Positions 1-64,000 of a stretch of DNA of 64,000 nucleotides are shown here, piece after piece. The stretch is from Prolixibacteraceae bacterium (lineage in GTDB: Bacteria; Bacteroidota; Bacteroidia; Bacteroidales; Prolixibacteraceae): NCBI GenBank assembly GCA_009773765.1, contig WTWZ01000022.1:72303-136302 (forward strand). Reading direction: 5' to 3'. The notes below the pieces were generated by a model. It did not search any database. It saw only the letters and a program-made list of their open reading frames with translations, and had not been told where the DNA came from. Position 1 is the stretch's first letter, and every line of letters begins with the position of its first letter. The position numbers and the translations under genes are program-made.

Positions 1-1715
1 TGAAACAATTGGAAAGTAACCTGCCGCAATTGTTTGCAGTACCCGATTTCTTTGCCGGTTTCGAGGGTACAACTATTGCAGGTGATTTAGGCGCCAACGA
101 TTTTGCAGCTTCTGATGATGAATACAAATTCGTTTATTCACTTGCAGGAGAACCTGTTGAACGATTGACGATCAATTCCGACGGAACATTTATTTTTAAT
201 GCTCCCTCAGGTTTTGCAGGTAAAATTTCGTTCACCGCCAGGGTTTGTTACGAAGAAAATACAAGCGTTTGCGAAACTGCCGAGGTTGAAATCAAGGTGG
301 TTCTTTTAAATCCTACCGGCAATGCAGCGCCTGTTGCAGTAACTGATAACAATTTCATTTTCCCCGACGATATTGCCATAGGTAACTTGCTGGATAACGA
401 CTATGATGCCGAAAACATAATTATGATTGCAACTTCTCCTGTGGTCAACCCGGTAAACGGAACGGTACAAATCGAACCTGACGGCACTTTTATTTATACG
501 CCCAATGCCGGTTTTTTTGGAAGGGATAAATTTCAATACCGGATTTGCGACAATGGAACTCCTTCACTTTGCGATTCTGCCTGGGTGTATATTTTTGTAA
601 ATACTTATATTGAAGACGAAAGACAACCATCGGTTAATGATCCCGATTATTCGTCGGGAGTTGAAGTTTTGGCCGGAAACGATACAATAATTGGTAATTG
701 TAACCCATTTAAGTTGAATGGATCACTCAATGGAACTGAGGGTTTTAAATATTTATGGGAACCTTCAGCGTTGCTTGATAATCCAAACATTCCCACTCCC
801 CTATTTACACCCGGTACCACAACCACATTCAAATTAAAGGTTACCGATGTATATGGTTTTTCAATGTCTGATGACGTTTTAATAACTGTTTCTGATGTTA
901 TTGCCAATGCAGGCGAAGACATTTATATGGAACAAAATTCAGCAGTCATTTTAGATGGTACAAAAAGTTCAGGCGAAGGGCTTCAATTTACCTGGACAAC
1001 CATTGACGGGAATATTGACAGTGGCGTCAATACTGCAAATCCCGTTATCAGCGGATTTGGTAATTATTACCTCGAAGTTACCGATGCCTTTGGTTGCGTT
1101 TCAACCGATTCGGTTAATGTGTCGCGTTTGGCATTTGCACCGGTTGCCAACAACGATTACGATACAACGAAATACCAAACCGAAGTAATAATCCCGGTTC
1201 TCGACAACGATACCGATGCAGAAAACAGCATTGTTCCTTCATCACTGACCATTACACAGTCGCCAATGAACGGAACTGCTTATGTAGATTTCGATAATTT
1301 CAAAATTCATTACCGCCCAAATACCGGATTTTCAGGAGAAGATAATTTTGAATACCGCATTTGTAATACATCAAAAAATTGCGATGAGGCAAAAGTTTTT
1401 GTGCTTGTTACCGACTATAAATTTCTGGTTCCAAATGCGTTCTCGCCCAATGGCGATGGCATTAACGACTATTTCGAAATACTTGGAATTGAATTTTACG
1501 AAGGGAATTCGATAACCATAGTTAACCGCTGGGGAAACAAAGTTTACGAAGCAAAAAATTACGGTATCAGCACCAGTCCCAGATTCTGGGATGGCAAGGC
1601 AAATACTGGTTTTAAAGTCGGGAATGAAGAGTTGACAACTGGTACCTATTATTATATACTTGACCTCGGAAATGGAGAGAAACCAATTGGAGGGTCAATT
1701 TATTTAGACAGATAA
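1..1715 (+). CDS. T9SS type B secreted adhesin, C-terminal part
   Basis: The reading frame is already open at base 3, so the gene starts upstream and only its last 570 or so residues are here. The visible part repeats cadherin-like/VCBS-type Ig modules with the signatures GTFIYTPNAGFFGRDKFQYRIC and its relatives (about residues 150-180 and 410-450), plus a PKD-like module around residues 220-360. The last ~95 residues, starting at VPNAFSPNGDGINDYF, form the gliding-motility-associated C-terminal domain that targets proteins to the type IX secretion system (type B sorting signal). A PorP/SprF gene follows 4 bases later, the usual SprB-SprF arrangement. Inference: a large surface adhesin. Ligand unknown. 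Confidence 0.88.
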   Translation, partial: KQLESNLPQLFAVPDFFAGFEGTTIAGDLGANDFAASDDEYKFVYSLAGEPVERLTINSDGTFIFNAPSGFAGKISFTARVCYEENTSVCETAEVEIKVVLLNPTGNAAPVAVTDNNFIFPDDIAIGNLLDNDYDAENIIMIATSPVVNPVNGTVQIEPDGTFIYTPNAGFFGRDKFQYRICDNGTPSLCDSAWVYIFVNTYIEDERQPSVNDPDYSSGVEVLAGNDTIIGNCNPFKLNGSLNGTEGFKYLWEPSALLDNPNIPTPLFTPGTTTTFKLKVTDVYGFSMSDDVLITVSDVIANAGEDIYMEQNSAVILDGTKSSGEGLQFTWTTIDGNIDSGVNTANPVISGFGNYYLEVTDAFGCVSTDSVNVSRLAFAPVANNDYDTTKYQTEVIIPVLDNDTDAENSIVPSSLTITQSPMNGTAYVDFDNFKIHYRPNTGFSGEDNFEYRICNTSKNCDEAKVFVLVTDYKFLVPNAFSPNGDGINDYFEILGIEFYEGNSITIVNRWGNKVYEAKNYGISTSPRFWDGKANTGFKVGNEELTTGTYYYILDLGNGEKPIGGSIYLDR

Positions 1716-1719
1716 TTGA

Positions 1720-2631
1720 ATGAGGGGATTCGGGAAAATATTGCTTTTTGCGATTTTTGTACTGGCAATCATCGTTAAACCAAAAGAAGTTGCGGCTCAG
1801 CAGGATCCGATGTACACGCAGTACATGGATAATTTGCTTGTAATAAATGCCGGTTTTGCCGGTTCAAAAGAAAACGGAAATGTTCTGCTGGTGGCCCGTA
1901 ACCAATGGGTATCGTTTCCCGATGCCCCGGTCACCCGATCGTTTTCGTACAATACACCGATAAAAGGTAAAAATGTTGGTTTGGGTTTTTCGGTGATGTA
2001 CGATAAAATTGGCCCTCAAAAACATACCGGTATTTATTTCGATTATTCGTACTTTTTAAAGATGAGCGAAAATTACAAACTAGGAATGGGTTTGAAAGGC
2101 GGGTTAAGTTTTTACAGGGTATCGCTAACCGATTTAATAACCATCGACCCGGATCCAATTTATACACAGGATATTTACAAAAATTTTCTACCCAATATTG
2201 GGGTGGGGTTATATCTTTTTTCAGATAATACCTATTTCGGATTATCAACCCCAAAACTCATCCAGAATACAATTACCCGCGACGATTACGAAACCGATTA
2301 TGTAAAAAAGGAAGAAGTTCACGTTTATTTGATTGCCGGAAGAAATTTTAACCTGAACCCTGATTTTCAGCTAAAAACAAATGCGATGCTGAGGTATGTA
2401 AAAGATACTCCTATTTCGGCACAAATTACAGCAATGTTTGGTATGAAAGAAAAATTCTGGGTTGGTGGAATGGCCCGTTTTGGCGATTCGTTTGGTATTA
2501 TTTTGCAGTTTCAGGCCACCGAAAAAATGCTGATTGGTTATTCATACGACCTGACAACCTCCGAATTAAATGCCTTTAGCAATGGCACCCACGAAATCAT
2601 GTTTAGCTACGATTTAAATATTTTCAAATAG
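1720..2631 (+). CDS. PorP/SprF family outer-membrane protein
   Basis: 303 residues. A signal peptide (MRGFGKILLFAIFVLAIIVK, cleavage near AAQ) is followed by the family's opening motif QQDPMYTQYMDN and NAGFAGS. The rest reads as alternating beta-strands of an outer-membrane barrel, ending with SYDLTTSELN and a final aromatic-rich strand. PorP/SprF proteins anchor or assist export of a partner T9SS type B substrate. The immediately preceding adhesin, 4 bases upstream, is the likely partner, and the two are probably co-transcribed. A second PorP-like gene lies at 62036 next to porK. The copy here is more likely an accessory SprF dedicated to its neighbour than the core PorP. Confidence 0.88.
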   Translation: MRGFGKILLFAIFVLAIIVKPKEVAAQQDPMYTQYMDNLLVINAGFAGSKENGNVLLVARNQWVSFPDAPVTRSFSYNTPIKGKNVGLGFSVMYDKIGPQKHTGIYFDYSYFLKMSENYKLGMGLKGGLSFYRVSLTDLITIDPDPIYTQDIYKNFLPNIGVGLYLFSDNTYFGLSTPKLIQNTITRDDYETDYVKKEEVHVYLIAGRNFNLNPDFQLKTNAMLRYVKDTPISAQITAMFGMKEKFWVGGMARFGDSFGIILQFQATEKMLIGYSYDLTTSELNAFSNGTHEIMFSYDLNIFK

Positions 2632-2934
2632 TGTGAATAGTTCACTTTGTAATCCAGTTTAGAAATTTCCAAATAATAACAAAAACCAGTTCAGAACTTG
2701 TCACCCTTTGAACATCATTTTTCTTCGGTGTACAAACATCCATTTCAAAGGGGGATTCAGGGGGATTAGGAGCAAGTAATATTCTTAGATTACGGAACTT
2801 TCTGATTACTGATTTCTTATTTTTGAACCAAACCTCAAATCAGATAACTTGAGGTGAATAGGTGCAGCGCACTCAAATATTTGTAGAATGGGAGTTGAAT
2901 GATAAAAATAAGGTGCGGCGCACCGCAATGACTG
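2632..2934. repeat. Convergent intergenic region with small hairpins
   Basis: No gene is seen between the convergent porP/sprF-type gene and the amylase. The stretch holds an inverted repeat ACCTCAA (2832-2838) with TTGAGGT (2849-2855), and two copies of a small hairpin motif, GGTGCAGCGCAC (2861-2872) and GGTGCGGCGCACC (2912-2924), the second 11 bases from the amylase stop. A dyad GTGAATAGTTCAC lies right after the upstream stop codon. G-rich strings (AGGGGGATTCAGGGGGATTAGG) resemble dispersed intergenic repeats of Bacteroidota. They may help end transcription on both strands, but none has a classical terminator form. Confidence 0.5.
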
Positions 2935-5685
2935 TTATTCTTTTACAAATTTCAACGTCGAAACCTGGTTGTTGTGCAAGACTTTCAGCAGATAAATTCC
3001 AGGTGAAAAACCTTCAATATTTAATTTTAACTGATTAACAGAACTGAATTTTTGATTTAAAATTTGTTTTCCGGTAATAGCATAAACCTGTATATCAGTA
3101 ATATTTTCAACAGAAGAAATATTGATTTCATTTCTTGCCGGATTTGGGTAAATTCTGATTTCTTCGTTCTGAATTGAAATTTCTTTGTTTTCGGTAACCA
3201 CATGCGGATCGTCGAATTTTCGGGTTGAATAAAGCCGGTATTCGCCGGGGGCAAGCGTAATATTCAGACTGGTAAAGTTTACATCAAGCGAATCGCGGGT
3301 AAAAAATTCGTGCCATTTTCCGGTTTTTGGGAAAGTAACATTTGCTGTTTTTTGCACAATATCGAAGTTGCCAACGGCAAAAACGTGGTTGTTGCCGTTG
3401 GCCAACTGGTACCATTTAACAGCGCCGTTCAGTTGGTAACTATAAATTTCGGGAGTAAACTCTTCGTAAGTTTGTTTTAGTTCGTTCAGTTTTGCCATCA
3501 CTTCGAAAAGCGCAACGCGGTCGGGGTTATTCAAATACTGCCAGTAAGCAGGCTTGGGCGATAACCGGCAATTGTTGCTTACTGTGCCATTTTCGCAACG
3601 GTTTATCGACTGGTCGTAACCGCGCTCGCCAAACTGCCAAATCATTTTTGGCCCCGGTAACGGGATATTAAAAACCGAGTTAAGTTCAATGCGTTTCAGT
3701 GCGGTCGTCTGGTTTTTAATATTGTAATTCCCACTTGATAAGCCACTTTGTTTAATTACATACATAATTCTTTCCTCGTCGTGGCTTTCGGGATATGAAA
3801 TCAGGTTTGGATTGTTCCATCCCCTTCTCTGATAAATTGCCCAGCTCAAATCCGAGCCGCCTACATTTCCGCGGGCAGCTTCCTGGTAATTTCCATGCAT
3901 GTTTCCCCATAAAAGGATTCCATAATTTGCCAGTTCGGTTTCTTCCGAATTATCGGAAAGATGTTCAAAAATGATAATAGCATCTTCATTTCTTTTCCTG
4001 ATTTCATCGCTCATCCGCTTCAGGTTGGCAATTCGTGCGGCATCATAAGGGCTGCCCCAGCTACCGGGGGGATAAATGATATTTGAAAAACCCTTTGTAA
4101 AATCGAACCTGAAACCATCCACTTTGTATTCACTCATCCAAAAAGAGGCCACACTGTCAACCAATTCCTGTGTTGCAAGGCTTTCATGGTTAAAATCGTA
4201 ACCCCATTGTGCGCTTGGATTTTGAAAATTACTTTTCACGTTGTACCACGGATTATCGGGCGTAACTGTCCAGTTGTTCATATACATCTGTACAAACGGA
4301 CTTTGCCCGTAACTGTGGTTCAGCACCATGTCTATTACCACTGCAATGCCTCGTTTGTGGCATTCGTCAATCAGTTTTTTGAGTTCGTTTTTGGGTCCGT
4401 AATATTTGTCGGGGGCAAAGTAAAACGACGGATTGTAGCCCCAACTGTCGTTTCCTTCGAATTCGTTCACTGGCATCAGTTGGAGTACGTTAATGCGTAA
4501 ATCTTCCAGATAATCAAGTTTTTCGAATACAGCTTTGAAAGTGTGTTCTGCTGTAAAATCGCGAACAAGTAATTCGTAAATCACCATTTTTTCCTTGTCA
4601 GGAACCTGAAAATTAGTTACTTCCCAATTGTATTTTTCTTGCCCGGGCTGGAGAACTGATACAATTCCGCCGGTTTTATTTACCGGGTAAGGTTTGAGGT
4701 TGGGATAAACTGATGAACTGATGTATTTGTCGTTCCAGGGGTCGAGGGTTTTTTCGGTGTAGGGATCTGCAACTCTGATTTTTCCGTCGATTAAATATTG
4801 AAAAGCGTACTCTTTTCCAGGCTCAAGGTTTGAGATTTCGAGCCAGAACCAGTTGCAGTCTTTATTCATTTTATATTCTTTGGAGGGTTTCCAGTCATTA
4901 AAATCGCCGATTACAAAAACCGAATCTTTTTGAGGCGCCCATAAAACCAGGGCTGCCGAATTGCTGGTTGGGTAATTAATACCATCTTTATATGCATCGG
5001 GCTTGGGCATATTATTGGTATTATCGCAAATATAAACCAGCACTGAATCACGTTCTGTAGTATTGTTTTTAATGGCTTCGGCAATAATCCAAAATTTACC
5101 GCCTTGTGTAAAAGTATAGTTGGCTGTTATTTCTGTTCCGCTGGTTTGTGTTAAAATATTTTCATTGAGGTATAATTTAAGCGATGCTTCCTGAGTTGCA
5201 GCAGCCGAAATCAGAATAGATTGATTTTGGTCGAGAAAAGACTTGTTAAGAGGTTCAGAAATTTGAACGGTTAAGAAATTAACATTTACAAAGAGGTCGT
5301 TGGTCTGTTTAAGTCCATCGGCAGAACGAAAAACAAAAGCCATCTTCTGCACTTTTTCATTTACCGGGACTGAAAAGAAAGTATTTATGTCGGGCGTAAT
5401 CTGAAGTTCGTAAATTCCGTTTCCTTTATTGGTTAGTTTTAATTGAGTATTGTTGTTTCCCCAGCTTCCAATTACATTTTGCCAACCAGCTTTTCCTTCG
5501 ATAAATACTCCGGTGTGGGCGTATAAATCGCCTGTGTAATACCCCAAACGGCTTTCTTTTGAGGAGTCGAAAGTGATTGTTACTTTTTGGGTTGCCAAAG
5601 GCAGTGCCGGGTCGGTTGTTATCTGGGCTGCAACAAGAAATTGCAGGATGATTAATACGAAAAGAAAACTTATTCTTGAAAACAT
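2935..5685 (-). CDS. Secreted alpha-amylase (GH13) with T9SS type A sorting domain
   Basis: 916 residues with an N-terminal signal peptide ending ...QFLVAAQ and no lipobox. N-terminal beta modules (about 20-330, including a CBM48/E-set-like stretch VLWAPQKDSVFVIGDFNDW) precede a GH13 barrel. Catalytic residues can be read: nucleophile in GFRFDF (about D525), acid/base in IIFEHLSDN (about E571) and the transition-state Asp in SHDEE (about D634). The last ~75 residues (IYPNPARNEINISS...PGIYLLKV) are a type A T9SS sorting domain. It is the last gene of the susCDE cluster and plays the SusG role, but it is exported through T9SS rather than being a SusG-style lipoprotein. Confidence 0.92.
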   Translation of the reverse strand: MFSRISFLFVLIILQFLVAAQITTDPALPLATQKVTITFDSSKESRLGYYTGDLYAHTGVFIEGKAGWQNVIGSWGNNNTQLKLTNKGNGIYELQITPDINTFFSVPVNEKVQKMAFVFRSADGLKQTNDLFVNVNFLTVQISEPLNKSFLDQNQSILISAAATQEASLKLYLNENILTQTSGTEITANYTFTQGGKFWIIAEAIKNNTTERDSVLVYICDNTNNMPKPDAYKDGINYPTSNSAALVLWAPQKDSVFVIGDFNDWKPSKEYKMNKDCNWFWLEISNLEPGKEYAFQYLIDGKIRVADPYTEKTLDPWNDKYISSSVYPNLKPYPVNKTGGIVSVLQPGQEKYNWEVTNFQVPDKEKMVIYELLVRDFTAEHTFKAVFEKLDYLEDLRINVLQLMPVNEFEGNDSWGYNPSFYFAPDKYYGPKNELKKLIDECHKRGIAVVIDMVLNHSYGQSPFVQMYMNNWTVTPDNPWYNVKSNFQNPSAQWGYDFNHESLATQELVDSVASFWMSEYKVDGFRFDFTKGFSNIIYPPGSWGSPYDAARIANLKRMSDEIRKRNEDAIIIFEHLSDNSEETELANYGILLWGNMHGNYQEAARGNVGGSDLSWAIYQRRGWNNPNLISYPESHDEERIMYVIKQSGLSSGNYNIKNQTTALKRIELNSVFNIPLPGPKMIWQFGERGYDQSINRCENGTVSNNCRLSPKPAYWQYLNNPDRVALFEVMAKLNELKQTYEEFTPEIYSYQLNGAVKWYQLANGNNHVFAVGNFDIVQKTANVTFPKTGKWHEFFTRDSLDVNFTSLNITLAPGEYRLYSTRKFDDPHVVTENKEISIQNEEIRIYPNPARNEINISSVENITDIQVYAITGKQILNQKFSSVNQLKLNIEGFSPGIYLLKVLHNNQVSTLKFVKE

Positions 5686-5708
5686 GGCTTTTTACTTTAT
5701 AAAAACGA

Positions 5709-5740
5709 AGGGGCTGCCCGAAAAGTTCCGGACAACCCCT
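5709..5740 (-). terminator. Hairpin between susE and the amylase gene
   Basis: On the minus strand an imperfect stem (AGGGG-UUGUCCGG pairing with CGGGCAGCCCCU, about 10 of 12 positions paired) is followed by UUCGUUUUUAU. It sits between the susE stop and the amylase start, so it could partly end transcription or stabilise the upstream susCDE message. Reading it as an attenuator inside one operon is inference. Confidence 0.6.
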
Positions 5741-5757
5741 AGTCTATCTAACTAAAC

Positions 5758-6807
5758 TTAATTCTTTTTAAGCTCGTAAGCGTAACCTGCCACTTCAAGA
5801 TTTAAAGTAACAGTGTAATTTCCGGCTACATCAACAGGAATGTCTTTTCCACCTTCTTCCATAGTTCCATCGAAGTCATTGTCACCGTAATTCAGGTCCC
5901 AGGCATCATTTGCGCGGAATTTAATTTTACCTGCTTTCAGGGCAAGTGTAACTTTCCAGGTTTTGGTTGTCATGTCGTAAGTCATGTTGGTATCATTATC
6001 CCAACCACCGGGAGTAGCATCTCCAATTACTCCCCAATCGGTTTTCAGATAAGAGTAGGTTAACTTACCGATATCGGCTTTCATCCTGTAGTAACCCGCC
6101 ACCGGAACAGGAATATCAGTACCGTTTGGTTCAAGTGTTCCGTTAAAACCGTCATCGCCCCAGTTAATTGACCATTCGGGCAGGTCGGTAAATTTGAATT
6201 TAATATCGCTGCCCACCATGTTTACATAGCCTTCGTAAATGTTGTTTTGTTTTACAGAGTAAATCTGCTGGGCAAAATTTGGGCTCCAGTCGTTGCCGTA
6301 ACCACTGGCAGCCTGGTAGTTGCCCGGCAAATAAAGCGATGGGTAAATGATAACCACTTTGTACGGTAAAATGCTCAATTTTGGAACATTCGAAGGCAAA
6401 ACTTCGGCATAATCGCTCACTTTGGCCACCACGCGAACTTCAAGTGCAGACGGAACATTTGTTTTAGCCCCCATTGCGAGCAATTTCTGGTTCAACGCGC
6501 CAACACTGATACTTGCGGTTAATTCGGTAGTGGTTACCAAATCGGTAGCAGTTGCAAAATTCTTGCCTGTAAAATCTATTTGTACGGTGTAAGCAATAGC
6601 TGATTGAAACCCGTAATCAGCTTCAGTCCATTTGAATGTTTTAAAAACATTGGCAGCCAGTTCTTCGGTAAAAACGTAATTTCCCGAAACATCGTCCAAA
6701 ACAGGGGCTTTGAACACCCCAATCACCGGATCGCCCTCCTCATTCTTGTAAATACAGGATGAGAAAGCCACTCCGAGCGTAATTAATATGATGAGTATAT
6801 TTTTCAT
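5758..6807 (-). CDS. susE: SusE/SusF-like starch-binding outer-membrane lipoprotein
   Basis: 349 residues with a lipoprotein signal (lipobox FSSC, Cys18). Residues about 25-150 are the SusE N-terminal Ig-like region. Residues 155-253 and 254-349 are two tandem starch-binding modules. The first opens YPSLYLPGNYQAASGYGNDW and carries WSINWGDDGFNGTLEPNG. The second carries WGVIGDATPGGWDNDTNM and KIKFRANDAWDLNYGDND. Repeated Trp residues are likely sugar platforms. It follows susD by 23 bases and very probably shares its message. The same two-module block is present inside the neighbouring SusD. Role: surface binding of starch alongside SusD. Confidence 0.87.
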   Translation of the reverse strand: MKNILIILITLGVAFSSCIYKNEEGDPVIGVFKAPVLDDVSGNYVFTEELAANVFKTFKWTEADYGFQSAIAYTVQIDFTGKNFATATDLVTTTELTASISVGALNQKLLAMGAKTNVPSALEVRVVAKVSDYAEVLPSNVPKLSILPYKVVIIYPSLYLPGNYQAASGYGNDWSPNFAQQIYSVKQNNIYEGYVNMVGSDIKFKFTDLPEWSINWGDDGFNGTLEPNGTDIPVPVAGYYRMKADIGKLTYSYLKTDWGVIGDATPGGWDNDTNMTYDMTTKTWKVTLALKAGKIKFRANDAWDLNYGDNDFDGTMEEGGKDIPVDVAGNYTVTLNLEVAGYAYELKKN

Positions 6808-6830
6808 TTTAACTTGTTTTAAGGTTGAAA

Positions 6831-9053
6831 TTAATAACCTGTATTCTGTTTTAATTTAGGATTTGCAGTAACGTCGGCTGCGGGAATAGGATAAATATTG
6901 AATTTTGCATCCGTTGCCCTGCCTTCTTTAACGGCGCCTTTCCATGCCCAGATATAACTGCCCCCTGAGAATTTCCCGTAGCGGATAAGGTCGGTGCGGC
7001 GGTGTGCTTCCCAGTAAAGTTCACGGGCGCGTTCATCGAGGATAAAGTCAAGCGTTAACTGGCCTGAAGTAATATTTCCCCCCTTATCGCCGTAAGCCCT
7101 GGTGCGGATCTGGTTTACATAGTTCAGTGCAGTTGCTGCATCGCCCCCGGTACCACCTCTTAAAACAGCTTCAGCATACATCAGGTAAACATCGGCCAGG
7201 CGGAATACCGGGAAATCGGTATCGGTATGGGTTAAATCTGAACCGTTTTGCCCGGTTGAAGTTATGTTTTTCCACTTGGTAATGGCATAACCATAAGTGA
7301 ATTCGAATAACTGCTCAATTTCAAGCGATTGCCCATCGGTATAAAACATCTGCCGGCCATCGGAGCTGAATTTGTCCATAGTGAAAGTATAATCGGGCGT
7401 ACCGAGTTTAAGTTTGATTTCATATTTGCCGGCTTCGGCAATACTAATGTCAGTTCCTCCATATTCAAGAATTCCATTTGCACCGTTATCCCCAAGATTT
7501 ATATCCCAACCATCATTGGCGCGAAACTTAATTTTACCTGCTTTTAATTCAATAATAACTTTCCACTCTTTCGAAACCGGATCGAAATCCATGTTTGTGT
7601 CGCTGTCCCATCCGGTAGGAGTGGCGTCGCCAATAACACCCCATTCGGTTTTAACGGCGCTAACCAGAAAATCGTTCAGGTTTACGTTGATTTTGTACAG
7701 GCCAGGAGAAGGGGCTACAATATTGGCCCCATTCGGTTCAAGTGTACCATCCGCGCCATTGTCGCCCCAGTTTACATCCCAATTCGGCCCGGCAGTAAAT
7801 TTATACTGGTCGCCCGCTTTTGAGAAGTAAATGTATCCTTCATAGTTATTGTCGCTGTTAACCGATGCGAGCGTTGGCGCACTTGCCGGGGACCAGTCGC
7901 CTTCGCTGTAACCAGCGGCTTTCTGGTAGCCGCCAGGTACATAAATAACCGGATATGCTTTTGTGCTTTTCGTTTTAACGTTTGCGCTTTTTAAGCCTTC
8001 AATATTCATGAATTTGCTTACAAATTGCTTTGTGGTGCGTAAACCGCCCCAGCCCCCGTCAATTCCGAAATCAGCAGGTTTCATGCTTCCGCCAACAGCA
8101 GCATGGATGATGAAAGAAGTTCCACCCCAGGTTTTAGTGCGAAGCCCGTCCTGAGTGATTGTGAAAATATTTTCTTTCGATCTGTGATTGTCAGCGAGGA
8201 ACAAATGCTGATAATTCTTTTCGAGTGAATAACCTGCGGCAATTACTTTTTTGCTGTAATTCAAGCTTTCGGTGTATTTTTTCTGACCTGTGTAAACTTC
8301 GGCATTCAGGTATAATTTGGCCAGTAACGCCCAGGCAGCTCCTTTGTCGGCACGGCCATATTCAACCTGGCCCGGATTTGAAAGCTTATTTTCAATTGCC
8401 AGCAATTCTGATTCAACATAGCTAAATAAATCGGCCCTTGAAATTTGCTCCGGGAAGAAAGCCCCAACCTTGTCTTCTTCGGTAACAAACGGTACATTAC
8501 CAAACAAATCGAGTGCGTGATAATAACTCAGTGCACGCAGAAAACGGGCTTCTTCGCGGAATAGAGCAATTTCTGTTTGTGAAGTCCCTGAAATTCCACG
8601 TTCATCCAGTTTTGCTGGCGACGATTCGCGGATAAATTCATTACAAAGCGAAATCTGATAAAAAATACGGGAATACATGGCGCTGATAAACTCGTTGTTC
8701 GAAGTCCAGTCCATATCGTGATAATCGCGCAGGTTACCGTCATTCCATCCAAGCACTGCTTCGTCGGTTGGCAGTTGCTGTGCGTACCAGTAACCGCGCA
8801 AATACTGGCCGAATCCTTCATCGAGCCCGCTGATATCGCCCATTCCATGAGGCCCTTCCTGTCCGCTTACCGCGAGTCCGGCATATAGTTTAGCCAGGAC
8901 CCCCTTGTAGTTTTCGGCTTTGGCATATACATCTTCCGATGTAACCACGTCTTTGTCGAGAGGTAAAGTATCCAAATCGTTTATGCACGATGTGAATCCC
9001 AAAACTGCTGCTATTGCAAAGACACTTAACTTTTTAAATATTCTTGTATTCAT
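6831..9053 (-). CDS. susD: SusD-like nutrient-binding lipoprotein with inserted SusE-type modules
   Basis: 740 residues, against ~540-550 for typical starch SusD. The lipobox is LGFTSC (Cys23). Residues 1-362 and 561-740 match the RagB/SusD fold: the TPR-rich start EVARFLRALSYYHALD-type segment at ~163-185 (here EEARFLRALSYYHALDLFGN), FRLADVYLMYAEAVLRGG at ~617 and ERARELYWEAHRRTDLIRYGKF at ~674. Between them, residues about 363-560 are a complete pair of starch-binding modules collinear with residues 153-349 of the adjacent SusE. Removing the insert gives ~542 residues, the family's normal length. It lies 19 bases downstream of susC and is co-transcribed with it. Confidence 0.93.
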   Translation of the reverse strand: MNTRIFKKLSVFAIAAVLGFTSCINDLDTLPLDKDVVTSEDVYAKAENYKGVLAKLYAGLAVSGQEGPHGMGDISGLDEGFGQYLRGYWYAQQLPTDEAVLGWNDGNLRDYHDMDWTSNNEFISAMYSRIFYQISLCNEFIRESSPAKLDERGISGTSQTEIALFREEARFLRALSYYHALDLFGNVPFVTEEDKVGAFFPEQISRADLFSYVESELLAIENKLSNPGQVEYGRADKGAAWALLAKLYLNAEVYTGQKKYTESLNYSKKVIAAGYSLEKNYQHLFLADNHRSKENIFTITQDGLRTKTWGGTSFIIHAAVGGSMKPADFGIDGGWGGLRTTKQFVSKFMNIEGLKSANVKTKSTKAYPVIYVPGGYQKAAGYSEGDWSPASAPTLASVNSDNNYEGYIYFSKAGDQYKFTAGPNWDVNWGDNGADGTLEPNGANIVAPSPGLYKINVNLNDFLVSAVKTEWGVIGDATPTGWDSDTNMDFDPVSKEWKVIIELKAGKIKFRANDGWDINLGDNGANGILEYGGTDISIAEAGKYEIKLKLGTPDYTFTMDKFSSDGRQMFYTDGQSLEIEQLFEFTYGYAITKWKNITSTGQNGSDLTHTDTDFPVFRLADVYLMYAEAVLRGGTGGDAATALNYVNQIRTRAYGDKGGNITSGQLTLDFILDERARELYWEAHRRTDLIRYGKFSGGSYIWAWKGAVKEGRATDAKFNIYPIPAADVTANPKLKQNTGY

Positions 9054-9072
9054 CTTTACTTACTTTTTCCCA

Positions 9073-12039
9073 TTAAAAATCAATATTTACACCGAACATG
9101 AATGTACGCGGACGCGGATACATGTTGTTATCAATTCCACCTCCAACTTCCGGATCAAGTCCTTCGTATTCTGTTAACGTAAAAACGTTTTGTACTGTTC
9201 CGTACAGCCTTATTTTCATCCTGTCGTCATAAAAATTGCTAAATGTATATCCCATACTTACATTGTCTAACTTAACGAATGATGCATGTTGCACATAATA
9301 GTCAGATTCGTATTTTGGATTTTCGAAATTCGATTCGAACACACTCCCGTTGAGGTTATTCAGGTAACCTACCGAGTTGTATAAATTATTATAAGTTGCC
9401 TGGGTTGACCAAACATTATTGTAGATGTAGTTGCCAAGGCTAACCCTGCCGTTCAATCCAAAATCCCAGTTTTTATAGTCTAATTTTGTTGAAAAACCCA
9501 TAAATACCGGAGGTGTGGGATTTTTGTACTGATAAAGGTCATCGTCGTTTATTACTTTATCTCCGTTCCTGTCAACATAAAGTCCTTCAATGGGTTGGCC
9601 GGCTTCATTATATACCTGTTCCCAAACATAAAACGAATTGGCCGGGTAACCTACCGAGTGGATTTGAATGTTGTTTCCAACACCTCCTGAAATTCCGCCG
9701 GTTTCAACACCTTTGTATGTTGGGTCGTCGTTTGCGGTCAGGCGGGTAATTTTATTTTCGTTGTAAGTTGCATTAAAACCAATTTCCCAGTTTAAATTTT
9801 CTTTTGCAATAGCAACCGCATTAATACTGAATTCAACACCGCGGTTTTCCAAATCGCCAACGTTGGTAAGAATATAGTTGGTGAGGTTTGTTCCGGCCGG
9901 AACCGGAATAAAGTTGATCAAATCATCGGTTTGGCGATAATATGCGTCAATTGCCCCGGTTAACCTGTTGTCGAGGAATCCGTAATCAAAACCAATATTC
10001 CAGGTGGTTGTTTCTTCCCATTTAATATTGGCGTCGTAACCTTCCGGACGAATAGTTCTGTAAAACTGGTTTCCAAACTGGTATTGGGCAGTTGGTTCTC
10101 CAAAAGTGTATCGTGGCATGTACGGATAATCGTTATCTGAAATATTCTGTTGCCCGGTAACACCCCATCCTGCGCGAAGTTTTAGGTCGGAGATGGTTTT
10201 TGATCCTTTCAGAAATGATTCTTCATTTATTTTCCATGCCAATGCAACTGCGGGAAACAAACCCCAGCGGGTATCGGGAGAAAAGCGCGACGAACCATCC
10301 TGGCGTACAGTTGCGGTAAGTAAATACCTTTCTTTCAAGGTGTAATTTAAACGGCCAAAAAACGAAACAAGGTAATTTTCAGTTTCATAATCGGTATCAG
10401 AAAAAACTTCGGTACCTCTTACATTGGTGCTTTTCGATGTGCCTGCCCTCCAAAAATGCTGCCAGGAGTAACCACCCATAACATCAATCCGGCTGGCAAT
10501 TGATTCAATATCTTTAACATAGTTCAGATAAAAATCCAGAAGTGTATTCTTTTTATCCTGTGTGTAAACCATGTTGTTACCACCGCCTTTCAGCTTGTCG
10601 TACGACCATGAGGCATATTCGGGAGTAAAACTGGTGCCGTCACTTTTCGATACATCATAGCCCAGGTTCAGGTTTGCCCTTAAATCGGGCAAGAAATGAA
10701 AACGGTAATCAAACTGAATATTTCCCAAGCTGCGCTGAACTTTTGACTGGTCATCAACCAGCATCAGTTGTGCAACCGGATTGCTGGGAGCAATGGTAAT
10801 CGGGTCGCCATTTTGCTGTCTCCAGGTAAAATAACCGCCGTAAGGGCTGCCGGTATCGAAAACAGGTTGAGTTGGTGCGAAACTAAATGCCGAGCCAATA
10901 GCGCCACGGTTGGCAAACTGGTTGTTAATCAGCATTCCTTTCAAATTGGCATTCACGCGCAGATGGTCGTTGAAAAATGACGGGTTAAATCCAAAAGAGC
11001 CTGTAACCCTGTTCATGCCATCGGTTTTTAAAATACCTTCCTGGTTGGTGTATGCCACCGAAGCACGGAAAGGCATTTCTTTAATATTGCCGGTTAGGCT
11101 TAAATTGTGGTCGATTCCATAAGCGTTGTTGTAAATTTGATCCTGCCAGTCGGTATCTGCCGGACCAAGTAACCTGGTTGCATTGGGATTGTCGGCATAG
11201 CGCTGCTCAACCAAATTTCGAAATTCGCTTGTAGAGAGAGGTTCGATTGTATTTGCCAGAGTTGACAACGAAAAATACTGGTTATAATTTACTTTCAGCG
11301 GTGTTCCCTTTCTCCCTTTTTTGGTAGTAATAATAATTACTCCGTTTGAAGCGCGCGAACCGTAAATTGCAGTTGCCGAAGCATCCTTTAAAACAGTGAA
11401 TGTTTCAATGTCGCCCGGATAAATTGTACTCAACGGGTTTTTCATCCCCGAAATACCATCGTTATCCACCGGCACTCCATCAATTACAAATAACGGGTCG
11501 TTGCTGGCCGAAAGCGACGAACCGCCCCTGATACGGATTGTAGCGCCTTCACCCGGAGAACCGCCACCAGAGGTAATTTGAACGCCGGCAATTTTTCCGG
11601 AAACAAGTTGCTCGGGAGTTACAATTGCCCCCGGGTTAAAATCGTCAGAGTTTACTGCTGAAACTGAACCGGTTGCATCCGATTTTTTAACCGAACCATA
11701 ACCAATTACCACAACTTCCTGCAGTTTTTCGATGGATTGTAACAGCTTTACATTAATTACATTTGTTACGGCCACCACAATTTCCTGGGGGGTGTAACCA
11801 ATGAATGAAAAAACAAGTGTCTGACCTGCTTCAACGTTAATTGAATACTCACCGTTGAAATTAGTCGCAGCCCCGATTGTAGTCCCTTTAACTACAACAC
11901 TTACGCCAGGCAACGCTTCACCATTTTCGGCATCGGTAACTTTACCTGTAATTGTTTTTATCTGGGCATAACCACCCGATGTGATTAACACCGCAACCAA
12001 AAACAAAAAAACTTTAAGGTTTTTACGAATAATCCTCAT
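9073..12039 (-). CDS. susC: SusC-like TonB-dependent starch transporter
   Basis: 988 residues. A signal peptide ends near GGYAQ. Next come a carboxypeptidase-regulatory-like domain (ITGKVTDAENGEALPGVSVV, ~30-105), a plug domain (VVVIGYGSVKKSDATGSVSAV through DGVPVDNDGI and AIYGSRASNGVIIITTKKG, ~110-240) and a beta-barrel ending in RPRTFMFGVNIDF. The terminal Phe is typical of outer-membrane barrels. It is the first gene of the minus-strand susC-susD-susE-amylase cluster. A perfect LacI-type palindrome lies 176-191 bases upstream of its start. Role: TonB-energised import of malto-oligosaccharides together with SusD. Confidence 0.95.
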   Translation of the reverse strand: MRIIRKNLKVFLFLVAVLITSGGYAQIKTITGKVTDAENGEALPGVSVVVKGTTIGAATNFNGEYSINVEAGQTLVFSFIGYTPQEIVVAVTNVINVKLLQSIEKLQEVVVIGYGSVKKSDATGSVSAVNSDDFNPGAIVTPEQLVSGKIAGVQITSGGGSPGEGATIRIRGGSSLSASNDPLFVIDGVPVDNDGISGMKNPLSTIYPGDIETFTVLKDASATAIYGSRASNGVIIITTKKGRKGTPLKVNYNQYFSLSTLANTIEPLSTSEFRNLVEQRYADNPNATRLLGPADTDWQDQIYNNAYGIDHNLSLTGNIKEMPFRASVAYTNQEGILKTDGMNRVTGSFGFNPSFFNDHLRVNANLKGMLINNQFANRGAIGSAFSFAPTQPVFDTGSPYGGYFTWRQQNGDPITIAPSNPVAQLMLVDDQSKVQRSLGNIQFDYRFHFLPDLRANLNLGYDVSKSDGTSFTPEYASWSYDKLKGGGNNMVYTQDKKNTLLDFYLNYVKDIESIASRIDVMGGYSWQHFWRAGTSKSTNVRGTEVFSDTDYETENYLVSFFGRLNYTLKERYLLTATVRQDGSSRFSPDTRWGLFPAVALAWKINEESFLKGSKTISDLKLRAGWGVTGQQNISDNDYPYMPRYTFGEPTAQYQFGNQFYRTIRPEGYDANIKWEETTTWNIGFDYGFLDNRLTGAIDAYYRQTDDLINFIPVPAGTNLTNYILTNVGDLENRGVEFSINAVAIAKENLNWEIGFNATYNENKITRLTANDDPTYKGVETGGISGGVGNNIQIHSVGYPANSFYVWEQVYNEAGQPIEGLYVDRNGDKVINDDDLYQYKNPTPPVFMGFSTKLDYKNWDFGLNGRVSLGNYIYNNVWSTQATYNNLYNSVGYLNNLNGSVFESNFENPKYESDYYVQHASFVKLDNVSMGYTFSNFYDDRMKIRLYGTVQNVFTLTEYEGLDPEVGGGIDNNMYPRPRTFMFGVNIDF

Positions 12040-12214
12040 TTTAAAATGTTATTAGTTTATAATCGTTTATTACGTTTGTTAAATAAATTAACTGTCTCTT
12101 AATTGGCAAATAATCAACATTTTATAATCTGTTTTTATTTAACTTGTCGCATAAATCCGTGGCGAATGTAAAAAAAATGTTAAAGAATTATTATGATTTT
12201 ATGGCCACTAAATT

Positions 12215-12230
12215 CCGCAAACGTTTGCGG
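12215..12230. promoter_or_regulatory. LacI-family operator upstream of susC
   Basis: CCGCAAACGTTTGCGG is a perfect 16-base palindrome with the central CG of LacI-family operators. Its core recurs at 16112-16124 upstream of the MFS transporter. Both sites flank the region that encodes a LacI-family regulator, so that protein is the likely ligand (inference). The remainder of the 12040-12381 gap contains AT-rich sequence and, for the downstream methylase, a candidate -7 element TAGTTTTG at 12347-12354. No further gene is seen. Confidence 0.8.
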
Positions 12231-12381
12231 TTACGATTGCGCCAAGTATGTTATACAACAGGTTGGAACTGTTGGGTAAGTTTTGGGTGATTTTGGGTGC
12301 TGATTAAACAATTTCGATAATTAGTTTCCTTGTGGGTAAAAACATATAGTTTTGAGATTTATAAAAATATTTAGTACCTGG

Positions 12382-13347
12382 ATGAAACGAACAAATCAAA
12401 TCGAACAATCAGTTGATATAACAAATGATGAATCTGCAAATAAGATGGCAAAACCTTTTTTGAAATGGGCAGGAGGGAAAGGTCAGTTGATTAATATATT
12501 TCGTGATTTTTATCCTGCTGGGCTCAAAAACGGACAGATAAAAAGTTATTACGAACCATTTATCGGCGGTGGCGCGGTGTTTTTTGATGTGGCACAACAT
12601 TACAATATACAATCGGCAGTTTTATATGATATTAACCAGGAGTTGATTTTAACCTGGCGCGTAATTCAGCAAAATGTTTATCAACTGATCGAAATTCTGG
12701 ATTCAATTCGAAAAACTTATGAGAAACTGAGTGAGAATGCGCAATCCGGATACTACTATAAAACCAGGGACGATTTCAACCGGAGTATGCACAAAGTGGA
12801 ATATTCAGAATATAATGATAGCTGGGTTTTAAGGGCTGCACAGATTATTTTTCTGAACAAAACCTGTTTTAATGGCCTTTTCAGGTTGAATCAAAAAGGA
12901 GAATTTAATGTACCGGCTGGCCGGTATAAAAATCCAATGATACTTGATGAACAAAATCTGGTTAACGTTTCAAAACTGCTCGAAAAAGCAGAAATAAAAC
13001 ATGCAGGTTTTAAAATAGTTGAACACGGCATAAAAGCGGATTCATTTGTGTATTTTGATCCTCCTTATCGTCCAATCAGCAAAACTTCAGGTTTTACATC
13101 ATACAGTAAGTTCAAGTTCGAAGATACGGAACAAAGACAGTTGGCAGATTTATTTCATCGCCTTCACAATAGGGGAATTAAGCTGATGCTGAGCAATTCC
13201 GATCCCAAAAACATCGATCCTGATGACCATTTTTTTGATGAAATTTATAAAGAATTTAAAATAGCGCGTATTCCCGCACGGCGGATGATTAATTCCAATG
13301 CCGCCAAAAGGGTTGCCATTAACGAAATAGTAGTTACCAACTATTAA
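12382..13347 (+). CDS. Orphan DNA adenine methyltransferase (Dam / D12 class)
   Basis: About 321 residues. The family motifs are clear: the SAM-binding FLKWAGGKGQL, then EPFIGGGAVFFDV, and the catalytic DPPY box in YFDPPYRPIS followed by TSGFTSYSKF. The ATG at 12382 is ~28 bases after a -7-like TAGTTTTG. An ATG at 12445 (MAKPFLKWAGG) would give the more usual short N-terminus, so the start is uncertain. No restriction endonuclease gene is adjacent, which suggests a solitary methylase. It splits the susC promoter region from the LacI gene, and its more AT-rich, different codon feel suggests an insertion into the starch locus (inference). The target site cannot be read from sequence; GATC is only a family-based guess. 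Confidence 0.85.
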   Translation: MKRTNQIEQSVDITNDESANKMAKPFLKWAGGKGQLINIFRDFYPAGLKNGQIKSYYEPFIGGGAVFFDVAQHYNIQSAVLYDINQELILTWRVIQQNVYQLIEILDSIRKTYEKLSENAQSGYYYKTRDDFNRSMHKVEYSEYNDSWVLRAAQIIFLNKTCFNGLFRLNQKGEFNVPAGRYKNPMILDEQNLVNVSKLLEKAEIKHAGFKIVEHGIKADSFVYFDPPYRPISKTSGFTSYSKFKFEDTEQRQLADLFHRLHNRGIKLMLSNSDPKNIDPDDHFFDEIYKEFKIARIPARRMINSNAAKRVAINEIVVTNY

Positions 13348-13479
13348 TTATAATGGGGAAAAGGTGTTGCAAAATATATGCCCCAAACGGGTTTTTGTGC
13401 AGATTAATATTACTTTTAGAAAACCAAAAATGCTAAACTATTTTAAACTAACCGTTGTTTTTTGGGTCTGATGTAAACA

Positions 13480-14496
13480 ATGAAAAGCGGGCTAATTACC
13501 ATAAAAGATATTGCACGTGAGCTAAAAATTTCTCCGTCAACCGTTTCAAGGGCGCTAAAAAACCATCCTGACATTAGCAAGGAGACAAAAAAGGCGGTTA
13601 ACGAACTTGCTCAAAAGAGCAACTATCAGCCCAACGCTGTGGCTTTAAGCCTGAAACAACGAAGAAGCAACACCATTGGGGTAATTATCCCCGAAATTGT
13701 CCATTATTTTTTTTCATCCGTAATCAGCGGAATTGAGGATGTGGCTTACGATTCAGGGTTCAACGTAATTATTTGCCAATCAAACGAGATGTACGCCCGC
13801 GAAGTGGTAAACACCCGGACACTTCTGGCAAACCGTGTCGATGGAATTTTGGTTTCAATTTCAAAGGAAACTCAGAACTTTGATCACTTTTATAAGGTTC
13901 GCGAGAACGAAGTTCCTCTGGTTTTTTACGACAGGGTGGTTCCCGGGTTTGAGGCCGACCAGGTTATTGTTGATGATTTTGATGCGGCCTATCGCGCTAC
14001 ACGTCATTTAATTGAGGGGGGGCGCAAAAAAATCGCACATTTTTCGGGCCCTAAAAACCTGCTCATCAGTCAAAATCGAAAAGATGGTTATTTGAAAGCC
14101 ATGAACGAAGCACGTATCCAGGTAAAAAATGAATGGATTGTTGAAGCCGATAATTTTGAAAAAGCACGAATTGCAATCATCAATCTTTTGGAAGAAAAAA
14201 CCGAAATTGACGGTTTATTTGCAGTAAACGATCTCACGGCAGTTGGCGCAATGCAAACCCTTCAGAAACGGGGATTTAAAATACCAGGTGAAATTGCAAT
14301 TGTAGGTTTTTCCGATGGCCGTTTATCAGGAATTACCGACCCGGCGCTTACATCTGTCGATCAGCATGGTTACGAAATGGGAACCGTTGCCACGGAGTTA
14401 CTTTTAAAACGAATTTTAGCCAATAAATATGTTGCTCCTTTCGAAACCAAAATCCTGAATGCAAATCTCATCGTCAGGGGTTCGTCGGTAGTTTAG
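13480..14496 (+). CDS. LacI-family transcriptional regulator of the starch locus
   Basis: 338 residues. The N-terminal helix-turn-helix with hinge helix is plain: TIKDIARELKISPSTVSRAL (6-26) and AQKSNYQPNAVALSLKQRRS. It is followed by a periplasmic-binding-protein-like sensor domain (NTIGVIIPEIVHYFFS..., DGLFAVNDLTAVGAMQ, IVGFSDG). It lies between the susC operon and the transporter-phosphorylase operon, both of which have the palindrome it would be expected to bind. Classical Bacteroides sus is controlled by SusR, so LacI-type control is a local variant. It is probably the maltose/maltodextrin sensor. Repressor or activator mode is not decided by sequence. Confidence 0.9.
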   Translation: MKSGLITIKDIARELKISPSTVSRALKNHPDISKETKKAVNELAQKSNYQPNAVALSLKQRRSNTIGVIIPEIVHYFFSSVISGIEDVAYDSGFNVIICQSNEMYAREVVNTRTLLANRVDGILVSISKETQNFDHFYKVRENEVPLVFYDRVVPGFEADQVIVDDFDAAYRATRHLIEGGRKKIAHFSGPKNLLISQNRKDGYLKAMNEARIQVKNEWIVEADNFEKARIAIINLLEEKTEIDGLFAVNDLTAVGAMQTLQKRGFKIPGEIAIVGFSDGRLSGITDPALTSVDQHGYEMGTVATELLLKRILANKYVAPFETKILNANLIVRGSSVV

Positions 14497-14538
14497 ACTA
14501 TTCAATTTAAGCTATTCTTTAATAATATTTTAACTATT

Positions 14539-15981
14539 TTATTCGATTAAGATTTTCCAATATCCGCTTGTTCCACCAATTCGTTCAATTACACCCTTCT
14601 CTTTCAAAGCATTAAAATGTTTTTGCGCTGCACTGTAGTTTATTTTCATCTTTTCAGCTACATCCCTATATGCAATTCTATCATTATTTTTTATGAATTC
14701 AAGCACTTCTTTTTGGCGTTTAGTTAAATGAACTGCACCACCTTTTGCACCACCTTTTGCACCACCTTCTTCATCATCTGCTTCAGGTACATCATTATTA
14801 ATTCTCAAAGGAAATGTAACAATGGTAGTATCAATATGAATATCAAAAACTGGTTCGATTTCAATGTACGATTTCCAACCATTAATCATTTTATCGAAAC
14901 CAAAACCGGCATTTTCAGCTAATTTAACAGCTCTAAACGACTTTGCAAGAATTGGATTTCTTGGCATTGAAGCATCAATTTCAAGTAATTTTTTAAGCGA
15001 AACCGGCAGCCCGCCTGGATTATTGAATTCAATTCTATCGTCGAAAATTCGAATTCTTGGTTTTGCAGGACTAAAATAATCTGCATGCATCAGCATATTT
15101 ACCAATGCTTCACGAAGAGCTTCCAAATACGGAAAGTCCTCAATAGCAAATCCTTCTTCTCCCATTTTAAAAGGTAAATCAACTCTTTGTCTTATCCTGT
15201 CGAAAGCAGTAAAATAGTATTCCCACAAATTTTCCTGTTCTTCCATTCTGTAAGTATATCTTTTAGTTGAATCAGAATATGAAGTTCCTGGAATTTCAAG
15301 TAAATCGATTCTGAAATCGGGGAAGATTCGTTGAATCATTTCATTTCTCCCAAAAAACAATAATCCGGCAAAAGTCATTTTTCCATCCTCAACAATTTGC
15401 AATTTCGACAGGAGTTCATTCCTTGTCAGTTTGTTATATGAATGTGATGGATTGAATCTTGACATATAATCGCGATACCTTTCAACGGAGTGATTATTTA
15501 TTGAAGTATCGTCAAATTCTGGTATTGTTACCGAAGTTCTGGTTCCAAATGCCTGATCGCGGTACATGGCATCAACTTCCTCACGTGTTGCCCGCTGGTC
15601 GCCACTGGCTGTTCTTAAAAAAGTATTTAAAGGTGCACCAAAGTAGATTGGCTTTTTATTAGAAAGCGGAATATAAAAGGCCAGTACCGTCCCTTCATCA
15701 AAATCATACTTTTTACAAACAGGTCTTATTTTATCTTTGAATTTTTCACCCCGAAGAGTTGTTGTAAAGTCCTGCTCTGTTTTCTCCGGATTCTCTACAC
15801 CAACAATTTCAAATGATTTCCCTTTTAGTCTAATTCAAAAAATTAACCAACCTCCGGCTGTATTTGAAAATGCACTCACTGTTTCCCAGATATTTTTAGG
15901 AATTTTGGTGCTTGCCTCCTTAACTTCAAAATCTTCCCATTCAATATCTCCTAATCGCGCTATGAGTTGATCTTTTGTCAT
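14539..15981 (-). pseudogene. Schlafen/AlbA_2-type ATP-binding regulator broken by one stop
   Basis: Reading from ATG 15981, the frame MTKDQLIARLGDIEWEDFEV...SNTAGGWLIF meets TGA at 15835-15837. It then continues in the same frame (IRLKGKSFEIVGVE...) for 430 more codons to 14539. At the stop position relatives carry Gly (GGWLILGI type), so GGA to TGA explains it. Domains: AlbA_2/Schlafen N-terminal (~1-130), an ATP-binding HATPase_c_4-like region (YLEALREALVNMLMHADY, GFGFDKMINGW) and a C-terminal winged helix (LTKRQKEVLEFI...). An internal ATG at 15567 could still give the C-terminal 342 residues. It sits between the LacI gene and the transporter operon, and is unrelated to starch use. Confidence 0.85.
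14735..14770 (-). repeat. Three tandem 12-base units in the Schlafen-type gene
   Basis: GCACCACCTTTT occurs twice, followed by GCACCACCTTCT. On the coding strand it encodes repeated GGAK just before the winged helix. Copy-number change would keep the frame (4 residues per unit) and alter the linker length. Confidence 0.85.
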
Positions 15982-16111
15982 TGATAAAATCTGATTTTGA
16001 TAAATGTAGTAAGTAAAATTAAACGTTTTTTGGAAATTGTTGAAAAATGTGGAACCATTGATAATTTTAAATTCGAGCAGGAAAAAAAATTCAAAAAAAA
16101 TAAACCCCCTC

Positions 16112-16124
16112 TGCAAACGTTTGA
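16112..16124. promoter_or_regulatory. LacI-family operator upstream of the transporter operon
   Basis: TGCAAACGTTTGA contains the palindrome CAAACGTTTG, the same core as the operator at 12215-12230. It lies about 60 bases upstream of the -33 element of the transporter promoter, an upstream position more like an activator site than a classical roadblock. The rest of 15982-16308 shows no gene. Confidence 0.75.
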
Positions 16125-16180
16125 AATAACCTTTTCATTAAGAAAATGCTGGTTTTTAACAATTTGCTGAAGATCAAATA

Positions 16181-16213
16181 TTTGGGTTTATAAAAAATTC
16201 TGTTTTATATTTG
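16181..16213 (+). promoter_or_regulatory. Promoter of the transporter-GH65-GH13 operon
   Basis: A -33 TTTG (16181-16184) and a perfect Bacteroidota -7 element TATATTTG (16206-16213) are separated by 21 bases. Predicted transcription starts near 16219, leaving a leader of about 90 bases before the transporter start. Confidence 0.75.
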
Positions 16214-16308
16214 TCCTGGCAAATCAACATTATACTTCTGTTTAATCCGCAAAATCTTTGAAGCAGGGATTCGTTCCCGGCTAATTATCATTTTAAAATA
16301 CAGGTGTT

Positions 16309-17820
16309 ATGGTCAAAAAACCTATGCTAAGTTTCTGGCAAATCTGGAACATGAGTTTCGGATTTCTGGGTATTCAATTTGGTTTTGCATTGCAAAATGC
16401 CAATGTATCGCGAATTTTTCAGACACTTGGAGGCGATGTGGACCGGCTGGCAGTTTATTGGCTGGCTGCTCCGCTCACGGGATTAATCATTCAGCCCATA
16501 GTTGGTCATTACAGCGATAAAACCTGGGGAAGGCTTGGGCGCCGCCGCCCATATTTACTGGTAGGCGCTGTACTTGCCTCATTGGCGCTTTTATTTATGC
16601 CGAATTCCCCGACGTTGTGGATTGCTGTCGGAACACTATGGATTATGGATGCTTCAATCAACATTTCAATGGAACCATTTCGTGCTTTTGTAGGCGATAA
16701 CTTGCCTTCGGAACAACGAACCAGCGGATTTGCCATGCAGAGTTTCTTTATCGGAACAGGTGCAATTATAGCTTCATTTCTTCCTTATTCAATGACAAAC
16801 TGGTTTGGTATTGAAAACACCGCTCCCGATGGAATCATTCCTCCCTCTGTAAAATGGTCGTTTTACATTGGTGGAATAGTGTTTTTAGGGGCTGTTTTAT
16901 GGACTGTTTTCAGATCGAAAGAATATTCACCCGAAGAAATGAAAGCTTTTGAAACTGAAAAGATGAAAACCAATTCCTCGGTTGTTCTGAATTACCGGCC
17001 TGCATCCCAACTTCTAAATGTATTTCTGCGGAATGGAATCATTTTTTTAATTGTTGGTTTGGCGCTTGTCTGGTTTGTTTATTTCAAAGAGCTTGAAAAA
17101 GAGATGTACATTATGGGCGGCGGACTGGCAGTTTACGGGGTTATACAGTTTGTAACCTACCTTTTAACGAAAATCAAAAAAACTGAAAACGGGTTGGTCG
17201 AAATTATGACCGACATGATTAACATGCCAAAAACGATGGGACAAATGGCTTTGGTTCAGTTTTTTTCTTGGTTTGCGCTGTTTGCCATGTGGATTTATAC
17301 CACTGCGGCAGTAACGGGTCATGTTTACGGAACAAGCGACACAACTTCTGAATTGTATAACGAAGGCGCCGACTGGGTTGGGGTTTTGTTCGGAATTTAT
17401 AACGGATTTGCAGCAGCGGTTGCATTCGGTTTGCCCGTTTTGGCAAAATACACCAGCCGGAAAATTACACATTCTATTTCGCTGATTATTGGCGGACTGG
17501 GATTAATATCATTCTATTTTATAACCAACCCAAATCTGTTATTGGTTTCCATGGTGGCCGTCGGAATTGCGTGGGCAAGCATTTTATCGATGCCTTATGC
17601 CATTCTCACAGGATCATTGCCTGCAAACAAAATGGGAGTTTACATGGGGATCTTCAATTTTTTTATTGTGATTCCTCAAATTCTGGCGGCAAGCATTTTA
17701 GGGTTTATGATGCGCAGGTTTTTTGATGGCGATGCAATATGGGCGCTGGTGGCAGGTGGTATCTCCATGATAATTGCCGCGGCAACTGTAATTATTGTTG
17801 ACGATGTTGATCATCCCTGA
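16309..17820 (+). CDS. MFS maltodextrin/maltose transporter
   Basis: 503 residues, about 12 membrane segments, of the GPH/SLC45-like sugar carrier group. Signatures: PLTGLIIQPIVGHYSDKTW followed by GRRRPYLLVGA (the loop 2-3 motif, ~residues 45-85) and a second-half VGIAWASILSMPYAILTG. Homologues act next to susA/susB-type genes as inner-membrane malto-oligosaccharide carriers. First gene of a plus-strand operon, 21 bases before the GH65 gene, with its own promoter and LacI-type operator. Role: brings maltose or short maltodextrins from periplasm to cytoplasm. Confidence 0.9.
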   Translation: MVKKPMLSFWQIWNMSFGFLGIQFGFALQNANVSRIFQTLGGDVDRLAVYWLAAPLTGLIIQPIVGHYSDKTWGRLGRRRPYLLVGAVLASLALLFMPNSPTLWIAVGTLWIMDASINISMEPFRAFVGDNLPSEQRTSGFAMQSFFIGTGAIIASFLPYSMTNWFGIENTAPDGIIPPSVKWSFYIGGIVFLGAVLWTVFRSKEYSPEEMKAFETEKMKTNSSVVLNYRPASQLLNVFLRNGIIFLIVGLALVWFVYFKELEKEMYIMGGGLAVYGVIQFVTYLLTKIKKTENGLVEIMTDMINMPKTMGQMALVQFFSWFALFAMWIYTTAAVTGHVYGTSDTTSELYNEGADWVGVLFGIYNGFAAAVAFGLPVLAKYTSRKITHSISLIIGGLGLISFYFITNPNLLLVSMVAVGIAWASILSMPYAILTGSLPANKMGVYMGIFNFFIVIPQILAASILGFMMRRFFDGDAIWALVAGGISMIIAAATVIIVDDVDHP

Positions 17821-17841
17821 AAAAATGAAAGAAAAGTTAAA

Positions 17842-20151
17842 ATGAAAGATTACATTAAATATCACGAATGGCTGATAATTGAGGAAGGTTTTAATCCCGA
17901 AAATAACCGGATTTCGGAAAGTATTTTCAGTATCGGGAATGGAAAGATGGGGCAGCGGGCCAATTTCGAAGAAAAATATTCGGGCGATACGCTGCGTGGT
18001 TCGTATGTGGCAGGTATTTATTACCCCGACAAAACCCGGGTAGGCTGGTGGAAAAACGGTTACCCCGAATACTTTGCCAAAATCATCAATTCCACCAACT
18101 GGATTGGCATCAATATTACAATTAACGGCGAAGAACTGGATTTGGCAAATGCGAAAATTCACTCTTTTCAGCGGGTTCTCGATATGCAACATGGTTTGCT
18201 TACACGGTCCTTTATTGCTGAATTGAAAAACGGGAACCAGATAGAAGTAAATGCCCGCAGGTTTGTAAGTATTGACAATACTGCTGTTGGCGCCATTTGT
18301 TATACAGTAAAACCGCTTAATTTTTCAGGCGAAATCGTTGTTAAACCATATCTCAACGGCGATGTTTTTAACGAAGATTCCAACTACGATGAAAAATTCT
18401 GGGTTGAAATTTCAAAGGATATCAATGGTAGCGAGGGTGTTTTGATTACAGAAACTTTGAAAACAAAATTCCGCGTTGGCGCAGCAATGAATTTCAGGGT
18501 CCTGAAAAATGGCAATCCTGAAAGTGCCGAAATAATCACTTCTGCTGCCGAAAAATTTGTTCAGGCTGAACAAAATGTTTTGGTAAAATCAGGCGATGAA
18601 GTTTGTGTTGAGAAGTACGTTGCGGTTATTTCGTCGCTCGATTTTAAAGAGGGACTGTTGGCTGCAAAGGCGGTGGAAATTGCCAAACAGGCAAAGAACA
18701 GCGGGTTTGAGGTTCTGTTCGAAAACCACAAAAACCTTTGGCTTAAAAAGTGGGAAACCAGCGATATTAAAATTGAAGGCGATGTTGCCGCCCAGCAGGG
18801 AATCAGGTTTAACATTTTTCAGTTGAACCAAACCTATTCAGGCGAGGACGAACGATTGAATATTGGCCCCAAAGGATTTACCGGAGAGAAATATGGTGGG
18901 GTAACTTACTGGGATACAGAAGCTTATTGTTTACCTTTTTATTTAAGCACCGCTCCTGTCGAAGTTTCGAAAAAGCTGCTCATTTACCGGCACCGGCATT
19001 TGCAAAAAGCCATAGAAAACGCTCAAAAACTGGGCTTCAACGGCGGAGCTGCACTTTACCCGATGGTAACCATTAACGGTGAAGAGTGCCACAACGAGTG
19101 GGAAATAACATTCGAGGAAATCCACCGTAACGGCGCAATTGCTTATGCCATTTCCAACTATGTAAATTATACCGGCGACAGGGAATACCTCGCCCCGCAA
19201 GGGTTTGAAGTTCTGCTCGCAATCAGCCGTTTCTGGAGCCAGCGGGTAAACTGGTCGCAGAAAAAACTGAAATATGTTATGCTCGGTGTCACCGGGCCAA
19301 ACGAATACGAAAACAATGTAAACAATAATTTCCACACCAGCTACCTGGCAGTGTGGACTTTAAAATACACACTCGAAGTTGCTGGATATCTGCAAAAAGA
19401 ATTTCCGTATTTGTACGAGGAAATGATTTCTAAATGGAAGTTCAATGCCATCAAGGAAACTGAACGCTGGAAAGACATCATTAAAAATATGTATTTCCCA
19501 TTCGATGACGAACGGAATATTTACCTTCAGCAGGATGGATTCGACGATAAGGAATTAACCCCTGTATCTGAACTTCCTGAAAGCGAAAGGCCGATTAACC
19601 AGAAATGGTCGTGGGACAGGATTTTGCGTTCGTGTTATATTAAACAAGCCGACACTTTGCAGAGCATGTTTTGGTTCGAAAACGATTTTTCGGATGAAGA
19701 AATCAAGCGGCATTTCGATTTTTACGAACCGCTCACCGTGCATGAATCATCGCTTTCGCCATGCATTCATTCTATTTTGGCGACAAAAATTGGTTACGAA
19801 CAAAAGTCGTACGAAATGTATTTGCGTACTTCGCGTTTGGACCTCGACGATTACAACAACGACACCGAAGACGGGTTGCACATCACCAGTATGGGGGGTA
19901 CCTGGATGGCATTTGTGATGGGGTTTGGCGGAATGCGCGCCTGCGATAACAAATTAATCCTGAACCCGTTTTTGCCAAGTCAATGGAAATCATACCAGTT
20001 CAGGATCGATTTCAGGGGGGCACATTTAAGTTTTAAAAAAGAAAAGGAAATTCTGACAATCGTAAATTATTCGAAAGTGCCGGCAATGCTCGAACTATGG
20101 GGAAAACCTGTTCTTCTGAAAGAAAATTCCACAATTGAAATAAAAAAATAA
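17842..20151 (+). CDS. Glycoside hydrolase family 65, probable maltose phosphorylase
   Basis: 769 residues, no signal peptide, so cytoplasmic. N-terminal beta-sandwich (~1-270), then an (alpha/alpha)6 barrel. The general acid is in VTGPNEYENNVNNNF (Glu488), with phosphate-side and substrate motifs GVTYWDTEAY (~355) and later HESSLSPCIHSILA. The length fits GH65 phosphorylases. Likely reaction: phosphorolysis of maltose to beta-glucose-1-phosphate and glucose. Kojibiose or trehalose phosphorylase activity cannot be excluded by eye, but the neighbouring starch genes favour maltose. A beta-phosphoglucomutase, the usual partner, is not in the window. Confidence 0.9.
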   Translation: MKDYIKYHEWLIIEEGFNPENNRISESIFSIGNGKMGQRANFEEKYSGDTLRGSYVAGIYYPDKTRVGWWKNGYPEYFAKIINSTNWIGINITINGEELDLANAKIHSFQRVLDMQHGLLTRSFIAELKNGNQIEVNARRFVSIDNTAVGAICYTVKPLNFSGEIVVKPYLNGDVFNEDSNYDEKFWVEISKDINGSEGVLITETLKTKFRVGAAMNFRVLKNGNPESAEIITSAAEKFVQAEQNVLVKSGDEVCVEKYVAVISSLDFKEGLLAAKAVEIAKQAKNSGFEVLFENHKNLWLKKWETSDIKIEGDVAAQQGIRFNIFQLNQTYSGEDERLNIGPKGFTGEKYGGVTYWDTEAYCLPFYLSTAPVEVSKKLLIYRHRHLQKAIENAQKLGFNGGAALYPMVTINGEECHNEWEITFEEIHRNGAIAYAISNYVNYTGDREYLAPQGFEVLLAISRFWSQRVNWSQKKLKYVMLGVTGPNEYENNVNNNFHTSYLAVWTLKYTLEVAGYLQKEFPYLYEEMISKWKFNAIKETERWKDIIKNMYFPFDDERNIYLQQDGFDDKELTPVSELPESERPINQKWSWDRILRSCYIKQADTLQSMFWFENDFSDEEIKRHFDFYEPLTVHESSLSPCIHSILATKIGYEQKSYEMYLRTSRLDLDDYNNDTEDGLHITSMGGTWMAFVMGFGGMRACDNKLILNPFLPSQWKSYQFRIDFRGAHLSFKKEKEILTIVNYSKVPAMLELWGKPVLLKENSTIEIKK

Positions 20152-20155
20152 AAAA

Positions 20156-21994
20156 ATGAAGAAATTTTGGATTGCAGTAATTGCATTTATGTTCTCCCTC
20201 AATTCATTTTCCCAAAAACCTGAACGTGTTGAACCCATGTTCTGGTGGGCCGGTATGAAATCGCCCGGTTTACAGTTAATGATTTATGGCGAAAAAATTT
20301 CGGCTGCAGATGTATCACTAAAATATCAGGGCGTTGAACTTGTATCTGTAACCAAAGTTCAAAGCCCAAATTATCTGTTTATCGATTTAAAACTGGATGA
20401 AAATGTTAAGCCCGGAAAGTTCGATATTCAGTTTACATCCGGAAATAAAGTGGTTGCAACTTACCCTTACGAATTAAAAGCACGTGAAAATGGTTCGGCA
20501 AACCGGGCAGGTTTTAACAATTCAGATGTGATATACCTGATTACCCCCGATCGTTTTGTGAATGGTAACCCCAACAACGACTGGGTTGAAGGGATGCGCG
20601 AAAAACCCGACCGCAATAATAAAGATGGCAGGCATGGCGGCGATATCAGGGGGATCATCAATTCTCTCGACTACCTCCAAAAAATGGGATTTACTGCGGT
20701 GTGGCTCAACCCGGTGCTGGAAAACAACATGACGGAATTTTCATATCACGGGTACTCAGCCACAGATTTTTACAAGGTTGATCCCCGTTACGGAAGCAAT
20801 GAGGAATACCGTGAGTTGAACGATGAACTCGATAAAAGAGGGATGAAACTAATAATGGATATGATTTTCAATCACTGTGGTTCGGAACATTGGTGGATGG
20901 ATGATGTACCAATGGCCGACTGGATTAACAATCATCCCGATTATAAAATAACAACTCACCGCCGCACCGTAAACCAGGATCCACATGCCTCGGAAGCCGA
21001 CCGGAAAGCCATGGTTGACGGTTGGTTTGTACCTACTATGCCCGATTTGAACCAGCGTAATCCGTTCATGGAAAAATACCTGATCCAGAACAGTATATGG
21101 TGGATAGAATACGTGGGGCTCGAAGGAATCAGGCAGGATACCTGGCCTTACCCCGATAAAGATATGATGGCAACCTGGACAAAAGAGGTTTTGGCGGAAT
21201 ATCCCAATTTCAATATAGTTGGTGAGGAATGGGCTTTGAATCCAGCAATCGTTTCGTACTGGCAAAAGGGAAAAATAAACAGCGATGGATACGAATGCTT
21301 TTTGCCAGGGTTAATGGATTTCCCGCTGCAAAATGCGGCAAGCGAAGGATTAAGAAAAGAAGAAAGCTGGGCAGGTGGATTATTACAGATTTACGAATCG
21401 CTTGCCAACGATTTTCTATATTCCGATCCGGATAACCTGGTTATTTTCCCTGATAACCATGATATGTCGAGGTTTTATGTACAGGTTGGTGAAGATGTCG
21501 ATTTACTTAAAATGGGTTTGGCGTTCTTTTTAACCACGCGCGGAATACCTCAGATTTATTACGGTACGGAAGTTTTAATGCGGCACGATGGCGATGAACA
21601 TGGAAATATCCGTGCCGGTTTTCCTGGTGGCTGGCAGGGCGATAAAGTGAATGCCATAACCGGAGAGGGACTTTCAAAAGAACAAAAGGATTTGCAGGAT
21701 TACATTTCAAAAATTCAGAACTGGCGGAAAAGCAAACCTGTAATTCATAACGGGAAATTAATGCACTTTGTGCCCGAAGACGGAATTTACACTTATTTTC
21801 GCTTTAATGACAATGAAACGGTAATGATTGTGATAAATAAAAACAAACAAGCGAAAACTCTTGTAAACGAAAGGTTTAGCGAAATAATGGGTGGCTTTGC
21901 ATCAGGCAGGGAAATAATAAATTCTTATGAACTAACTGATATATCAGAGGTTCAGGTTCCAGCCAAATCAGCTATGATAATTGAGTTGAAGTAG
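20156..21994 (+). CDS. Periplasmic GH13 enzyme (SusA-like neopullulanase/cyclomaltodextrinase)
   Basis: 612 residues with a signal peptide (MKKFWIAVIAFMFSLNSFSQ). An N-terminal cyclomaltodextrinase-type beta domain (~21-115) precedes the GH13 barrel: DVIYLITPDRFVNGNP, the nucleophile in GIRQDTWPYP (about D328), acid/base in NIVGEEW (about E358) and FPDNHDMSRF (about D434). It ends in an all-beta domain C. The start is only 4 bases after the phosphorylase stop, so the two are translationally close. Role: trims imported malto-oligosaccharides in the periplasm before MFS uptake, as SusA does in Bacteroides. Confidence 0.92.
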   Translation: MKKFWIAVIAFMFSLNSFSQKPERVEPMFWWAGMKSPGLQLMIYGEKISAADVSLKYQGVELVSVTKVQSPNYLFIDLKLDENVKPGKFDIQFTSGNKVVATYPYELKARENGSANRAGFNNSDVIYLITPDRFVNGNPNNDWVEGMREKPDRNNKDGRHGGDIRGIINSLDYLQKMGFTAVWLNPVLENNMTEFSYHGYSATDFYKVDPRYGSNEEYRELNDELDKRGMKLIMDMIFNHCGSEHWWMDDVPMADWINNHPDYKITTHRRTVNQDPHASEADRKAMVDGWFVPTMPDLNQRNPFMEKYLIQNSIWWIEYVGLEGIRQDTWPYPDKDMMATWTKEVLAEYPNFNIVGEEWALNPAIVSYWQKGKINSDGYECFLPGLMDFPLQNAASEGLRKEESWAGGLLQIYESLANDFLYSDPDNLVIFPDNHDMSRFYVQVGEDVDLLKMGLAFFLTTRGIPQIYYGTEVLMRHDGDEHGNIRAGFPGGWQGDKVNAITGEGLSKEQKDLQDYISKIQNWRKSKPVIHNGKLMHFVPEDGIYTYFRFNDNETVMIVINKNKQAKTLVNERFSEIMGGFASGREIINSYELTDISEVQVPAKSAMIIELK

Positions 21995-22069
21995 GATTGG
22001 GTGGATATTATTTAAGCAGAGCGGTTGCTAAATCGAAAGTGTATTTAACGATTCTTTATTGAAACTTTT

Positions 22070-22567
22070 TTATTCTGAAAGTTTTGACTGAAAATATAAA
22101 ATATAAAATACGACAATAATTAAAGTTACTATCCCAAAAAGAATCATAAACTTCTTTATTTGTTTATTTTGCTTTTCCAACAAAATTACTTTTCTGATTT
22201 TATGAACGCGATCAATTAACTTATCAAGGGTTACGTTGTCTTTTATAATATAGTCGTAAGCGCCAAATTTAATTGTATTTATCGCAACTTCAATATTATC
22301 ATGACTGGTGAGAAAAATAAACTGTGATTTTGGGCTTAGCTTTTTCATCTTAATCAAAACATCAATGCCGTTCATTTTTTCTAAAAAGTAATCCTGGATC
22401 ACTATATCTGGCAATTCTCCTCCTTCAACGGCCTTTAGGCACTCCTCTCCCGAAAAAAAGTATTTAACCTGGGTGAAATTTTGTTTTTTCAGGTGTTCTG
22501 TAATTAATTTGTTGTAAACTTTATTATCCTCAACAACAAATATAAGGTTGTTAATTTTTGCTGCCAT
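22070..22567 (-). CDS. Single-domain response regulator with C-terminal membrane helix
   Basis: 165 residues. Residues ~6-122 form a canonical receiver domain: acidic pair E13-D14, phospho-acceptor D59 in DIVIQDYFL, T87 in FLTSHD and K109 in YDYIIKDN. A basic amphipathic linker (residues ~123-139, RVHKIRKVILLEKQNKQIKK) leads into one hydrophobic segment, residues ~140-160 (FMILFGIVTLIIVVFYILYF), then a short tail. No DNA-binding or enzymatic output domain is present. Inference: a tail-anchored receiver, held at the inner membrane. No cognate kinase is adjacent. Transcribed alone. Confidence 0.85.
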   Translation of the reverse strand: MAAKINNLIFVVEDNKVYNKLITEHLKKQNFTQVKYFFSGEECLKAVEGGELPDIVIQDYFLEKMNGIDVLIKMKKLSPKSQFIFLTSHDNIEVAINTIKFGAYDYIIKDNVTLDKLIDRVHKIRKVILLEKQNKQIKKFMILFGIVTLIIVVFYILYFQSKLSE

Positions 22568-22748
22568 TTCATAAATTTTAAGCTATAAAACCGAAATAAA
22601 AATAGTATTATAAAATATAAAATCAACTTTTCGTAAACCTTTTTTACGATTGCGTGTTTTACTGATACTACAAAGGGTAAACATCAGTTTTACTCACCAT
22701 TGAAAGATGGTTTGGTTTTTGGTTTAGTTTAGGTTTAGGTTGATTGAG

Positions 22749-22776
22749 AAAAGGCTGGTTGTTGAACCGGCCTTTT
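22749..22776. terminator. Bidirectional hairpin after the TetR gene
   Basis: A 12-pair stem (AAAAGGCTGGTT with AACCGGCCTTTT, one G-U) around a 4-base loop. It starts 6 bases beyond the TetR stop on the minus strand, with T-runs on both sides. Confidence 0.8.
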
Positions 22777-22781
22777 GTTTT

Positions 22782-23384
22782 CTACCGCTTCATTATTCCG
22801 TAGCAAATAATTTTGAGAATAATATCCACACTGTTTTCAAGGTTAACATTACCATAAGTTCCTGCCGAAAGCGGCATTTCCAGCCCTTTTATGGCCATGG
22901 TAATTCCAATGGCGGCAAGGTTAAAATCGTAAATTTCAAATTCACTTTTTCGAACACCTTCTATCAAAATACGCTTAATCATGCGGATTTCGTCCTGTTC
23001 GTAACGGCGTTTAATGTCGTTTATAAAACCTACGGCTGTAACATCGTTTTCAATAGCATGGTAAAAATTGGCCAAACTCCTGAAAGTGGCCAGTTTAGTG
23101 AGGATGTAATCGCGCAGTTTGTCTATCGGATCGGTATTTCGGTTAATAACAATCTCCAGTTCGTGGGCTAAAATATCAACCTCCTTCATAATCACTGCCT
23201 GGAACAAATCCTCCTTGCTTTCGAAATAATAGTAAAGCGAACTTTTCCCTTTACGAACGGCATTGGCAATATCGTCGAGCGTGGTTTTTTTATATCCGTA
23301 TTTACTAAAAACATCGCGGGCAGTTTTTAAGATGTTTTCCCGGTTGAGGTCTTTTTTGTAACCGGTATCGTTTTTGGTTTGCAT
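22782..23384 (-). CDS. TetR/AcrR-family regulator
   Basis: 200 residues. The N-terminal helix-turn-helix is clear (ILKTARDVFSKYGYKKTTLD, then IANAVRKGKSSLYYYFESKEDLF, residues ~15-60). The C-terminal ligand/dimer domain is not assignable to a ligand by eye. The gene stands alone, 162 bases from rnr on the same strand and with its own terminator. Many Bacteroidota relatives control efflux or fatty-acid genes, but nothing here identifies its target. Confidence 0.88.
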   Translation of the reverse strand: MQTKNDTGYKKDLNRENILKTARDVFSKYGYKKTTLDDIANAVRKGKSSLYYYFESKEDLFQAVIMKEVDILAHELEIVINRNTDPIDKLRDYILTKLATFRSLANFYHAIENDVTAVGFINDIKRRYEQDEIRMIKRILIEGVRKSEFEIYDFNLAAIGITMAIKGLEMPLSAGTYGNVNLENSVDIILKIICYGIMKR

Positions 23385-23546
23385 GTTTTAAATTATTACT
23401 TCGTAAAAACAGGGCGTAAATATAACCATTTATTTTGCCTAAAAAATTATATTTGAACTTTTTACCTGTGCAGACGACAACAAAGGCCAAATCTCCAAAA
23501 CACCTTTCAATGCTTGAAAAATACGTTCCAGATATTCGAAAAATGA

Positions 23547-25709
23547 TTAATTTTCCTTGTTAGCAAGTTGAAAATCAAGTTGTTTTTTTTCTAAATTGGT
23601 ACGCCATATTTTTACGGTTATTTCGTCGCCCAACTGGTAAGTTTTGTGCGAATGACGGCCTGACAGCATATAATTTTTTTCATCAAAAATGTAAAAATCG
23701 TCATCGAGCTCCCGAATAGGGATCATTCCTTCAATTTTATTTTCAAGTTCAACAAAAACTCCAAAATCGGTTACTCCTGAAATAACGCCCGGATATATTT
23801 TCCCAATATGGTCCTGCATAAATTCAACCTGTTTGTATTTTACAGAAGCACGTTCGGCATTTGCAGCGCGGGTTTCCATGTCGGAGGAATGTTTGCATAA
23901 ATCTTCGGATTTCTGTTCATTTGCCGATCTGCCTCCGGTCAAATATTTTTCGAGCATCCGGTGTACCATCATATCCGGGTACCGGCGTATTGGGGAGGTG
24001 AAATGCGAATAATATTCAAACGATAAACCATAATGCCCGATATTCCGGGTTGAATAGGCTGCTTTTGCCATGGTTCTAATTGCCAGCGTTTCTACAAGGT
24101 TTTGCTCTTTTTTGCCCTTTACCTTATCCAGTAAATTGTTGAGCGATGTTGAAATTGCCTTTGGGGTTGTTAATTGGATGCCGTAACCAAAGCGGTGAAT
24201 AAAAGTATTGAGGTTAACCAGTTTGTCAGGGTCGGGTTTGTCGTGGATGCGGTAAACAAAGGTTTTTGGAGTTTTGTTTTCGCCCGTTTTTCCAACAAAT
24301 TCGGCAACTCGTTTATTGGCCAGCAACATAAATTCCTCAATCAGTTTATTTGAATCTCTGGCTTCTTTAAAATAAACCGAAAGTGGTTTTCCCCTGTCAT
24401 CAATTTCAAACTTAATTTCAACACGCTCGAAAGTGATTGAACCATTTTTGAAACGGATATCCCTCAATTTACCGGCGAGTTCATTTAAAATCAACATTTC
24501 AGATGAAAAACCGCCTTCCCCGGTTTCGATAATTTGTTGAGCTTCCTCGTAAGTAAAACGGCGGTCAGAGTGAATCACCGTTTTTCCAAACCATTCTTTT
24601 ACCAATTCTGCATCTTCGGTTAATTCAAAAATGGCAGAAAAGCAAAGTTTATCTTCGTTTGGCCTGAGCGAGCAAACCCCGTTTGAAAGCCGTTCAGGCA
24701 ACATGGGCACAACGCGGTCAACCAAATAAACTGAGGTTGCCCTGCTTTGGGCTTCGTCTTCAATTATCGAATTAGAGGTAACATAATGGGTTACATCGGC
24801 AATATGAACGCCAACTTCCCAATTCCCGTTTTTCAGTTTTTGTAACGAAAGTGCATCGTCGAAATCCTTGGCATCGGCCGGGTCAATTGTGAATGTGGTA
24901 ATGTCGCGTACATCTCTTCTTTTTTTGATTTCTTCCTCAGCGATTTCGAGCGGGATTTTCTCTGCCACCCTGTCCAAATTTTCCGGGAATTTGTAGGGCA
25001 ATTCAAACTCGGCAAGAATAGCGTGCATTTCGGTGTCGTTATTCCCGGCATCGCCCAGTACATCTTTAATTTCGCCAATCGGGCTGCGGGCATTAACCGG
25101 CCATTCAGTAATTTCGGCCACGGCTTTTTGTCCGTTTTTAGCGCCTTTTAATTTATCGATAGGGATAAAAATATCGAACCCTACTTTTCCTGCCGGTATC
25201 AGAAATGCAAAATTCCTCGAAATCTGAATGGTTCCCACAAAAACCGATTTGGCACGTTCCAGGATTTCCAGAATTTCTCCTTCCAAATCGTGTTTTTTAC
25301 GCGAAGCAAACAACCTCAAACGCACTTTATCCCCGGCCATTGCATGGTTCAGGTTGCGCGATGAAATGAGTATTGGTCTTTCAACTTCGTCGCTGTTAAC
25401 GTAGGCAAAACCCTGCGGTTGTAAATCAACAATTCCGATAACAGTGCCCGATTTAGCTTTTAATTTATATTTTCCACGGGCAATCTGGTCGAGGTAACCA
25501 TCATCATGCAGTTCCTGCAAAACCACGTTTACCAGCTTGCGTGTTTCCATGTTCTTTATCCCAAGCCAGGTCGATAATTGTTTGTAGTTCACTGTTTTGC
25601 CCGGGTCTCCGTAAAGGATGGCAACAATGGAGTTCTTCAGTTTCTTTTTGTTAAAAGTTTCTGGTTTGATGTTTTTAAAACCTCCTTTTTTTTTGTTCTT
25701 TTTCGACAT
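23547..25709 (-). CDS. rnr: Ribonuclease R
   Basis: 720 residues. An N-terminal helix-turn-helix-like domain and cold-shock/OB folds (~70-230) lead to the RNB exonuclease domain with the metal-binding signature TIDPADAKDFDDALSL (~265-282) and later HYGLSFEYYSHFTSPIRRYPD-type residues (~555). A C-terminal S1 domain follows (GVISGVTDFGVFVELENKIEGMI). A Lys-rich N-terminus (MSKKNKKKGGFKN) is typical. It degrades structured RNA 3' to 5' and takes part in RNA quality control. Divergent from the Ig-like lipoprotein gene. Confidence 0.96.
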   Translation of the reverse strand: MSKKNKKKGGFKNIKPETFNKKKLKNSIVAILYGDPGKTVNYKQLSTWLGIKNMETRKLVNVVLQELHDDGYLDQIARGKYKLKAKSGTVIGIVDLQPQGFAYVNSDEVERPILISSRNLNHAMAGDKVRLRLFASRKKHDLEGEILEILERAKSVFVGTIQISRNFAFLIPAGKVGFDIFIPIDKLKGAKNGQKAVAEITEWPVNARSPIGEIKDVLGDAGNNDTEMHAILAEFELPYKFPENLDRVAEKIPLEIAEEEIKKRRDVRDITTFTIDPADAKDFDDALSLQKLKNGNWEVGVHIADVTHYVTSNSIIEDEAQSRATSVYLVDRVVPMLPERLSNGVCSLRPNEDKLCFSAIFELTEDAELVKEWFGKTVIHSDRRFTYEEAQQIIETGEGGFSSEMLILNELAGKLRDIRFKNGSITFERVEIKFEIDDRGKPLSVYFKEARDSNKLIEEFMLLANKRVAEFVGKTGENKTPKTFVYRIHDKPDPDKLVNLNTFIHRFGYGIQLTTPKAISTSLNNLLDKVKGKKEQNLVETLAIRTMAKAAYSTRNIGHYGLSFEYYSHFTSPIRRYPDMMVHRMLEKYLTGGRSANEQKSEDLCKHSSDMETRAANAERASVKYKQVEFMQDHIGKIYPGVISGVTDFGVFVELENKIEGMIPIRELDDDFYIFDEKNYMLSGRHSHKTYQLGDEITVKIWRTNLEKKQLDFQLANKEN

Positions 25710-25785
25710 TTTTAGCGATTTAAAAGAGAGAACAAGTTAGCTTTTTATTTAACAACTCCTAACTTTCAATGTTTACAGGAATTTG

Positions 25786-25793
25786 TATGTTTG
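25786..25793 (+). promoter_or_regulatory. -7 element of the Ig-like lipoprotein gene
   Basis: TATGTTTG fits TAnnTTTG and lies 17 bases before the start codon. No clear TTTG is seen at -33. Confidence 0.55.
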
Positions 25794-25810
25794 TAGTCCG
25801 TTAAAAAAGC

Positions 25811-27751
25811 ATGAAGTTTAAAGGCAAAATACCGGTTTTAATAGTTGCGGCGCTGGCCTGGATTGTAATTATTTCGTCGTGCGCAAACCCAGGAATGCCG
25901 GTTGGCGGCCCACAGGATACAATCCCTCCTGTGTTGGTTAAAACCGAGCCGGCGTATAAATCGGTTAAGTTTAAAGGTAAAGATGTAAAACTTACTTTTA
26001 ACGAATACATAACAACCGAAGCCATTTCGGAAGCCCTTGTAATTTCGCCCCCGATGATTAAAAAACCCATTATCCGCACAAAATCAAAAACTCTGATTAT
26101 CGAATTTAATGAAGAGCTAATTGACAGCTCAACCTATTCGCTCGATTTTAAAAATTCTGTTGCTGATAATAATGAAAAAAACGAACTCGGGAATTTCCGG
26201 TTTTCGTTTAGCACCGGCGATGTTTTCGATTCGTTGCGTGTTTCGGGCAGGCTGATGGATGCTTTTAACCTTGAACCTGTTGACAAGGGGCTGGTTTTAT
26301 TGCATAACAATTTGCACGATTCGGCAATTTACAGGGTGCGGCCAAATTATATTGCCAGAACTGATAAGGAAGGTATTTTTATGATTGACAATATTTCACC
26401 CGGAAAATACCACCTGTTTTCGCTGAATGACGTTAATAATAATTTATTTTACGATGAAGGGGCAGAAGAAATTGCGTTTGAAGATTCGCTAATAATCCCG
26501 TCATCAGAATATATTGAGGAAGTTGATACCATTTTTACTGCCACTGATACGATTGTTGTACTTGGGCACACGCATTTTTATCCGGAACCCATTTATTTGC
26601 AACAGTTTACCGAAGATATTTTTGACCAGTTCCTCGATTCGCATACCAGGGATACCCGTTACAAATGCACTTTTGTATTTAATGAATCCGTCAGGGATTC
26701 ATTCGAACTGAATTTGATTAACAGCGGTGCTAAAAACTGGTACCAGGTTGAATATAATGAAAATGTTGATTCGCTGATTATTTGGATTGCCGATACAACA
26801 ATTGCCCGGCAGGACACATTGCTGATGGAAATCTGTTATCTGCAGTTGGATTCTTTAAATCAGCTTTATTTACAAAGAGATACCCTTTCTATGAATTTTA
26901 CAGATAAAGTGGACGACATATCGAAGAGAAAGAAAAAAACGGATGGCCAGGGAGAAACGCCGGAACCTGCGGTGCAGTTTACCCTGCAACCCGATATCAG
27001 CAGCTCGGTTGTTGAACTGAATAAAAGTGTTGGGCTTAATTTTCCAGAGCCAATTTTTGAGTACGACAGTACCAAAATTGTTCTTTTTTTAACGGATGAT
27101 ACACTGAAAAGGCCGTTGAATTTTAAATTTGAAAAAGATACACTCCAATATCGAAAGTATAACATTAAATATCGGTGGGAACCTGAAGAAAAATATACAC
27201 TTCAGGTTGATTCAACCGCATTCTCCAATATTTTTGGAATTACCAGCCGAAAGTTAACTTTAAGGTTTTCAGCCCGCGAGGAAGATTTTTATGGAACGGT
27301 TTTATTAAACTTAACTGGTATTGAAATGCCGATCATGGTTCAGCTTGTAACCAATTCTGCCGATGAAAAGGTGGTTGTTCAAAAATCAGTTAGCGAAAAC
27401 GGAAAGGTCTTGTTCGATTACTTAAAGCCCGATAAATACAAAGTTAAAATGATTTACGACCGCAACGGGAATGGGAAATGGGACACCGGAAGTTTTCAGG
27501 ATAAGGTTCAACCTGAAATGGTTACATACATTAACAATGTGCTGAAAGTAAGATCGAACTGGGAAATAGAAATGCCGTATGATTTGGCCCCAAATAAATC
27601 GTTTGTCAAAAAAATCCGCGATATCGAGGAGGAGGAAAAACAACGAAAAGAGGCCGAAGAAAAGGCACGGAAGGAATTGGAACAGGAAAGAAGCCCGGAG
27701 CAAATGCAAAACTTTTTACAAGGTTCCGGCGGTTCAGGCATAATGAGATAA
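25811..27751 (+). CDS. Ig-like (Big_5) domain lipoprotein
   Basis: 646 residues. The lipoprotein signal has lipobox IISSC (Cys24) followed by ANPGMPVGGPQDTIPP, the standard opening of a Bacteroidota family with an N-terminal Big_5 Ig-like domain (~38-140, KDVKLTFNEYI). A carboxypeptidase-regulatory-like segment is around 160-220 (GIFMIDNISPGKYHLFSLND). Two further beta regions follow. The C-terminus is a charged coiled coil (EEEEKQRKEAEEKARKELEQ, ~605-630). Function unknown; probably envelope-associated. Followed by two small conserved genes on the same strand that may form a loose operon. Confidence 0.75.
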   Translation: MKFKGKIPVLIVAALAWIVIISSCANPGMPVGGPQDTIPPVLVKTEPAYKSVKFKGKDVKLTFNEYITTEAISEALVISPPMIKKPIIRTKSKTLIIEFNEELIDSSTYSLDFKNSVADNNEKNELGNFRFSFSTGDVFDSLRVSGRLMDAFNLEPVDKGLVLLHNNLHDSAIYRVRPNYIARTDKEGIFMIDNISPGKYHLFSLNDVNNNLFYDEGAEEIAFEDSLIIPSSEYIEEVDTIFTATDTIVVLGHTHFYPEPIYLQQFTEDIFDQFLDSHTRDTRYKCTFVFNESVRDSFELNLINSGAKNWYQVEYNENVDSLIIWIADTTIARQDTLLMEICYLQLDSLNQLYLQRDTLSMNFTDKVDDISKRKKKTDGQGETPEPAVQFTLQPDISSSVVELNKSVGLNFPEPIFEYDSTKIVLFLTDDTLKRPLNFKFEKDTLQYRKYNIKYRWEPEEKYTLQVDSTAFSNIFGITSRKLTLRFSAREEDFYGTVLLNLTGIEMPIMVQLVTNSADEKVVVQKSVSENGKVLFDYLKPDKYKVKMIYDRNGNGKWDTGSFQDKVQPEMVTYINNVLKVRSNWEIEMPYDLAPNKSFVKKIRDIEEEEKQRKEAEEKARKELEQERSPEQMQNFLQGSGGSGIMR

Positions 27752-27805
27752 TAAGCAACTTTTACCACTAAAATAAGTTAACTTTAAAAATAAATAGAAA
27801 TTGAT

Positions 27806-28102
27806 ATGGCAAGTGTAAAAGACTTAAAAAAGGACATTGATGTATTGATGTCCCTGGTTCTGAACGACTGTTTTTCGGTGCTCGAACACAATTCAAAAGT
27901 GGACAGTGAAACCATTTTGAAAATTGCGGGCGATGTGGTTCGTAAACACCGGCAATTGCGGATCAGGGCCAATCGCCCCGATGGAAAAAATAACCCAAAA
28001 CTGGTAAGAACTTTCTACAGCGCTTTGATTTCAGACGCACTGAAAGAAGCCGATTCAGCACTTGAAAGTCTTTCAGCCGAGGTGAAAAAAGTTGCCCGGT
28101 AG
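27806..28102 (+). CDS. Conserved hypothetical protein, 98 residues
   Basis: An all-helical small protein (MASVKDLKKDIDVLMSLVLN...). No signal peptide or membrane segment. It matches no family I can name with certainty, but its compact, acidic/basic-balanced helical make-up and its place between the Ig-like lipoprotein and the coiled-coil membrane protein support a real gene. It begins 54 bases after the lipoprotein stop. After it, 28165-28207 holds near-repeats of CTGGTTAC. Confidence 0.65.
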   Translation: MASVKDLKKDIDVLMSLVLNDCFSVLEHNSKVDSETILKIAGDVVRKHRQLRIRANRPDGKNNPKLVRTFYSALISDALKEADSALESLSAEVKKVAR

Positions 28103-28224
28103 CCCTGTTTTTCGGGTTTCGTGAAAAAGATTTTTAATTTTACATCAGAAATAGATACATTCTGTGAACTTCAGTTGCTGGTTACCGGCTGCTGGTTACT
28201 GGTTAATAAAAAACGGAAATAGAA

Positions 28225-29127
28225 ATGAGCGAATTTGAAAACATACCAAAACATAAATCAAAAAATCTGCGGAATAATATTATTGTAATTGCATTATCGG
28301 CAATTCTGGTGGTAATGTTGGTTTTGTTTTTTATTCAGCGACGTGAACACAGATCAATAATGAAAGACATAACTGCCGAAAAAGATTCTATTCAGAATGA
28401 ATTAACCCAAATTGTTGCCGGTTACGATATGCTTAAAACCGAAAATGATACCATTAACGAGCAGTTGGTTATTGCTCAGGCCAAAGTGCGCGATTTGTTA
28501 ATAGAAGTGGAACAAACCAAAAGGGTGAGTTACGAAAAAATTTCGGATTACCAGAAACAGGTAACCACTCTGCGGGGAATCATGCGCGATTTTGTAGTGC
28601 AAATCGACTCCCTGAACAAGCGAAACGAGCAGTTAATGGCCGAAAATACGCAGGTGAAAGAGCAGTTTAAACAGGCCGAAATTGAAAAGGAGCAACTGAG
28701 CCAGGAAAAAGAAAACCTTCAGAAAAACCTTCAACGCGCCGCTCAGCTTGAAGCACGGGAATTAATAGCAGAGGGGCTGAACTCGCGTAATAAGGAAACA
28801 AAATTTGCCAACCGGACTGCTATTATAAGAATCTCTTTCGTACTTGGCAAAAACGTAACATCTAAACGCGGCCCGAAAAATATTTATGTCAGAATCATGC
28901 GCCCCGACCAACTTTTGATGACCAAATCGCCCAATGATTTGTTTCAGTTTGAAGATTTGAGTATTCCGTTTTCGGCTATGCGTGAGGTAAACTACGAAGG
29001 ACAGGATTTACCGGTGAATATTTTCTGGGATAATACCGGTGAAACTGCGCTGATGGTTGGAAGCTACACCATCGACTTATTTGCCGATGGGAATAATATT
29101 GGTACAACCACGATTGAGTTTAAATAA
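28225..29127 (+). CDS. Membrane-anchored coiled-coil protein
   Basis: 300 residues. A short cytoplasmic start is followed by one membrane helix (NIIVIALSAILVVMLVLFFI, residues ~18-37) and a long coiled coil (~48-185) with heptads rich in E, Q, K and L. A C-terminal beta domain (~190-300; RISFVLGKNVTSKRGPKNIY, then VGSYTIDLFADG) completes it. The layout suggests a periplasmic scaffold tethered to the inner membrane. I do not recognise a characterised family. It is the last intact gene before the decayed zone. Confidence 0.7.
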   Translation: MSEFENIPKHKSKNLRNNIIVIALSAILVVMLVLFFIQRREHRSIMKDITAEKDSIQNELTQIVAGYDMLKTENDTINEQLVIAQAKVRDLLIEVEQTKRVSYEKISDYQKQVTTLRGIMRDFVVQIDSLNKRNEQLMAENTQVKEQFKQAEIEKEQLSQEKENLQKNLQRAAQLEARELIAEGLNSRNKETKFANRTAIIRISFVLGKNVTSKRGPKNIYVRIMRPDQLLMTKSPNDLFQFEDLSIPFSAMREVNYEGQDLPVNIFWDNTGETALMVGSYTIDLFADGNNIGTTTIEFK

Positions 29128-29181
29128 GGGATTTGGAAAATGCCTGAAAATTTTATCTTTATGTATTGATTTTATTATAAG

Positions 29182-30805
29182 ATGAAATTCAAAGCCGTTT
29201 TCTTAAAACTCACTTTCCTGCTAAGTTTCTGTCATTTAATTAATTTACAGGCACAGGAAAACTATTTCACCAAAACATTTACCACCGAAAGCGGACTCCC
29301 GCATAACCATATTTACCAAATATTTCAGGACAGTAACGGTTTTTTGTGGATTGTCACCTGAGCCGGGTTGAGCCGTTACGATGGTTATGAGTTTAAAAAC
29401 TACTACCATAATCCGTCCGATTCCACTTCGATAGCTTATTTTATCAGCGGGCAGCTTCAGCCCGATTCATGAAACAGCGTATGGACAAAAGGCCCCGCCG
29501 GAATTTCGAAATATAACCGCGAAACCGATAACTTCACGCAGTTCAGGTTTTTAATTACTGGCGGTCTTACAGTTGACAGGGATGGTATTGCCTGGTGTTC
29601 AACCAACAATGGAATTCTTCGTTGAAATTACACAAATAACCAATTCGATACTGTTAAAATTGAAATGGATGCTGAATTGAAGAATTAGTCAAAATTTATC
29701 CGCCATACATTGAATTTGATAACGAAAACCATCTTTGGATTGTGGCAAATAATGATCCGTACCAAATATTTTCGAGATTCAGAAAAAACGAGAATGGTAT
29801 TTGGGATCAGGAATTCAAAGGATATTTAAATAGCCAAAAGTATTTACCAAACCATATTAATGTGGCTGGAAATTTAAATTTGTTATCACTCCCGAAAATG
29901 AGTACTGGATTTTCAGTTATAATAAAACGTTCAGGTTCAATTAAATTATAGCCTGCCCCAAAATAGTGCAACTAACAATATCAAATGTAAAACCGATTTT
30001 TATTGAAACTGCTTTTAGCGATAATCAGAATACATTGTGGTTCAGGATGCTTGTTTTTATCCTGCTGCTCGGAGTTATTTCTTATTTTATTTACAGTTAT
30101 AACCGGCGGATCAGGCTACAGGCGCGCCAGCAACAGGACGAACTGAAACTTGAAAGCCTTCGCGGACAAATGAACCCGCATTTTATCTTTAATTCGCTCA
30201 ACTCCATCAACTATTTTATATCACAAAACGATCGGCTTTCGGCAAACCGCTACATTGCCGATTTTGCACGGCTGATACGTTCCATTCTGGGAAACCTTTC
30301 GCAGGAATACATTCCGCTGGTAAAAGAACTGGAATCATTGAATGATTACCTGCAACTGGAACACCTCCGTTTTGGCGATAAGTTTAATTACGAAATTGAA
30401 GTTGATGAAACAGTTTCAACCGAAGAATTCATGGTTTTCCCCGAAATGGTGCAGCCTTTCATTGAAAATGCAATCTGGCACGGGGTGCGGGGACTGGAAA
30501 GTCGCAAAGGGTTTGTAAAAATCAGAATTTTTACTGAAAAACCAGGTTCTTTAAATTGTGTTGTAGATGACGATGGTATTGGACGAAAAATGTCGGGAGC
30601 GCACAAAAGCAAGTTGCCCGGCAAAACCTCGCGCGGAATCGGGATTGTTTTGGAAAGGCTGAAAATCATCAACCATCTTCGAGGTACTGATTTGAAAGTA
30701 GCCATCGAAGATTTATATTCCGACAGGGAAGAAACAGGCACGCGGGCGAGGGTTGATATTCCGGTGAAAAGCCTCCCCAACCCCTCCCTGGGAGGGGCTA
30801 ATTAA
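29182..30805 (+). pseudogene. Ruined two-component sensor kinase (propeller + LytS-type kinase)
   Basis: The N-terminal part (from ATG 29182) reads as signal peptide plus the first blades of a two-component regulator propeller (SGLPHNHIYQIFQDSNGFLW, then RYDGYEFKNYY). It carries three in-frame TGA codons at 29359, 29470 and 29623 (approximate), then frameshifts near 29675 and 29870. Most propeller blades and the Y_Y_Y domain are missing. The C-terminal part (29966-30805) is an open frame with one membrane helix, a His-kinase H box (LRGQMNPHFIFNSLNSIN) and an ATPase domain (PEMVQPFIENAIWHG, DDGIG). Its end runs into a dispersed GC-rich repeat, so the native stop is lost. The kinase half could still be expressed, but without a sensor. 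Confidence 0.85.
30781..30797. repeat. CCCCTCC-type dispersed hairpin
   Basis: CCCCTCCCTGGGAGGGG, a 7-base-pair hairpin of the same type as 54060-54076. Here it is fused in frame to the kinase remnant. Confidence 0.7.
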
Positions 30806-30881
30806 TTACATTTATACGTTGAATGTGAAACATACACAACCTGACAAAAATTCACTATTTTTAAACCACTAATCTTTAAGT

Positions 30882-31638
30882 ATGAAAACCAAACATTTAA
30901 CTGCCATTATCGTTGACGACGAAAAACCATCACGCGAAGCGCTTGCCACTTACATCCGCGATTTTTGCCCGGAGTTGAAATTGTGGCAGAATGCGATTCT
31001 GTAAAACCGGCTTACCAGGCCATTCTGCAACTCCAGCCCCAACTGGTGTTTCTCGATATCGAAATGCCAAACGGCAACGGGTTCGACTTGTTGCAAATGT
31101 TTAAACTTCCAACTTTCAAAGTTATTTTCGAAACGCTTATTCCGATTATGCCATCCGTGCTTTTCGCTTTGCTGCTGCCGATTACCTTTTAAAACCGGTG
31201 AAAGTTGACGAATTGGTTGATGCCGTTAATAAAGTTCGGTTGGAACTTGAAAAAGAACAGTCGAACCTGAATATTCAGGTTTTGATGGAAAGCCTTGCTT
31301 CACACAACGGCGAGGTTCATCAATTGGTTATTCCCGATACCAAAGGTTTTAATGTAATAAAAGTGAATGATATAATTATGTGCGAAGCCGATGGCTATTG
31401 CACACATTTCTACCTTTCCGGAAATAGAAAAATCATCAGCTCCAAAAGTTTGAAGCATTTTGAAGAGATGATCGTCAACCAGCAAATCATCAGGGTGCAC
31501 CGCTCATATCTGGTAAACCTTTAAAAAGTAAATGGATACACAAAACAGGGCGAAATCAGGCTCGAAGAAAATCTTTGTTGCCCGCTCGGGAACAATTACA
31601 GGCAGCAGTTTGGTGAAGTACTAGGGAAAAAAGTGTAA
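30882..31638 (+). pseudogene. Ruined LytTR response regulator
   Basis: ATG 30882 opens a receiver domain (AIIVDDEKPSREALATYIRD). A single-base loss near 30970 shifts the frame. The next segment gives VEIVAECDSVKPAYQAI and FLDIEMPNGNGFDLL. A second single-base loss near 31134 shifts it again (the true continuation is AYSDYAIRAFRFAAADYLLK). The LytTR DNA-binding domain is readable (DTKGFNVIKVNDIIMCEADG, IRVHRSYLVNL), but TAA at 31522-31524 cuts off the last 38 codons, whose frame continues as KVNGYTKQGEIRLEENLCC to 31638. It follows the sensor remnant, so the whole LytS/LytTR pair is dead. Confidence 0.88.
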
Positions 31639-31706
31639 GTTTTATGGGTGCAGCGACCGAATAATTATCGGGTCCCGATTCACCTTTTTTCCTTCCGAAA
31701 TAAAAA

Positions 31707-32963
31707 TCACTTCTCATTATTCTGCAAAGCCCATTTCCAAACCGGCACCACTCGTATGGTTTGGCTGTCACTGGTTATTTCTTCTTCAGTATCATTCGTT
31801 AAAATCAACCCTTCAGATAGCGAATAAGTTTTCATTGCTTCCCTGATTCCATTGATTTCGCGTGTTTTGGTTTCCTGGGTATCAAACGAAAAGCAGACCT
31901 GAATGGCAGTAGTAATTTGGTTTCCCCTCCTGATCAGGAAGTCGCATTCGTTTTTTGCGCTAAAATAATAGACTTCATGTCCGCGCCTTTTTAACTCGAC
32001 GAAAACAATATTTTCGAGCAAACGGCCTTTTTCTTCTGAAAACAAAAATCCAAGCCTTGTAATCAATGCCTGATCAATGAAATAAGTTTTTTTTGTGTTT
32101 TGAATTTGTTTCTTTAACGAAAAATCAAATTTGTTGATCTGAAAAATCAGGTAAGTATTCTGAATAAATTGAAGATAATTGCTTACAGTTGAGGCATTTT
32201 TTACCCCGATGGTTTTTGCAAGGCTGTTGAACGACGATAGTCTGGAAACATTGCTGGCCAGATAATAGACTAACTCCATGATTTCTTTTTCGTTCGTCAG
32301 GTTATTTCGAACCATCACATCGCGGTACAAAATATTCTCATAAAGCGACTTGATGTAATTGTCGTTTTGATTTTCGAGAAATACAGGGAATCCGCCCACA
32401 GAAAAATACTGCGAAAACAGGGCCTTTATTTCCGATTTTCCTTCTGTACTGTATATTTCGGATGGTAAAGGAACCTTTCCTTTATATTCCAGAAACTCCC
32501 GAAATGAGAATGGGTATAATTCGTGGCTCACATACCGTCCGGTCAGGTGCGTTCCCAGTTCGCGGCTTAGCATATTGGCATTCGAGCCGGTAATGAATAC
32601 CTTGTTCCCGTAATCGTGCAGTCGCCTTACAAAACGTTCCCATCCGGCAATATTCTGAATTTCATCAAAATAGAAGGTTTTCTGCACTCCAAAAAGTTCG
32701 ATAAATGTTTCATATAAAATCTGAAAATCTTCGACGCGAAATTGGATCAAACGTTCATCATCAAAATTGATAAAATAATCCTTCTCCGACTGTTCCGACC
32801 TGATTTGTTGCAACAGGGTGGATTTTCCACAACGCCTGATACCGGTAATTACTACAATTTCCTGATTATACAGGTAAGCGGGTGAAAAATCCCGCCTTAC
32901 ATTTCGGGTATTCCAGCCCAATTTCTGTTGGTCAAAAAGAATTGACTTTAATAACTCCTTCAT
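31707..32963 (-). CDS. AAA ATPase with DUF4143 domain (copy 1)
   Basis: 418 residues. Walker A is GIRRCGKST (41-49), Walker B FYFDEIQ (D100-E101) and a sensor-type ITGSNANM follows at ~125. The middle has a winged-helix-like segment (SLAKTIGVKNASTVSNYLQF, ~245-265). The C-terminal DUF4143 has the spaced residues of a PD-(D/E)xK-like fold: ENIVFVELKRRG, then NECDFLIRRG and AIQV, in which the usual EIK has become IQV. Molecular role unknown; ligand or DNA-end processing has been suggested for AAA_14/DUF4143 proteins only by domain content. It is flanked on both sides by LytTR tails and has direct repeats upstream. Confidence 0.88.
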   Translation of the reverse strand: MKELLKSILFDQQKLGWNTRNVRRDFSPAYLYNQEIVVITGIRRCGKSTLLQQIRSEQSEKDYFINFDDERLIQFRVEDFQILYETFIELFGVQKTFYFDEIQNIAGWERFVRRLHDYGNKVFITGSNANMLSRELGTHLTGRYVSHELYPFSFREFLEYKGKVPLPSEIYSTEGKSEIKALFSQYFSVGGFPVFLENQNDNYIKSLYENILYRDVMVRNNLTNEKEIMELVYYLASNVSRLSSFNSLAKTIGVKNASTVSNYLQFIQNTYLIFQINKFDFSLKKQIQNTKKTYFIDQALITRLGFLFSEEKGRLLENIVFVELKRRGHEVYYFSAKNECDFLIRRGNQITTAIQVCFSFDTQETKTREINGIREAMKTYSLSEGLILTNDTEEEITSDSQTIRVVPVWKWALQNNEK

Positions 32964-32989
32964 TTTTTTGTAAATTGTATTTTTTCACA

Positions 32990-33051
32990 CAAATATACAA
33001 AGTTTCTATTTGAAATAGCTAATTTATAGTGAAAGTTTCTATTTGAGATGG
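32990..33051 (-). promoter_or_regulatory. Promoter and direct repeats of ATPase copy 1
   Basis: On the minus strand a perfect -7 element TATATTTG (rc of 32990-32997) lies 26 bases before the start codon. Two direct copies, AAAGTTTCTATTTGAAATAG (32999-33018) and AAAGTTTCTATTTGAGATGG (33032-33051), match at 18 of 20 bases and are 33 bases apart. The first holds the dyad CTATTT-G-AAATAG and covers the -33 region. Probably an operator (inference). Confidence 0.75.
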
Positions 33052-33170
33052 TCAACATTTCCAAAATAACCGGCTACACCAAACAGGATGGAATCATGCT
33101 TGAAGAAAATTAAAGTTGCCCGCTCGGGGATAATTACAGACAGCAGTTTTTGGAAAAAATGGGTGGGTAA
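33051..33170 (+). pseudogene. Orphan LytTR tail remnant
   Basis: From base 33051 the frame reads VNISKITGYTKQDGIMLEEN, stop (TAA), then SCPLGDNYRQQFLEKMGG and TAA at 33168-33170. It aligns residue by residue with the lost tail of the regulator at 31519-31638 (VNLKKVNGYTKQGEIRLEEN type). It begins exactly where the ATPase upstream repeat ends, so it marks a second LytTR gene truncated at this junction. Confidence 0.85.
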
Positions 33171-33191
33171 GCAAACAGTTTGGAACAGGTA

Positions 33192-34364
33192 TTAAAGTTG
33201 TTTTGTTTTGGCGAATTGAAAAGTATTCCAAGGTTGAACTTGCCCCAGCGATGTTTTCAATGCCTGATTACCATTATAAATCAAAAAGCAGTTTTCAGTG
33301 CTTGTTCCTGAAAGCTGAGCCCAATATTTAACCCCTTTAAAATAGTCAGGTGAAAAAGTTTCGCCCGATTTAATTTCAAAGGCGTTCTGATAATCGGCTT
33401 CCTGTAAGAGCAAATCAACCTCGTTTCCGGTTTTATCGCGCCAGAAACTAATGGCAGGTTCTTCACCACGGTTATAAAATTCTTTGACAAATTCATTGAC
33501 AACAAGGTTCTCAAAAAGATGTCCCTTTAAATAATGTGTTGTCAACTGTGTGGCGCTTTTTATTTCAAGTAGCGAACAAGCCAGTCCTGTATCGTGAAAG
33601 TAAAGTTTTGGTGATTTTACAAGACGTTTCGAAAAATTGCGGAAGTCGGGCTTTAAAAGATAAACAATATAACTGGCCTCAAGAAGCGAAATCCATGCAC
33701 TTGCTGTGGAAACTGCAATATCACAGTCATTCGCCAGCGAAGAGAGGTTCAGTAACTGGCCAATTCGTCCGGCGCAAAGTTTTATAAACAAATTGAACCT
33801 GCTTAAATCGGCAATGTTCTTTAATAACCTCACATCCCTTTCCACATAAGTTTGTATATAATAGGGATAAAAATAGGCAGGCTCAATATTTTTATCGTAA
33901 ATGCGCGGGTATGCTCCCTTAAATATTTCTTCGTTGGTTGGAACAGGCAGTATTGAAGCTTTAACCATTTCATTGTGCGAAAAGGGTAACAATTTCAGAA
34001 CAGCGCTCCTTCCGGCAAGCGATTGCCCAATAGATTGCATGAGGAGGAAATTGTGTGAACCAGCTAAAATATACATTCCGGTTTTTCCAATTTTGTCAAC
34101 ATGGGTTTGCAGGTACGAAAATAATTCCGGTACCCGCTGTGCTTCATCAATCACAGTCGTGTCGGGGTAGGAGTTGAGAAATCCCCGTGGGTCGTTTTGT
34201 GCCAGCCGCTGAATATCGGGATCTTCAAGCGAAACATATTTATATTGTGCAAACAACGACTTTAACAAAGTCGATTTCCCCGACTGCCGCGGGCCGGTAA
34301 GGGTTACAACCGGGTATTTACCGGTAAGGTAAATCAATTTGTCTTTTATAGCCCTTTCTATCAT
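33192..34364 (-). CDS. AAA ATPase with DUF4143 domain (copy 2)
   Basis: 390 residues. Walker A is GPRQSGKST (24-32), Walker B TVIDEAQ (D73-E74), sensor LAGSHNFLL (~101). The C-terminal DUF4143 carries a clear PD-(D/E)xK-like pattern: ENLVVNEFVKEF, then GNEVDLLLQE and AFEIKSGE. No signal peptide. It shares architecture with copies 1 and 3 but belongs to a different subgroup (shorter N-terminus), so this is not a recent duplication. Its promoter elements are embedded in a private inverted repeat. Function unknown. Confidence 0.88.
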   Translation of the reverse strand: MIERAIKDKLIYLTGKYPVVTLTGPRQSGKSTLLKSLFAQYKYVSLEDPDIQRLAQNDPRGFLNSYPDTTVIDEAQRVPELFSYLQTHVDKIGKTGMYILAGSHNFLLMQSIGQSLAGRSAVLKLLPFSHNEMVKASILPVPTNEEIFKGAYPRIYDKNIEPAYFYPYYIQTYVERDVRLLKNIADLSRFNLFIKLCAGRIGQLLNLSSLANDCDIAVSTASAWISLLEASYIVYLLKPDFRNFSKRLVKSPKLYFHDTGLACSLLEIKSATQLTTHYLKGHLFENLVVNEFVKEFYNRGEEPAISFWRDKTGNEVDLLLQEADYQNAFEIKSGETFSPDYFKGVKYWAQLSGTSTENCFLIYNGNQALKTSLGQVQPWNTFQFAKTKQL

Positions 34365-34372
34365 AGTACATT

Positions 34373-34415
34373 TATTTGGCCAAATTTACGATTTAAAAAT
34401 AAATATGGCCAAATA
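34373..34415 (-). promoter_or_regulatory. Promoter built inside an inverted repeat, ATPase copy 2
   Basis: TATTTGGCCAAATTTA (34373-34388) and, on the other strand, TATTTGGCCATATTTA (34400-34415) match at 15 of 16 bases. The minus-strand -7 element TAAATTTG (rc of 34381-34388) lies in the first copy. The -33 TTTG (rc of 34410-34413) lies in the second. The spacing between them is 21 bases. A bound protein would cover both promoter boxes. The leader would be only about 10 bases. Confidence 0.82.
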
Positions 34416-34479
34416 TTTATATTTTTTCTCCCTGCAAATATATCGCTCCTCCGGACCATAAGAATGTAAGTTATTCGTT

Positions 34480-35014
34480 TTACTTCCGGGCGAAATGGTG
34501 ATTATTCAGCTAAAAAACATCTATTTCAGAAGAAAACTGCAACAAATGCCATGATAATTTTTGAAGATACAAAGTTGCGCAAACAGGTTGGTTATCAGGA
34601 AACTGGCGAAAAATGGAAAGCCGGATTTCAATACCTGAATGAAGGTAGTTACCGTTTGCTGATTGAGTTTCCTCAACAAGATGGAAAATGGATAAAGTAA
34701 ACCAGAAACACAAGAACACTTGCCAAAGCCACTTTCGACGAGAGGTACAAAACCTATTATTACCAGGGAAGCAAGGGGTATTTTTCAGTACATTTCAAAG
34801 GAATGGAAAATTGATAAAGAACAATTCAGTCCGGTTTTCCGCGAATTGTGGGGCGATTGGGTAAACCAGATCGTGATTGCTGAATTTCAGGCCCGTAAAG
34901 AATGGTGCTCAAATAGAACTTACCGTAAAAGCCATTACCTCCAAAAAATTCAAAAAGGCTACCCTCAAAGGTGAAAACGACATTTCAACCATTTCGATTC
35001 AGGGGATAAAATAA
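34480..35014 (+). pseudogene. Remnant of an unidentified secreted or sugar-related protein
   Basis: One frame reads KKHLFQKKTATNAMIIFEDT and QVGYQETGEKWKAGFQYLNE, meets TAA at ~34698, continues TFDERYKTYYYQGSKGYFSV and stops. Another frame supplies EWKIDKEQFSPVFRELWGDW. A third ends the protein with GAQIELTVKAITSKKFKKAT and a stop at 35012-35014. The pieces join into one plausible C-terminal beta-rich protein broken by several lesions. Family not recognised. Confidence 0.6.
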
Positions 35015-35038
35015 AAAATCCGGAATAACCCGGATTTT
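35015..35038 (-). terminator. Terminator of kbl
   Basis: Perfect 9-pair stem AAAATCCGG / CCGGATTTT around a 6-base loop. On the minus strand it is followed by TTTATTTTAT, and it lies 24 bases after the kbl stop. Confidence 0.85.
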
Positions 35039-35062
35039 GATTGAACAGTTTTGGTTGATTGA

Positions 35063-36247
35063 TTAAATTATACTGAGTTGTTTCCCCACTTTAATAAATG
35101 CTTCAACAGCTTTGTCAACCTGTTCGGAAGTGTGCGCTGCCGAAAGCTGAACCCTGATTCTTGCTTTTCCGCGCGGCACAACCGGGAAAACAAAACCGAT
35201 TACATAAACACCTTCACTGAGTAATTCGTTGGCAAATTTTACGGCCAGTGGTGCATCGTAAATCATAACCGGTACGATTGCAGTGTTGCCTTTTACCAAA
35301 TCAAACCCGGCAGATTCCATTTTGGTGCGGAAATGTAAAGCATTTGCCATTGTTTTTGCCGGAAGTTCGCTGCCCGATGAAAGCATTTCAATCACTTTTA
35401 AAGTTGCCCCGACAGTTGCAGGAGCGAGTGTATTCGAAAATAAATACGGCCGCGAACGCTGACGAAGCATTTCAATAATTTCTTTCCGTCCTGAGGTACA
35501 GCCACCGTTTCCACCGCCCAGCGCTTTTCCGAAAGTAGTAGTGATGATATCTATTTTTCCAAGCAATCCGTAATATTCAGCCGTTCCCCGTCCGGTTTTA
35601 CCGATGTAACCTGTTGCGTGCGAATCGTCAACCATAACAAGCGCATCATATTTGTCAGCCAGTTCAACAATTTCAGGAAGTCTGGCAATATCGCCGTCCA
35701 TCGAAAAAACGCCGTCGGTTACAATCATTCTGTATTTCAGGTGCTGCGAATCTTTGAGGCACTGCTCCAGTTCGGTCATATCAGAATGTTTGTAACGAAA
35801 ACGCTGAGCTTTGCAAAGCCGCACCCCGTCGATGATGGAAGCGTGGTTCAGTTCATCGGAAATAATCGCGGAATCTTCGCCCAGCAGCGGTTCAAAAACC
35901 CCGCCGTTGGCATCGAAACAGGCGCAATATAAAATGGTATCTTCAGTACCTAAAAATTCGGAAACCTTGTTTTCCAGTTCTTTATGAATTTGCTGTGTGC
36001 CGCAAATAAAACGAACGGATGAAAGCCCGAAACCCCAGTCGTTCATCACATCCTGCGCTGCTTTCACCACTTCAGGGTGATTGGCCAGTCCGAGATAATT
36101 ATTGGCACAGAAATTCAGTACCTTTTTCCCGTTAACCTCTATTTTGGCACTTTGCGACGAGGTAATAATTCGTTCGGTTTTGTATAAACCCTGTTGTTTC
36201 AGTTCTTCGAGGGTATTTTGCAGGTCTTGTTTTATCTTTCCGTACAT
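35063..36247 (-). CDS. kbl: 2-amino-3-ketobutyrate CoA ligase (glycine C-acetyltransferase)
   Basis: 394 residues of the alpha-oxoamine synthase family of PLP enzymes. Motifs: FCANNYLGLANHPEV (~45-60), VDDSHATGYIGKTGRGT (~205-222, the PLP-ring Asp and His), and the lysine that binds PLP in TTFGKALGGGNGG (~243). The full length suits Kbl rather than BioF or 5-aminolevulinate synthase. Reaction: cleaves 2-amino-3-ketobutyrate with CoA to glycine and acetyl-CoA in threonine breakdown. Threonine dehydrogenase is not adjacent. Its start overlaps the end of the four-helix-bundle gene by 16 bases. Confidence 0.93.
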   Translation of the reverse strand: MYGKIKQDLQNTLEELKQQGLYKTERIITSSQSAKIEVNGKKVLNFCANNYLGLANHPEVVKAAQDVMNDWGFGLSSVRFICGTQQIHKELENKVSEFLGTEDTILYCACFDANGGVFEPLLGEDSAIISDELNHASIIDGVRLCKAQRFRYKHSDMTELEQCLKDSQHLKYRMIVTDGVFSMDGDIARLPEIVELADKYDALVMVDDSHATGYIGKTGRGTAEYYGLLGKIDIITTTFGKALGGGNGGCTSGRKEIIEMLRQRSRPYLFSNTLAPATVGATLKVIEMLSSGSELPAKTMANALHFRTKMESAGFDLVKGNTAIVPVMIYDAPLAVKFANELLSEGVYVIGFVFPVVPRGKARIRVQLSAAHTSEQVDKAVEAFIKVGKQLSII

Positions 36248-36594
36248 GATTTTTCTTTTATTGTTAACAATCGTCCTACTTCTTCAGACTTCTCAATCAA
36301 GTCATAATATTGTTCTTGTGAAATATATTTACATTCAAATGCAAAATCCAAAGAAACTTGTGTCTCGGTGTTTTCCATATCTGAATCGCTCATTTTACTG
36401 GAAAAATGTTTTGGGTATTGTCTTTTTCTGTAGCCTTCGCCAATTGCACGACAAACGGCTCGTGACGATCTCCTGATTTGATCAGTCAACTCAAATTTCT
36501 CAAGTGCAGGAAATTCTTTTGTCATTTCGTAAATATCCATTGCAAGTTCAAAAGCCTTTTTATAAACTGTTAAGCCCCGGAATCCTTTTTCCAT
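36232..36594 (-). CDS. Four-helix-bundle protein (S23/IVP family)
   Basis: 120 residues, matching the small family once described from 23S rRNA intervening sequences: LTVYKKAFELAMDIYEMTKE, then LTDQIRRSSRAVCRAIGEGY (~37-58) and a final KYISQEQYYDLIEKSEEVGR. All-helical, cytoplasmic, forms rings in solved relatives; molecular role unknown. It overlaps the kbl start by 16 bases on the same strand, so kbl may be translationally coupled to it. Usually these genes lie inside rRNA or as free-standing accessory genes, so the kbl pairing is local. Confidence 0.85.
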   Translation of the reverse strand: MEKGFRGLTVYKKAFELAMDIYEMTKEFPALEKFELTDQIRRSSRAVCRAIGEGYRKRQYPKHFSSKMSDSDMENTETQVSLDFAFECKYISQEQYYDLIEKSEEVGRLLTIKEKSCTER

Positions 36595-36814
36595 ATTTCA
36601 TTCTTTTCCAAACTTCATTGTATTTACAAAATAACAAATTCAAGCAAAATCAAACATTGATAAAAAACATAATACATAGAATAAATTAGCAGCAGCATGA
36701 ACGCAGCGGGTAAAGTTGAGAGAAAGCTATGCTTATGCGATTCTTTTGCCTATTGCAGATTTGCCTATTGCCTATTCACAATTAATCCCGACTTCCACGA
36801 CTATCTTTATTTTT

Positions 36815-36822
36815 TATCTTTG
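36815..36822 (+). promoter_or_regulatory. -7 element of gltX
   Basis: TATCTTTG, a perfect TAnnTTTG, 21 bases before the gltX start. Upstream (36735-36780) lie short tandem pieces of TTGCCTATTGC. Confidence 0.7.
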
Positions 36823-36843
36823 CCATGAATTAACAACAAAAAA

Positions 36844-38373
36844 ATGACTGACAGAAAAGTGAGGGTGCGTTTTGCCCCAAGTCCGACAGGCCCGCTGCAC
36901 ATGGGAGGCGTTCGTACAGCACTGTTTAATTACCTTTTTGCCAAAAAACATGGCGGCGATTTTTTATTGCGAATCGAAGATACCGACCAGAACCGATTTG
37001 TCCCCGGCGCGGAGGAATATATTATTGAAAGCCTGAACTGGTGCGGACTGCATTTCGATGAAGGGCCCGGAGTTGGTGGAAAATACGGACCTTACCGGCA
37101 AAGCGAACGAAAACCGCTTTACAAGCAATACGCCGACCAGTTGTTGGAGTCAGGCTGGGCATATTATGCTTTCGACACTCCCGAAGAACTGGAAAAACTA
37201 CGCCTCGAAGCAGAACAAAAAGGCGAGGTTTTTTCGTATGGAATTCAAACCCGTGGTACACTTTGTAACTCGCTGACTTTATCAAAAGAGGAAGTTTTAA
37301 CTCGCCTGAAATCGGGAGAACATTTTGTGGTTCGTTTCAGAATGCCGGAAAACACCAATGTTATAGAAAATGATATTATCCGAGGTGAAGTAACTTTTAA
37401 TACTTCGGTACTCGACGATAAGGTAATTTACAAATGGGACGGAATGCCCACTTACCACCTTGCCAACGTGGTTGACGACCATTTGATGGAAATCACGCAC
37501 GTTATACGTGGCGAAGAGTGGTTATCATCAATGCCGCTTCATGTTTTGTTATACCGCGCTTTGGGCTGGGAAAATACCCGTCCGCGGTTTGCCCACCTGC
37601 CACTGATTTTGAAACCTGTGGGCAAAGGCAAACTCAGCAAACGCGATGGCGATAAAATGGGTTTCCCGGTGTTTCCGCTGAAATGGATTGACCCTGAGAC
37701 CGGGGAAACTTTTCATGGATACCGTGAAGATGGTTACTTTCCTGAGGCATTTATCAACCTGATGGCGCTGCTGGGCTGGAACCCGGGAACTGAACAGGAA
37801 TTCTTTTCGCTCAAAGAACTTGTGCCGGTTTTCAGTCTGGAAAGGGTAGTGAAATCGGGTTCTCGGTTCGACCCTGAAAAGGCAAAATGGTTCAACCGCC
37901 ACTATTTTCAGCAAAAAACTGAACAGGAGTTGGCCGAATTATTCAAGCCGATTTTACAGGAAAAAGGAGTTTCGGTTTCTGAAACAAAACTTTTAAAAGT
38001 TGTTACTGAAGTAAAAGAACGTTGCCAGTTTGTTTCGGAACTTTGGGATCAAAGCAGCTACTTTTTTGTGATTCCTGAAAGTTACGATGCCAAAACCATT
38101 GAAAAACGCTGGCTTGCCGAAACACCGGGACAATTGACAGAAATCTGCGGTGTGTTTGAAACCGTTGAGAACTGGGAACAATCGACAATTAAAGAGGCTT
38201 TTTCCAATTTCATGAACAGCAAAGGATGGAATTTTGGTGCAGTGATGAATCCGTTCCGGCTTTGCCTGGTTGGCGGAAATGTTGGCCCTGATTTGTTTAA
38301 AATTTGCGAAATATTGGGTAAGGAAGAGACAATTTCGAGAATAAATGCTGCAATTGAAAAAATAGCAAAATAG
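36844..38373 (+). CDS. gltX: Glutamyl-tRNA synthetase
   Basis: 509 residues, class I aminoacyl-tRNA synthetase. The HIGH-type motif is in APSPTGPLHMGGVRTALFNY (~9-28) and the KMSKS-type loop in GKLSKRDGDKMGF (~260-272). The C-terminal anticodon-binding helical domain is complete. It charges tRNA-Glu with glutamate. Single-gene unit with its own promoter; the next gene belongs to the accessory ATPase family. Nothing is missing or unusual. Confidence 0.97.
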   Translation: MTDRKVRVRFAPSPTGPLHMGGVRTALFNYLFAKKHGGDFLLRIEDTDQNRFVPGAEEYIIESLNWCGLHFDEGPGVGGKYGPYRQSERKPLYKQYADQLLESGWAYYAFDTPEELEKLRLEAEQKGEVFSYGIQTRGTLCNSLTLSKEEVLTRLKSGEHFVVRFRMPENTNVIENDIIRGEVTFNTSVLDDKVIYKWDGMPTYHLANVVDDHLMEITHVIRGEEWLSSMPLHVLLYRALGWENTRPRFAHLPLILKPVGKGKLSKRDGDKMGFPVFPLKWIDPETGETFHGYREDGYFPEAFINLMALLGWNPGTEQEFFSLKELVPVFSLERVVKSGSRFDPEKAKWFNRHYFQQKTEQELAELFKPILQEKGVSVSETKLLKVVTEVKERCQFVSELWDQSSYFFVIPESYDAKTIEKRWLAETPGQLTEICGVFETVENWEQSTIKEAFSNFMNSKGWNFGAVMNPFRLCLVGGNVGPDLFKICEILGKEETISRINAAIEKIAK

Positions 38374-38412
38374 GTTTCTGGTTCAGGAATGTCTTGTTAA
38401 TTTTGTTGATTA

Positions 38413-38482
38413 TTCGTGAAATATTAAAATGTAATTTTAAATATTCACGGATAATTATTTATATTTACCGTGAATATTTAAA
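38413..38482 (+). promoter_or_regulatory. Operator-like repeats of ATPase copy 3
   Basis: TTTAAATATTCACGG (38436-38450) and CCGTGAATATTTAAA (38468-38482) form a perfect 15-base inverted repeat with a 17-base spacer. A third, degenerate copy TTCGTGAAATATT lies at 38413-38425. A weak -7 element TATATTTA (38460-38467) sits between the arms. The right arm ends 29 bases before the start codon. Confidence 0.8.
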
Positions 38483-38511
38483 TGAATCAGGTACAATGTA
38501 AATGTAAATAA

Positions 38512-39675
38512 ATGATTAAGAGAAGATTGATAAATGAAATACAGCAATCGATAGATTTCTTTCCTGTTGTTTCCATTATCGGTTCCCGGCAGGTAGGAAA
38601 AACCACATTGGCCAAACAAATTATAGCTGAAATTAAAAAGCCATCCATTTATCTTGATCTTGAATCACCATCAGATTTATTTAAGCTGAATGATGCAGAA
38701 CTGTTTTTATCGCAACATTCAGATTATTTGGTAGTAATCGATGAAGTTCAGCATAAAAAGGAATTGTACCCACTTTTGCGTGCTTTGGTTGACCAAAACC
38801 GGGTCCCGGGCAGGTTTTTACTTTTGGGTTCGGCTTCGCCTGAATTAATCAGGCATTCTTCTGAATCGCTGGCCGGCCGTATTTCTTATCACCAGCTTCA
38901 TCCAATCGGATTGACTGAAATCCCTGATTCGGTTTCGCAAAATGATCTTTGGATGAAAGGTGGTTTCCCATTGGCACTATTTGCACAAAGCAATGATTTG
39001 TCGCAACGGTGGATGGAAAACTTCATCAGTACTTATCTTAACCGCGACCTGATTCAGTTAGGGTTAAATGCTTCGCCAAAGATTATCGGTAATTTGTGGA
39101 GAATGATGGCACATTTAAACGGGCAGTTATTTAATGCATCGGCGCTTGGCAATTCGCTGGGTGTAACATCGCCTACTTTAAAAAAATATGTTGATTTTCT
39201 GGAAGAAGCATTCCTGCTAAAAAGTTTGCAGCCATTCTCATGGAACATTTCCAAAAGGATTGTGAAAACGCCTAAAATATACCTTACCGACACTGGTATT
39301 CTTCACCATTTGCTGGGTGTTTCAAATCTCGTTGAACTGTCAGGTAACCCAATCGTTGGAAGTTCATGGGAAGCTTTTGTAATCAATCAGATAAACGCTT
39401 TGAAGAGTAACCGGATTGAAATCATGTTTTATCGTACACATCACGGAGCCGAAGTGGACCTTGTGTTTACCAAAGGGCTGAATGTTGTTGCAACTGCCGA
39501 AATCAAATATTCCAACTCACCGCAACTTTCCCGTGGAAATCTGCAGGCCATGGAAGATTTGAATGCTCCTGTAAATTTTGTGTTGACACCTTCATCTGAT
39601 GATTTTCTGATAAAGGAAAACATCAGGGTTTGCTCTCTGAAAACTTTCGTTTTGAACTATTTAAATGAGATTTGA
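38512..39675 (+). CDS. AAA ATPase with DUF4143 domain (copy 3)
   Basis: 387 residues. Walker A GSRQVGKTT (24-32), Walker B VVIDEVQ (D77-E78), sensor LLGSASPELI (~105). A winged-helix-like region (ASALGNSLGVTSPTLKKYVDFL, ~208-229) is followed by DUF4143 with SWEAFVINQI, GAEVDLVFTKG and TAEIKYSNS, a complete PD-(D/E)xK-like set. Encoded on the strand opposite to the other copies. Between gltX and a decayed gene. A family of unknown function, often present in several divergent copies per genome. Confidence 0.88.
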   Translation: MIKRRLINEIQQSIDFFPVVSIIGSRQVGKTTLAKQIIAEIKKPSIYLDLESPSDLFKLNDAELFLSQHSDYLVVIDEVQHKKELYPLLRALVDQNRVPGRFLLLGSASPELIRHSSESLAGRISYHQLHPIGLTEIPDSVSQNDLWMKGGFPLALFAQSNDLSQRWMENFISTYLNRDLIQLGLNASPKIIGNLWRMMAHLNGQLFNASALGNSLGVTSPTLKKYVDFLEEAFLLKSLQPFSWNISKRIVKTPKIYLTDTGILHHLLGVSNLVELSGNPIVGSSWEAFVINQINALKSNRIEIMFYRTHHGAEVDLVFTKGLNVVATAEIKYSNSPQLSRGNLQAMEDLNAPVNFVLTPSSDDFLIKENIRVCSLKTFVLNYLNEI

Positions 39676-39723
39676 ATAATGTTAATTCAATATGTGAGAT
39701 AGTGAAAACAGACTTCGACTACC

Positions 39724-39930
39724 TGCCCGTCCGGTTAGGCGGGCACTACCAATGACAGATTTCAATTTTCTTGTCATCCCTACCAAGGAGATCTACTAAT
39801 CACAGAGATTTCTCCTCGTTCCTCGTCGAAATGACAGCATGGTTCGAGCAATCTGTCATTACACATTAAGCCTAATGAAATTAGGTAAACCCTCAGTCTG
39901 ACAGTCACCCTGAGCGAAGTCGAAGGGTGA
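39724..39930. repeat. Cluster of dispersed intergenic inverted repeats
   Basis: Three elements follow one another. TGCCCG...CGGGCA (39724-39745) is first. A longer unit is bounded by GTCAT (39773) and ATGAC (39835) with inner AAGGAGATCT/AGATTTCTCCT arms. TCACCCT...AGGGTGA (39905-39930, containing GAGCGAAGTCGA) is last. Such elements are common between genes of Bacteroidota; here three pile up next to a dead gene. No coding sequence is seen from 39676 to about 39960. Confidence 0.7.
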
Positions 39931-39959
39931 TTATTATTCAGATACCTTTTGATTTCTTT

Positions 39960-40247
39960 CTTAACGACATTGAAACATATTTGCAGAGAATTTAGCATCC
40001 CATTTTTTACTGCTGATTCTGACAGGATGTGGAATTGGCGCTACTGGGATTACTTCGAAATTCAACATTCCGTCCTCACAAACTACCTTATCAATTATCG
40101 GTGTTTCTCCATGTTTCAACGGAGGAACATTATTGTCGGTCTATTGTTTTGCATTCCCTCAATCATGCCTGAGATGACGCATTTCTGGGCATGGGAAATT
40201 ATTGGAACAATTTGTAGTAAAATAACGAAAAGTTTAATTTTCAACAT
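39960..40247 (-). pseudogene. DUF4369 / thioredoxin-family N-terminal remnant
   Basis: On the minus strand ATG at 40247 opens a signal peptide (MLKIKLFVILLQIVPIISHA) and CVISGMIEGMQNNRPTIMFL, then a stop. Shifting frame recovers VPPLKHGETPIIDKVVCEDG and MLNFEVIPVAPIPHPVRISS, the pattern of the DUF4369 domain found at the front of periplasmic thioredoxin-like proteins. The thioredoxin domain itself is gone. Confidence 0.65.
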
Positions 40248-40280
40248 GTTATAATTTTCATACAGTTTTTATCCAAAAAA

Positions 40281-41098
40281 TCAATACAAAAAACCCAGCA
40301 ACCACATGGGTATTTTATTCTGAAAACCAACTTCTAAATCATCTGCTATTATGTAGCTATCTGATATATTCTTGATTTGTCGTTTGGTTTTCCCCTTTCC
40401 GCCAATTTCGAAAGTGATTCTTTCATCAATAAAAAAATCTGCTGAATTGCTGAGTTCAACTTTGTGTTTATTTTTAAGCTGGTTAACTACAAAGGATTCG
40501 CTGAGACTTCCGGGATTAATATTTTCCGGGTTCAGGCAATATGCCAGGTTGGGATGTAATAACAGAATTTTTCCCGGTTTTGAGAGTTTGCCATAAAAAC
40601 TTCCGGCACTGTATAGCGAGTTTGTGATATCTGCTGTATCAAGTAAACTCAAATAAGTAAGAGGCGTTGCACGGTTTAACTCCAAAGATTCAGCCAGTTT
40701 GGCAATATTTGGCTGAAAAGGAACATTTGCGGAAATTATATTAAGCAACCTTTTTAACTTCTGAATTGTTCTCAAATCTGCCTTCAGAATCGACGAAATC
40801 TCATTTTCAAGTATATAACTGATAGTGGAATTTAACTTGATTGCATAGGTATTTTCGGATTGCAGGAAATAAGGATAATGGCCAAATCTCAAATATTGGT
40901 TGAGCCAGGGAAGAGGCTGAAAACTTCGGGTCAGTGATGAAGCAATTGATTCAACATAAGTGTTGTTTTTCCAACACCACGTGCTCCAATCAGACCAATT
41001 AACCGTTAATTCCAATCTGTTTGGTCCAAAAAATCGCGTCTGAATAAAAAAGATGTTGCTCTAATAATCTGTTCCTGAAAGAGATATAAACCTTCCAT
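40281..41098 (-). pseudogene. AAA ATPase with DUF4143 domain (copy 4, broken)
   Basis: ATG 41098 reads MEGLYLFQEQIIRATSFLFR and RDFLDQTDWN, stops at TAA, then gives RLIGLIGARGVGKTTLMLNQ in the same frame, so Walker A survives. About 100 residues of the AAA core, including Walker B, are missing and the frame shifts near 40935. The C-terminal half is intact: SFQPLPWLNQYLRFGHYPYF, a winged-helix stretch (IAKLAESLELNRATPLTYLS) and DUF4143 ending ADFFIDERITFEIGGKGKTK. An open frame of 244 codons remains but lacks a working ATPase. Confidence 0.82.
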
Positions 41099-41105
41099 GA
41101 TATTT

Positions 41106-41155
41106 TGTTTAGTGCACTAAACATTTTGTGGTTTTACTTTAGTCAGAATGCTAAA
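41106..41155 (-). promoter_or_regulatory. Palindrome pair upstream of ATPase copy 4
   Basis: TGTTTAGTGCACTAAACA (41106-41123) is a perfect 18-base palindrome 8 bases before the old start codon. A looser dyad of the same half-sites, TTTAGT...GCTAAA, lies at 41138-41155, with centres 32 bases apart. Confidence 0.78.
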
Positions 41156-41176
41156 TATTTCTTTTTAATCCGGAGA

Positions 41177-42583
41177 TTACGGATGCAGTTCAAATTCATC
41201 GCCCTTGTTTGGAACCTCAATATTTTCAAATCCTTCTTCCCTCAGTTTTTGACTGTAGAATTCCAGCGACTCGCTTTCACCATGCACAAGAAATACTTTT
41301 TTTAGTTTGGTTTTATCCTGACAACTGATATAATGAATCATTTCATTATAATCGCCATGACCGGAAAAGGCTTCTATCCGTTCCACTGTTGCATTCACTT
41401 CATGTTCTTCGCCAAAAATTTTGACAATTTTATCGCCCCTTAAAATTCTGGCGCCAAGCGTACCTGGAGCACAATAACCAACGGCGAGAACAGTATTTTT
41501 CGGGTCGGAAATGTTGTTGGCAAGATGATGTTTTATCCTTCCTGCTTCCATCATTCCTGAAGCTGAAATAATTACACAGGGGTACGGGAAGGTATTAAGC
41601 CTTTTCGAATCTCTGACATCGGTGATATAAAACAGGGAGCTGAAACCAAACGGATCGGGATCACTTTCCATAACTTCCCTGACATCTTCATTAAGGTTGT
41701 CTGTATGCATTCTGAAAATCACTGTTGCGTTCACTGCAAGCGGGCTGTCAACATAAATATTCACTTTTGGCAGTTTCCCTTCATTGAAAAAGTTATTCAG
41801 CGAATACACAATCTCCTGTGTCCGGCCAATGGCAAATGATGGAATGATAAGTTTCCCTTTCTTTTTGACACAGGTTTCCCGCAAAACCCTGAGTAAATCA
41901 TCTTCTGCTTCCTTTAGTTGCGGATGAAGACGGTTGCCGTAAGTTGACTCAGTGATGAGGTAGTCGCAGTGCGGAAAAGGATCGGGTGATTTTAAAATAC
42001 GGCTTGAGGGCTTGCCAATATCGCCGGTGTAACCAATCCTTGTGGTATTTCCATTTTCAGTAATTTCCAGCGATACAACACTGCTTCCCAGCATGTGCCC
42101 TGTATTTGTGAATTTTACGCGGATATTGGCATCGATATTAAATTTCCGGTTGTAGGCAATTCCGATAAAAAGTTCCATGCAGGCACGGGCTTCCTTTTGG
42201 GTGAAAAGGGGTTCCAAAAGCGGAAGTTCTTTTTTTGCCCGTTGTTTATTTATCCATTTTGCATCGCTTTCGTGAATGTGGCCGCTGTCGGCAAGCATAA
42301 TTGCGCACAGGTCGCGGGTGGCGTTTGTACAAACTACCGAACCACGAAATCCAAGTTTATAGACATAAGGAATTAAACCGGAATGGTCGATATGGGCATG
42401 GCTGAGAATAATATGATCTATCTCAGCGGGATCGAAGCCGAGTTCCCGGTTCATGGTTTCGGTTTCAGCGCCTTTGCCCTGAAACATACCGCAATCGAGC
42501 AGTATTTTTTTGCCTGTCAGTGTGGTTATCAAATGTTTGCTTCCTGTAACCTCACGTGCTGCCCCCAAAAATTGAATTTTCAT
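41177..42583 (-). CDS. Beta-CASP metallo-beta-lactamase-fold hydrolase
   Basis: 468 residues. The zinc motif LSHAHIDHSG (~60-69), other ligand-bearing NTGHMLGS (~160-167) and YTGDIG (~183), and the beta-CASP segments (SFAIGRTQEIVYSL, CVIISASGMMEAGRIKHHL, FSGHGDYNEM) are all present. A final RMM/KH-like tail is FLVHGES. The family includes RNA-processing exo/endonucleases (YSH1/CPSF73-like). A bacterial role in RNA metabolism is likely but the substrate is unknown. No partner gene beside it. Confidence 0.88.
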   Translation of the reverse strand: MKIQFLGAAREVTGSKHLITTLTGKKILLDCGMFQGKGAETETMNRELGFDPAEIDHIILSHAHIDHSGLIPYVYKLGFRGSVVCTNATRDLCAIMLADSGHIHESDAKWINKQRAKKELPLLEPLFTQKEARACMELFIGIAYNRKFNIDANIRVKFTNTGHMLGSSVVSLEITENGNTTRIGYTGDIGKPSSRILKSPDPFPHCDYLITESTYGNRLHPQLKEAEDDLLRVLRETCVKKKGKLIIPSFAIGRTQEIVYSLNNFFNEGKLPKVNIYVDSPLAVNATVIFRMHTDNLNEDVREVMESDPDPFGFSSLFYITDVRDSKRLNTFPYPCVIISASGMMEAGRIKHHLANNISDPKNTVLAVGYCAPGTLGARILRGDKIVKIFGEEHEVNATVERIEAFSGHGDYNEMIHYISCQDKTKLKKVFLVHGESESLEFYSQKLREEGFENIEVPNKGDEFELHP

Positions 42584-42764
42584 TTTATTGTGGTTTTTAA
42601 TTTATTTGTTCAGTTCAATATTCCGGTAAATATTAGTATAAATATTTAATTATCAATCAAAATTAACAATCAGAAAATATTTGGTTCCTGATTGTTGACA
42701 CCATTTAATAATTCCTCTGGAAATGCTATCTTCCGGCCACTTTTCCCATGCTAAAGGAGTTTTA

Positions 42765-43370
42765 ATGAAGACATTTTCAATCATTTCGGTGTGCCTGATT
42801 ACGGTACTTTTAACGGTAAGGTACATCTGGCTGCTCGTTAAAAAGGAGATAAAACCTGCGCTGGCCATGTGGGTAATGTTTTCCACTGCGGTTGGAATGA
42901 GCCTGGTTACCTATCTTTCGTCAGGAAATTTCAGTTTTTTTGATAATATTCTGAACTCGGTTGACCTGATTTACGTGGTCACAATTTCGGCGGCAATTGC
43001 CGTTTTTGGCGATAAAACTTCAAAAATCACAAGGTTCGATTTGGGTTGCCTAATTGTTGTATTGCTGATTGTGATTTTCTGGATTTTCACACAAAACCAC
43101 ATCGTTACCAACTTTTTGGTGCAAACCATTTTGGTAATTGCCTATTTCCCCGTGGTGAAACGTTTATTTGAAACCAGGCAAAATACCGAACCATTTATTA
43201 TTTGGATTGGTATGCTGATTGCCCCGTTTTTATCTTTGCTGTCAAGCCAGGGAATACTGGCAAAGGTTTATGCTGTGAGGGCTATTATTTGTGTCGGAAT
43301 ACTGCTCGTAATCATGCTTTGGATAGAAGTTGCCGGCAAAAAAAGCAAAAAAAGTGAGATTACGGTTTGA
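42765..43370 (+). CDS. Integral membrane protein, six to seven helices
   Basis: About 201 residues from the ATG at 42765 (an earlier in-frame ATG at 42723 adds 14 hydrophilic residues). Hydrophobic segments: TFSIISVCLITVLLTVRYIW, ALAMWVMFSTAVGMSLVTYL, LIYVVTISAAIAVFG, LGCLIVVLLIVIFWIF, NFLVQTILVIAYFPVV, FIIWIGMLIAPFLSLL, and VRAIICVGILLVIMLWIEVA. Basic ends (AGKKSKKSE) suggest a cytoplasmic C-terminus. No recognised function. Its last 11 bases overlap the end of the convergent zinc-finger gene. Confidence 0.78.
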   Translation: MKTFSIISVCLITVLLTVRYIWLLVKKEIKPALAMWVMFSTAVGMSLVTYLSSGNFSFFDNILNSVDLIYVVTISAAIAVFGDKTSKITRFDLGCLIVVLLIVIFWIFTQNHIVTNFLVQTILVIAYFPVVKRLFETRQNTEPFIIWIGMLIAPFLSLLSSQGILAKVYAVRAIICVGILLVIMLWIEVAGKKSKKSEITV

Positions 43371-44073
43371 AATACTCTTTTTTTGAACGGTTCGTTTTTT
43401 CTCTGTAAGTCCCATCCCTTTCCAGGTCGATTGAACCTCCTGAGTATCCGCACTCACCCATCCGGGGCGAATTTACAACGGGCATTTTTGCATAATCTTC
43501 AAAATCTTCGCATTTTTCAGCATGTTTAGCTGAGCATTGTGCACAGTACAATGCCGCCCCTTCATACCAGCAAACCGAGCAAATATTTATTGCGGGTTTC
43601 TTTTTACACAAACTGCACATAACCTTTAGCGGTTCGTTTCTCGATAATAAAATGATTTTATCTTTTAAATTAAGCTGGTATTGCTTTTTGGCATTCAGAA
43701 ATACCCTGGTTGTTGTGCCGTAATCGTAATCGTGGTATATTTTTATTTTGGGTAGAAATACATCTTCAACCTTATCTTTCATTTTGATTTTAAAGTTTTT
43801 ATGGCCAAACCCGCTCAGGTGGCCGCAGCATTCGAGCCAGATATCCCGCAAAAAACCATCGATGGTTTTCATGGTGGTATCGCCCTTTACCAGCAATTGA
43901 AGAAACATTTCGCCGGCTTCAACTTCAACATGAACATAGTTAGAAACAATTTTTCCGGGATTTTCCTTCTCCATCGCAGCAATGTGTTTTGCCAGATGTT
44001 TTCCTATTTCAGATTGTGAAAAGAGGGTATCACAATAAAGGCATCTGCCTTCCGATTTGATTTCCTGTTCCAT
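43360..44073 (-). CDS. Zinc-finger protein with pRiA4b ORF-3-like core
   Basis: 237 residues. The N-terminus has a C2H2-like finger (CLYCDTLFSQSEIGKHLAKH, ~11-30). The middle (EMFLQLLVKGDTTMKTIDGF, LRDIWLECCGHLSGFG, ~55-95) resembles the plasmid pRiA4b ORF-3/TnpR-passenger family. The C-terminus has a Cys-rich ribbon (CSLCKKKPAINICSVCWYEG, then YCAQCSAKH, ~150-185). The double metal-binding layout suggests nucleic-acid or protein binding. Function unknown. The pRiA4b-like assignment is by eye and may be wrong. Confidence 0.7.
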   Translation of the reverse strand: MEQEIKSEGRCLYCDTLFSQSEIGKHLAKHIAAMEKENPGKIVSNYVHVEVEAGEMFLQLLVKGDTTMKTIDGFLRDIWLECCGHLSGFGHKNFKIKMKDKVEDVFLPKIKIYHDYDYGTTTRVFLNAKKQYQLNLKDKIILLSRNEPLKVMCSLCKKKPAINICSVCWYEGAALYCAQCSAKHAEKCEDFEDYAKMPVVNSPRMGECGYSGGSIDLERDGTYREKTNRSKKEYFKP

Positions 44074-44089
44074 CTTTCAAAGTTATTTT

Positions 44090-44493
44090 TTATTTTTTAA
44101 AAACATGTAAAACCCAGTCGCTGTATTTTAGGGATCGCGGGCACATTCCGGGTGCTATTAATTGCAGCGTGCGATTTCCTTTTATTGATTTTTTTTTTGA
44201 AGTTGATTCTCCGGTAGCTGGGTTGTACCAGTAAAAAATGAATTCTGTTTCAGTTTCGTTTTGCCGGATATCGAGTTCGTTGTAAGTTCTGTCGAGAAGC
44301 GAACTTTCGCGTCCCCAGCCGTTTCCGGGAACAAAAAGCTGACCGATGTTAAATCCTTTTGCCGCCCTGTCGTCAACGAGTTTTTGAAAAGTTTCAAATT
44401 GAATGGTTCTTTTTGTCCAGTTCCACCAGGTATCGGCAATCCACAAAAGGGCGCGCCATAGGCATATGTTTTTCTCATTTGATTAAGTTTCAT
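44090..44493 (-). pseudogene. Internally deleted DUF4038-type glycoside hydrolase
   Basis: The frame LLWIADTWWNWTKRTIQFET and FQKLVDDRAAKGFNIGQLFV matches the N-terminal barrel start of DUF4038 glycosidases. It then jumps directly to a C-terminal beta domain (FIFYWYNPATGE, GNRTLQLIAPG) ending SDWVLHVF, the usual close of the attached collagen-binding-like domain. Several hundred residues between are missing. The start region (KTYAYGAPF) is in another frame. Confidence 0.75.
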
Positions 44494-44577
44494 TTAGTTG
44501 ATTTACGGCAGTGAATTTACGTTTTCCGATTGAAATATATTTTAAAATTCAAAATCAAAATGATTTTCATAGAGTTT

Positions 44578-44760
44578 TCAAAAATCTATTTGAATTCCGG
44601 TGGTTATGGTACGGGGCAATGGATAAGTTCCGCTGTCATTTCCCGGGTTTAACGGTTCGCTTACCGTTGGGGGTTCCTGTCCGCGGCCTGTATATTTTGT
44701 AAAGGTAGTTGCTCGTCAGCAGGGCCAATTTCCTTTTCAGTCTGATGACCTAATTTAAGC
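44578..44760 (-). pseudogene. SusC-type transporter C-terminal remnant
   Basis: On the minus strand LALLTSNYLYKIY, then after a one-base shift GRGQEPPTVSEPLNPGNDSG and TYPLPRTITTGIQIDF, stop. This is the characteristic end of a SusC/RagA TonB-dependent barrel with terminal Phe. It lies upstream of the deleted glycosidase on the same strand, so both are leftovers of one polysaccharide-use locus. Confidence 0.8.
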
Positions 44761-44808
44761 GTTATTTCCCTTACAAAAAAGTGCTATTTTTGATCACATA
44801 GCCAACAA

Positions 44809-44833
44809 AAAAGCTGCCCTTCAGACAGCTTTT
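44809..44833 (-). terminator. Terminator of mscL
   Basis: Stem AAAAGCTG / CAGCTTTT with a 9-base loop, followed on the minus strand by TTTTTTG, 19 bases after the mscL stop. Confidence 0.8.
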
Positions 44834-44851
44834 CTCATGGTTCACAGTGTT

Positions 44852-45280
44852 TTATTTCGTTTTTAAGATGTCCCTGATTTCAGTCAGCAATAGTTCTTCT
44901 TTTGTTGGAGCTGGCGGTACAAGGGGTGGTGCCGGAGCTTCAGTTTCCTTCTTTTTCAGGCTGTTCATTGCCTTAATCATCATAAAAATAGCCATGGCAA
45001 TAATTAGAAAATCGACTGTAACCTGAATGAAATTTCCATAATTAATAGAAACCGCTGCCGTTGTAACCGCACCAGCGGCATCCAATACAGGTCCTTTAAG
45101 AACAATTTTCAAGTCTGTAAAGGACACCCCGCCCAAAAGCAGGCCTATCGGCGGCATAATTACATCGGAAACAACCGAACTAATTATTTTTCCAAAAGCG
45201 CCCCCAATGATTATGCCCACTGCCATGTCGACAACGTTTCCCCGCATGGCAAATGCCTTAAATTCTTTTACAATACTCAT
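44852..45280 (-). CDS. mscL: Large-conductance mechanosensitive channel
   Basis: 142 residues. The start [20 protein letters not shown] and the first membrane helix [25 protein letters not shown] are the MscL signature. The second helix is [20 protein letters not shown], and the cytoplasmic helical bundle ends [13 protein letters not shown]. It opens under membrane tension to release solutes during hypo-osmotic shock. Monocistronic, with a terminator directly downstream. Confidence 0.97.
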
Positions 45281-45356
45281 GATTTTGATTTTTTAAGTTA
45301 AATTTTAATGCATGAAAGTTAATTTATTTTTATTATATAAAACCTGCGGAGAAACA

Positions 45357-45397
45357 AAAAAAGCCGCTAAATAGAAAAATTCAACGGCCTTTTTATT
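45357..45397 (-). terminator. Imperfect hairpin after the DUF2807 gene
   Basis: On the minus strand AAAAAGGCCG pairs with CGGCTTTTTTT across a ~18-base loop, with one bulge, 18 bases beyond the DUF2807 stop. Confidence 0.55.
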
Positions 45398-45414
45398 CTT
45401 ATAAATCTCTTTTA

Positions 45415-46116
45415 TTATCTTTCTTTCACACTTCCTGAGCCGGAAACTGATGAATCGATTGCCGGATTGCCGCTGTAATATACATTGCCCGAACCTGAAA
45501 TACGCGCTTTTATTCCGCCATTTGAAAAAACATGGCAACTACCTGATCCCGATGTTTGTACATTTATATTTTCAGCTTCGAACCCTTTTGCGTCAACATT
45601 GCCTGACCCGGAAATGCGTGCCGAAAATTCAGTGGCAACACCACCGTCTTTTAAAATAATGTCACCTGAACCTGAAACATTTGCCGTCACTTTTTCAGCG
45701 GCCAGCTTTTCAATTTTAATGTTCCCGCTCCCGCTGACCAATAAATCCAAAATTCGCGAATTTATTTTATCCGAAAGAATGTCGCCCGAACCCGTTACAG
45801 ATAAAGCGTCTATTTCAGGCACTGCGATGTAAATATCAATTTTACCGGGATTCCATCGTTTAAAAACTTTATTAATAGGAAACCTGATGCTGAGTGTCCG
45901 ATCCTTAACTTCAGTAATTATTTTCTCCAAAGTTTCCTGATCAGCTACAATTCTTACGCTTTGTTTTGAATCCTGAAGAACATAAACATTGGCTGAAATT
46001 TGCAATGAAATTTTGGAGAAAGGAGATACATCCCTTACTTCTTCCTTTGCCCAAACCTGGCTTGAAAGAAAGAAAAGCAACATTAAAATGGTGAAGAAAG
46101 AAATTCTGTTTTTCAT
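45415..46116 (-). CDS. DUF2807 (GIN-domain) secreted beta-helix protein
   Basis: 233 residues with a signal peptide (cleavage after SQVWA). The mature part is the head GIN domain: ISLQISANVYVLQDSKQSVR and repeated SGSG turns (TGSGDI, SGSGNI, SGSGDI, SGSGNV, SGSGSC, SGSGNV, SGSGSV), spaced ~20 residues apart, that build a right-handed beta-helix. No lipobox. Common in Bacteroidota envelopes; precise function unknown, though it has been called a putative autotransporter adhesin. Upstream of it, rimM lies on the same strand ~118 bases away. Confidence 0.88.
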   Translation of the reverse strand: MKNRISFFTILMLLFFLSSQVWAKEEVRDVSPFSKISLQISANVYVLQDSKQSVRIVADQETLEKIITEVKDRTLSIRFPINKVFKRWNPGKIDIYIAVPEIDALSVTGSGDILSDKINSRILDLLVSGSGNIKIEKLAAEKVTANVSGSGDIILKDGGVATEFSARISGSGNVDAKGFEAENINVQTSGSGSCHVFSNGGIKARISGSGNVYYSGNPAIDSSVSGSGSVKER

Positions 46117-46233
46117 TTTTTGATTTTAAATGTTTCAAATTTATTTAACCCACTGACAATTTTGTTGAGTGCTTCTTAAGGACGGATAAAAACTGATTAA
46201 GTTGCACAGGGAAAAGAAAAACCGAAAAAAAAA

Positions 46234-46776
46234 TTAACCTTCATCTGATTCTTCAATTAAACCTTCGGGCAATTTCAGTTTAAGGGTTCTTTTTTTTCTG
46301 TCGGTTTCGATTAAAAAATCCTCATTAAACGGTACAAGCAGTTCTTTATTTTTGTAGTGTACTGTTAAAACTATATTCCCCGAATAGTTGTCCACCTGTT
46401 CTATAATCCCTATTTCTCCGCGTGTTTCATCAATAAGCAAATAATTTACCAGGTACGTTTCAAAGGTTTCAACGGGCATTTCAATAATCTCATTTTTAAA
46501 CAGAAATACAGAACTGCCAACCATTCGTTTGGCGTATTTTTCAGAGTCAACTCCGACGAATGTTAAAATTGCCGAGTTTTCAGTTTTAAACAAAAAACCA
46601 TCTTCCATAATAAAAAATGGTACTAGTAATCCTTCGAGTTCAACAAAAAAACGGTCAGCATTTTCAACTGAATATTCAAATTGTGGTTCAAATTCGAGAA
46701 CAAGTTCTCCAAATACCCCGTGTGTTTTTTTAAAGAAGCCAACTTTGCCGCAATCAGCTATTGGAATTGTTTCCAT
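46234..46776 (-). CDS. rimM: Ribosome maturation factor RimM
   Basis: About 180 residues from ATG 46776 (METIPIADCGKVGFFKKTHG). An N-terminal beta-barrel RimM domain (~5-90) is followed by a PRC-barrel (NYLLIDETRGEIGIIEQVDN through VPFNEDFLIETD). It assists late 30S subunit assembly by binding S19 and 16S rRNA processing intermediates. A start 33 bases earlier (MRRCYFTIFATM) would overlap the promoter and is rejected. The TATCTTTG box lies only 5 bases before the chosen ATG, so the message may be leaderless. It follows metK on the same strand. Confidence 0.88.
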   Translation of the reverse strand: METIPIADCGKVGFFKKTHGVFGELVLEFEPQFEYSVENADRFFVELEGLLVPFFIMEDGFLFKTENSAILTFVGVDSEKYAKRMVGSSVFLFKNEIIEMPVETFETYLVNYLLIDETRGEIGIIEQVDNYSGNIVLTVHYKNKELLVPFNEDFLIETDRKKRTLKLKLPEGLIEESDEG

Positions 46777-46781
46777 AGTTG

Positions 46782-46789
46782 CAAAGATA
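46782..46789 (-). promoter_or_regulatory. -7 element of rimM
   Basis: Minus-strand TATCTTTG, perfect TAnnTTTG, followed by CAACT and the ATG. A TTTG lies 17 bases upstream. Transcription would start at or within a few bases of the start codon. Confidence 0.65.
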
Positions 46790-46812
46790 GTGAAATAGCA
46801 TCTTCTCAAAAG

Positions 46813-48102
46813 TTAAATTCCGAATGCTTTTTTTACTTCTTCAATGTAATCGAGTTTTTCCCAGGTAAACAATTCAACTTCTTTTGTAACGGTTGGAAAA
46901 TAGGGGGACACAAAAGTTTTTACCACTTTTTGGGGTTTGCGGCCCATGTGGCCATAAGCTGCAGTTTCTTCGTAAATTGGGTTGCGCAGTTTTAACCTTT
47001 CTTCAATTGCTTTTGGCCGCATGTCGAAAATCTGGCCAACAATTTCCGCAACTTTGCTGTCGGGCATATTAACTTTCGATTTTCCGTAAGTATTTACAAA
47101 GATATTCATCGGTTTTGCAACTCCAATTGCGTAAGAAACCTGTACCAGAATTTCGTCGGCAACACCTGCGGCAACAAGGTTTTTGGCAATGTGGCGTGCT
47201 GCATAAGCGGCCGAGCGGTCAACTTTCGACGGGTCTTTGCCCGAGAATGCGCCGCCACCATGGGCGCCTTTTCCTCCGTAGGTATCCACAATAATTTTCC
47301 GGCCGGTTAAACCTGTGTCTCCGTGTGGTCCTCCAATAACAAATTTTCCGGTTGGGTTTACGTGGTAAATAATGTTGGTGCCGAAAAGCGCTTTTACGCG
47401 ATCAGGTAGTGTTGTCAGCACTCTCGGAACAAGGATGTTGATGACATCTTCCTTGATTTTTGCCAGCATTACTTCATCGGCTTTCAACTGAGCATCAACC
47501 GAGTTGTTCTCTGGTTTGGCAAAATCGTCGTGCTGAGTAGAAACTACAATCGTATCAACCCGGGTTGGAACACCTTCTTCGCTGTATTCGATGGTAACCT
47601 GCGATTTTGAATCGGGGCGGAGGTAAGTCATAACTTTACCTTCGCGGCGGATAGCTGCCAGTTCGAGCAGCAATTTGTGCGAAAGTTCCAAAGAAAGCGG
47701 CATGAAGTTGTCGGTTTCGCGGCAGGCATAGCCAAACATCATCCCCTGGTCGCCGGCGCCCTGGTTCATCGGGTCTTCGCGCACAACACCGCGGTTAATG
47801 TCAGGGCTTTGTTCGTGAATGGCCGAAAACACACCGCACGAATCGCCATCGAAACGATATTCGGCTTTTGTGTAACCAATGCGGTTGATAACTTCGCGTG
47901 CAACGTCCTGCACATCGATGTAAGTTTCGGTTTTAATTTCGCCGGCCAAAACTACTTGTCCGGTGGTAACCAAAGTTTCGCAGGCAACTTTCGAGTTGGG
48001 GTCGAAAGCAAGAATTTTGTCCAGAATTGCATCTGAAATCTGGTCGGCAACTTTATCGGGGTGTCCCTCCGAAACCGACTCACTTGTAAATAAATAACTC
48101 AT
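46813..48102 (-). CDS. metK: S-adenosylmethionine synthetase
   Basis: 429 residues. Signatures: [20 protein letters not shown] (~5-24), ATP-binding QSPDINRGV (~114-122), [12 protein letters not shown] (~131-142), and the phosphate loop [20 protein letters not shown] (~282-301). The reaction joins methionine and ATP to form SAM with loss of triphosphate. A SAM-II-like riboswitch and a perfect -7 box lie upstream, so SAM probably represses its own synthesis. Confidence 0.97.
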
Positions 48103-48189
48103 AATCCCTTAATTTTTTGCTGATCGAATTCAGCGCGTTAAACATTAAAAATAAAACTGCGGGATGTTCGATTGATATTGAAAAACTCG

Positions 48190-48243
48190 ATTGTTTTAGC
48201 GTTTTTTCATGTGGTTGCAATCAATCTCAAATCTTTCCACGTA
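48190..48243 (-). ncRNA. SAM-II-like riboswitch upstream of metK
   Basis: The minus-strand leader has, in order, a P1 strand CGUGG, GAUUUGA (rc of 48226-48232), GAUUGCA (containing the invariant AUUGCA, rc of 48215-48220), the pairing CCAC, an A-rich run, and GCUAAA (rc of 48194-48199). This is the ordered set of landmarks of the SAM-II aptamer, known mainly in Alphaproteobacteria and reported in other groups. The predicted transcription start, just after the -7 box, falls at the aptamer's first bases. GCUAAA lies about 90 bases before the metK start, farther than in classical examples. Confidence 0.72.
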
Positions 48244-48249
48244 GTAGGT

Positions 48250-48257
48250 GCAAATGT
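48250..48257 (-). promoter_or_regulatory. -7 element of metK
   Basis: Minus-strand TACATTTG, a perfect TAnnTTTG. The start of transcription predicted 5-7 bases downstream coincides with the 5' end of the riboswitch. Confidence 0.72.
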
Positions 48258-48298
48258 AATATTCTTATCCTGAATAAAAAAAGAGTTTTTTGAATTAT

Positions 48299-49210
48299 TT
48301 ATATTTTCTGTGTTAACTCATGAAAAACATTCTCCAGATTCTGCTGCTTTTCGTGAAGTGTTAGTAGCGTTAAACTGTTCCCGACAGCAAACTTAAAAAT
48401 AGCCGGTCGGATATCCTGACCTCCATTTGATTCAATTTCCCATATATTTCGGTTCTGAACGGCGCTTTTAACACCTTCAACAGCCATCAAACTATCCAAT
48501 TTTACCGGTGCCGAAAATTCAGCAATAACAACCTGGTTGCGGTTCAGCTTTCCGGCTTTTATTTCATTAATTCCGCCATCGGCCACGATTTTACCGCGGT
48601 TAATTATAATTACCCGGTTGCAAACTGCTTCCACTTCCTGCATAATGTGCGATGAAAGCATTACAGTTTTTTCGCGGCTGATTTCGCGGATTAAATGCCT
48701 GATTTCCTCCAATTGATTGGGATCGAGCCCGGTTGTAGGTTCATCTAAAATCAGAACAGAGGGATCGTGTATGAGTGCCTGGGCCAGCCCAACCCGCTGC
48801 CGGTAACCTTTTGAAAGAGAACCTATTTTTTTGTGCTGTTCTTCGCCCAGGCCGGTCAGTTCAACCATTTCGGCAACACGCTGTTTTGTGTTTTTCAGTT
48901 TATAGAATCCTGCGGTAATTTCAAGAAACTCTTTCACATACAAGTCGGTATAAAGCGGATTGTGTTCGGGCAGGTAACCAATATTTTTCCTGATTTCGAG
49001 GTTTTTCGACTCAACTTTTTGTCCGTTTACAGCCACTTCTCCCTCATCTGGGGCCAGAAAACAAGTGATAATTTTCATCAGTGTGGATTTTCCTGCGCCG
49101 TTAGGGCCCAGAAAACCGGCTAATTCGCCTTTTTTTATCGAAAAACTAACCTCGTCAAGGGCTTTTTGCTTTCCAAATAATTTTGTTATTTGCCTAATTT
49201 CTATACTCAT
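48299..49210 (-). CDS. gldA: Gliding-motility ABC transporter ATP-binding protein GldA
   Basis: 303 residues. Walker A GPNGAGKST (~34-42), Q-loop YLPEHNP, signature LSKGYRQRVGLAQAL (~133-147), Walker B VLILDEPTTGLDP. The C-terminal ~90 residues (IAEFSAPVKLDSL...) are typical of GldA rather than general CcmA-type ATPases. GldA works with GldF and GldG in gliding bacteria. The partner permeases are not in the window, so the name is by similarity and gliding cannot be inferred. Divergent from ispG. Confidence 0.82.
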   Translation of the reverse strand: MSIEIRQITKLFGKQKALDEVSFSIKKGELAGFLGPNGAGKSTLMKIITCFLAPDEGEVAVNGQKVESKNLEIRKNIGYLPEHNPLYTDLYVKEFLEITAGFYKLKNTKQRVAEMVELTGLGEEQHKKIGSLSKGYRQRVGLAQALIHDPSVLILDEPTTGLDPNQLEEIRHLIREISREKTVMLSSHIMQEVEAVCNRVIIINRGKIVADGGINEIKAGKLNRNQVVIAEFSAPVKLDSLMAVEGVKSAVQNRNIWEIESNGGQDIRPAIFKFAVGNSLTLLTLHEKQQNLENVFHELTQKI

Positions 49211-49227
49211 ACTTTTACAATCGTAAA

Positions 49228-49274
49228 CAAAAATAAACGATTCTTTTTATTTTGTCAGCATTAAACTAAATTTG
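49228..49274. promoter_or_regulatory. Divergent gldA / ispG promoters
   Basis: Minus-strand TATTTTTG (49228-49235) points to gldA, and plus-strand TAAATTTG (49267-49274) points to ispG. Both fit TAnnTTTG and sit 18-27 bases before their start codons. Confidence 0.65.
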
Positions 49275-49301
49275 CACTTTTAGCTAAAGAGAGTAACCAG
49301 A

Positions 49302-51158
49302 ATGAAAGATCGTCATTTCAACTATATAAGAGATTTAACCCGTTACGAACGTCAAAAAACATGGGAGGTAAAAATTGGTGGCTTGCCTGTAGGCGGCGAT
49401 AACCCAATCAGGATTCAAACCATGACCGATACCGATTCGGCAGATACGGAAGCAACTGTTGACCAGTTGGTTAAGATAATAAAAGCCGGGGCCGACTATG
49501 TAAGGGTAACCGTGAAAAGCACCACCGATGCAGAAAATCTTAAAAATATAAAATCTGAATTGTTAGCACGCGGATTTGAAACCCCACTCATTGCCGATAT
49601 TCATTTTAACCCGAAACTGGCGGAAATTGCTGCAAAAAATATTTCCAAAGTCAGAATAAACCCCGGGAATTTTTATGACAAGCGTGCACAATTTAAAAAT
49701 AAAGTTTATACCGACGAAGAGTACAAACAAGAACTCAGTAAAATTGAAGAGCAGTTTATTCCTTTCCTCGAATTGCTTAAAAGCACCAATGCTGCCCTGA
49801 GAATAGGGGCCAATCATGGCTCGCTTTCCGACCGTGTAATGAGCCGGTACGGAAACACACCCTCCGGTATTGTCGAATCGGTTTTGGAGTTTCTCCGCAT
49901 TTGTAAGAAAGAAGGATTTAACGATGTGGTGGTTTCCATTAAATCAAGCAATACCCGTGTAATGGCTTATTCCGTGAGGCTTCTGAATTTCAAAATGCGC
50001 CTGGAAGACATGAAATATCCAATTCATTTGGGTGTTACCGAAGCCGGAGAAGGAGAAGATGGAAGGATAAAATCGGCGGTGGGAATCGGGGCCTTACTTG
50101 CCGACGGGATTGGAGACACAATCAGGGTTTCGTTAACCGAAAATCCGATTAAAGAGATTCCGGTGGCCAAAAAACTGGTCAGTCATTTTCAAAGCTACGA
50201 AAACCATCAGCCCATTACAGCGCCTATGATTGCCCAGGCTAACCCGTTTGAGTACGAAAGACGTTCCACCCGTCCGGTTTTAAATATGGGCGACAAGCAA
50301 CTGCCGGTTGTAATTGCAGATTTAGGCGACAGAAGTTTAAGCGAAATGATTCCAATCCGCGGAAAATTAATACCAGATTATTTTCTGTCGGGCAATAAAA
50401 TTATGGACATCAAAGGTGAAAGTTTCCCGGTGATTTCGCTTGAAGAATACCTGTTTGAAAGCACGCGCTGGGGAAGGATGAAATTTATACGCACCAATAA
50501 AATGGAATTCGACCGTTTTATGGACATGCATCCCGAAATTATTACCAAACTCAAACAAACCCGGAAAACGGTATTGATGCTCGAAAGTTTTAACAGGAAC
50601 CCGCTGGCTGAATTAAGGGCATTTTTTATGGCACTGGAAACTCACATCTGGAAGGTTCCGGTGATTGTTTACCGAAAATACAACGAAAGCGAAATTGAAG
50701 ATTTACAGATAAAAGCGGCAGCCGATTTGGGCGGCCTGTTTATTGATGGTTATGGCGATGGAATTTGTTTATCGAACGAAAACGAGAATATAACTTTTAC
50801 CGAATTAAAAGACCTTAGTTTTGGAATTTTGCAGGCCAGCCGTATGCGAATGTCTAAAACCGATTTTATTTCGTGCCCCGGATGTGGACGCACGCTCTTT
50901 AACCTGCAGGAAACCACACGAAAGGTAAAAGCCCATTTTAAACATCTCGACCACCTGAAAATAGGTATCATGGGATGCGTGGTTAACGGGCCGGGAGAAA
51001 TGGGCGACGTTGATTATGGTTTTGTTGGGACCAGTTTAAATAAGGTAAATTTATATAAAGGGCTGCAACCGGTAAAACGCCATATTCCATACGAAAATGC
51101 GGTGGCAGAACTTGAACAGCTTATCCGCGAAAACGGCGACTGGAAAGATCCGGTTTAA
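49302..51158 (+). CDS. ispG: 4-hydroxy-3-methylbut-2-enyl diphosphate synthase (long form)
   Basis: 618 residues, against ~370 in E. coli. The N-terminal TIM barrel (VGGDNPIRIQTMTDTDSADT, VRVTVKS, PLIADIHFNPKLA, RINPGNF) and the C-terminal 4Fe-4S domain are intact, with Cys ligands in SCPGCGRTLF and MGCVVNGPGEMGD. Between them is the ~250-residue extra domain of the three-domain IspG of Bacteroidota, Chlamydiae and plants. It carries out the ferredoxin/flavodoxin-dependent penultimate step of the MEP isoprenoid pathway. Ends in a short palindrome. Confidence 0.96.
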   Translation: MKDRHFNYIRDLTRYERQKTWEVKIGGLPVGGDNPIRIQTMTDTDSADTEATVDQLVKIIKAGADYVRVTVKSTTDAENLKNIKSELLARGFETPLIADIHFNPKLAEIAAKNISKVRINPGNFYDKRAQFKNKVYTDEEYKQELSKIEEQFIPFLELLKSTNAALRIGANHGSLSDRVMSRYGNTPSGIVESVLEFLRICKKEGFNDVVVSIKSSNTRVMAYSVRLLNFKMRLEDMKYPIHLGVTEAGEGEDGRIKSAVGIGALLADGIGDTIRVSLTENPIKEIPVAKKLVSHFQSYENHQPITAPMIAQANPFEYERRSTRPVLNMGDKQLPVVIADLGDRSLSEMIPIRGKLIPDYFLSGNKIMDIKGESFPVISLEEYLFESTRWGRMKFIRTNKMEFDRFMDMHPEIITKLKQTRKTVLMLESFNRNPLAELRAFFMALETHIWKVPVIVYRKYNESEIEDLQIKAAADLGGLFIDGYGDGICLSNENENITFTELKDLSFGILQASRMRMSKTDFISCPGCGRTLFNLQETTRKVKAHFKHLDHLKIGIMGCVVNGPGEMGDVDYGFVGTSLNKVNLYKGLQPVKRHIPYENAVAELEQLIRENGDWKDPV

Positions 51159-51173
51159 GAAACCCACTTCTTA

Positions 51174-51189
51174 TTCCCCCTAGGGGGAA
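51174..51189. repeat. TTCCCCCTAGGGGGAA palindrome
   Basis: Perfect 16-base palindrome just after ispG, of the C-run/G-run type dispersed in these genomes. The following 51210-51252 has near-repeats of CCAGTATCC. Confidence 0.6.
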
Positions 51190-51268
51190 AAAAGATAAAG
51201 GGCGGAAGCATCTGCATCCTTTCCAGTATCCGGTATTAAGTATCCAGCATCCAAAAAAAACAATATTT

Positions 51269-51850
51269 ATGGCAAAAACATATTGGAAACCCGGAACCTT
51301 AATTTATCCGCTTCCCGCAGTAATGGTTAGTTGCGGCGAAAATCCCGACGGGTATAATATTTTAACTGTTTCGTGGACAGGCACCATTAACAGCGACCCG
51401 CCAATGTGCTATATTTCGGTTCGGCCGGGCCGTCATTCATACGAAATTATAAAACGGACCGGCGAATTTGTAATCAACCTGACAACCGAAAAACTGGCCT
51501 TTGCAACCGATTGGTGCGGATGTAATTCGGGCCGGAAATACAATAAATGGAAAATGATGGACCTCACCCCGGCGGCGGCGAAAATTGTTAAAGCCCCAAT
51601 AATTATGGAATCGCCGGTTAATATTGAATGTAAGGTTAAAGATATTCTGGAACTGGGGTCACATCACATGTTTATTTCCGAAGTAGTTGGCGTTTCGGTT
51701 GACGAAGAGTTTTTAAACGAACAGCAGGCATTCAGTTTTGCAAAGGCCAATCCGTTGGTTTACAGCCATGGGCATTATTATGGAATAGGAAAACGTATCG
51801 GTAAATTTGGCTGGTCGGTTGAAAAGAAAAATACCAGACAAAAAAAATAA
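51269..51850 (+). CDS. Flavin reductase family protein
   Basis: 193 residues of the FMN-binding split-barrel flavoprotein group. Opening PGTLIYPLPAVMVSCGENPD, then PPMCYISVRPGRHSYEIIKR and GEFVINL, the typical FMN/flavin-binding strands. No membrane segment, cytoplasmic. Substrate or partner oxygenase unknown: members reduce flavin with NAD(P)H or act on other ligands. It stands between ispG and dcp on the same strand with ~100-base gaps, so probably its own unit. Confidence 0.88.
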   Translation: MAKTYWKPGTLIYPLPAVMVSCGENPDGYNILTVSWTGTINSDPPMCYISVRPGRHSYEIIKRTGEFVINLTTEKLAFATDWCGCNSGRKYNKWKMMDLTPAAAKIVKAPIIMESPVNIECKVKDILELGSHHMFISEVVGVSVDEEFLNEQQAFSFAKANPLVYSHGHYYGIGKRIGKFGWSVEKKNTRQKK

Positions 51851-51951
51851 GCCAAATTTCCGTTTTCATTTATGAACAATCCTCTCCCAGTTTTGTAATT
51901 GCCGGTTGAACCTGGTTACAGATCCGTCATGTTTAATTCAATCTTGCAAAA

Positions 51952-54042
51952 ATGAAAAACAAATTAATTGCAGCAGTAATATTAGTAATGAACACAGTTA
52001 TGGTCAACGCACAAAACAATCCGCTTTTAGGCGAATTTAACACCCCGCATCAAACAGCACCTTTTAATGAAATCAAAAACGAACATTTCATTCCGGCTTT
52101 TCAGGTATCGGTTAAACAGGGCGAAGCCGAAATTTATACAGTTGTGAATAACCCGGCGGCGCCAACTTTTGAAAATACGATTGTTGCGCTCGACCGAACT
52201 GGTAAACTGCTGGGACGCACAGCAGGGATTTTTTTTAATTTGATGAGCGCAGAAACCAGTGATGAGCTCCAGCAAATTGCACAGGAAGTTTCACCGATGC
52301 TGACAAAATTTCAAAACGATATCAGTTTAAACCCGGTTCTTTTTGAAAAAGTAAAGTCGGTATATGCCCAAAAAGATAAACTCGGGTTAAATGCCGAACA
52401 GCAAACATTGCTCGAAAATTCTTACATGAATTTTATACGGCAGGGTGCAAACCTTTCGGAAGATCAAAAGGAAAAATTCAGGGAAATCAGTACCGAACTA
52501 AGCAAACTTTCGCTCAAATTTGGTGAAAATGTACTGAAGGAAACCAACAATTTTCAGTTGCATATTACCGATAAAAGCAAGCTGGCAGGGCTGCCTGATG
52601 GCGCACTTGAAGCTGCTGCGGCCAAGGCAAAACAGGAGAATAAGGAAGGCTGGATTTTCGATTTGAATATGCCCAGTTACCTGCCATTTATGAAATATGC
52701 CTATAACCGCGGACTGCGTGAAGAAATGTACATGGCATACAACTCAAAAGCGTTTAAGGGCAATGAGTTTGACAACCAGGAAAATGTGAAAAAAATTACT
52801 GCTTTGAGGCTCGAAATGGCAAAATTGCTGGGTTACACAAATTATGCCGATTACGCCCTGGAACGCCGGATGGCAACTAATCAAGCAGGAGTTTACAAAC
52901 TTCTGGACGATTTATACCAGGCTTCGTTTAACAAGGCAAAAAATGAAAAAGCAGAAGTTCAGGATTTTGCCAATAAAAATGGTTTTACCGGAGAAATTAT
53001 GCCCTGGGACTGGGCCTGTTACAGTGAAAAGCTGAAAGTTGAAAAGTTCGATTTAAACGATGAAATGCTGAAACCGTATTTCGAGCTAAATAAAGTAATT
53101 GACGGGGTTTTTGGCCTGGCTACCGAACTTTTTGGAATAACTTTCAACCCAAATTATGACATTCCGGTTTACAACAAAGAAGTTATTCCGTATGAAGTGT
53201 TTGATACAGACGGAAAATTTCTTTCAGTTTTATATGCCGATTTTCATCCGCGCCCCGGGAAACAGGGCGGCGCATGGATGAACGATTTTAAAGGCCAGTG
53301 GAAAGAAAATGGGGCCGATTCGCGCCCGCATGTTACCATTGTAATGAATTTCACCCGCCCAACCGAAACAAAGCCAGCGCTTTTAACTTTTGATGAAGTG
53401 GAAACATTTATGCACGAATTTGGACATGCGCTGCACGGAATGCTGGCAAATTCCACATATCAAAGCTTGTCGGGCACCAACGTTTACCGCGATTTTGTTG
53501 AACTTCCGTCTCAAATCATGGAAAACTGGGCGGTTGAAAAAGAATTCCTCGATCGTTTTGCAGTTCATTACCAAACCGGAGAAAAAATTCCTGCCGGACT
53601 GGTGCAGAAAATAGTGGATTCTCAGAATTATCTGGCTGGTTATTTATCCATCCGCCAGTTGAGTTTTGGTTATCTTGATATGGCGTGGCATACAAAGGAT
53701 ACCCCGTTCAGCGGCAGTGTTAAACAATTTGAAGAAAATGCCTGGGCAAAAACCCTGATTTTCCCCGTGATTGACAAAGTATGCATGAGCGCCCAGTTTA
53801 GCCACCTTTTTGCGGGCGGTTATGCAGCAGGTTATTACAGCTACAAATGGGCTGAAGTTTTGGATGCTGATGCTTTCAGTGTTTTTAAGGAAAAAGGGTT
53901 ATTTAATAAGGAAGTTGCCAAATCATTCAGGGGAAATATTCTTGAAAAAGGTGGAGCTGAACACCCGATGGTTTTATACAAACGTTTCCGCGGCCAGGAA
54001 CCATCGGTTGATGCACTGCTGAAAAGAAGCGGGCTGAATTAA
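51952..54042 (+). CDS. dcp: M3-family peptidyl-dipeptidase
   Basis: 696 residues. A signal peptide (MKNKLIAAVILVMNTVMVNA) marks it as exported to the periplasm, unlike cytoplasmic E. coli Dcp. The zinc-metallopeptidase motif HEFGHALHG (about 488-496) with a downstream Glu in ELPSQIMENWA (~516) is complete. It removes dipeptides from C-termini of peptides. The family's closing KRFRGQEPSVDALLKRSGL is present. Ends in a strong hairpin, convergent with the amidohydrolase. Confidence 0.93.
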   Translation: MKNKLIAAVILVMNTVMVNAQNNPLLGEFNTPHQTAPFNEIKNEHFIPAFQVSVKQGEAEIYTVVNNPAAPTFENTIVALDRTGKLLGRTAGIFFNLMSAETSDELQQIAQEVSPMLTKFQNDISLNPVLFEKVKSVYAQKDKLGLNAEQQTLLENSYMNFIRQGANLSEDQKEKFREISTELSKLSLKFGENVLKETNNFQLHITDKSKLAGLPDGALEAAAAKAKQENKEGWIFDLNMPSYLPFMKYAYNRGLREEMYMAYNSKAFKGNEFDNQENVKKITALRLEMAKLLGYTNYADYALERRMATNQAGVYKLLDDLYQASFNKAKNEKAEVQDFANKNGFTGEIMPWDWACYSEKLKVEKFDLNDEMLKPYFELNKVIDGVFGLATELFGITFNPNYDIPVYNKEVIPYEVFDTDGKFLSVLYADFHPRPGKQGGAWMNDFKGQWKENGADSRPHVTIVMNFTRPTETKPALLTFDEVETFMHEFGHALHGMLANSTYQSLSGTNVYRDFVELPSQIMENWAVEKEFLDRFAVHYQTGEKIPAGLVQKIVDSQNYLAGYLSIRQLSFGYLDMAWHTKDTPFSGSVKQFEENAWAKTLIFPVIDKVCMSAQFSHLFAGGYAAGYYSYKWAEVLDADAFSVFKEKGLFNKEVAKSFRGNILEKGGAEHPMVLYKRFRGQEPSVDALLKRSGLN

Positions 54043-54059
54043 AGAGAAGCCTCCCCCGA

Positions 54060-54076
54060 CCCCTCCTAAGGAGGGG
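54060..54076. repeat. CCCCTCC-type dispersed hairpin
   Basis: CCCCTCCTAAGGAGGGG, a 7-pair hairpin with TAA loop, same type as at 30781-30797, immediately after dcp. Confidence 0.75.
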
Positions 54077-54082
54077 AGTAAG

Positions 54083-54120
54083 AAAGAATTCCACCAGCCA
54101 ATCCACTGATGGAATTCTTT
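54083..54120. terminator. Bidirectional terminator between dcp and the amidohydrolase
   Basis: AAAGAATTCCA (54083-54093) pairs perfectly with TGGAATTCTTT (54110-54120), followed by TTT on the plus strand. The minus-strand gene stops at 54122. Confidence 0.85.
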
Positions 54121-54121
54121 T

Positions 54122-55195
54122 TTAAGGAAGACTATACCACTTTTGGGTATTCAGGTGGTAAATTTTATCCACAACTTCCTTTGGTAATTTCAAACCTTTG
54201 AATTCACCATCTATCAAACTGCTGGTCATTGCGATGTCGGTTACCAAGTATTCCCAGTCCTTTAGCCAGGTTTCGTGCATCCGTTTCTGAAAGGCTTCCT
54301 TTTCCTGGCCATGATCGACGATGTCAGTTCCGTATAAAATCCTGTCCTGGTATTTGATGAAAAAATCTCGTACTTTTTCGCGGTTTTCGCGGGTTTGGTA
54401 GAACAGTTGCCCCATGCGTGCAGCCATATCAACCGCTGTTTTGGGATATTTATCGAGCCATTTTGCCAGTTCATCGACACTCCATTCCAAACTGGCCAAA
54501 TGACAACCGATAAAAACAAGCCCGGGATTTTTATCGAGCATCCGGTCGCGGGCAGCCATTTGTTCTTCGTAGGTCGGGAATTCGGGGTGTAGAAACATGT
54601 GGTATTGAGGATTTTCGGCAAAATAGCTGCTGTCGTTTTTGGTGGTCATTTCATTAAAAGGCAGCCAGCAATTTTTAGGTTCCCCCAGGTGGCCAACCAG
54701 CGGAATTTTTTTTTCGGCAAGATGTTTAAAAACGGGGTCAAATTTTGGGTCGTCAATCATAATCAATACACTGTCCCTATCCCTGAATTCCATCCCGATA
54801 TTCTTCCACACTTTTACCCCAACCGCTCCTTCAGCAATGCTTTCATCTAACCAGGCTATTGTGTTTTTAACCCAGTCAGGTTCGTCCCAGCCATCAAGGC
54901 AAAAAGTAGCCGTATAAGCAAAATCATCCGGATATTTTTTCAGCAGTTCTGCCAATTGTTTCTGAACGTCAGCCACCCTATCACAATTGTCAGAAAAAGT
55001 ATTGATGGAAAGTAACTTGAAATTGTCTTTTTGCGCTTGTTCCATCGAGCTGTTTTCGGCTGAATAAATGTGATAGTGCGCATCGGTTTTTTCAATTTTT
55101 GCGAAATCTTCCATTGTATAATAATTGGAAGTGCATGATAAAATTAAAGCAGCAAAAAATAACAGAATCAGGTTTTTGGCTTTCATGATAATCAA
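54122..55195 (-). CDS. Amidohydrolase-family lipoprotein
   Basis: 357 residues (or 354 from the second ATG). The lipobox LILSC (Cys21) makes it a lipoprotein. The PF04909-like metal-dependent hydrolase core shows DAHYHIYS (~39-46), GVKVWKNIG (~125), VGHLGEP (~168-174), FIGCHLASLEW (~231) and the late Asp in LYGTDIVDHG (~292). The full TIM-barrel metal set is present, so an active enzyme is plausible. Substrate unknown. It stands alone. Confidence 0.85.
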   Translation of the reverse strand: MIIMKAKNLILLFFAALILSCTSNYYTMEDFAKIEKTDAHYHIYSAENSSMEQAQKDNFKLLSINTFSDNCDRVADVQKQLAELLKKYPDDFAYTATFCLDGWDEPDWVKNTIAWLDESIAEGAVGVKVWKNIGMEFRDRDSVLIMIDDPKFDPVFKHLAEKKIPLVGHLGEPKNCWLPFNEMTTKNDSSYFAENPQYHMFLHPEFPTYEEQMAARDRMLDKNPGLVFIGCHLASLEWSVDELAKWLDKYPKTAVDMAARMGQLFYQTRENREKVRDFFIKYQDRILYGTDIVDHGQEKEAFQKRMHETWLKDWEYLVTDIAMTSSLIDGEFKGLKLPKEVVDKIYHLNTQKWYSLP

Positions 55196-55302
55196 TTTTA
55201 AATGAGATTTTGAAGATAAAAAAATTCTTAAACTAAAGTGAGTAAGGATGAATAATTCAGGCTAAATCTTTTTAATTTGCCAAAACAATTAAAACAAACA
55301 AA

Positions 55303-55821
55303 ATGATAGAACTATTACGTACACGCCGCAGCATCCGCAAATACACAGAACAGAAAATAGAACCGGAAAAACTTGAAATCCTGAAAGAGGCGGTTTTGCG
55401 TTCACCTTCATCAAAAGCGATCAATCCGTGGAAATTTATTTTTATTGATGACAGAGAAATGATTCAGAAACTTAAATCATTTAAACCTACCGGGACAGCA
55501 CCTCTTGAAACTGCGCCGCTTGCAGTGGTTTTTTGTGCCGACGAAACTGTGAACGATGCATGGGTTGAGGACTGTTCAATCGCTGCTATCATTTTGCAGC
55601 TTACCGCACATTCGCTTGGGTTGGGCAGTTGCTGGATTCATGTTCATTACCGAATGTACAGCGAAACAGTAACTTCGGAAAAATATATTCAGGATTTGCT
55701 CAGTATTCCGGCATATTTCAGAGTGCTTTGCGCTATTTCGGCCGGTTATCCGGCAAAACCTGCAAAAGGCAGACCTTTCGAAGACCTTCAGTTTGAGAAA
55801 ATCAGGATAAATAAATTCTAA
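55303..55821 (+). CDS. Nitroreductase family protein
   Basis: 172 residues. FMN-binding signature LRTRRSIRKYTEQKIEPEKL (~4-23) and SPSSKAINPWKFIF (~34-47), then APLETAPLAVVFCAD and the late GLGSCWIH (~107-114). A small NAD(P)H-dependent flavin enzyme, cytoplasmic. Substrate unknown. The stop overlaps the convergent PBP1A stop by 4 bases. Confidence 0.9.
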   Translation: MIELLRTRRSIRKYTEQKIEPEKLEILKEAVLRSPSSKAINPWKFIFIDDREMIQKLKSFKPTGTAPLETAPLAVVFCADETVNDAWVEDCSIAAIILQLTAHSLGLGSCWIHVHYRMYSETVTSEKYIQDLLSIPAYFRVLCAISAGYPAKPAKGRPFEDLQFEKIRINKF

Positions 55822-58175
55822 AAAAACTCGTCGGTTTCTTTTTTGGCCTTTCCGGTTTCCGAATCATCGCAATTTAAATCGATGTTGAAATAAACCGGTT
55901 GTTTAAAAGTCATATCCTCAGTAATTCCAAGCGTTGGGTCGGCCAGTACTTTCCTGTAAAAATAACCCCAGATGGGCAACGCCATGTTGGCTCCCTGGCC
56001 CGATGCAATAGTACGGAAATGTATGCTTCTTAAATCGGCGCCGGTCCAAACCCCGGCAGAAAGGGCAGGGGTTACTCCGATAAACCAGCCATCGGAATGA
56101 TTTTGAGTTGTACCTGTTTTGCCGGCAATCGGCATTTTAAACTGGGCATACACCCGGGGCCCGCGCAAACGTATTCCAGTCCCCTCGTTAATTACTGACT
56201 GCAAAAGGTTCAGCATCAGGTATGCCGTTTGCTCGTCAATGGCTTCATGCCTTTCGGGCAAAAATGATGCAATTACGTTTCCGTACCGGTCTTCGATACG
56301 GGTTACGAAATAGGGTTTTACAAAAACCCCCAGGTTGGCATAGGCGTTAAAGGCGCCAACCATTTCATACAATGTAACATCCGAGGTGCCCAAAAACATC
56401 GAATTAACTGGATCTATAGGACTGTAAACACCGAGCCGCTTCATCATTTCCACCACTGCTTCGGGGCTAAACTGTTTTAATACCCATGCCGAAATACGGT
56501 TTTTAGAGTTGGCCAGTCCCCATTTCAGGGTTACCATTTGCCCGTCAAGTTCTTCATCAACCTCAGCGTCGCGGGGTTCGTATATTGTACCATCGGGTTG
56601 CTGGAACTGCTGGCTGACATACGGAACTTTGGTACATGGGGTATAACCGTTTTGCATGGCCAGGGTATATAAAAATGGTTTAATGGTAGAACCAACCTGC
56701 CGCTTGCCGGTTTTAACCATATCATACATAAAATACTGATAATTAGGCCCTCCAACATACGCCTTTACTTTGCCGCTTTCGGGCTCCATGGCTATAAACG
56801 AAGAGCGGAAAAAACGTTTGTACCATTTTATAGAATCTAAAGGCGACATGATTGTATCTATTTCACCTTTCCAGGCAAAAACAGTCATTTCAACCGGCTG
56901 ATTGAAATTCTCCTTAATTTCTTCAAAATTTAACCCCTGCTGATGCAAAACCCTGTATCTTTCGCTTAGTCTGATTGAGCGGTTGAGCAAATCATCAACT
57001 TCCTCATTAGACATGTTATTCGAAAAAGGAGGGTTTTTCAAATTGTTCATGCTCCCATCGAAAATGGGTTGAAGTTCATGCCGCAAATGCTGCTCAACTG
57101 CCTCAACTGCATATTTTTGCATTCTCGAATCGATAGTGGTGTAAATTTTTAACCCGTCGGTATAAAGATCGTAATTTTCGCCGTTGGGTTTTACATTCTT
57201 GTTGCACCAGCCATATAAGGGGTTAGTTTCCCATTCATTCAAATCTTCAATATAATTTTGTTGTTGCCACGATGCGTAATTTTTAGGATCGGGTTTATTG
57301 GCAGTGAGCGCCAAACGCAGGTATTCTCTTAAATACGGCGCTGGACCGGTTTTAAAATCCACTTTGCTGTAATTCAAACCGAGGGGTAAACGTTTTACCG
57401 AATCGCGTTCTGCTTTGTCGATAAAACCATATTTTTCCATTTGGTTCAGAACCACATTGCGGCGTTCGAGAACCATTTCGGGGCGCCTTAACGGATTGTA
57501 CAATGATGAGTTTTTTGCCATACCCACCAACATTGCCGAATGATGCAACTGAAGCGAATCGGGGGGAATGCTGAAATAAACCTGTGCTGCCGATTTTATT
57601 CCCACTGCATTATTCAGATAGTCGTATTTATTCAGGTACATTAAAAGAATTTCCTCTTTGGTATAACTTCTCTCCAGTTTAACAGCGATAATCCATTCTT
57701 TAAATTTTCGTAGCACCAGTTGGAATTTGTTTAACCTTTCGTCGCGGGGGAAAAGCATTTTTGCCAGTTGCTGGCTGATAGTGCTGCCACCACCTGAGCC
57801 CGGATCAAGGGTAATAATTCCTTTGACTACACGCAACAACCCGCGCAAATCGATTCCCGAGTGCCTGTAAAACCTGATATCTTCTGATGAAATCAATGCT
57901 TCTATTAAGTGTGGGGGAAGATCTTTATAATCAACATACGAACGGTTTTCCCGAATAAAATATTTGTCCAGGACTTTATCATCGTCTGAAATCATTTCAG
58001 AAGCAAGCACACTTTTGGGATTCTCAAGTTCCTCGAAACTGGGCATAAAACCAAGAATTCCATTTGATAACAGGAAGAAAAAAAGGAATGTTGCAAGCAA
58101 TGAGGCCAGCACAATTGCCCAAAACCAAATAATGTATTTTTTAAAACCGGCTTCTTTGACAGACATGAATTTCAA
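55818..58175 (-). CDS. mrcA: Class A penicillin-binding protein (PBP1A)
   Basis: 785 residues. One N-terminal membrane helix (IIWFWAIVLASLLATFLFFF, ~15-36). The GT51 glycosyltransferase domain has SSEDIRFYRHSGIDL (catalytic Glu98) and GGGSTISQQLAKMLF. The transpeptidase domain shows STIK (Ser about 495), SKN (~560) and KTGTT (~704). It polymerises and crosslinks peptidoglycan at the outer face of the inner membrane. Divergent from topA with a good -7 box. Confidence 0.95.
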   Translation of the reverse strand: MKFMSVKEAGFKKYIIWFWAIVLASLLATFLFFFLLSNGILGFMPSFEELENPKSVLASEMISDDDKVLDKYFIRENRSYVDYKDLPPHLIEALISSEDIRFYRHSGIDLRGLLRVVKGIITLDPGSGGGSTISQQLAKMLFPRDERLNKFQLVLRKFKEWIIAVKLERSYTKEEILLMYLNKYDYLNNAVGIKSAAQVYFSIPPDSLQLHHSAMLVGMAKNSSLYNPLRRPEMVLERRNVVLNQMEKYGFIDKAERDSVKRLPLGLNYSKVDFKTGPAPYLREYLRLALTANKPDPKNYASWQQQNYIEDLNEWETNPLYGWCNKNVKPNGENYDLYTDGLKIYTTIDSRMQKYAVEAVEQHLRHELQPIFDGSMNNLKNPPFSNNMSNEEVDDLLNRSIRLSERYRVLHQQGLNFEEIKENFNQPVEMTVFAWKGEIDTIMSPLDSIKWYKRFFRSSFIAMEPESGKVKAYVGGPNYQYFMYDMVKTGKRQVGSTIKPFLYTLAMQNGYTPCTKVPYVSQQFQQPDGTIYEPRDAEVDEELDGQMVTLKWGLANSKNRISAWVLKQFSPEAVVEMMKRLGVYSPIDPVNSMFLGTSDVTLYEMVGAFNAYANLGVFVKPYFVTRIEDRYGNVIASFLPERHEAIDEQTAYLMLNLLQSVINEGTGIRLRGPRVYAQFKMPIAGKTGTTQNHSDGWFIGVTPALSAGVWTGADLRSIHFRTIASGQGANMALPIWGYFYRKVLADPTLGITEDMTFKQPVYFNIDLNCDDSETGKAKKETDEFF

Positions 58176-58191
58176 TATTTAAATACTTTGG

Positions 58192-58199
58192 CAAAGATA
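58192..58199 (-). promoter_or_regulatory. -7 element of the PBP1A gene
   Basis: Minus-strand TATCTTTG, perfect TAnnTTTG, 16 bases before the start codon. Confidence 0.65.
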
Positions 58200-58368
58200 T
58201 ATGAAACTCTCATGGCAGCAACTCAATAAACGGTACCGCGAACATGATTTTTTTTATATTGTAAAAATAAAATCATCATTTTCAATTAAATAGAAATAAA
58301 AAAAATAACCGTAATATTTTGAACTTAGCAATTGATTTGCTTTAATTTGCAAAAATTTTTAAAAATTT

Positions 58369-60705
58369 ATGATAGAAAACCTTGTAATTGTTGAGTCGCC
58401 TGCCAAGGCAAAAACCATTGAAAAATTTCTGGGGAAAGGGTTCGTGGTTACCTCGAGCATGGGGCATATCAGAGATTTGGAGAAAAAGGATTTTGGTATT
58501 GACATTGAGAATAAATTTAAACCCAACTATGTTGTATCTCCTGATAAAAAGAAAATTGTAACCGAACTGAAGAAACTGGCCAGGGAAGCAAAAATGGTGT
58601 GGCTGGCATCTGACGAAGACCGCGAGGGAGAAGCAATTGCGTGGCATTTGAAGGAGGTTTTAAACCTGAAACCGGTTAATACAAAACGGATAGTTTTTCA
58701 CGAAATTACCAAAGACGCAATTCTGAATGCTGTTGAAAATCCCCGCGATATTGATGAAAACCTTGTAAATGCACAGCAGGCGCGACGTGTACTCGACCGC
58801 ATTGTAGGTTTCGAAATTTCTCCGGTACTTTGGAAAAAAGTAAAACCGTCACTTTCGGCAGGGCGGGTTCAGTCGGTAGCTGTACGCCTTATTGTTGAGC
58901 GCGAACGCGAAATTATTGGTTTTAAAAGTGAAATTTTTTATCGTGTAATGGGCTATTTTCAAGTCCCTGACAAAGATGGGAACATCACTGAACTTAAAGC
59001 TGAACTGTCAAAAAGATACAACATTAAAAAGGAAGCCCTGACGTTTTTGGAAAAATGCAAGAGTGCTGAATTTATTATCGGGGATGTATCTAAAAAACCT
59101 GCAAAAAGAACCCCGGCCAAACCATTTACCACCTCAACACTTCAGCAGGAAGCCAGCCGGAAACTAGGATATTCAGTATCACAAACCATGAGTATTGCGC
59201 AACGCCTTTACGAAAATGGTAAAATTACCTATATGCGTACTGACTCGGTTAACCTGTCAGGTTTGGCAATAAACACTGCAAAACAAAAAATTGAGGAGTT
59301 GCACGGCGCTGAATATGTAAAAATCAGAAATTACAAAACCAGCACCAAAGGGGCACAGGAAGCGCACGAGGCCATCCGCCCAACCTACATGGCAAACGAA
59401 ACCATCGAAGGCCCCAGCCAGGAACAGCGTTTGTACGAATTAATCTGGAAACGCACCATAGCCTCGCAAATGGCCGATGCTATTCTTGAAAAAACCACCG
59501 TATCGATTTCAATTTCAAATGATAAAGAGAAATTTATTGCATCCGGGGAAGTATTAATTTTCGACGGATTCCTGAAAGTTTACATGGAATCGACTGATGA
59601 CGATGGCAATGGCAATGGCAGCAGCGATGTAATTATTCCACCCCTAAAAGCAAACGACAAACTGCAAATGTCGTCAGTGGTTGCCACGCAGCGATTTACA
59701 CAACGTCCCCCGCGATATACCGAGGCAGCGCTCGTTAAACGCCTCGAAGAACTTGGAATTGGAAGGCCTTCGACTTATGCGCCAACCATTACCACCATTC
59801 AAAACCGGAGTTATGTAGTTAAAGAAGATCGTCCGGGCGCTGAACGCAGTTTTGATGTAATAACCCTGAAAAACGGAAAAATTACCGAAAAAAACAATTC
59901 CGAAGTTACAGGGGTCGAAAAATCAAAACTTTTCCCAACCGACATCGGAATGGTGGTAACGGATTTTCTGGTCGATAATTTCGATGAAATTATGGACTAC
60001 AATTTTACGGCAAGTGTTGAGGCTGAATTCGATGATATTGCTGAGGGAAAGAAGGTTTGGAACGAAATGCTCGATAAATTTTATCAGCCATTCCACCTTA
60101 GGGTTGAAAATGCACTGCAAAACTCTGAACGTTCAAAAGGCGAACGTATCCTGGGAATCGATCCAAATTCGGGAAAACAGGTTTCAGTAAAGATAGGCAG
60201 GTTTGGGCCAATCGCGCAATTAGGCGAAGGAACAGCCGATGGTGAAGGCGAAAAACCACAGTTTTCAAGTTTACGCGCTGGCCAGCATATCGAAAATATT
60301 ACCCTCGAAGAAGCACTCGAATTATTTAAACTGCCGCGCGATTTGGGCGAACACGAAAACAAAAAAGTAGTTGTTTCAATTGGCAGGTTTGGACCTTACA
60401 TCAGGCACGACAATAAATTTGTTTCCCTCGGCAAGGGCGACGATCCGTACGTGGTAACTTTCAGCCGCGCTGTTGAATTGATTGAAGCAAAACGGGACAA
60501 GGACGATAAAGCAGTTATCAGGGTTTTTGATGAGGACTCTGATGTGAAAGTATTAAATGGCAGGTGGGGCGCTTATATTTCATATAAAAAAGGAAATTTC
60601 AAAATTCCAAAAAAAGTTGACCCACAAAAACTTATATTTGAGGATTGTATGAAAATAATTTCCGAATCGCCGGGGCCAAAATCAAAAAAATCAGGAAAAA
60701 AATAA
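58369..60705 (+). CDS. topA: DNA topoisomerase I
   Basis: 778 residues, type IA. TOPRIM motif VESPAKAKTIEKFLG (~7-21) and WLASDEDREGEAIAWHL. The active-site Tyr lies in KITYMRTDSVNLSG (about 287). The C-terminus has no Cys4 zinc fingers but two or three basic TopoI repeat modules (KIGRFGPIAQLGEG, SIGRFGPYIRHD). It relaxes negative supercoils. Leads a plus-strand run into the ureohydrolase-like gene and the T9SS genes, but a 55-base gap and different role argue against a strict operon. Confidence 0.96.
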   Translation: MIENLVIVESPAKAKTIEKFLGKGFVVTSSMGHIRDLEKKDFGIDIENKFKPNYVVSPDKKKIVTELKKLAREAKMVWLASDEDREGEAIAWHLKEVLNLKPVNTKRIVFHEITKDAILNAVENPRDIDENLVNAQQARRVLDRIVGFEISPVLWKKVKPSLSAGRVQSVAVRLIVEREREIIGFKSEIFYRVMGYFQVPDKDGNITELKAELSKRYNIKKEALTFLEKCKSAEFIIGDVSKKPAKRTPAKPFTTSTLQQEASRKLGYSVSQTMSIAQRLYENGKITYMRTDSVNLSGLAINTAKQKIEELHGAEYVKIRNYKTSTKGAQEAHEAIRPTYMANETIEGPSQEQRLYELIWKRTIASQMADAILEKTTVSISISNDKEKFIASGEVLIFDGFLKVYMESTDDDGNGNGSSDVIIPPLKANDKLQMSSVVATQRFTQRPPRYTEAALVKRLEELGIGRPSTYAPTITTIQNRSYVVKEDRPGAERSFDVITLKNGKITEKNNSEVTGVEKSKLFPTDIGMVVTDFLVDNFDEIMDYNFTASVEAEFDDIAEGKKVWNEMLDKFYQPFHLRVENALQNSERSKGERILGIDPNSGKQVSVKIGRFGPIAQLGEGTADGEGEKPQFSSLRAGQHIENITLEEALELFKLPRDLGEHENKKVVVSIGRFGPYIRHDNKFVSLGKGDDPYVVTFSRAVELIEAKRDKDDKAVIRVFDEDSDVKVLNGRWGAYISYKKGNFKIPKKVDPQKLIFEDCMKIISESPGPKSKKSGKK

Positions 60706-60760
60706 AAGTAAGGGCAGTTGAACCATTGATTACCTTTATTTTTACTGAAAATCGTTTAAA

Positions 60761-61918
60761 ATGGATATTCGATATTATTTTGATGAAGTTAATTTTTCAG
60801 CCTGCCATGATTCAGGTTATATAAACTGGAAATATTCATTGGGGTCTGTTATTGAAAAAAATTCAAAGGCGCTGACAAAAGAAAATATTCATAGATTAAA
60901 TATTGCAATTGTTGGAGCCCCTTTCGACAGCAGGAAAGAAGATACCTATTCAACAGAAGCCGCAGATAAAATTCGTGCTCAACTATACAAATTATCGGCA
61001 TTCAACAGTAAAATAAATATTGCCGATTTTGGTAATTTAAAACCTGCGGGCAGTGTAAAGGGTAACTTTCAGGCTTTGCGCGATATTGCTGAATATTTTA
61101 ATGAATTGAATATTGTAACTGTTGTAATTGGCGGCAGCCAGGACTTAAGTGTTGGAATTTGCGAAGCATTTGCGCGAAATCCCTTCTTTTCGTTTACAAC
61201 TGTTGATGCCTATTTGGATATAAAAAAGGCTAAAGAGCCATTCAGCTCTTCAAATTATCTTTCAAGGTTATTTAGTTATCAACCGCAGATTTTTCAATTT
61301 AACATCATTGGTTTTCAAACTCATTATTTGCCACCAGGTTATCTGGATAGGTTGAAAACGGTGAGCGAACATATCCGGTTAGGAACTTTACGGGACAATA
61401 TTTCCCTGGCAGAACCGGTTTTTAGGAATACCGATTTTTTATCTTTTGACATAACTTCATTGAAGTACGCGGAAGCGCCCGGAGGTTCAAAGATAAACCC
61501 AAATGGCCTGCGCAGCGAGGAAGCATGCCAGTTGGCAAAATATGCCGGATTGAGCAACCGTATTAAAATATTTGGATTGTTTGAAGTTGAACCTGCAAAT
61601 GGCCCGAATGATTTAACCGTTGCAATTGCCGCGCAAATAATCTGGTATTTCGTTGAAGGATTTATCAACCGTGGCAGCCAACCGCCTGATGCAGCTCAAA
61701 ACAATATAAAGTATCAGGTTGAAGTTGATAACATTGATAATCCAATCGTATTTTATAAGAATACCATAACCAGCCAGTGGTGGATGGAAATAGAAACAAC
61801 TGAAAAAACAAAGTTAAATATAGCCTGTTCCGAAAAGGAATATATACAGGCCTCAGGCAATGAAATCCCGGAATTATGGTTGAAATATCTGCAAAAAATT
61901 GATCGCCGTTTAAAATAA
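60761..61918 (+). CDS. Arginase/formiminoglutamase-like protein lacking metal ligands
   Basis: 385 residues with the ureohydrolase fold, but the catalytic motifs are altered. GGDHS reads GGSQDLS (124-130), so the first His ligand is absent. DAHxD reads DAYLD (149-153), so the second His is Tyr. SxDxDxxDPxxAPG reads SFDITSLKYAEAPGG (228-242), so one Asp is Thr. A normal two-manganese centre therefore cannot form. It directly precedes porP and porK. Inference: a pseudoenzyme with a binding or structural role, possibly linked to T9SS. A remote but active enzyme is less likely. Confidence 0.8.
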   Translation: MDIRYYFDEVNFSACHDSGYINWKYSLGSVIEKNSKALTKENIHRLNIAIVGAPFDSRKEDTYSTEAADKIRAQLYKLSAFNSKINIADFGNLKPAGSVKGNFQALRDIAEYFNELNIVTVVIGGSQDLSVGICEAFARNPFFSFTTVDAYLDIKKAKEPFSSSNYLSRLFSYQPQIFQFNIIGFQTHYLPPGYLDRLKTVSEHIRLGTLRDNISLAEPVFRNTDFLSFDITSLKYAEAPGGSKINPNGLRSEEACQLAKYAGLSNRIKIFGLFEVEPANGPNDLTVAIAAQIIWYFVEGFINRGSQPPDAAQNNIKYQVEVDNIDNPIVFYKNTITSQWWMEIETTEKTKLNIACSEKEYIQASGNEIPELWLKYLQKIDRRLK

Positions 61919-62035
61919 AGGCTGAAAGACAACGTTCTTTGCATACAATGGTTACAGAAGTTTGTTTCAAATCACATTTTTTTATTTCTTTATCACAAAT
62001 TGAATGTACCATTTAAGCTGCATCCCAAAAGGAGT

Positions 62036-62986
62036 ATGAAAAAAATATTTTCTTTTTTATATTTATTAATTATAGTTAAATTAGCAGCCTTTAGCCAGCA
62101 GGATCCGCAGTTTACAAACAACATGTTTTACAAGTTGGGGGTAAACCCGGGGTATGCAGGCGCCGGGGGTACCATAAGCGGTATTATTTTAAACCGTTAC
62201 CAATGGGATGGATTTGAAGGTGCACCTAAAACGTTGATTTTTAGCGCCGATGCGGCTATAAACGCATTTGGTTCACCGGGAGGGATTGGTTTAAACATTG
62301 TTAGCGACGAGTTGGGATTTGAGAAAAATACACAGATAAACATCAATTATGCATACAGTAAAACTCTGGGAATTGGAAAACTTGGGATTGGTTTGTCGTT
62401 AGGGTTGTACAATAAAAGCATAAATGGAGAGTGGGAAGTGCCGGAGGATAATTTGGGAATATACACACAACCAAGTTCCGACCCGGCAATACCACAGGGC
62501 GAAGTAAGCCAGATGGCGATAGATGCAGGATTGGGTTTATATCTGTCATCAAATCAGTACTTTGTTGGAGCTTCGGTTACACATATTAACCAGGCTTCAA
62601 TAAAGTTCAGCGATTTGGCAGGTACATTTTTGGTACGTCACTACTATTTAATGGGTGGATACAATATTAAACTGGCTGATCCGTTATTTGAGTTGCGGCC
62701 TTCGTTCTTGTTTAAATCTGATTTAGCCGGTTGGCAGTTGGATTTAAACACAAATATTGTTTTTAATGAACGGTTTTGGGGAGGGATTACATATCGTGTG
62801 CAGGACGCAGTTGCACTTTTAATGGGCATGGAAATGGAAAATGGATTGCGGTTTGGTTATTCTTTCGATCTTGTGACTTCCGCATTATCGCGTAATGGAT
62901 ATGGGTCACACGAAATATTTGTGAGTTATTCCTTAGATTTGGAACGAAACCGAAACCAGAAATATAAAAGTATTAGATTTTTATAA
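62036..62986 (+). CDS. porP: T9SS outer-membrane protein PorP
   Basis: About 316 residues from ATG 62036, preceded by AAAAGGAG, a rare good ribosome-binding site here. An earlier in-frame ATG (62000) would add 12 residues in front of the signal peptide (MKKIFSFLYLLIIVKLAAFS) and is rejected. Mature start QQDPQFTNNMFYKLGVNPGY is the PorP/SprF hallmark. Beta-barrel strands follow to RFGYSFDLVTSALSRNGYGS. The 7-base gap to porK and the classical porP-porK-porL-porM-porN order identify it as the core T9SS copy. Confidence 0.9.
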   Translation: MKKIFSFLYLLIIVKLAAFSQQDPQFTNNMFYKLGVNPGYAGAGGTISGIILNRYQWDGFEGAPKTLIFSADAAINAFGSPGGIGLNIVSDELGFEKNTQININYAYSKTLGIGKLGIGLSLGLYNKSINGEWEVPEDNLGIYTQPSSDPAIPQGEVSQMAIDAGLGLYLSSNQYFVGASVTHINQASIKFSDLAGTFLVRHYYLMGGYNIKLADPLFELRPSFLFKSDLAGWQLDLNTNIVFNERFWGGITYRVQDAVALLMGMEMENGLRFGYSFDLVTSALSRNGYGSHEIFVSYSLDLERNRNQKYKSIRFL

Positions 62987-62993
62987 AATACAA

Positions 62994-64000
62994 ATGAAAA
63001 AACTTATTTTAATTGCATTTGTGCTTTGGAATGTATTCTTCTTTACCGGATGCAGTAAATCGGGTAATGGCGAGTTGGTTGGAGTACAAGACAGGCCAAA
63101 ATGGAGGGAAGCCCAACCGTATGGAATGGTGTTTGTCCGGAAAGGAAGTTTTAACATTGGCCCCAGCGATCAGGATGCAAGCACAGCCGGCATTCCTACC
63201 AAAACAGTATCGCAGGAAGCATTTTGGATGGACGACACAGAAATTACCAACAATGAGTACCGCCAGTTTGTAAACTGGGTAAAAGATTCAATCGCCCGTA
63301 AAATGTTGGGAGAACAGTTTCCTGAGTTTTTAATTACCGAAGACAGGGACAATAACCCCATCGATCCCCCTGTAATCAACTGGCGTGAAAAAATTGACTG
63401 GAGAGATGCTGATTACCAAATGGCTATGGAAGATTTATTTATCCCTGAAAACGAAAGGTTTTTTGGAAAGAAGGAAGTTGATGCCCGTAAACTTGTTTAT
63501 GAATACTGGTGGATTGATTTGCATCAGGCAGCACAACGCAGTAACAGCTATAATTTTAAAACACAGCAATACGAGGGAAATGTTTACAATGTTGAAGGAG
63601 AATTGATCCCAATTACAAACCGATCGTCATTTATAATGAGGGATCAGGTTCATGTTTACCCTGATACATTAACCTGGATTCGCGATTTCACTTATTCATA
63701 CAACGAACCACTGGCAACCCGTTATTTCTGGCATCCCGGGTTCGATGATTACCCTGTGGTGGGGGTAACATGGAAACAGGCGCTGGCATTTTGCAACTGG
63801 AGGACAAAAATACAAAACGATTATTTGTCATCGCCCGCGGAGGTAAAGGTTTTTCAATGTACCCGTGGGGAAGTTATTATACCCGTAATGATAAAGGCGT
63901 GTTTATGGCCAACTTTAAACCATTGCGTGGGAATTATGTTGAGGATGGGGGAATTGCCACAATGAAAGTTGGAAGTTACGATCCAAATGAATACGGAATC
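62994..64000 (+). CDS. porK: T9SS lipoprotein PorK/GldK, frameshifted and cut by window edge
   Basis: The lipobox FFTGC (Cys20) and PYGMVFVRKGSFNIGPSDQD, AFWMDDTEITNNEYRQFVNW mark the FGE-sulfatase-like PorK/GldK family, the periplasmic ring protein that pairs with PorN. The frame is normal to CNWRTKIQNDY (~63817). Then the expected RLPTEAEWEYA segment is absent and the frame is shifted. Two frames on, it resumes ARGGKGFSMYPWGSYYTRND and runs to the end of the window. As written, translation would end at 63965 with a wrong tail. Either a real ~25-base deletion or an assembly error. Confidence 0.85.

Follow-up and report, generated by a model that had tools for sequence, protein, structure and literature searches.

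What can a receiver domain switch when all that follows it is a hydrophobic helix? This question is raised by a gene in the 64,000-nucleotide stretch of Prolixibacteraceae DNA analyzed here, which we call the window. Textbook accounts mostly present response regulators as soluble switches that act on DNA. The gene (22070-22567, minus strand) is a complete open reading frame with an ATG start and encodes 165 amino acids. PF00072 (Response_reg) matches residues 9-121 with an E-value of 5.6e-20 and 72 bits against a cut-off of 30.2, covering positions 1-110 of the 111 in the profile. The active-site set of receivers comprises an acidic pair, a phospho-acceptor aspartate, a threonine or serine and a lysine, and E13, D14, D59, T87 and K109 are all present; a whole-domain match above the Pfam cut-off and the full active-site set both place the protein in this family. 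No second domain was found in the Pfam scan, and the remainder of the chain is one helix in an AlphaFold2 model. The initial annotation had described a full receiver, a basic linker, a single hydrophobic helix and no output domain, and sequence, charge, hydropathy and Pfam agree with this description (Table 1).

Table 1. Features of the anchored receiver gene and its upstream flank (positions in the window).
Feature	Position	Strand	Basis
Receiver gene with C-terminal membrane helix, family A	22070..22567	-	ORF list, Pfam PF00072, family A orthologues
Receiver domain, residues 9-121	22205..22543	-	Pfam, conservation, AlphaFold2 receiver elements
Continuous helix, residues 113-164: alpha5, basic linker and membrane helix	22076..22231	-	AlphaFold2 model
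Predicted membrane-spanning segment, residues 140-158	22094..22150	-	Hydropathy, conserved hydrophobicity, charge bias
Short C-terminal tail FQSKLSE, residues 159-165, predicted periplasmic	22073..22093	-	Sequence, charge bias
Terminator-like palindrome between upstream TetR-type gene and receiver gene	22749..22776	.	2 overlapping sites, 0.4 expected

The AlphaFold2 model, built from an alignment of the window protein and 16 proteins from named relatives, has a mean pLDDT of 89, a pTM of 0.77 and the usual receiver elements. Residues 113-164 form a single unbroken helix in this model, from alpha5 through the linker into the membrane segment. Among solved structures, the sigma54 activator receivers NtrC1, NtrX and DctD come closest. 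NtrC1 matches best in sequence, DctD ranks lower among others, and the matched region goes beyond alpha5, ending at residue 136-137; in fold, NtrX and NtrC1 lead. In NtrC1 and DctD, alpha5 runs into a helical coiled-coil linker and pairing changes with phosphorylation. While NtrC1, NtrX and DctD continue to an AAA+ and a DNA-binding domain, the linker of the window protein enters the membrane helix directly.

The AAA+ sigma54 and DNA-binding domains of NtrC-type regulators are absent from the window protein, as is, according to Pfam, the DNA-binding domain that would mark a membrane-bound transcription regulator of the ToxR/CadC type. CheY, Spo0F and DivK are soluble single-domain regulators without a membrane helix. 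The window protein resembles them in being a receiver alone, with a complete active site and no output domain, but its predicted membrane helix sets it apart from these soluble proteins and makes it a variant of the single-domain response regulator rather than a plain member. By prediction it has the layout of a C-tail-anchored protein, with a single helix at residues 140-158 of 165, a short tail and a cytoplasmic bulk. The 25 NCBIfam matches listed for each of four proteins were receiver matches, far under the cut-offs.

Residues 140-158 (FMILFGIVTLIIVVFYILY) contain no charged residue and have a Kyte-Doolittle value of 2.79. For comparison, two soluble lone receivers from the same order, L030 and L032, reach 0.79 and 0.81, and those of the wza-profile survey described below score at most 0.72. 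A simple insertion-energy sum has its minimum of -4.0 at the helix, against +12.8 for the best 19-mer in residues 1-130. The segment has a hydrophobic moment of 0.16 on the scale used here. Three receiver helices have values of 0.39-0.53, and residues 113-139 a value of 0.13.

Relatives retain this helix. All 22 family A and family B proteins of the first 33 loci, the window's included, have a hydrophobic C-terminal helix. A scan of named genomes confirmed at least 510 relatives, of which the best 80 were retained, ranked by match to the full-length protein, a ranking that favors helix-bearing relatives. The helix is present in all 79 complete loci of these best 80 (lowest score 2.16), the remaining locus being cut at a contig end. 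The initial annotation had named an amphipathic helix, or homologues all without one, as what would speak against an anchor; the low moment, the 19 uncharged residues and the counts of 22/22 and 79/79 show neither to be the case. Composition, moment, charge bias and conservation rule out an amphipathic or soluble helix, and a chance frame extension is likewise ruled out by the tail in 79 of 79.

We also examined 137 distinct anchored receivers, selected by a hydropathy cut-off of 1.9, so that their own hydropathy is no evidence while their charge bias and sequence drift are. The most hydrophobic 19-mer of these proteins carries 0.04 charged residues on average. Net charge averages +4.3 over the 20 residues before the helix and -0.15 after it, and exceeds the charge after the helix in 136 of the 137, a bias that fits a receiver on the cytoplasmic side. 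Pairwise comparison of the 74 members nearest to the window protein gives a mean identity of 59% for the receiver, 35% for the linker and 29% for the helix; since the helix is retained while its letters drift, hydrophobicity is the selected property. Anchoring of the receiver to the inner membrane through its C-terminal helix is well supported by prediction and conservation. A different anchored design was noticed in L031, where a 435-residue open frame on the minus strand combines a Lys/Glu/Pro-rich N-terminal part, a receiver and a hydrophobic helix.

Orthologues of the window protein (family A) were identified in 17 of the 25 genomes of the genus, the window's own included, and a paralogue (family B) in 19; at least one of the two is present in 21, a contig-end fragment in G001 being left uncounted. 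The window's genome carries both, with family B on contig C33 (G000:C33:140385-140867; L050:8380-8868). This family B copy has a glutamate in place of D14 of the acidic pair, and its phosphorylation is likely weaker or altered. Titles of 55 of the best 80 of at least 510 relatives name Prolixibacteraceae or the genera Mariniphaga, Tangfeifania, Maribellus, Draconibacterium, Sunxiuqinia, Prolixibacter and Puteibacter, with best-segment identities of 64% for M. sediminis and 63% for T. diversioriginum. The remaining titles of these 80 are mostly unplaced Bacteroidota, plus one metagenome-assembled genome each labelled Flavobacteriales, Cytophagales, Chitinophagales, Chitinophaga, Marinilabiliales and Chlorobiota. 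Draconibacterium orientale, a named type strain, has both paralogues (L089, L131).

Is the anchored form a single lineage? A quick receiver tree of 156 rows and 122 columns was computed from 228 distinct domains, after removal of receivers cut by a locus end and of near copies above 78% identity. The window's clade, consisting of family A, family B and some rows of other bacterial families, is anchored in 51 of 51 rows and has an SH-aLRT support of 93, the level for starring a branch being 95. Outside this clade, anchored receivers intermingle with short soluble ones, near NtrC-type receivers. A single clade of all anchored receivers (82 anchored rows versus 74) was rejected with a p-AU of 0.0005. 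At least 12 anchor changes are needed on the quick tree, 3 of them forced by starred branches, and many forks are unresolved. As anchored receivers do not form one clade, anchoring arose or was lost repeatedly, and the tree cannot tell which.

Upstream of the window gene are a TetR-type regulator (22782-23384, PF00440) and a gene that looks RNase R-like (23547-25709), and a cyclomaltodextrinase-type gene faces it from downstream. The palindrome upstream of the receiver gene hints at a separate transcription unit; it was scored on the plus strand, and its use on the minus strand would be a further assumption from the sequence. In-house profiles detected neither a kinase nor an HPt within three genes, which makes this receiver gene an orphan by neighborhood.

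Several features of the flanks were recorded in passing. A block of TetR, RNase R-like and ~650-residue protein genes (window 22782-27751) flanks family A here, and the same block flanks the other side of family B in Mariniphaga and Tangfeifania (L140, L146, L147, L149). The region 13480-21994 looks like a maltodextrin-use cluster with a LacI-type regulator, an MFS transporter, a glycoside hydrolase/phosphorylase-like protein and the cyclomaltodextrinase, the last being the sole member scanned with Pfam. Two minus-strand frames of 93 and 342 amino acids at 14539-16116 resemble, by eye, pieces of an ATP-binding, DNA-binding-type protein and are perhaps one broken gene.

Some more distant anchored receivers have other neighbors. 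In L145 (Chitinophagales) an NtrC-type regulator is followed by H-NOX (PF07700, E 5e-52) and then by a hybrid kinase with HPt. Next come the anchored receiver, a wza-type export protein (PF02563, E 1.3e-16), a Wzc-like chain-length protein and a MatE-like gene, whose weak match is slightly under the Pfam cut-off. Taken on its own, L145:298-10209 is a possible nitric-oxide to exopolysaccharide pathway. The anchored receiver is also directly followed by wza in L141 (Cytophagales) and L224, and in L210 this position, behind FIST and hybrid kinase genes, is taken by a short soluble receiver. We then searched 395 genomes of the phylum, which yielded 30 loci, and scanned these loci with an in-house wza profile. 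They include one more anchored receiver followed by wza (L263, with a helix score of only 1.99) and six cases of a soluble receiver followed by wza (L260, L261, L262, L264, L265, L270), L262 and L264 being the same places as L210 and L225. Altogether the place before wza is taken in ten loci, by an anchored receiver in four distant loci and by a soluble one in six, which indicates that the two kinds stand in for each other there. The wza-linked anchored proteins fall outside the window's clade, and no wza was found in the flanks of family A or B in any locus of at least 7 kb, so that a tie of these families to polysaccharide genes found no support in those flanks.

Transporter genes are a second recurrent neighbor. 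Of the 126 anchored receivers, 44 have an MFS or POT gene no more than 2.6 kb away. In 25 of these (family B and kin) it is on the same strand at a distance of up to 1.3 kb, in 10 it shares the strand but comes after an S41-peptidase-type gene, and in 9 it is on the opposite strand. Pfam MFS_1, PTR2 and Peptidase_S41 were confirmed for the scanned examples. This linkage is mostly in one bacterial family, and shared gene order may explain much of it. The initial suggestion of a place near a transporter draws neighborhood support from these 44, mostly of one family, but none from the window's own copy, which has no MFS or POT neighbor within 2.6 kb.

To judge a link to phosphorelay genes, kinases and free HPt proteins were counted with in-house profiles in loci of at least 7 kb, leaving out shorter loci and receivers cut by a locus end. 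A kinase is found within three genes of 36 of the 126 anchored receivers (29%) and a free HPt of 7, while the corresponding numbers for 22 short soluble relatives are 18 and 4. As kinases make up 31 of 865 further-off genes, about 20% of six-neighbor sets should contain one by chance. The window's set comprises 93 receivers (genus and best-80 loci, less L139, L141, L144 and L145, plus L238 and L239). Here a kinase occurs within three genes in 19, which is the chance level, and a kinase or HPt is next door in one. Fifteen of these 19 are family B of one genus, with one kinase three genes away on the opposite strand. This HisKA kinase sits in a coaX-dxs block (names assigned by eye) on the opposite strand and was not counted as a family B partner. 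Outside the window's set a kinase is found within three genes in 17 of 33, where ~20% would be expected, and a kinase or HPt next door in 11 of 33, although many of these regions were chosen for clustered matches and partly hand-picked, so that neither figure is a fair sample. A kinase or HPt adjoins 17 of the 22 soluble short receivers. Kinase linkage as a general rule for anchored receivers is not supported by these counts, with 36/126 against ~20% and the window's set at chance; the link is real in particular distant loci and absent for the window's group as a whole.

An anchored receiver occurs together with a free HPt in four distant loci from four bacterial families, with Pfam E-values for the HPt of 2e-7 (L217), 2.5e-7 (L220), 5.8e-10 (L222) and 1.8e-7 (L240). 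The kinase is a hybrid with HisKA, HATPase_c and a receiver (Pfam) in L217, L220 and L240, and a piece detected by an in-house profile in L222; L218, without a Pfam scan, resembles this layout. In L214 and L215 the anchored receiver adjoins a kinase with TPR repeats, HisKA, HATPase_c and a receiver, and that of L215 ends in an HPt. Within one branch of the window's clade, receivers in L129, L153/L229 and L156/L230 adjoin receiver-carrying kinases, and a fourth row (L152/L227) does not. The relay loci L217, L220 and L240 also lie near genes for ice-binding-like domains (PF11999); of three such genes scanned, two match a type 9 secretion tail, one of them below the Pfam cut-off.

HPt was matched twice in the window's genome: once in an orphan gene on C85, and once in a hybrid kinase on C51 that has an NtrC-type gene as its neighbor. 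Of the 25 genomes of the genus, 23 contain a close match to the orphan protein, with a best E of 3e-21 or lower, which makes this HPt the obvious candidate donor for anchored receivers. HPt and anchored receiver do not form a strict pair, as the HPt is present in G015 (70% complete) and G018 (93%), where neither family A nor family B was found. The annotation had proposed that phosphorylation might be relayed or sensed at the membrane face, for instance by capturing a kinase. The conserved active site and the distant relatives beside hybrid kinases and HPt proteins speak indirectly for the first part; in the window's set kinases are at chance level (19/93). For the capture of a kinase the analysis gave no sign. 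The second paralogue, the repeated gain or loss of the anchor and the exopolysaccharide export genes beside some distant relatives were not anticipated in that annotation.

From the active site, the helix and their conservation, all of which were computed, and from the kinase and HPt genes that lie beside distant relatives, we infer that the window protein, as a tail-anchored single-domain response regulator, receives phosphoryl groups from a His-Asp relay and acts through contact with a membrane protein. We hold this reading with about as much doubt as confidence, the comparison of kinase neighbors with chance having lowered the latter. Membrane insertion, phosphorylation, the donor, a dimer switch and the partner would each have a part in it. 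The last helix would keep the receiver on the cytoplasmic side of the inner membrane. A hybrid histidine kinase would pass phosphoryl to an HPt and from there to D59 of the anchored receiver, a path that is likely for the window protein by analogy with the linked distant loci. Phosphorylation of D59 would shift the alpha4-beta5-alpha5 face, and this shift could alter either the pairing of the receiver with itself or its contact with a neighboring membrane protein, for example one of polysaccharide export or transport. Such changes are conceivable because alpha5, linker and membrane helix are one uninterrupted helix. Any altered pairing would be handed on to the membrane segment or partner, where NtrC1 or DctD would have AAA+. 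If the protein acts by membrane contact, its output would be post-translational, at the membrane and not on DNA.

Another possibility is that the protein is a membrane-placed phosphate sink, draining phosphoryl groups from HPt proteins or membrane hybrid kinases and thereby starving other receivers, with no partner of its own. A protein that has no output domain and a conserved active site would suit this role. So would the linked kinases of distant relatives, which have predicted membrane helices in L214, L215, L217, L218, L220 and L240, and the tandem arrangement of anchored and soluble receivers at one HPt in L217 and L218. The place before wza in ten loci is better suited to an effector, and the loss of D59 in some members to a contact protein, though both are compatible with a sink in the case of the window's copy. 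We consider a sink unlikely.

The active site itself bears on whether phosphate is needed at all. In the 137 distinct anchored receivers D59 is conserved in 132, D14 in 129, and T/S at 87 and K109 in all. D59 is replaced in 5/137, by serine in L136 (6001-6489) and L138 and by asparagine in L143, L150 and L151; judging from these substitutions, the five are membrane-anchored pseudo-receivers. Together with the glutamate at D14 in family B of the window's genome, these losses indicate that phosphorylation is not needed in all members, and part of the anchored class may work without phosphate. The same substitutions would fit a phosphorylation-independent contact protein in which the receiver fold serves as a membrane docking platform. 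For the window protein this is improbable, as its 74 closest members retain D59 and K109 in 74/74 and D14 in 73/74.

In the window's genome only the paralogue is closer to the window protein than two NtrC-type receivers, which share 39% and 35% identity with it, and NtrC-type genes accompany short receivers, anchored or soluble, in L139, L145, L207-L210, L224 and L225. The anchored receiver could on these grounds be a trap that keeps sigma54 activators at the membrane by pairing with their receivers. Mixed pairing left no direct sign, however, and a shared kinase accounts for the linkage equally well, which makes a trap quite improbable. That the helix is buried in another protein or oligomer is very improbable, for although the membrane reading is a prediction from simple scales, 19 uncharged residues, low moment, charge bias and letter drift all argue for an anchor.

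The anchored regulator acting by membrane contact has a partial precedent. EpsW of Myxococcus xanthus is a single-domain response regulator that, according to the available text of its report, switches the membrane enzyme EpsZ (PMC12802240). EpsW is likewise a lone receiver and acts post-translationally on a membrane-embedded polysaccharide enzyme (PMC12802240, available text), and some anchored relatives of the window family directly precede polysaccharide export genes. The differences are that no membrane helix is described for EpsW in the available part of that paper (PMC12802240), and that the window's copy has no polysaccharide gene alongside. The term 'Bacteroid' is absent from the available text of PMC12802240, and we use EpsW as a working analogy for the window protein and not as a claim of membership.

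In two other systems relay components are termed membrane-anchored or predicted to span membranes. The Methanoregula MetOD3-REC-MetOD2 regulators contain a receiver and a domain termed membrane-anchored; they differ, in the excerpt available, in that the anchored domain of 180 residues precedes the receiver and another domain follows it, and they number four archaeal proteins (PMC5847659). Predicted transmembrane phosphotransfer proteins of plants resemble the window protein as a usually soluble relay component with predicted membrane helices, and differ in being phosphotransfer proteins, not receivers (PMC12785465). Receivers with a single C-terminal membrane helix were not described in the literature that we searched, which was mostly without subscription papers, and an earlier mention is possible. 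Lone receivers as such are already known; a conserved class of them with a C-terminal membrane anchor is apparently undescribed in that literature.

We tentatively suggest a wider reading, doubtful as a whole, in which Bacteroidota repeatedly anchored receivers as the membrane arm of branched phosphorelays and the window's family represents shared outputs of the orphan HPt. In such a relay a hybrid kinase and HPt would feed both a sigma54 activator, for transcription, and an anchored receiver, which would directly switch envelope machinery, for example that of exopolysaccharide export or MFS transport. Some loci would add nitric-oxide sensor-like H-NOX or FIST proteins, and the anchored receivers of the window's family would now be free-standing.

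An anchored class that is conserved, repeatedly gained or lost, and extended by nothing but a helix into the membrane would show that relays can end at the membrane by design. It would also assign a testable place of action to receivers and HPt proteins of Bacteroidota that are orphans. Our findings suggest that the end point of some phosphate-relay signals is the membrane and not DNA.
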